IMG/VR virus record: IMGVR_UViG_3300009194_000059
Span: 1 to 20,382 of that record
DNA: 20,382 nucleotides
From: a virus
Reading direction: 5' to 3' (one strand)
Shown here: piece after piece, positions 1 through 20,382 of the stretch
How positions within the stretch are numbered: position 1 is the first letter of the stretch
Layout of the letters: every line of letters begins with the position of its first letter
The notes under the pieces: model-generated
Told to the model about the DNA's origin: nothing
Database searches by the model: none
What the model saw: only the letters and a program-made list of their open reading frames with translations
Position numbers and translations under genes: made by a program

Positions 1-12
1 ATAATTATATAC

Positions 13-20
13 TATATTTG
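13..20 (+). promoter_or_regulatory. Bacteroidota-type promoter -7 element
   Basis: The sequence TATATTTG matches the Bacteroidota housekeeping -7 consensus TAnnTTTG at every fixed position. It lies 15 bases before the first start codon at 36. The matching -33 TTG would sit 19 to 21 bases upstream and so falls outside the window, which limits certainty. It would start the long plus-strand transcript covering the small early-positioned genes and the tail genes. Confidence 0.55.
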
Positions 21-35
21 TAATAGATAACAACA

Positions 36-392
36 ATGATAATACTACCAGCACAAATTGAAAGTATCAAAAGTCGCAAGGATAGAACGACAGCTATTGT
101 AATAGGCACAAATGAACTTACACCCGACCAAGCAGGGCAAATATTCAGCCTTCAAAATTCGTTTGTTTATTGCGCTCTAAAAGAAGAAGAATTTGCGTCT
201 AAAGAGAAAGAGATAATAGATGACCTAAAAGCCGACTTTGAAATAGAAAAGAAAAGCAATGGGCAACGATTACGCAACGTGCTGTATAAGTTATGGGAAC
301 AAGACAAAGAAGGGTTCTTAACCTTTGCCAAGTTTTATGACCACAAAATGGAACAACTAATAAATCATTTTAAAACCAAGTTAGATGTTTAA
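36..392 (+). CDS. Conserved phage protein of unknown function
   Basis: This 118-residue soluble protein starts at an ATG just downstream of a promoter-like element. The N-terminal half contains a segment reading IGTNELTPDQAGQIFSLQN (about residues 23-41). The C-terminal part contains QRLRNVLYKLWEQDKEGF followed by a basic helix ending the protein. This layout (a beta-rich start, then a helical QRLR..LY.LW region) is one I associate with conserved hypothetical proteins of Bacteroidota phages that have no assigned role. There is no signal peptide, membrane segment or catalytic motif. It overlaps the next gene by 8 bases, so the two are probably translated together. Its position beside a nucleotide pyrophosphohydrolase suggests, without proving, a role in DNA or nucleotide metabolism. 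Confidence 0.75.
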   Translation: MIILPAQIESIKSRKDRTTAIVIGTNELTPDQAGQIFSLQNSFVYCALKEEEFASKEKEIIDDLKADFEIEKKSNGQRLRNVLYKLWEQDKEGFLTFAKFYDHKMEQLINHFKTKLDV

Positions 393-747
393 ACAAATAG
401 GACAGGTCAAAGAATTTAGATATGCGTTTGGCTTATCTAACAACGTTCACGACTGTGATAATTCACTTCATCAGGCACTCATTACCGAGGAACTCGAAGA
501 GATGATTGAAGCAGATACGCACGTTGAAATTGCGGATGCGATTATAGATCAAATGTATTTACTTATCGGCTATGCTTGTAATCTCCAAATTGAGGACAAA
601 CTTGAAGCTATGTTTAGTGAGGTTCACCGTTCTAATATGAGCAAACTTGATGCTGATGGAAAGCCAATTTACCGTGCAGATGGCAAGGTGATGAAAAGCG
701 AATTGTACTTTAAGCCAAATCTTAAAGATATTTTAGTGAATTGTTAA
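385..747 (+). CDS. MazG-like nucleotide pyrophosphohydrolase
   Basis: This 120-residue protein looks like an all-alpha NTP pyrophosphohydrolase of the MazG or phage Cof-like type. These enzymes hydrolyse (d)NTPs to (d)NMP and pyrophosphate and help clean or balance the nucleotide pool. The expected metal-binding acidic residues are visible: E35-E36-x-x-E39 on one helix and E48-x-x-D51-x-x-x-D55 on the next, giving the EExxE then ExxD pattern. The C-terminal region EVHRSNMSKLD, followed by a GKPI and GKVMKS stretch, is typical of the phage subgroup. The start overlaps the preceding gene by 8 bases. The protein is short, as usual for the single-domain phage form. Substrate choice cannot be read from sequence. 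Confidence 0.8.
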   Translation: MFKQIGQVKEFRYAFGLSNNVHDCDNSLHQALITEELEEMIEADTHVEIADAIIDQMYLLIGYACNLQIEDKLEAMFSEVHRSNMSKLDADGKPIYRADGKVMKSELYFKPNLKDILVNC

Positions 748-765
748 TATCAATAGTTATCAACT

Positions 766-1056
766 ATGGCATTCGAAAAAGGTAAAAGTGGAAACCCAAA
801 CGGACGACCTCACGGCGCAAAGTCCGAAAAAACTTTACAATGGGAGGCACTTGGTGAATCTATTACAGGTCAACAAGCGGAGCAGTTCAATGCGTTCCTT
901 GACAAGTTATGGAAGTCACGTGATGACCAAGATAAGATGATAGCAAGTGAGTTGTATTTAAAGACACTTGAATACTTCAAACCTAAACAAGCGCGGAATA
1001 CAATAGTTGGCGATGCGGATGCGCCAGTACAAATTATCATTTCGGATAAACTATGA
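766..1056 (+). CDS. Probable small terminase subunit or DNA-binding protein
   Basis: This 96-residue protein opens with the motif KGKSGNPNGRPHGAKSEKT (residues 5-23). This glycine/proline/basic leader is characteristic of the DUF5681-type N-terminus found in phage small terminase-like and DNA-associated proteins. A helical middle section and the phrase LEYFKPKQAR follow near residues 68-77. A small terminase would recognise the packaging site and hand DNA to the large terminase ATPase. No large terminase follows it here, so the assignment is inferred from the motif only and could instead be a nucleoid-associated protein. The stop TGA overlaps the next ATG (ATGA), implying translational coupling. 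Confidence 0.5.
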   Translation: MAFEKGKSGNPNGRPHGAKSEKTLQWEALGESITGQQAEQFNAFLDKLWKSRDDQDKMIASELYLKTLEYFKPKQARNTIVGDADAPVQIIISDKL

Positions 1057-1283
1057 AGGCGGTTATTGAGTTCGACTTAAACGATGAAATGGATGTACTA
1101 ACCCACAAACGTTTTATGTCGATTGATTCGGTTTATTATGTGTTATGGCAATTCACTGAAGAAATGCGAAGACAGGTTAAGTACAATACCCAAAACTACA
1201 ATGGCGACCAATTAGAGGCAATCGAGAAACTACGTGAGACATTTAATGAGTTACTAATAAATAATCAAATAACACTTGACTGA
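1053..1283 (+). CDS. Small conserved phage protein, unknown function
   Basis: This 76-residue soluble, acidic protein resembles a family of short phage proteins that begin with a beta strand (MKAVIEFDLND) and continue with a helix containing Y-x-x-L-W-x-F (about residues 28-33). The rest is a charged helix rich in Glu, Asn and Leu. No catalytic residues or membrane segment are evident and no function can be assigned. It starts inside the stop of the previous gene (ATGA) and its own stop overlaps the next start (TGATG). It is therefore locked into a coupled block of small genes between the terminase-like gene and the tail chaperone. Confidence 0.7.
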   Translation: MKAVIEFDLNDEMDVLTHKRFMSIDSVYYVLWQFTEEMRRQVKYNTQNYNGDQLEAIEKLRETFNELLINNQITLD

Positions 1284-1528
1284 TGACACCAAAAGAAAAA
1301 GCAGAAGCGTTAATGAAAAGCTTTAATAAAGTTAAAATATTCATTGATATTGAACCTTGCAGTATTGAAATCAACATTGAAAATGTTGATTGTGATGCAA
1401 ACAAACAATGCGCTTTGATAGCGGTTGATGAGATAATTGAAGAATTATCTGAAAACGCAGATGGTGAAGTTAAATCAATGCGAATCATTTACTGGCAAAA
1501 AGTAAAACAAGAAATAAATAAACTATAA
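1283..1528 (+). CDS. Small conserved phage protein with KQCALIAVDEII motif
   Basis: This 81-residue protein begins MTPKEKAEALM and carries the phrase KQCALIAVDEIIEE (about residues 41-54) and then YWQKVKQEI near the C-terminus. I recognise this pair of phrases from many short hypothetical proteins in Bacteroidota phages and prophages, none with a known role. It is predicted to be mainly helical and soluble. The gene starts in the TGATG overlap with its upstream neighbour and ends in a TAATG overlap with the next one, so it is translated as part of the same coupled string. Confidence 0.7.
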   Translation: MTPKEKAEALMKSFNKVKIFIDIEPCSIEINIENVDCDANKQCALIAVDEIIEELSENADGEVKSMRIIYWQKVKQEINKL

Positions 1529-1695
1529 TGAAAGAACAACGCGAACAACAAATGCACCATACTTACCGCTTATGCGTAATGTTTGGTATGTGGCTACAAC
1601 AAAAGGAACAACGCAAACGATTAGCAAAGGGATCAATGACTGACTTGTTTCAGGAATGGATAGAACTAATTAGCAATCAACTTGGTGATGAGTAA
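1528..1695 (+). CDS. 55-residue phage protein of unknown function
   Basis: This short reading frame fills an otherwise empty gap between two coupled genes. Its ATG overlaps the preceding stop (TAATG at 1526-1530) and its stop lies 8 bases inside the next gene. The product begins MKEQREQQMHHTYRLCVMFG and ends with a Trp-containing helix (about residues 37-52). It is rich in Gln, Lys and Arg in the first 35 residues. There is no membrane segment or known motif. The exact start and stop overlaps on both sides, matching the style of all its neighbours, are the main reason to believe it is expressed. Confidence 0.6.
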   Translation: MKEQREQQMHHTYRLCVMFGMWLQQKEQRKRLAKGSMTDLFQEWIELISNQLGDE

Positions 1696-2269
1696 AGTAA
1701 AACTTACCCTTGACTATTCGACAATTACGGTGAAACAATACGTTGACTTTCTTACCAACGAAGGTAATGAGATAGGTCAGGTGTCCGCAATAATGGGACA
1801 ACCTAAGGACTATGTTAGGCAACTATCACCCGAGGACATCACGAAGGTAATCGATGCGTTCAAATCGGTAATAGAGAATCCTGTAGCTGAACACAAATAT
1901 AAGTGGAACAAGTACGGCTTCGTTCCCGATATAAACAAGATTTCATTTGGTGAATGGTTGGACCTTGAAAGCAACTGCAAGGACTTTCCAAAGAACCTCA
2001 ATAAGATACTATCTATTCTTTATCGACCTATCCATTCCGAGATTGGCTCAAAGTACAAAATTGAGCCATATACCGCAGAACATTTAAGCAATGCAAAGGT
2101 GTTTGATGAGATGCCTTTATCAATCGCGAATGGTGCGTTGGTTTTTTTTTCGAATATCGAAAACGAATTGTTGACAGCTTCCCTAGAGTATTTAGATACA
2201 ACGATGATGAGGGAGATGGAGACAGCGATAGCGATGATGAAGGAAGCGGTGGCGCAACAAACGACTTAA
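1688..2269 (+). CDS. Tail assembly chaperone, unshifted (gpG-like) form
   Basis: This is the 0-frame product (193 residues) of a lambda G/G-T type tail chaperone gene. In lambda, such proteins coat the tape measure during tail assembly and are absent from the finished virion. The N-terminal half has a short beta-strand start (VKLTLDYSTITVKQYVDF) and a helical core. Residues near 147-166 read NGALVFFSNIENELLTASLE, a phrase typical of the Bacteroidota phage version. I chose the ATG at 1688 over an upstream in-frame TTG at 1682 because it overlaps the preceding stop in the same style as its neighbours. A T9 run at 2142-2150 sits in the FF codons and probably lets part of the ribosomes, or RNA polymerase, move to the -1 frame. 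Confidence 0.75.
   Translation: MSKVKLTLDYSTITVKQYVDFLTNEGNEIGQVSAIMGQPKDYVRQLSPEDITKVIDAFKSVIENPVAEHKYKWNKYGFVPDINKISFGEWLDLESNCKDFPKNLNKILSILYRPIHSEIGSKYKIEPYTAEHLSNAKVFDEMPLSIANGALVFFSNIENELLTASLEYLDTTMMREMETAIAMMKEAVAQQTT
2142..2163 (+). promoter_or_regulatory. Slippery T9 run with overlapping hairpin (programmed -1 frameshift site)
   Basis: Nine T residues at 2142-2150 give the codons GTT TTT TTT TCG in the 0 frame. The heptamer T TTT TTT at 2143-2149 fits the X XXY YYZ rule for -1 slippage. A perfect 6-base-pair inverted repeat, TTTTCG (2147-2152) and CGAAAA (2158-2163) with loop AATAT, overlaps the run and may aid ribosomal or transcriptional slippage. Confidence 0.65.
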
Positions 2270-2427
2270 GCGAACGTTACGGATGGTTTCACGTTATCGA
2301 AGAATTAGCGGATAGGGATGTAACCAAGTTCGACACAATAACCGAAACCCAGGCTTCAACAATCTTCGCACATCTATCGTACCGGATAGATTACTTTTCT
2401 TTCCAAAAACAACTCCTAAAAAAGTAA
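2149..2427 (+). CDS. Frameshifted T domain of tail assembly chaperone (gpG-T-like)
   Basis: In the -1 frame relative to the chaperone, an open frame runs from just upstream of the T9 run to the TAA at 2425-2427. It contains no ATG, GTG or TTG start, so it needs frameshifting to be made. The predicted fusion is 154 residues of the G part plus about 92 residues. The extension starts FEYRKRIVDSF, passes through an acidic Asp/Glu/Ser linker, then reads ERYGWFHVIEELADRDVTKF and ends in a basic helix. The phrase YGWFHVIEELA is typical of the T part in related phages. In lambda the T part contacts the tube protein. This frame explains the apparent gap 2270-2448. A sequencing error in the homopolymer is the alternative. 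Confidence 0.72.
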   Translation, partial: FEYRKRIVDSFPRVFRYNDDEGDGDSDSDDEGSGGATNDLSERYGWFHVIEELADRDVTKFDTITETQASTIFAHLSYRIDYFSFQKQLLKK

Positions 2428-2448
2428 TTAAATGCGTCATTGTTATAT

Positions 2449-2922
2449 ATGGCAACAGCATCTTCACTATACACCTATAACGTAGTAGTTAGCAAGTTTC
2501 AGCAATTCGCTGAACAACACGCGTTAATTAGAAGGTTCACACATGGACAAATCGCACAGGCAGACCTTGAAAAAGAAACTGAATATCCTTGGATGCACGT
2601 TACACCAACTGGCATTAGTTTCGATAAAGGACAACTTTCGTACACGTTTGATGTATTCTTTGCTGACTTACCACGTGATAAGGATGAAAAAACCGAGTAC
2701 CAAAAACAAGCAATTAGTGATTGCATTTTACTTGCATCTGATTTCGTGAATATGCTTGAGTTAGGTCACATATTCGATGAATCGGTAGTATTGACTACAC
2801 CAATAAGTGGAAGTCCTTTCGTTGAAGAGTTTAGCCACGTTTTGACGGGTGTTCAGTTATCAATCGAATTGGCGGTTGATTACTTGTGGGATGCTTGTGA
2901 TATTCCTTATATCGGAGACTAA
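2449..2922 (+). CDS. Putative tail-completion or minor tail protein
   Basis: This 157-residue protein has a helical N-terminus (LYTYNVVVSKFQQFAEQHA), the central phrase YPWMHVTPTGISFDKGQ and then YTFDVFFADLP. The last two look like consecutive beta strands. A helix follows (about residues 88-108, with SDCILLASDFVNML). This pattern, a long helix packed on a small beta sheet, matches the general shape of tail-terminator and head-completion proteins and is seen in the same place in related phages. That similarity is recalled, not searched, so the role is inferred. I chose ATG 2449 rather than the TTG at 2440. The stop overlaps the next start as TAATG. Confidence 0.5.
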   Translation: MATASSLYTYNVVVSKFQQFAEQHALIRRFTHGQIAQADLEKETEYPWMHVTPTGISFDKGQLSYTFDVFFADLPRDKDEKTEYQKQAISDCILLASDFVNMLELGHIFDESVVLTTPISGSPFVEEFSHVLTGVQLSIELAVDYLWDACDIPYIGD

Positions 2923-4193
2923 TGGCAAAGAAGGTACAATATACAACCAATACACCAAGTGCATCAACTGATTACTTGGCGGCGGATAATACTTGGAAAC
3001 CCTACTCGGGTGGTTCGGGTGGTGGTGGCATTCCTCACGGATCAACTACAGGAACTGATACATACACCACAACCATAAGTGGTGTAACTTCATTGAGTGA
3101 TGGAGACGCGTTCTTAATTCGGTTTGTTACTGGCAATACGACATCCTGCACGTTAAACATCAACTCACTTGGCGCAAAAACGTTATATCGTAACAACGAT
3201 GGCGCGTTGATAGGTGGGGATATTGTGGATGGTGCTGAAATGTTGTGCGTTTATAATTCAACAACTGATGGATTTCAAGCTATAGGAACAGCACCAAATA
3301 CATTATTGTCATATGTAACAAACGCAGAATCCACAACCATAACCAAAGGACAAGCGGTTTACGCATTCGGTGGTACAGGTGACCGATTAAAAGTTAAGTT
3401 GGCTTATAATACAGGTGACGCAACTTCAGCGCAAACTATTGGTATTGTCTTATCAAGTTCGATAGGTGCAAATCAAAAGGGATTAATTATAATGCAAGGT
3501 CAAATTGATGGATTGAGTTTATTCCCAACATCAACTTGGGCTGATGGGGATGCGGTGTACTTGGGTGCAACTGCAGGTTCATTTAGTCAAACCAAACCAT
3601 TAGCACCGAATCACCTTGTATATTTGGGGTTCGTGACCACCGCAAGTAATGGTAGTGCAGGTCGAATGTATGTTAGGGTTCAAAATGGTTACGAGTTAAA
3701 TGAGATTCACGATGTCGCTTTATCTTCACCTTCCAATGGTCAAGTGTTGACTTATAACTCAACGAGTGGGTTATGGGTTAATCAATCGATTCCTGCTACA
3801 ACATCCACTCAATTATTGAATTTCCAACTTGCAAACGTAATCAATGCCTCAACCACAACTTGGGTGGGTGTTGGTTTAACCGGTGGAACAAACGAAAGCA
3901 CGGCAACGGTTATAATGCCAGTAGCCTGTACTTTGTCCGATATGTACACAATGCACTATAATACAACTCAACCCGCTACAGGTAGTCAAGTTTTCACGGT
4001 GAGAAAGAACGGAGTAGATACTGCTTTAGCCATTACTATTTCAGCAGGTAGTGTACCAACTACAACACCTTATTCAAACACCGCTAACTCGGTAACGTTT
4101 GCTGCAGGTGACAAACTCTCAATACGCAGGGTTAACAATGCAACCACTACAGGGGGTGCGGTTAACGGATTATCATTTAAATTGACCATATGA
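2922..4193 (+). CDS. Tail fibre-like structural protein
   Basis: This 423-residue protein is rich in Thr, Ser, Gly and Asn with few charged residues, as is usual for beta-structured phage fibres. It opens with a short N-terminal region and a GGSGGGG linker near residues 30-36. A beta domain (about 50-130) contains CTLNINSLGAKTLYRN. The middle module (about 130-260) contains ITKGQAVYAFGGTGDR, ANQKGLIIMQGQIDGLSL and APNHLVYLGFV, a combination I know from tail fibres of many freshwater phages. The C-terminal part (about 290-423) is another beta-rich domain and may be the host-binding tip. No enzyme motif is visible. The stop overlaps the next ATG (ATGA). Its place upstream of the tail-tip genes is unusual. 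Confidence 0.65.
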   Translation: MAKKVQYTTNTPSASTDYLAADNTWKPYSGGSGGGGIPHGSTTGTDTYTTTISGVTSLSDGDAFLIRFVTGNTTSCTLNINSLGAKTLYRNNDGALIGGDIVDGAEMLCVYNSTTDGFQAIGTAPNTLLSYVTNAESTTITKGQAVYAFGGTGDRLKVKLAYNTGDATSAQTIGIVLSSSIGANQKGLIIMQGQIDGLSLFPTSTWADGDAVYLGATAGSFSQTKPLAPNHLVYLGFVTTASNGSAGRMYVRVQNGYELNEIHDVALSSPSNGQVLTYNSTSGLWVNQSIPATTSTQLLNFQLANVINASTTTWVGVGLTGGTNESTATVIMPVACTLSDMYTMHYNTTQPATGSQVFTVRKNGVDTALAITISAGSVPTTTPYSNTANSVTFAAGDKLSIRRVNNATTTGGAVNGLSFKLTI

Positions 4194-4387
4194 GATACGA
4201 GATAAAAGAACTTGACGAAGGTGTGACAATGATACACGTGTTAGAACAAAATGTATTTTTTGCGTGGGATGAAAGTGTTGAATATGATTCTTTCCGAGTT
4301 GCACTAAATGACAAAGGGATAGAAGCCTTTGTTGACTTGCTTATTCAGGATGCTAACACCGCTTATTTAACTTTCATAAATGGCTAA
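4190..4387 (+). CDS. Small phage protein, unknown function
   Basis: This 65-residue acidic, soluble protein begins MRYEIKELDEGVTMIHV. It shows alternating beta-like segments in the first half and a helix (about residues 39-55, GIEAFVDLLIQDANT) in the second. It overlaps the fibre gene by 4 bases (ATGA) and the neck gene by 8 bases, which argues that it is a real gene. Sitting directly after a fibre-like gene, it could be a small assembly chaperone or accessory virion component, but nothing in the sequence decides this. Confidence 0.6.
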   Translation: MRYEIKELDEGVTMIHVLEQNVFFAWDESVEYDSFRVALNDKGIEAFVDLLIQDANTAYLTFING

Positions 4388-4985
4388 TAGTCCTTTAAAT
4401 GATTTAATCAATCAATTCGGTGCTGATGTTGTCGAAAAGGCAATGCAGAACCTCGGTGCATATCGTACCGTTAAGGGAAAGAAAAGACGTGCGGTTGCGA
4501 GTGACAACTTAAGAAAGTCATTAGGCTTTTATTACAACTCAAAAAAAGGATTACTTGAATTCTTCGCTAAAGGCAAGGCGAGTAATTATGCTGACTTTGT
4601 AGAACAAGGGGTAAATGGCACACGTGGGAATGTAGGTTCACCTTATTCGTTTAAGAGTGGCGGAAGTGGTGGACAGAAGGTTGATGGAATGGGTGTAATG
4701 CAAAAGGCTATTTACGATTGGATGTCCATAAAAGGAATTAAGCCACGTAACAAAAATGGAAGTTTCGCTACATTCAAAACTCCAGAAGCAAAAGAGAACG
4801 CAAAGAAGTCAATGGCTTTCAATATAATGCGTTCAATCCGTAGGCGTGGAATACAACCGCTTTTCTATTGGCGAGATGCTATCAATGAGTTGGTGGATGT
4901 TTACGAGCCACAATTTGCCGAGGCTTTAGGAAAGGAAATAAAAATTGTAATTGAAGATAACCTTCAAAAGAGAATAAAAGTATGA
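4380..4985 (+). CDS. HK97 gp10-like neck / tail-completion protein
   Basis: This 201-residue basic protein has the features of the HK97 gp10 or neck-protein group, which sits at the head-tail joint or tail end. It has an N-terminal helix with DLINQFGADVVEKAMQNLG, then strands containing LGFYYNSKKGLLEFFAKG. The phrase YADFVEQGVNGTRG (about residues 70-83) corresponds to the usual YA..VE.G.xG loop. Towards the end, MRSIRRRGIQPLFYW (about residues 150-164) matches the I.rsI...Gi.P..FF pattern seen in these proteins. The start overlaps the previous gene by 8 bases and the stop overlaps the next ATG. The exact stage at which it acts is inferred from the family. Confidence 0.65.
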   Translation: MANSPLNDLINQFGADVVEKAMQNLGAYRTVKGKKRRAVASDNLRKSLGFYYNSKKGLLEFFAKGKASNYADFVEQGVNGTRGNVGSPYSFKSGGSGGQKVDGMGVMQKAIYDWMSIKGIKPRNKNGSFATFKTPEAKENAKKSMAFNIMRSIRRRGIQPLFYWRDAINELVDVYEPQFAEALGKEIKIVIEDNLQKRIKV

Positions 4986-6808
4986 TAACGACAAAGATTA
5001 CAGGACTTTCGGCGCAAGGAAACGATGAGTTTAAAGGTCTTGCATATAGTAACAACGATGTAGCGGTAACGATGTCATCCGATAACGTTACTGAAGATGG
5101 TTTTAAGTACATCTTTAACGTGGGTGATATGGCTAATGGCAATGAATACAAGTTCTACGTGTCACCAAATGCCGCGTTGAATGGGGTATTTAACTGCAAA
5201 ACGATATTTAATCAGTTAGTCCCAACTCCGATGGTGTATAATACAACCGATGTATTGATGCATATTAGCGCACCGCTTAACTCGGATGCGTTAAACGTGA
5301 ACCGATTTAGAGTTCAATGTTTTGAAGGTTGGAATATTGCAGGGGTATTTACTGAAACTGATGTTAATTTAGTGCAATACGATTTAATGTGTGTTTATGG
5401 TAGCGGTAAGCAAAATTTTATTGTTATGGGTACAAACGATACCAAGCCATTAGCACTATGCCAAGCCTACGATAATACACTTGGATTCAGCGCAGAAACG
5501 GTTGCAACTGCAATTAACCTACCTGCATCACTTCAAAGCGAGGTAATAAATTGGCAAAAGATTTCGAGGTCAAATGTATCAGGTCAAGAAGATAGCGCCT
5601 ATCGCATTTTATCGTGGATTGCGGATGATACAAGTTTCATTAATGTTAACTATCCGTTCTCAACTATTGATAACTTCACGTTTAATTTATACGATGAGCT
5701 TGGAACTATAATAAGCACTTTTTCAATTCCTTTTTCTTTGGGTAGTGGTGCGTTGTACCATTTACCAACAGGATTGAAGAACCTTGTTAATGGTGGATAT
5801 GTGGATCAAACAACCGCAGATAATACCGCTTATTGGACTTTAGTAGGTGTTGACATTGATGACAACGAGATAACCGCTAAATATGGTTATTGGATAGAAA
5901 GTGATTGCAAGTACAACCCAGTGCATTTGTACTGGCTTAATCAATTAGGCGGTTGGGATAGTTACTCCTTCATTAAGAAAAACGAACGTAGTATTGAGGT
6001 CGAAAAGAAACGATACAAGCAGTATTTAGGTGACTACAATAATGCGACAACTGAAAACCCATTTAGCACCGAGGCATTTTCAAGGTCATTGACTGAACGT
6101 GAGCCAATCGTTAAAACCTTTTTGAACTTAAATTCAAATTGGCTTACCGAAAGTGAGTTCAAGTATATGCGTGATTTGTTCCGTTCCAAATCCGTTTGGA
6201 TGGTGGATGATAACGTGGATGGTTATTCGGTTGTTCCTGTTGTCGTTGAGGACAATAACTACCTAATGCGTAGGGAAAGAAACTCACGCAAGTACAACCA
6301 AACATTGAGACTTCAAATTGCCAACGAGAACGAGACATTAAACATTGAAAATACACCTTTCCCAATTCCTGCACCTGTTGCTTGTTCATATTTTAACACA
6401 TTTGCAAAAGTTGGCGGTTCTACTTCTTTGGTAGTTGGGACAAACGTAGGTAATGCGTGTAATATAGTTAGCACCGCATCAGCATCAGCGCGTTATATCA
6501 CGGTGAGTGTGGCAAATAGTTTAGGAGATACACCAATCGCAGGGCAATCTTACTATGTGAGTATCTCTTATACAAGCAATGTGCCTACACCGATTAAAAA
6601 TGGATATATTGACTTGGGTAATACGGTAACAGGTGGTGGAACAAGAACAAGTTTCAATATGCAAAGTTCAGGAACTCCAATAATTGCAACTGGCATTTGG
6701 GGAACAGGAACTGACCCGAACACGTTTTATATCAAACTACCTGCGTGGAGTTCGGGAACGTGGACAGGTAACATATATGTAACGGTTGGACTTGGTAATT
6801 GTCCCTAA
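4982..6808 (+). CDS. Tail-tip / distal tail-like protein
   Basis: This 608-residue protein is beta-rich throughout. Around residues 310-345 it contains VHLYWLNQLGGWDSYSF followed by NERSIEVEKKRYKQYL. I recognise this signature from large tail proteins of Bacteroidota phages that occupy the distal tail or baseplate position. A second conserved-looking stretch, NWLTESEFKYMRDLF, is near residues 388-402 and resembles the folded core of such proteins. From about residue 470 onward the protein changes to a Gly/Ser/Thr-rich beta domain that may be a carbohydrate- or surface-binding appendage. No lytic or protease motif is seen. The gene starts in ATGA overlap with the neck gene and is followed after 9 bases by the next tail gene. 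Confidence 0.6.
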   Translation: MITTKITGLSAQGNDEFKGLAYSNNDVAVTMSSDNVTEDGFKYIFNVGDMANGNEYKFYVSPNAALNGVFNCKTIFNQLVPTPMVYNTTDVLMHISAPLNSDALNVNRFRVQCFEGWNIAGVFTETDVNLVQYDLMCVYGSGKQNFIVMGTNDTKPLALCQAYDNTLGFSAETVATAINLPASLQSEVINWQKISRSNVSGQEDSAYRILSWIADDTSFINVNYPFSTIDNFTFNLYDELGTIISTFSIPFSLGSGALYHLPTGLKNLVNGGYVDQTTADNTAYWTLVGVDIDDNEITAKYGYWIESDCKYNPVHLYWLNQLGGWDSYSFIKKNERSIEVEKKRYKQYLGDYNNATTENPFSTEAFSRSLTEREPIVKTFLNLNSNWLTESEFKYMRDLFRSKSVWMVDDNVDGYSVVPVVVEDNNYLMRRERNSRKYNQTLRLQIANENETLNIENTPFPIPAPVACSYFNTFAKVGGSTSLVVGTNVGNACNIVSTASASARYITVSVANSLGDTPIAGQSYYVSISYTSNVPTPIKNGYIDLGNTVTGGGTRTSFNMQSSGTPIIATGIWGTGTDPNTFYIKLPAWSSGTWTGNIYVTVGLGNCP

Positions 6809-6817
6809 TAACAACAA

Positions 6818-9787
6818 ATGGAAACAGCACTAATTATATATTCACAAGGTGACAACGTGCCTACGTTGGTTGACCTTTACGAGAATGAGACGATTGCACT
6901 ACAATTCAACTTTAGTGACATCAAGGACTTGAAACCGCGCGGATCGTACTCGAGAACCTTTCGCATTCCTGCAACGCAAACGAATGGTAAGATATTTGGG
7001 TTCATTCAAGAAAACACTTACCAATTTGCTTCGTTCAATCCAAAGCGAAAACTGAATGCAATTATCACAGTTGACACGATTCCAATCTTGGAGGGTAACT
7101 GTCAATTCAAGGCTTGTTATACAAGTAATGGTGAGGTGAGTGAATACGAGATTGTGTTCTTTGGTAATGTGGTGGACTTCTTTAAGAACATTGCTGACAA
7201 TGATTTCAAAGGTTACATTTCAACACAACTTCAAACGGACTATAACTACGTTGTTGATTATGACAACATAGCCACGTTTAACGCTGAAACGGATATCTAC
7301 TTAAGCCTAACGGATAGAGGGCAAAATTGGGTAGGTAATGTGAACGATGCAAACTCGCGTTGTATCAATTCAACCAACAAAAACGTAGTAGCGAAAGCAG
7401 GTGAGTTAACTCCATTCGTATCGGCTCGGTATATCTTTAACAAGATTATCGAATTAAGCGGATTTCAATTAGGTAGCAATTCTAGTACACTAACAAGTGA
7501 ACTTGACTTTATGTACATTCCGTGGACTTCGGAATCAGGACAAATACAACAAGGCGGTGGTAACCCTGAGACTGCGAAATTCAAGTTGAGCGGATATTCA
7601 CCATATGAAACTTTTGTTGTTGGTGACTTTGCTAATGAGACAATCAATGGTTACACGAACTCGGTGTATCATTTGCCAACTTTGAATATCACAAGTGACC
7701 CAGGTTCAAACATCACAGGTAACGTGTACACCGCGCCATTTAGTGGTAATTACAAATTCAATATGTTTGTTACCGCGCAAGTGGATGCTGAAACTTTAGC
7801 AGAAATTAAATTGAGATTTGTTAAAACTGATTTACTTGGAAACAAGACATTCATTAACTCAACGGGTGGTTTAGATTTCAGTTGGTTCGACAATGAAGGA
7901 AACGACATTTTTTACATAAACGAAGATAGGCTTGGAAGTAACCAAACATCGAATGTGTTTCTTGAAGCAGGTGAAACTATTGAGGCGGTATTTGTACAAT
8001 TAGAACCAACTAATACTTATTGGACATCATTCACAGGAACTTTTACTATTAAGAGTGTTGTAGTTGAAGCCAACGAGATAACAAAGCCATTATACGGAAA
8101 CGTGATTGATTGGAGTGCTAATGCGCCTATAATGAAATGTAGCGAATTTATGGATTCGCTATTTAAGATGTATAACTTGGTGGTTATTCCTAACAAGGTC
8201 AATCAAAAAGAAATTGATTTCATTCCATTTACCGAGTACATCAGTCAAGGAGTTAGTAAGGATTGGACACCATTACTTGATATTAGTAAGGACATTACAC
8301 TAACCGCAACAACTGACTACCAAGCGCGAAAGAATACCTGGACTTATAAGGCAAGTTCCGACCTATTCAACAACCTTTACAACACACAAGGAGACCGCGT
8401 GTATGGTAGGCTTGAATTGATTGATCCACAAAATGACTTTGCTACTGATGAACAAAAAATAGAGTTGTATTTTGGTTCAACTCCGATAGTACCGATTAAG
8501 GCTACATCGTATGCCATCCCTAAATTCGTCAATGACCAGTATCAATATTCAGCACCTAACCCGCGTATCTTGTATAAGACAGGCGAAACGATGAACTTTA
8601 ACGTGTACAATGATGGCACGAATGGAGTTAACGTGGTAACCGCTTATATGTTCAGTCATTATAGTGACTTTTTGCCAGATATTACTTCACGTGATTTGAA
8701 CTTTGGTCAAGAAACACCACTTTGTGAGGTTAGTTCAATACCATATAAGACACTTTACGCGCGTTATTGGAACGAATACATAGAAAACATTTACGCACCC
8801 GATGCGAGAGTTTTAGAAGCCTTCTTTTCGCTTGAATTTGCGGACATTTACAACTTCAATTTTAACGATAAAATCTTTATTAAAGATTCATATTGGAGAA
8901 TCCTATCCATTAGCGATTATGTAGTTGGAACGCAAGACACGGTTAAAGTAACTTTGATTAAGCAAGTGACCGCAACTCCCGATTGTCTTTTAACACCAAC
9001 AGGAATCAGCGCATTAGGTCGCGTTTTATTCGAGGATGTAGATGGAAATCCCGCAGATGCTACCCAAGTTTGTTGTGAGACCTACAATTATAATTGGATA
9101 GATGGCGCGTGTTTCGCGTTTAGCCGAGATAGTGACGGAAGTGGTAAACCAAAGAGCGCACAATTAACAACCGAAAAAACTTTAGCCAATCCACCAATCG
9201 AGAAATCGGGGTTAGTTGTAACGGATAACAACTTTGTTGGTTCGGGTAATGACAATTCGATAGTGTTAGGTAGCGGTAATAGATTAGATAGCGGATTAGA
9301 TTCCGTCTTTGTAATAGGTTACAACTCCAACGTATTAAACGGAGGTACTACAATAGGTAGCGCAGGTGCGTATGTTGGCGAAATGCAAAACGGATTGATT
9401 CCTGTTTGGGGTAAAGGTGACTTTACCAACGATACTACATCCATTACTTTAGCTGCCTATGGTTCGACTTACATCAATATGCCAGACAATTCCGTTTGGT
9501 TGGTCAAATTGCGTTTAATGGTTGGTCAAGTGGGTGCGTTAATTGATGCATCAGTAAGCGGTGAATACAACTTACATATTGCTCAAAGCGGTGGTACTAT
9601 AAGCCTAAAGAACGTGACCACAATAGATGAAACACCGATTGACATAGATGGCAACTTTGTAATTGACTTGGATGTGGTCGGTAGTACCTTTGCAATACTT
9701 GTATTATTGGACAACGCAACGTCTTATCCTTACAATTCAATAAACATTAGCGGTCAATTAACTTACACACAATATCACTATGAATAA
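6818..9787 (+). CDS. Large tail-tip (hub-like) protein with beta-roll insertion
   Basis: At 989 residues this is the largest protein here. Its N-terminus holds VDLYENETIALQFNFSDIKD and then GSYSRTFRIPATQTNGKIFG (to about residue 55). I associate this opening with tail-tip proteins of Bacteroidota phages, probably equivalent to the hub (Tal) at the tail end. The middle is a long beta-rich body. Near residues 750-770 there is a VCCETYNYNWIDGACF motif with three Cys. Residues 798-850 form a repeat of the kind found in trimeric left-handed beta rolls (N-x-x-V-x-G-S-G-N-x-x-x-V-L-G), suggesting a trimeric, surface-exposed adhesin segment. The last 120 residues are another beta domain. It may serve as receptor-binding protein as well as hub. 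Its stop lies inside the start of the next small gene. Confidence 0.62.
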   Translation: METALIIYSQGDNVPTLVDLYENETIALQFNFSDIKDLKPRGSYSRTFRIPATQTNGKIFGFIQENTYQFASFNPKRKLNAIITVDTIPILEGNCQFKACYTSNGEVSEYEIVFFGNVVDFFKNIADNDFKGYISTQLQTDYNYVVDYDNIATFNAETDIYLSLTDRGQNWVGNVNDANSRCINSTNKNVVAKAGELTPFVSARYIFNKIIELSGFQLGSNSSTLTSELDFMYIPWTSESGQIQQGGGNPETAKFKLSGYSPYETFVVGDFANETINGYTNSVYHLPTLNITSDPGSNITGNVYTAPFSGNYKFNMFVTAQVDAETLAEIKLRFVKTDLLGNKTFINSTGGLDFSWFDNEGNDIFYINEDRLGSNQTSNVFLEAGETIEAVFVQLEPTNTYWTSFTGTFTIKSVVVEANEITKPLYGNVIDWSANAPIMKCSEFMDSLFKMYNLVVIPNKVNQKEIDFIPFTEYISQGVSKDWTPLLDISKDITLTATTDYQARKNTWTYKASSDLFNNLYNTQGDRVYGRLELIDPQNDFATDEQKIELYFGSTPIVPIKATSYAIPKFVNDQYQYSAPNPRILYKTGETMNFNVYNDGTNGVNVVTAYMFSHYSDFLPDITSRDLNFGQETPLCEVSSIPYKTLYARYWNEYIENIYAPDARVLEAFFSLEFADIYNFNFNDKIFIKDSYWRILSISDYVVGTQDTVKVTLIKQVTATPDCLLTPTGISALGRVLFEDVDGNPADATQVCCETYNYNWIDGACFAFSRDSDGSGKPKSAQLTTEKTLANPPIEKSGLVVTDNNFVGSGNDNSIVLGSGNRLDSGLDSVFVIGYNSNVLNGGTTIGSAGAYVGEMQNGLIPVWGKGDFTNDTTSITLAAYGSTYINMPDNSVWLVKLRLMVGQVGALIDASVSGEYNLHIAQSGGTISLKNVTTIDETPIDIDGNFVIDLDVVGSTFAILVLLDNATSYPYNSINISGQLTYTQYHYE

Positions 9788-9956
9788 CCCACACGACACA
9801 TTTAAAAACATCAAGGAGATGTTGAAACACGGAATAGGCAAAGACCTACCGAGCAAAGAAAATAAGTTACCAAATTGGTTAACAAAGTCCATAAATTTCA
9901 TCGTTTCTGCGTCTTTAATTATAGGCATTATTTACCTCATTAAATCATTGTTCTAA
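9780..9956 (+). CDS. 58-residue membrane micro-protein
   Basis: A short frame fits exactly between the tail-tip gene and the tape measure. Its ATG overlaps the previous stop by 8 bases and its TAA (9954-9956) abuts the tape measure ATG at 9957. The product has a charged N-terminal half (MNNPHDTFKNIKEMLKHGIG, then Lys/Glu-rich) and one clear membrane helix at about residues 38-55, FIVSASLIIGIIYLIKSLF. With a soluble N-terminus and positive charges before the helix, it is probably an inner-membrane protein with a short tail outside. Function is unknown. A tape-measure partner, a membrane-acting exclusion factor or a holin-like protein are all possible; none is shown. Confidence 0.65.
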   Translation: MNNPHDTFKNIKEMLKHGIGKDLPSKENKLPNWLTKSINFIVSASLIIGIIYLIKSLF

Positions 9957-11525
9957 ATGGCTACACAAAAGACAGTTGTTGAAATTGATATACAAGGCAC
10001 GGAACGCGTTGAATCGATGCGCACTCAAATGCGTAGATTACGCGAAGAGTTGGCGCGATTGCCAGAGGGAACTGCCGAATTTAATAAGGTTCAAAGGCAA
10101 CTTGGTGAACTAAATGACAAAATGGGCGACCTCGGTAGGTCGGTCAATACATTAGCAGGTGATCCGTTAGAACGACTGAATAACTCCTTCGGGATGATTG
10201 GTAGTTCTATACTATCACTTGACTTTGGCGCAGCGCAAACAGGTTTACAAGGAGTAACTTCAGCAATCAATGATTTCAAGTTTGGCGACCTTTCCAATGC
10301 GGCTAAAGGCTTTGGTAAAACAATGCTAGATTTGGGTAAGGCTTTACTTACAAATCCAATCTTTTTGATTGGTGGCGCTATTGCTTTAATCGTTACCAAC
10401 TTTGAGGAACTCACAAAGGCAGGTGGATTAGTTGGTAAAATGTTTGGTTTCCTTAAAACAACCATTGATTCAGTTACGCAAGGTCTTGTTGACTTTATGG
10501 ACTGGATAGGGTTAACCGATTCCAAAGCCGAAGAACGTGCCGAGAATGAAAAGAAAAGAGCCGAAGAGGCAAAGAAGTTGGAGGATGAAAAGGTAAAGAA
10601 GCAAAAGGAAGCCGAAGCCGAAAAAGATAGGTTAGCAAAAGAAGCCGCAAAAAAAGAAGCGGAAAGAATGCAGAAGGTTAGAGATGACCAAAAGGCATTA
10701 ACGGAATATATAAAGGCAGAGCAGGAAAAGAGATATCAAGACACTTTAGCGAATGATGATAAACTTGTAAGACAGGCGCAACTCCAGTACGAAGAAAAAA
10801 AGAAATTAGCGCATGGAAATATTCAACTACTTAAGCAATTAGAAGAAGAATATCAGAAGCAGGTTGCTGAAATTCGTGATAAGGAAACTTTACAAATTAA
10901 AGGTCGTGATGCTACACGTGTAACATCCGCAACCATTACAAGTGGAATTGTACTTAAAACCAACCAAGCCGAAGTAGATGCCGCGTTAGCAAATCAAAAG
11001 AAACAGCAGGAAGGTGATGCCGCTTTATATGCTGCACGTTATCAAATAGCACAACAAACCATAGGCGGTTTAATGGATCTTAATACCGCGTTAGTTGATA
11101 GTGGAATAGTTGACGCAAAGAAAGGATTTCAAATTGCCAAAACTTTGGGCATTGCACAAGCCACGATAGGAACTATTGAAGCTACTCAAAATGCATTTAC
11201 AACTGCTTCGGCAAGTCCTATAACAACTGTATTTCCTGCATATCCGTTTGTTCAGGCAGGTATTGCGGCTGCGGCTGGTATTGCACGTATTGCATCAATT
11301 CGCGCACAACAATTCAACGGAGGTGGAAACGCACCAAAGCCAACTTCAAACGGTGGAGGTGGCTCAATGGGTGGTTCAACTTCAGCCCCTGCGGTTGACT
11401 TATCTTTCTTGAATGTAAATGGTAATAAATCACAACCTATTCAAACCTACGTATTAGCGACTAACGTAAGTAGCGCACAAGAAGCCGAACAAAAAATTAA
11501 AGACCAATCAAAAATCATAAAATAA
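9957..11525 (+). CDS. Tape measure protein
   Basis: This 522-residue protein should set tail length and enter the host with the DNA. The N-terminal 60 residues are a helical coiled coil (MRTQMRRLREELARL). A hydrophobic, membrane-compatible stretch lies at about 128-147 (LLTNPIFLIGGAIALIV). Residues about 190-310 are an extended Lys/Glu/Ala coiled coil. The C-terminal part holds GFQIAKTLGIAQATIGTIEA and an Ala-rich segment AGIAAAAGIARIASI, which are hallmark tape-measure phrases, then a Gly/Ser-rich tail. At the lambda-like ratio of about 0.15 nm per residue this predicts a tail near 80 nm, an estimate only. Unlike in lambda, the chaperone gene is not adjacent but 7.5 kb upstream. The stop overlaps the protease start (TAATG). 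Confidence 0.88.
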   Translation: MATQKTVVEIDIQGTERVESMRTQMRRLREELARLPEGTAEFNKVQRQLGELNDKMGDLGRSVNTLAGDPLERLNNSFGMIGSSILSLDFGAAQTGLQGVTSAINDFKFGDLSNAAKGFGKTMLDLGKALLTNPIFLIGGAIALIVTNFEELTKAGGLVGKMFGFLKTTIDSVTQGLVDFMDWIGLTDSKAEERAENEKKRAEEAKKLEDEKVKKQKEAEAEKDRLAKEAAKKEAERMQKVRDDQKALTEYIKAEQEKRYQDTLANDDKLVRQAQLQYEEKKKLAHGNIQLLKQLEEEYQKQVAEIRDKETLQIKGRDATRVTSATITSGIVLKTNQAEVDAALANQKKQQEGDAALYAARYQIAQQTIGGLMDLNTALVDSGIVDAKKGFQIAKTLGIAQATIGTIEATQNAFTTASASPITTVFPAYPFVQAGIAAAAGIARIASIRAQQFNGGGNAPKPTSNGGGGSMGGSTSAPAVDLSFLNVNGNKSQPIQTYVLATNVSSAQEAEQKIKDQSKIIK

Positions 11526-12112
11526 TGGAAGAAGTAAAAGTAATCGAATACACTATCGATGATAGTGGTTATCTTGGAGTTAACGCAATCTCATTAGTTG
11601 AAAATCCTGCAATCGAAGTTGACTTTGTTGCGTTGTCAAAGACATCAATAAAACAAGCGGCAATCGAAGAGGGTGAACGCAAGATGTTATACGGTGCGGT
11701 GATGATTCCCGACCAACTTATCTACCGCGTAAATGGTGCAGGTGAGGCTTACTATTGTAAATATTCAAAGGACACAATCAATAAGATAGCGCAAGAATAT
11801 CTTAAGCGCAATATGCACCACAATAGCAACCTAGAACACCAAGTGCCAGTTGCAGGTTGTGTGGTTGTTGAGTCGTGGATCAAAGAAGGCGAACACGATA
11901 AGAGTCAAAACTTTGGATTTAGCTTTCCCGATGGTACTTGGTGCATTGGAATGAAAGTAGATAACGATGAAGTGTGGAGTGATATAAAACAAGGTAGTGT
12001 TAAAGGGTTTTCTTTGGAGGGATTCTTTACCGAAATGAGCGAAGAGTATTTAGCAGAGCAAGAGATTGAGAAAATTATGAAGGCATTAGCCGACGAATTG
12101 AGCGCGTTGTAA
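11525..12112 (+). CDS. XkdF-like prohead serine protease
   Basis: This 195-residue protein matches the phage XkdF-type putative serine protease family, which matures the procapsid by cutting scaffold and capsid proteins. It opens with a VIEYTIDD..G..AISLVENPAIEVDF segment. It contains LYGAVMIPDQLIYR (about 55-68), NLEHQVPVAG with H105, SWIKEGEHDKS, FPDGTWCIGMKVDNDEVW and GFSLEGFF with S163. By analogy with HK97 protease, H105 and S163 are the likely catalytic pair. The gene is coupled to the tape measure by a TAATG overlap, an unusual tail-to-head junction. It is followed by several hairpins ending in a terminator, so the downstream scaffold and capsid genes can be expressed at a different level. 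Confidence 0.85.
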   Translation: MEEVKVIEYTIDDSGYLGVNAISLVENPAIEVDFVALSKTSIKQAAIEEGERKMLYGAVMIPDQLIYRVNGAGEAYYCKYSKDTINKIAQEYLKRNMHHNSNLEHQVPVAGCVVVESWIKEGEHDKSQNFGFSFPDGTWCIGMKVDNDEVWSDIKQGSVKGFSLEGFFTEMSEEYLAEQEIEKIMKALADELSAL

Positions 12113-12117
12113 TAGAT

Positions 12118-12154
12118 TACACCCGTGCAGGTGTATTGTTTACCCGACAAACAA
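12118..12154 (+). promoter_or_regulatory. Two tandem RNA hairpins after protease gene
   Basis: Two perfect stem-loops abut each other. The first is TACACC (12118-12123) with GGTGTA (12130-12135) and a 6-base loop. The second is TTGTTT (12136-12141) with AAACAA (12149-12154) and a 7-base loop. They directly precede the terminator hairpin at 12157. They may form a structured 3' end that protects or processes the upstream message, which is inference. Confidence 0.45.
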
Positions 12155-12156
12155 AG

Positions 12157-12182
12157 AACCCCCTACGTTTAGGGGGTTTCTT
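12157..12182 (+). terminator. Intrinsic terminator after prohead protease
   Basis: A strong GC-rich stem, AACCCCCT (12157-12164) paired with AGGGGGTT (12171-12178), has a 6-base loop and is followed by the T-rich end TTTCTT. It follows the protease stop by 44 bases and would separate the tail/protease message from the scaffold/capsid message, or reduce read-through. Confidence 0.72.
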
Positions 12183-12296
12183 CGTTGAACTTAAAAACAA
12201 TTAGAAAAATGAACAAACATTACCCGAATGGGATGACACAAAAGTAAAAACAAATTTGAGTTTATGCGTCTATTAATCAAAGTAATTATCAACACT

Positions 12297-12896
12297 ATGA
12301 GTAAAGTTAACGAAATCGTTTCCAAGTACGCAGAAAAACTAAAGTCCTTTGGGGTTAGTTTGTCGGCTGTTGAGGAAGCGGTAGATCAAAAACAAATGGC
12401 TATGGCTGTGCTCGCTGATGGTACTGAAGTCTATTCCCCTGATGCTGAATTTGGTATTGGTTCGGAAATCTTTGTTATGGATGAAAACGGGAATCCAACC
12501 CCTGCGCCTGATGGAGAACACGAAACCACCGAAGGAAAAATCTTGGTTGTAGTAGAAGGCAAAATCAGCGAAGTAAAAGAAAAGCCAATGGAAGAAGAAC
12601 CAAAGGTTGAGATTGAAATCGAAGAAGTAGAACAGTCTTCTTTCGATGGAGTTTCACGCGAGGAGTTCGAGAACACTATCAGCAAATTGATTGAAGGCTT
12701 TGAAGCCAAAATCAACGCGTTGACTGCTGAAAAGCAAGAACTATCTGCAACTATTGAGAAAATGTCTAAAGCACCTGCTACAGAAAGTGTGAAGAAGTCT
12801 AACCCAGTTGCACAAAAACAAAGCGCAAACGAAGTACCATTTAGAGCAATGGACGCACGTTCACGCGCATATCAATTAATTAATTCTAAAAAATAA
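12297..12896 (+). CDS. Scaffold-like capsid assembly protein
   Basis: This protein lies between the protease and the major capsid gene, the usual scaffold position, and has scaffold character: acidic, low complexity and helical. From the chosen ATG (12297, MSKVNEIVSKYAEKLKS) it is 199 residues; an in-frame ATG at 12264 would add 11. The N-terminal half holds GNPTPAPDGEHETTEGKI, a phrase common in this Bacteroidota phage family. Then comes a run of Glu/Val residues (about 90-115), a coiled coil FENTISKLIEGFEAKINALT (about 125-145), and a basic C-terminus that could bind the capsid protein. No protease motif is seen. The 184-base region before it contains hairpins, a terminator and only a weak promoter-like CAAATTTG at 12251. 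Confidence 0.7.
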   Translation: MSKVNEIVSKYAEKLKSFGVSLSAVEEAVDQKQMAMAVLADGTEVYSPDAEFGIGSEIFVMDENGNPTPAPDGEHETTEGKILVVVEGKISEVKEKPMEEEPKVEIEIEEVEQSSFDGVSREEFENTISKLIEGFEAKINALTAEKQELSATIEKMSKAPATESVKKSNPVAQKQSANEVPFRAMDARSRAYQLINSKK

Positions 12897-12901
12897 AAAA
12901 A

Positions 12902-13810
12902 ATGGCTATTACTATTAACGGTACATACGCAGGTGAATTAGCATTACCATATATTCACGCTGCATTATTGAGTGGTGACACTCTTGCAAAAGGATACGTA
13001 ACGCTTAAGGAAGGTGTTAAATACAAGGCAGTATTGAAGAAATTGGCTTCCGCTAATTTGGTTCAATCATTCACTTGTGATTTCTCTGATCCTACAGATT
13101 TGACTTTGAACGAGGCAGTTCTTGAGGTTAAAGATTTGAAAGTTAACTTGGAGGTTTGTAAGTCACAATTCGCTAAAGATTGGGAAGCTGCTTCAACAGG
13201 TCGCGGATTCGCTAACGATGTTGTTCCTGCTAACTTCCAAGATTTCTTAATCGGTTATGCTGCTGCAAACGTTGCTCAAAATATTGAGTTTAATATTTGG
13301 CAGGGTGATTTCGGTGGTGCTGGTTCATACACAGCATTCGATGGATTGGAGAAACTTATCAAGGCTCAATCTACTTTGGAAACTACTTGGACTACAATGA
13401 CCGCTGCAAATGTCATTGCTAATGTTCAATCAGTTTTGGCTTTGTTGCCTGAATCTTTGGTTGGAAATCCTGACACTAAAGTATATATGAACCGTGCTAC
13501 TGCTCAGTTGTATCGTCAAGCAGTTGCCGCTTTGGGTTATGCATTTGAATACAACGCATTCAAAGAGTTCAATATGCAAGTTGATGGTTATGATATCTTG
13601 GTTTGTCCAGGTATGACTACAGGTACTATCGTTGCTTCTAAAATTGACAACTTGTTTGTTGGTGTAGATGCCAACAGCGACTTCGCTGAAGTTAAAGTTG
13701 TAGATATGTCTTTGACTGATGCATCTGATATGGTACGTATGGCAATGAAATTCCGTGTAGGAACTCAAATCGGTTTCGGTTCTGATGTTGCTATCGGTTA
13801 TATTGACTAA
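12902..13810 (+). CDS. Major capsid protein
   Basis: This 302-residue protein is the best candidate for the HK97-fold major head protein. It follows protease and scaffold directly. It begins MAITINGTYAGELALPYIHA, contains a long helix region ANFQDFLIGYAAANVAQNIE (about 104-123), and NPDTKVYMNRATAQLYRQAV (about 187-206) equivalent to the P-domain spine seen in related capsids. It ends in beta strands with FRVGTQIGFGSDVAIGYID. Codon choice changes here towards GCT, GTT, ACT, GGT and TTG compared with the GCG- and CGC-rich codons of the tail genes, as expected of a very highly expressed gene. The start follows a pure A-rich leader (eight A residues), not a Shine-Dalgarno site. A hairpin follows its stop. 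Confidence 0.85.
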   Translation: MAITINGTYAGELALPYIHAALLSGDTLAKGYVTLKEGVKYKAVLKKLASANLVQSFTCDFSDPTDLTLNEAVLEVKDLKVNLEVCKSQFAKDWEAASTGRGFANDVVPANFQDFLIGYAAANVAQNIEFNIWQGDFGGAGSYTAFDGLEKLIKAQSTLETTWTTMTAANVIANVQSVLALLPESLVGNPDTKVYMNRATAQLYRQAVAALGYAFEYNAFKEFNMQVDGYDILVCPGMTTGTIVASKIDNLFVGVDANSDFAEVKVVDMSLTDASDMVRMAMKFRVGTQIGFGSDVAIGYID

Positions 13811-13825
13811 TAAAAAACACAAGTA

Positions 13826-13856
13826 AAAAGGTGGGGGAATAAGTCCCCTGCCTTTT
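13826..13856 (+). terminator. Terminator-like hairpin after capsid gene
   Basis: The arms AAAAGG (13826-13831) and CCTTTT (13851-13856) plus an inner GGGG/CCCC pairing form an interrupted stem, ending in TTTTATTG. It lies 15 bases after the capsid stop and could act as a partial terminator or a 3' stabiliser, letting capsid message exceed that of the following gene. Confidence 0.55.
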
Positions 13857-13888
13857 ATTGTAAATAATAACAACTAAAAAAAATTACT

Positions 13889-14434
13889 ATGGCTTGTGAA
13901 TTAACCGCAGGATTTGCACTTGATTGTAAAGAGGGTGTAGGTGGTATTAAGGCTATCTTCTTGCAACAATTAGCAGACTTCCAAACAGGAGTTGTGATAA
14001 ATGGTACAAGTGAAGAAGTAGAAGAATTACCTACTGCATCAATTTACCAATACACACTTCCAAAACATACTGGTTCTTTTACTGAAGAAGTTGCTTCTTC
14101 TGTTGAAAATGGAACAATTTTCTACACGCAAACCGTTACTGCAACTTTCTTTAAGTTGACTGCTAACCGTAGAAAACAACTTGAATTAGTTGCTAAAAAT
14201 CGTCTTGTTGTTTTTGTATTGGATAACAACAATAACATCTGGATGATTGGTAAGGTTGATGGTGCTGAAGTTACTGCTGCATCTACTTCTACAGGAACTG
14301 CAAAAGGTGATTTGAATGGTTATACCATTACATTTACTGCAGAAGAAGCCCACAAGGCTTACCGATTGGAGTCTTATGGTACAACTCCATTTGATAACTT
14401 CCCTGATATCACCGTTGTAGCACCTACAATTTAA
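13889..14434 (+). CDS. Probable major tail tube protein
   Basis: This 181-residue protein begins MACELTAGFALDCKEGVGGI and contains TGSFTEEVASSVENGTIFYTQ (about 61-81), a helix TANRRKQLELVAKNRLVVFV (about 92-111) and GYTITFTAEE (about 144-153). The alternation of strands with one central helix fits the tail tube fold. I know close relatives only as phage structural or hypothetical proteins. Two observations support a tube role: it uses the same GCT/GTT/ACT-rich codons as the capsid gene, implying an abundant virion protein, and no other candidate tube gene exists in the window. It has its own A-rich leader (AAAAAAAATTACT before ATG). A Bacteroidota promoter and an intragenic terminator follow. 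Confidence 0.6.
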   Translation: MACELTAGFALDCKEGVGGIKAIFLQQLADFQTGVVINGTSEEVEELPTASIYQYTLPKHTGSFTEEVASSVENGTIFYTQTVTATFFKLTANRRKQLELVAKNRLVVFVLDNNNNIWMIGKVDGAEVTAASTSTGTAKGDLNGYTITFTAEEAHKAYRLESYGTTPFDNFPDITVVAPTI

Positions 14435-14444
14435 TTTATATTTG
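14415..14444 (+). promoter_or_regulatory. Bacteroidota-type promoter for portal operon
   Basis: TTG at 14415-14417 is followed after exactly 19 bases by TATATTTG at 14437-14444, matching the Bacteroidota sigma-factor consensus TTG-N19-TAnnTTTG. It overlaps the 3' end of the preceding gene. Transcription would begin near 14451, at or within a few bases of the start codon at 14453, so the message would be nearly leaderless. Confidence 0.55.
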
Positions 14445-14452
14445 TTTAAAGG

Positions 14453-14860
14453 ATGAATTACCTTCAAACGAATACCGCATCGCAGACCCTTCTCCTTTCT
14501 TTAAAGGAGGGGGTTTTGCTTTTTGATACAACGTATACGAATTACTTACTTGTAATTCAAAACGAAATTACATTAGAGACATTTTATGTTATACCTGCTC
14601 AAATCAGCGAGAACGATAGGGTCACGACTTTGGCAATTAGTACAAATGACGATGATCCAACTAATGGTTCTATCCTTGTTACTAATGGTGGGCGGTATAA
14701 CTTCATTATATACGGTCAAAATTCAACTACAAATCTTGACCCACAAAACGCGGATGTGGTTGGTGAGATTAAAAGAGGGTTTATTCAAATGGAAACTTTG
14801 GTGAACTATTACGACCAACCAAACATAATTATTCCAAGCGACATCGAATACAATGGATAA
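14453..14860 (+). CDS. Conserved virion-associated protein of unknown function
   Basis: This 135-residue protein begins MNYLQTNTASQTLLLSL. It has a beta-strand-rich body and the phrase YNFIIYGQNSTTNLDPQNAD (about 82-101), which I recognise from a conserved family located beside portal and tail tube genes in Bacteroidota phages. No function is known; a small head or tail accessory protein is likely from context. The start is supported by the MNYL opening and an AAAGG just upstream, one of few Shine-Dalgarno-like sequences here. An intrinsic-terminator-like hairpin lies inside codons 14-20. The stop overlaps the portal start by 8 bases. Confidence 0.7.
   Translation: MNYLQTNTASQTLLLSLKEGVLLFDTTYTNYLLVIQNEITLETFYVIPAQISENDRVTTLAISTNDDDPTNGSILVTNGGRYNFIIYGQNSTTNLDPQNADVVGEIKRGFIQMETLVNYYDQPNIIIPSDIEYNG
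14490..14524 (+). terminator. Intragenic terminator-like hairpin
   Basis: CTCCTTT (14492-14498) pairs with AAAGGAG (14503-14509) around a CTTT loop. Two G-U and two C-G pairs extend the stem to about 11 pairs, followed by TTTTGCTTTTT. It lies within the first 25 codons of the gene at 14453 and downstream of a promoter. It could cap the abundant capsid/tube message or attenuate the portal message. Confidence 0.6.
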
Positions 14861-16871
14861 AAATAAATCAATCGTTGACAGGTTTAGCGCTACACAAGTA
14901 GAGTTAGCCAAGTACGTTAAAATCGAGCCTATTGAGTTTGAAGATAGGAAGGGATGGGTGGCTTATGGTGAAGGAAATCATTTCCCACAATACTTGATTG
15001 AACTATATAACACTTCGCCTGTTCACGGTGCGCTCGTAAATAGTATTGCGTTTATGATAGCAGGTAAAGAATTTACTGCTGCATCACAAGTTACCTTGCG
15101 CGAGATTCAACGATTGAAGTTAGATAAGGTATTGCATTCAACTGCACTTGATTTAAAGTTACACGGAGGCTTTTATTGGGAGGTAATTTGGTCAATGGAT
15201 AGAAGCACCATTGCACAAATAAACCACTTGCCATATGAGAACTGTCGTTTGGCTTGTTCCGATGATAACGATGATGTTACTGGCGTTTGGTATTCACGCG
15301 ATTGGTCGGATACAAGAAAGAAGAAAAACAACCCTCATTACATTCCATTATTTGACATAAATACCAAAGACGAAAACCCGAAACAAGTGATGTTTCAGCA
15401 TTCGATGATGGTTGGAAGTGAGTATTATCCGAAGCCTGACTACATCGGTGCTATCAATGAGATTGAGAAATTAAGACAATTAAGCGAATACCAAGTTAAC
15501 TTAATTTTAAATGGTTTCTTTCCTTCGTTAATTGCATCATTTAACAACGGAATACCTACGTTAGAGGAACAAAGAATGATAAAACAACAACTGCAAATGA
15601 GCATTCAAGGTGCTGAAAATGCAGGAAAGGTATTGACATTCTTTAACGAGGAACGTGACCGAGGTGTAGAGTTCACCGCATTTCCTGTAGCAGATATGGA
15701 CAAGCAATTTGAATCGCTTGTAACCCCTGCTATTGAGCAAATTTTGGTAAGTCACCGCGTTACTTCACCGCTTCTTTTTGGTGTGCGTGATGGTGGCGGT
15801 TTGGGTAGCAATACCGATGAAATGAAAACTGCATTTCGTTTGTTTTCAAAGCAAGTAATTGATCCATTCCAACGCATCATTTGTGATGGTGTAGATATGT
15901 TATTACGTGCTATCGGAGTTCCACAAGGTGCTGAAATTGTAGAGAATGATTTGTTTGAAGAAGATGTTGTTATAAATGGCAACGTAGCGCCAAGCCAAGA
16001 TATCGCAAGTCAGGCATTGAATGGAGCGCAGATTTCTTCTTTACTTGAAATTATTACGAAAACAACTGCAAATGTATTGACTTCAACAAGTGCGAAGGCT
16101 ATAACTAAAGCGGCTTTCCCGATGCTATCGGATGTTGAAATCAATAACATTTTTGATAACTTAAGTAGTGTTAACTTACAACCTACGGATGTGTTGCAAT
16201 CATCCGAAAAAAAAAAAGTTAAGCACGAACACAAAGAAGTTTCTAAAGTCTGCTGTTCATCAAGCGATGATTTCACGGATGAAGAAGGAAAGCAATTTCT
16301 AAAACAACTTGCTGAATGTGGTGAGTTGATTGATTTAGAAGAATGGGAATTAGTAGAAGAATGTGAAGTTGACAATTATGACAACGAAGAACAATTTACC
16401 AAAGTAAATCAAGGTCTTGAAACATATGCTGACCCAGACCAAAAGAGTAAATTAGACGCAGGACTTTACAAGGTGCGTTATAGATATTCCACTTGGATAA
16501 GTGAAAAGTCACGCGAGTTTTGTCGTGAAATGGTGAGACTTTCAAAAGGTGGCATTGTTTGGAGATACGAGGACATCCAAGAAATGAGTGCTGCAGGTGT
16601 TAATGGACAATTCGCAGAGCGAGGTAAGAGTAGTTATAATTTGTTCCGCTATTGTGGGGGGGTTAATTGCCATCATGCTTGGATGCGTGCCATTTACAAA
16701 CGTAAAAGACAGGGCGGTAAGTTCTTACCTAATGAAGGAATGGATAATGAGGTAAAGATTGCGGTTAGAAAAGCAGAAGCAGAAGGATTCTCACCAATGG
16801 ATAGAACCGTTGGTTATGATGATGCAAAAACACCGATGATTAAACGACCAAACGGAGGAAGATTAAACTAA
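14853..16871 (+). CDS. Portal protein with extra C-terminal head-protein-like domain
   Basis: The portal forms the ring at the capsid vertex through which DNA enters and leaves. This 672-residue version is longer than the usual 400-500. Residues 1-450 look like the portal core: GWVAYGEGNHFPQYLIELYN (about 29-48), SPVHGALVNSIAFMIAGKEF, then HLPYENCRLACSDDN, and later SHRVTSPLLFGVRDGGGLGSN (about 304-324). A Lys-rich linker (452-460), encoded by an A11 run, leads to an acidic region and a C-terminal domain (about 535-640). That domain has FCREM (C557), VWRYEDIQEMSAAGVN and GGVNCHHAW (C606, H607, H608). This pattern recalls the Mu F / SPP1 gp7 minor head family. Slippage in the A11 run would end the protein at residue 456. 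Confidence 0.82.
   Translation: MDKNKSIVDRFSATQVELAKYVKIEPIEFEDRKGWVAYGEGNHFPQYLIELYNTSPVHGALVNSIAFMIAGKEFTAASQVTLREIQRLKLDKVLHSTALDLKLHGGFYWEVIWSMDRSTIAQINHLPYENCRLACSDDNDDVTGVWYSRDWSDTRKKKNNPHYIPLFDINTKDENPKQVMFQHSMMVGSEYYPKPDYIGAINEIEKLRQLSEYQVNLILNGFFPSLIASFNNGIPTLEEQRMIKQQLQMSIQGAENAGKVLTFFNEERDRGVEFTAFPVADMDKQFESLVTPAIEQILVSHRVTSPLLFGVRDGGGLGSNTDEMKTAFRLFSKQVIDPFQRIICDGVDMLLRAIGVPQGAEIVENDLFEEDVVINGNVAPSQDIASQALNGAQISSLLEIITKTTANVLTSTSAKAITKAAFPMLSDVEINNIFDNLSSVNLQPTDVLQSSEKKKVKHEHKEVSKVCCSSSDDFTDEEGKQFLKQLAECGELIDLEEWELVEECEVDNYDNEEQFTKVNQGLETYADPDQKSKLDAGLYKVRYRYSTWISEKSREFCREMVRLSKGGIVWRYEDIQEMSAAGVNGQFAERGKSSYNLFRYCGGVNCHHAWMRAIYKRKRQGGKFLPNEGMDNEVKIAVRKAEAEGFSPMDRTVGYDDAKTPMIKRPNGGRLN
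16207..16217 (+). repeat. A11 homopolymer in portal linker
   Basis: Eleven A residues give the codons GAA AAA AAA AAA GTT. A -1 shift reads AGT then TAA at 16220-16222, so it stops at once. A +1 shift stops about 25 codons on. Either event yields a core-only portal. It may be a slippage site or just a low-complexity linker. Confidence 0.6.
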
Positions 16872-16885
16872 AAAAATTGTAAAAT

Positions 16886-17461
16886 ATGGCAATCCCACAA
16901 GAAATACTTTTGATAAATGAGGAACTTTTAAAGAAGTATACTCCATTAACCGATGCAGTTGATCCAAACATTATTCGTCCATGTATTTACGTGGCTCAAG
17001 ATATGTATCTACAAAACTTTTTAGGTACTAATTTGACCAATAAATTGAAGGATGATGTTGCTAATGGCACTTTAGAGAACCAGTATGCAACATTGCTCAA
17101 TGATTACGTGATTAAATTGCTTATTTGGTGGGTTATGGTTGAACTTTACCCCTCGTTATTGTATAAGCACGATAATGGAAACTTGGTAAGTAGACAAAGC
17201 GAAGACACAACTCCTGTAACAAAGGGAGAGATGGAATCTTTGAAAGAGAAAGCGCGTGAGAATGCACGTTTCTACACCAAGCGAATGGTTGATTATTTGC
17301 GTTTTAATACAAATCTTTTCCCCGAATATACCAACAATACGGACAACAATATCTTTCCTGATATGAATCCGTACGGCAAGAGTAACTTTTTAGTAAGTGA
17401 TAGTTATAAAACACAACGACACAAATGGTCAATTCAAAACTTCCTACCTCCTACGTACTAA
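16886..17461 (+). CDS. Head-tail connector protein (DUF6712-like)
   Basis: This 191-residue protein has the layout of head-tail connector (adaptor) proteins that dock under the portal. It starts ILLINEELLKKYTPLTDAVDPNIIRPCIYVAQDMYLQNFLGTNL in the order expected: a start strand, then two helices ending in a LGT loop. Helices with LLIWWVMVELYPSLLYKHDNG and MESLKEKARENARFYTKRMV follow. The opening LI.EE.LKKYT.L...D and aqd.Yiq..LGT are typical of the Bacteroidota family DUF6712, as recalled. It directly follows the portal with a 14-base A-rich spacer, which strengthens the connector role. A 35-residue frame overlaps its 3' end. Confidence 0.75.
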   Translation: MAIPQEILLINEELLKKYTPLTDAVDPNIIRPCIYVAQDMYLQNFLGTNLTNKLKDDVANGTLENQYATLLNDYVIKLLIWWVMVELYPSLLYKHDNGNLVSRQSEDTTPVTKGEMESLKEKARENARFYTKRMVDYLRFNTNLFPEYTNNTDNNIFPDMNPYGKSNFLVSDSYKTQRHKWSIQNFLPPTY

Positions 17462-17532
17462 AGCGAGAGCAGTACGAAAAGATGCTGAAAATTTATCTTA
17501 AAAAACAACAAGCAAAAGTAAAAAAGAGTTGA
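17425..17532 (+). CDS. 35-residue basic peptide
   Basis: A short frame starts inside the 3' end of the connector gene and its TGA overlaps a possible TTG start of the holin gene. The peptide begins MVNSKLPTSYVLKREQYEKM and ends Lys-rich, with about 11 Lys or Arg in 35 residues. It fills what would otherwise be a 67-base gap. It has no membrane segment. Only its placement and overlap style support it. Confidence 0.4.
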   Translation: MVNSKLPTSYVLKREQYEKMLKIYLKKQQAKVKKS

Positions 17533-17540
17533 AAGAGTTG

Positions 17541-17954
17541 ATGTTTTTGAAAGGTAAGATTTGGTTTTTAGCAGGTCTTGCGGTATTCCTACCCATTAAG
17601 GAACTGATGTTAACCATTGGCTTCCTTGTTGGTGCGGATATGATAGTTGGCATATGGAAGGCTTTAAAACTAAAGCAAAGAATTAGGTCGCGCAGGATGT
17701 CCGATACTATCACGAAATTGTTGTTGTATCAAATCGCAATAATGAGCGGGTTCTTAATTGAATCGTTTATTATTAGTGAACTTATACCAATTACCAAATT
17801 GGTTGCAACCGTTATCGCAGTAATTGAATTTAAGTCAATCATTGAATCGATTGAATCGGTTACTGGCAAAGACCTTTGGAGTAGAATTAAAACTATTATA
17901 GGTAGAAAAAGCGAAGACATAACCGATGCAATGACCGATGGAAAAAATAAGTAA
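17541..17954 (+). CDS. Phage holin
   Basis: This about 137-residue membrane protein is a holin of the large toxin-secretion/phage-lysis family. It should pierce the inner membrane to release or activate the endolysin. Hydrophobic segments are visible at about 6-22 (IWFLAGLAVFLPIKELM), 24-38 (TIGFLVGADMIVGIW), 62-80 (LLLYQIAIMSGFLIESFII) and 84-102 (LIPITKLVATVIAVIEFKS). A basic turn, KLKQRIRSRRMSD, lies between the second and third. The C-terminus is charged and soluble. The ATG at 17541 is used; a TTG at 17529 would add four residues and overlap the preceding short frame. The endolysin gene starts 17 bases before its stop, a classic lysis pair arrangement. Confidence 0.78.
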   Translation: MFLKGKIWFLAGLAVFLPIKELMLTIGFLVGADMIVGIWKALKLKQRIRSRRMSDTITKLLLYQIAIMSGFLIESFIISELIPITKLVATVIAVIEFKSIIESIESVTGKDLWSRIKTIIGRKSEDITDAMTDGKNK

Positions 17955-18399
17955 ATATGTGACCTATCAAGAAGTCACAAAGAGCAATCAAGCGACTGCG
18001 TTAAAGTTGGCTAACATTCCAAACGCAGAACAATTAAATAACTTACGTTTGGTATGTACTAAAATCTTTGATCCATTACGCGAACATTTTGGAATACCCA
18101 TTGGTATAAGTAGTGGGTTTAGGTCGGTTGAATTAAATGCCAAAATCGGAGGTTCTAAATCATCACAACATTGTCAAGGCAAGGCGTTGGATATTGATGG
18201 TGACATCTTCGGTGGTATAAGTAACAAATTAATTTTTGAATATATAAGAAAAAGTTGTAATTTCGACCAACTCATTTGGGAGTTTGGAAGTGAGAATCAT
18301 CCCGACTGGGTTCACGTAAGTTACAACGAGGGAAAGAACAGAGGTCAAGTTTTACGTGCGGTTAAAATTGGCGGCAAAACTGTTTACCAACCTTTCTAA
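17938..18399 (+). CDS. M15-family peptidase endolysin
   Basis: This 153-residue protein is a zinc D-alanyl-D-alanine-type peptidase of family M15 (M15_3-like), which cuts the peptide crosslinks of peptidoglycan. Key residues are in place: GISSGFRS (about 56-63), the SSQHCQGKALDID signature giving H78 and D85 as zinc ligands, E115 as likely catalytic base within LIWEFG, and WVHVS giving H126. It is full length for a single-domain endolysin and has no cell-wall-binding domain. There is no signal peptide, so export depends on the overlapping upstream holin. The phosphoesterase gene follows within 3 bases. Confidence 0.88.
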   Translation: MEKISKYVTYQEVTKSNQATALKLANIPNAEQLNNLRLVCTKIFDPLREHFGIPIGISSGFRSVELNAKIGGSKSSQHCQGKALDIDGDIFGGISNKLIFEYIRKSCNFDQLIWEFGSENHPDWVHVSYNEGKNRGQVLRAVKIGGKTVYQPF

Positions 18400-18401
18400 A
18401 T

Positions 18402-19388
18402 ATGGCTCAAGAATCAGCAAAAACAAAGTTAGCGCGTGAAGTTCGCGCGAAGTTTCCCAACACTCCAACGTTGACCCTCGCAAAGAAGTTAAGCAAAGAA
18501 CATTTCGAAACTTTTTTAGGTGTTGAGGATGCGCGTGATACATTACGCAGGATTGAAGGAAAGAATGGTAATACACCAAAAGACAAATCTTTGGTAATGG
18601 AAAAAGAAAGACCAAAGAACCCATTTAAATTACCAAAGTCATACGCGAAAGGTCGCAAACATATTGATGTAAAAGGCAAAAAGATTCTTATCCTATCGGA
18701 TGTGCATATTCCTTACCACGATATTGATGCGTTATCAGTTGCGATTGAAACGGGATTGAGCGAAGGAGTTGATACGGTTATCCTAAATGGTGATGCGCTC
18801 GATTGTCATATGATAAGTGACTTTGTTAAGGATCCGAAGAAACGCAAATTCAAGGATGAATTGTACGCAATGCGAACATTTGTTTATGAGTTAAGACAAA
18901 CGTTTCCAAATGCAGAGATAATATACAAAGAAGGTAACCACGAAGAAAGGTATTGGAGATATATGCGCGTTAAAGCGCCTGAACTATTCGACATTGATGC
19001 GTTTGATTTCGCAAGTCTTTGCCACTTGGATAAGTACGATATCAAATGGATTGAGGGAAAGAACAAGATTAACATTGGTGGGTTGTCTTTATTTCACGGT
19101 CACGAGTTCGGTAAGCAATTCTTACCAAGTGTTAACGTGGCGCGTGGGTTGTTTTTAAAGACAAAAGCAAATGCGATGTGTGGACATCATCATCAAACTG
19201 CGGAACATACCGAAAGAGATGTTAATGGTAAGGTTATTACTTGTTGGGGCGTGGGTTGTTTGAGTGAGTTATCCCCCGATTATAACCCCTATTCAAAATA
19301 CAATCACGGATTTGCAATTATAACCAGAGGCAATGGAAAAGAATTTCACGTTAAGAATTATCGCGTTAATGACGGTCGCATTTATTAG
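18402..19388 (+). CDS. Calcineurin-like metallophosphoesterase
   Basis: This 328-residue protein has all motifs of a two-metal phosphoesterase: D100-x-H102 (ILSDVHIP), GD-x-x-D at 130-134 (NGDALD), GNHE at 178-181, H232-G-H234 and GHHH at 261-264. Such enzymes act on phosphoesters of nucleotides, DNA or proteins; the substrate here is unknown. The first 55 residues, with VRAKFPNTPTLTLAKKLSKE, form a helical extension that resembles a small helix-turn-helix-like domain and is followed by a Lys-rich linker, suggesting nucleic acid contact. It sits inside the lysis region, 3 bases after the endolysin and overlapping the first spanin-like gene by 56 bases. Placement among late genes hints at action late in infection, which is inference. 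Confidence 0.88.
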   Translation: MAQESAKTKLAREVRAKFPNTPTLTLAKKLSKEHFETFLGVEDARDTLRRIEGKNGNTPKDKSLVMEKERPKNPFKLPKSYAKGRKHIDVKGKKILILSDVHIPYHDIDALSVAIETGLSEGVDTVILNGDALDCHMISDFVKDPKKRKFKDELYAMRTFVYELRQTFPNAEIIYKEGNHEERYWRYMRVKAPELFDIDAFDFASLCHLDKYDIKWIEGKNKINIGGLSLFHGHEFGKQFLPSVNVARGLFLKTKANAMCGHHHQTAEHTERDVNGKVITCWGVGCLSELSPDYNPYSKYNHGFAIITRGNGKEFHVKNYRVNDGRIY

Positions 19389-19641
19389 CGGCTTGTGTTG
19401 TAATTTTTGGAAAAATTCAGGCAAATCAAACAGGGTACAAATTGTAACCCTTTCGGATACTGTTGTTGTATTAAAGGCAACCATTGACACTTTGGAAGTG
19501 CAACGGATCAAAACCAAAACGATTTATGATAAACAAATTGATACTATTTATTTGCTTGATAGCGTTGCCATTGATAGCGCATACACAAAAGCAATCAACA
19601 GGCTTGAGCAACTCGAAGGCTCTGGATTCTTTAAGCATTGA
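19333..19641 (+). CDS. Spanin-like inner-membrane protein (i-spanin candidate)
   Basis: This 102-residue protein starts within the phosphoesterase gene. It has one N-terminal membrane segment (about residues 7-24, LRIIALMTVAFISGLCC) followed by a periplasmic-type segment rich in Thr, Asp and Ile with coiled-coil potential (VVVLKATIDTLEVQRIKTKT). Its place after holin and endolysin fits an inner-membrane spanin, which links to an outer-membrane partner to disrupt the outer membrane at the end of lysis. C23-C24 follow Leu, so a lipoprotein signal is not well matched. The next gene begins inside it in another frame, as in the Rz/Rz1 pair. Sequence similarity to known spanins is not claimed. Confidence 0.6.
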   Translation: MEKNFTLRIIALMTVAFISGLCCNFWKNSGKSNRVQIVTLSDTVVVLKATIDTLEVQRIKTKTIYDKQIDTIYLLDSVAIDSAYTKAINRLEQLEGSGFFKH

Positions 19642-19903
19642 AAGAAGGCTTGTTATATTAGGTGTAAAGTCACTTGATTACTACATTCATTTAAACGACA
19701 TCAATAGTCGTATTATCCGTACACAAAGTGAGGTTATTGTCTATAATGAATCGTATATCGGACAATTACAGGCTGATTTGTCCCATTTAAAACAAGTTAA
19801 TGAAGTTGAGATAGGGCACAAAAAAAAGTGGCGAAAAGCCACTCTTTATTCATTGTCGTTTAATGCTATTTTTTTAGCGACATTATACGTTTTAAGTAAA
19901 TAG
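19526..19903 (+). CDS. Second spanin-like protein with signal peptide and C-terminal anchor
   Basis: From the internal ATG at 19526 this is a 125-residue protein; upstream in-frame codons to 19484 start with TTG and lack a signal-like sequence. It has a signal peptide (MINKLILFICLIALPLIAHTQ), a helical middle likely to coil (about 37-98) and a C-terminal membrane helix (about 107-123, LYSLSFNAIFLATLYVL) after a KKKWRK basic cluster. It overlaps the previous gene by 116 bases in a different frame. The lack of a lipobox Cys argues against a classical o-spanin or u-spanin lipoprotein. The end-anchored periplasmic design fits a Bacteroidota-type lysis accessory protein. Its 3' end carries a terminator for the opposite strand and overlaps a convergent gene by 38 bases. 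Confidence 0.6.
   Translation: MINKLILFICLIALPLIAHTQKQSTGLSNSKALDSLSIERRLVILGVKSLDYYIHLNDINSRIIRTQSEVIVYNESYIGQLQADLSHLKQVNEVEIGHKKKWRKATLYSLSFNAIFLATLYVLSK
19820..19843 (-). terminator. Terminator of the minus-strand genes, inside a plus-strand gene
   Basis: On the minus strand, AGTGGC pairs with GCCACT around a TTTTC loop and is followed by seven T residues (complement of 19826-19820). It lies 22 bases past the stop of the minus-strand gene ending at 19866. On the plus strand the same stem is followed by CTTTATT, so weaker bidirectional activity is possible. Confidence 0.72.
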
Positions 19904-20078
19904 CCATATCTAAAGCTTCCTCATACGCGTGATGAAGCCATTCTTTTTCTGAAAGATTAGCCTTATCAACCGTTGTTCCGTACTTCGCACGTCCCATTTT
20001 CTCGCGTGAGATTAAATCAGTGATGACTTCTTTGTAGACATCGCTTTGGCAATTGTCGAAATCGTGTGTTATATTCAT
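19866..20078 (-). CDS. Small conserved phage protein, possible MazG-like helix
   Basis: This 70-residue protein starts MNITHDFDN at an ATG overlapping the stop of the gene before it (ATGA), which fixes the start over an upstream in-frame ATC-type extension. It contains REKMGRAKYGTTVDKA (about 24-39) and then EWLHHAYEEALDMAIYLKRI (about 46-65). The phrase GRAKYGTT..D..L...EWL.hayEE.LD.a.YLkr is common in many phages, usually unannotated or called an NTP pyrophosphohydrolase-like protein because EE-x-x-D-x-x-x-Y resembles MazG helices. The reaction is unproven. It converges with the last plus-strand gene, overlapping it by 38 bases. Confidence 0.65.
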   Translation of the reverse strand: MNITHDFDNCQSDVYKEVITDLISREKMGRAKYGTTVDKANLSEKEWLHHAYEEALDMAIYLKRIMSLKK

Positions 20079-20380
20079 TGTTCTCTTTTTTTTAATCCTA
20101 TTGACCAAAGATAAGCATCAACTTCTTCGGGCATACTTTCCATTTTATTTTTTAATTCAGTAAAATACTCACGATTGGAATCATCGCATTTTTCTAAAAT
20201 TGAACCGCTTAATGTTTGAAGAATTACGTATTGTTTAGATTCAGCCTCAAATTTTTCCATTGATATTAACTGATGACCGCTTAATAATTGAAACACTACA
20301 AATTTTTGAATTTCGGCGGTATAAACATAATCATCCCAGTCTTTCTTTTTTTCAATTTTGATATTGTCAAATTGAATCAA
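20075..20380 (-). CDS. Unknown protein, possibly cut by window edge
   Basis: This frame gives 101 residues from a TTG codon at the very edge of the window; the frame stays open to the boundary, so the true start may lie outside. The protein is mainly charged and helical with two similar segments, FVVFQLLSGHQL (about 27-38) and YVILQTLSGSIL (about 51-62), which look like a short internal duplication. The C-terminus ends with Lys/Arg. No known motif is visible. Its stop overlaps the next start (ATGA), so the two minus-strand genes form an operon pointing into the structural region. Confidence 0.55.
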   Translation of the reverse strand: MIQFDNIKIEKKKDWDDYVYTAEIQKFVVFQLLSGHQLISMEKFEAESKQYVILQTLSGSILEKCDDSNREYFTELKNKMESMPEEVDAYLWSIGLKKREQ

Positions 20381-20382
20381 AT

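Follow-up and report, generated by a model that had tools for sequence, protein, structure and literature searches.

A conserved run of nine Ts in a phage late gene as a probable programmed −1 frameshift site

The window analysed here is a 20,382-nucleotide stretch of DNA (positions 1 to 20,382 of IMG/VR record IMGVR_UViG_3300009194_000059) from an uncultured phage that probably infects Bacteroidota (Flavobacteriia-type) bacteria. It contains two overlapping reading frames, here called G (0 frame) and T (−1 frame), that meet at a run of nine Ts (T9). The features discussed are:

1688..2269, + strand, G-like 0-frame ORF (short product, phrog_32199), 193 aa; alignment, AlphaFold2 mean pLDDT 85
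2142..2150, + strand, T9 run with the slippery heptamer T_TTT_TTT at 2143–2149; T9 in 280 of 283 loci, T10 in 2
2149..2427, + strand, −1 frame T extension with its stop at 2425–2427; predicted fusion of 246 aa, T relative phrog_38404, phase switch
2151..2269, + strand, dual-coding overlap with both frames constrained; codon-position variability 0.21/0.23/0.24
2148..2162, + strand, 6-bp hairpin TTTCGA-ATA-TCGAAA, clade-limited and not supported as a stimulator
9957..11525, + strand, tape measure protein candidate, 522 aa; weak phrog_1538 match (E 0.0079)

The sensible start of G is the ATG at 1688 (1682 is a TTG), and its stop codon occupies 2267–2269. Its codons across the run are GTT TTT TTT TCG, so that T_TTT_TTT is phased as tandem −1 slippage requires and decoding would then resume with TTC at 2149. 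The −1 frame is open from 2110 to 2427, encodes an acidic Asp/Gly/Ser linker within the overlap and has no ATG, GTG or TTG between the run and a YGWF core further on. The predicted transframe peptide of the G-T fusion includes ...GALVFFFEYRKR.... An earlier note on this DNA had placed a programmed −1 frameshift at the run, and its coordinates for the 0-frame stop, the open −1 frame, the T9 run and the in-phase heptamer were all confirmed, as was the lack of a usable start codon in the −1 frame.

A first scan of viral contigs gave 56 relatives with 64–97% identity, further scans reached loci with only about 21–28% identity to the window's G part, and two wide scans returned at least 450 and at least 570 confirmed relatives. 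Members of the gene family occur both on phage contigs and on contigs from Flavobacteriaceae and other Bacteroidota. The same gene pair also lies at 10019–10707 of a contig binned as a Euryarchaeota archaeon (L134), likely a phage contig put in the wrong bin. For the comparison of frames we used the 283 loci in which both G and T were matched by tblastn. All 283 have T in the −1 frame relative to G and none has it in frame, a relation far beyond chance; relatives with a continuous single frame, which the earlier note had named as evidence against frameshifting, are absent from this set. The run is T9 in 280 loci, T10 in two (L070, L281) and missing in one (L199). Clustering at 60% identity gives 46 lineages that carry a T9 or T10 run, and in these the codon preceding the Phe pair is GTT, CTT, ATT or TTT and the pair itself reads TTT TTT, that is, every synonymous position in the slip site is a T. 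Phe codons in the window are 59% TTT and 41% TTC, and codon usage alone would give all-TTT sites with a probability of 10^-34, a value that treats the lineages as independent and so overstates the case. A scan of the collection with the degenerate pattern TTYTTYTAYCAYTTAGGNAAYGA (TTYTTY, with TTC allowed) returned NTT TTT TTT at 80 of 80 loci. Within the window's close family the T9 columns do not vary at all, and T9 is found at the homologous codons in the isolate genome of Nonlabens phage P12024S and in an IMG/VR record of 35,652 bases.

Codon-position variability, computed on 56 distinct sequences of the window's close family, averages 0.19/0.10/0.47 at 0-frame positions 1/2/3 upstream of the run, 0.21/0.23/0.24 in the overlap and 0.07/0.45/0.13 past the 0-frame stop, 0-frame position 2 being position 3 of the −1 frame. 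This pattern implies that constraint acts on frame 0 up to the run, on both frames within the overlap and on frame −1 beyond it; as read from these alignments, third-position variation moves to the −1 frame across an overlap that starts at the run. All representatives have a fusion of 231–252 aa, yet their 0-frame ORFs span 167 to 245 aa, the G stop lying 50–239 nt downstream of the run among lineages, and in most lineages the −1 frame is conserved directly from the run as FF[FL].[FY]R.R. The frame relation, the invariant slip site, the dual coding and the selection on T are thus established at the sequence level. By all comparative evidence (invariant site, codon-phase switch, lack of in-frame relatives and constant fusion length) the programmed −1 frameshift joining G to T is supported as genuine.

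Homopolymers are error-prone, and an assembly or sequencing error in the run would be the most trivial explanation, but T9 is seen in 280 loci from different samples as well as in an isolate genome, the frame relation never changes, and the codon-phase switch is independent of run length; these observations refute it, and we give it practically no credence. Another reading makes T a separate gene, with its own start or translated by reinitiation after the G stop, and in Nonlabens phage P12024S an ATG does overlap the G stop and T is annotated as a separate ORF. Nevertheless, 111 of 127 −1 frames, that of the window included, lack a start codon in the stretch from the run to the domain core, on which ground an independent start was discarded, and the −1 frame is conserved from the run onward, upstream of any such start, with the G stop falling anywhere 50–239 nt past the run. 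A separate T gene is accordingly very improbable.

Whether the slip is made by the ribosome or by RNA polymerase is addressed by the single locus without a run. L199 and 14 further contigs (L285–L298) have NNA AAT TTT ATW in place of T9, giving the heptamer A_AAU_UUU (254–260 in L199), with slip codons one codon upstream of those of T9 in an alignment made by eye. Both frames are kept in L199, reading V-N-F-I-Y-R-L-G in frame 0 and K-F-Y-I-P-F-R-D-R in frame −1. A_AAU_UUU is a canonical ribosomal slippery heptamer and is not a homopolymer. In a maximum-likelihood tree of 49 fusions, rooted at the midpoint only, three representatives of the L199 clade form one clade (100/100) nested with starred support inside a group of T9 lineages, and on this tree the simplest reading would be that one slippery heptamer was exchanged for another just once. 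Because the L199 clade has A_AAU_UUU and no homopolymer, ribosomal −1 slippage is favoured over polymerase slippage. The swap fits slippage by the ribosome and cannot work by homopolymer slippage, which suggests that the ribosome, not RNA polymerase, makes the slip, although the T9 lineages may not use the ribosome alone. The polymerase slippage that the earlier note had raised as possible is therefore not needed, though in the T9 lineages themselves it might still contribute.

Under transcriptional slippage, RNA polymerase would add one U or drop two on T9, and ordinary translation of the altered mRNA would produce G-T. Nine Ts in a row are enough for this, bacterial slippage on homopolymer runs is known (PMC5009743; PMC3711429), and Thermus dnaX and certain IS elements likewise have a homopolymer of nine at the frame junction. 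An A/T homopolymer of about nine or more lies at the junction in nearly every locus here, the length being nine in 280 of 283 though seven Ts suffice for the ribosomal heptamer, and the portal gene of the same genomes has a conserved A10/A11 run of its own. The homopolymer does not extend throughout the family, however: the 15 contigs of the L199 clade have the same gene architecture with AAATTTT at nearly the same codons, unlike the dnaX and IS element cases. The outer two Ts can moreover be explained by coding, as the second base of a Val/Leu/Ile/Phe codon and within a −1 frame Phe/Leu codon TTN, and there is no consistent upstream hairpin. We consider transcriptional slippage improbable as the source of the fusion. 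A point against ribosomal slippage at T9 is that, in E. coli, U_UUU_UUU is reported to shift far less readily than A_AAA_AAG (PMC5009743).

The earlier note also drew attention to a 6-bp hairpin at the frame switch. The hairpin exists at 2148–2162, but it folds to only −2.7 kcal/mol and has three bases in common with the slip run. Only the window's clade retains it; other lineages lack it, and its conservation in that clade is explicable by dual coding, the columns being constrained by two reading frames. When 20 representatives were folded, no conserved structure was found downstream of the run (z-scores of −1.8 to +1.4 from +5 to +75), and upstream structure was likewise not consistent, with single values of −2.5 in the window and −3.3 in L066. 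With z-scores scattered around zero and no structure common to the lineages, the hairpin was rejected as a stimulator.

The portal ORF of the window (14853–16871) has an A11 run (16207–16217) at the junction of the portal domain and a C-terminal extension. Across the window and 19 relatives with 65–96% identity the run is A11 in 16 sequences and A10 in four, and it is followed by GTTRA, so that in 20 of 20 sequences the −1 frame meets TAA or TGA two bases past the run (16207–16222 in the window). Variability in the run and GTT is 0.02, whereas the flanks have 0.40 (before) and 0.32 (after), and the −1 stop varies at one base only, A/G, the stop being kept either way. Two more distant sequences, L438 and L440, have A11 and A10, respectively, without an immediate −1 stop. 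The A10/A11 run is probably a second programmed slippage site giving a truncated portal: a −1 shift would produce a form of about 456 aa besides the 672-aa form, comparable to the shorter product of dnaX.

Gene order is similar in the window, in a Flagellimonas onchidii contig (L132, probably a prophage) and in P12024S: terminase, G/G-T, a protein of about 150 aa, a phrog_29822 protein, larger proteins, tape measure, protease and capsid protein, the terminase gene being absent from the window itself. Terminase, tape measure, protease, major capsid and portal genes belong to the same operon as G/G-T. The (probable) tape measure gene of L132 and P12024S comes about five ORFs after G/G-T, and the window's candidate lies approximately 7.5 kb downstream of G-T. 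For this candidate we found no annotated phage relative, while the L132 gene in the same place matches the tape measure family phrog_339 (8.6e-9). A phrog_19091 protein at 13889–14434, between the capsid and portal genes, is a tail tube protein candidate by position only.

G belongs to phrog_32199 and, in Nonlabens-like members, T belongs to phrog_38404; PHROGs assign a function to neither. The AlphaFold2 model of G is confident and mostly helical, whereas that of T is poor (mean pLDDT 61). The fold search with G gave no significant PDB match, Pfam and PDB sequence searches returned nothing usable, and a match to a known tail chaperone was found in none of Pfam, PDB sequences, Foldseek or VIA. 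All significant BFVD matches of G are uncharacterised or unnamed phage proteins, entries named as chaperones reaching only E values of 0.3–1.2. One weak BFVD structural relative, R9VW65, corresponds by length to a 191-aa hypothetical protein of Flavobacterium phage 6H (L299, complement 10352–10927), which is followed by about 300 nt without an annotated gene. When the T9 scheme was applied to phage 6H, the −1 frame stopped right after FFL, and any frameshift there must differ.

Lambda gpG/gpG-T is a tail assembly chaperone made by a −1 frameshift at G_GGA_AAG. Its T domain binds the tail tube protein (PMC5009743). As in lambda, the second protein here is a −1 extension of the first (283 of 283 loci, with a codon-phase switch) from a slippery X_XXY_YYZ heptamer in phase (T_TTT_TTT, or A_AAU_UUU in the L199 clade), within a late structural operon of a phage that also has a tape measure gene. 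Unlike in lambda, the slip site is T9 or, in one clade, A_AAU_UUU, the overlap extends 50–239 nt past the run such that most of T overlaps the 0 frame in some lineages, the gene comes after terminase, and similarity was detected neither in sequence nor in fold. By analogy of architecture and operon, G and G-T may have a tail assembly chaperone role. The chaperone assignment of the earlier note thus agrees with the frameshift architecture and the late operon, but lacks a sequence or fold match, and in L132 and P12024S the gene is not directly upstream of the tape measure gene.

We think it likely that 1688–2427 makes a G-like protein and a G-T fusion through a −1 slip at T9 and that the two act in tail assembly. 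In this model the majority of ribosomes would stop at 2269 and release the 193-aa G-like protein, while a minority would slip back one base with two tRNA-Phe on both TTT codons of T9 and read on in the −1 frame to give the 246-aa fusion, presumably the minor product. The C-terminal helical domain of the fusion (YGWFHVIEELADRDVTKF...) would be attached via the acidic linker, and the G/G-T pair would bind the tape measure protein and recruit the tail tube protein, as lambda gpG/gpGT. The frameshifted pair could instead be some other structural or assembly protein made in two lengths, a reading that accords with the position after terminase and away from the tape measure gene, with the PHROGs of the pair having no function and with the absent PDB fold match. 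However, tail chaperones are usually encoded in just this way, as a small helical protein with a −1 extension, in the late operon of a phage that has a tape measure gene, and none of the searches supported an alternative annotation; we regard another role as unlikely, if still deserving some weight.

The frameshifted tail chaperone as such is known. New here are an invariant U-run site without an evident stimulator, a long dual-coding overlap and the placement after terminase; a literature search, whose coverage of subscription journals was thin, found no report of the T9 site. The direct homologues of the G part and, in Nonlabens-like lineages, of the T part are phrog_32199 and phrog_38404. 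In P12024S these are gp38 and gp39 (L058 8998–9692), which form both halves of the frameshifted gene but are annotated as two unrelated hypothetical proteins, with no frameshift indicated.

A large, widespread and unrecognised phage gene family, of which PHROGs list halves only, emerges as a frameshifted gene, and the comparison supplies a rule for annotators: a Val/Leu/Ile codon whose first base is followed by T9, with FF[FL].[FY]R.R in the −1 frame. Homopolymer slippage, by ribosome or polymerase, might even be a general dosage device in these phages, T9 adding a domain to the tail chaperone and A10/A11 shortening the portal so that two virion stoichiometries are set, an idea we put forward tentatively and at slightly less than even likelihood. 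The exchange of T9 for A_AAU_UUU serves as a natural experiment for telling ribosomal slippage from polymerase slippage, and with the T9 lineages one can ask how a protein ratio is set in Bacteroidota phages by a U-run heptamer that has no evident stimulator.
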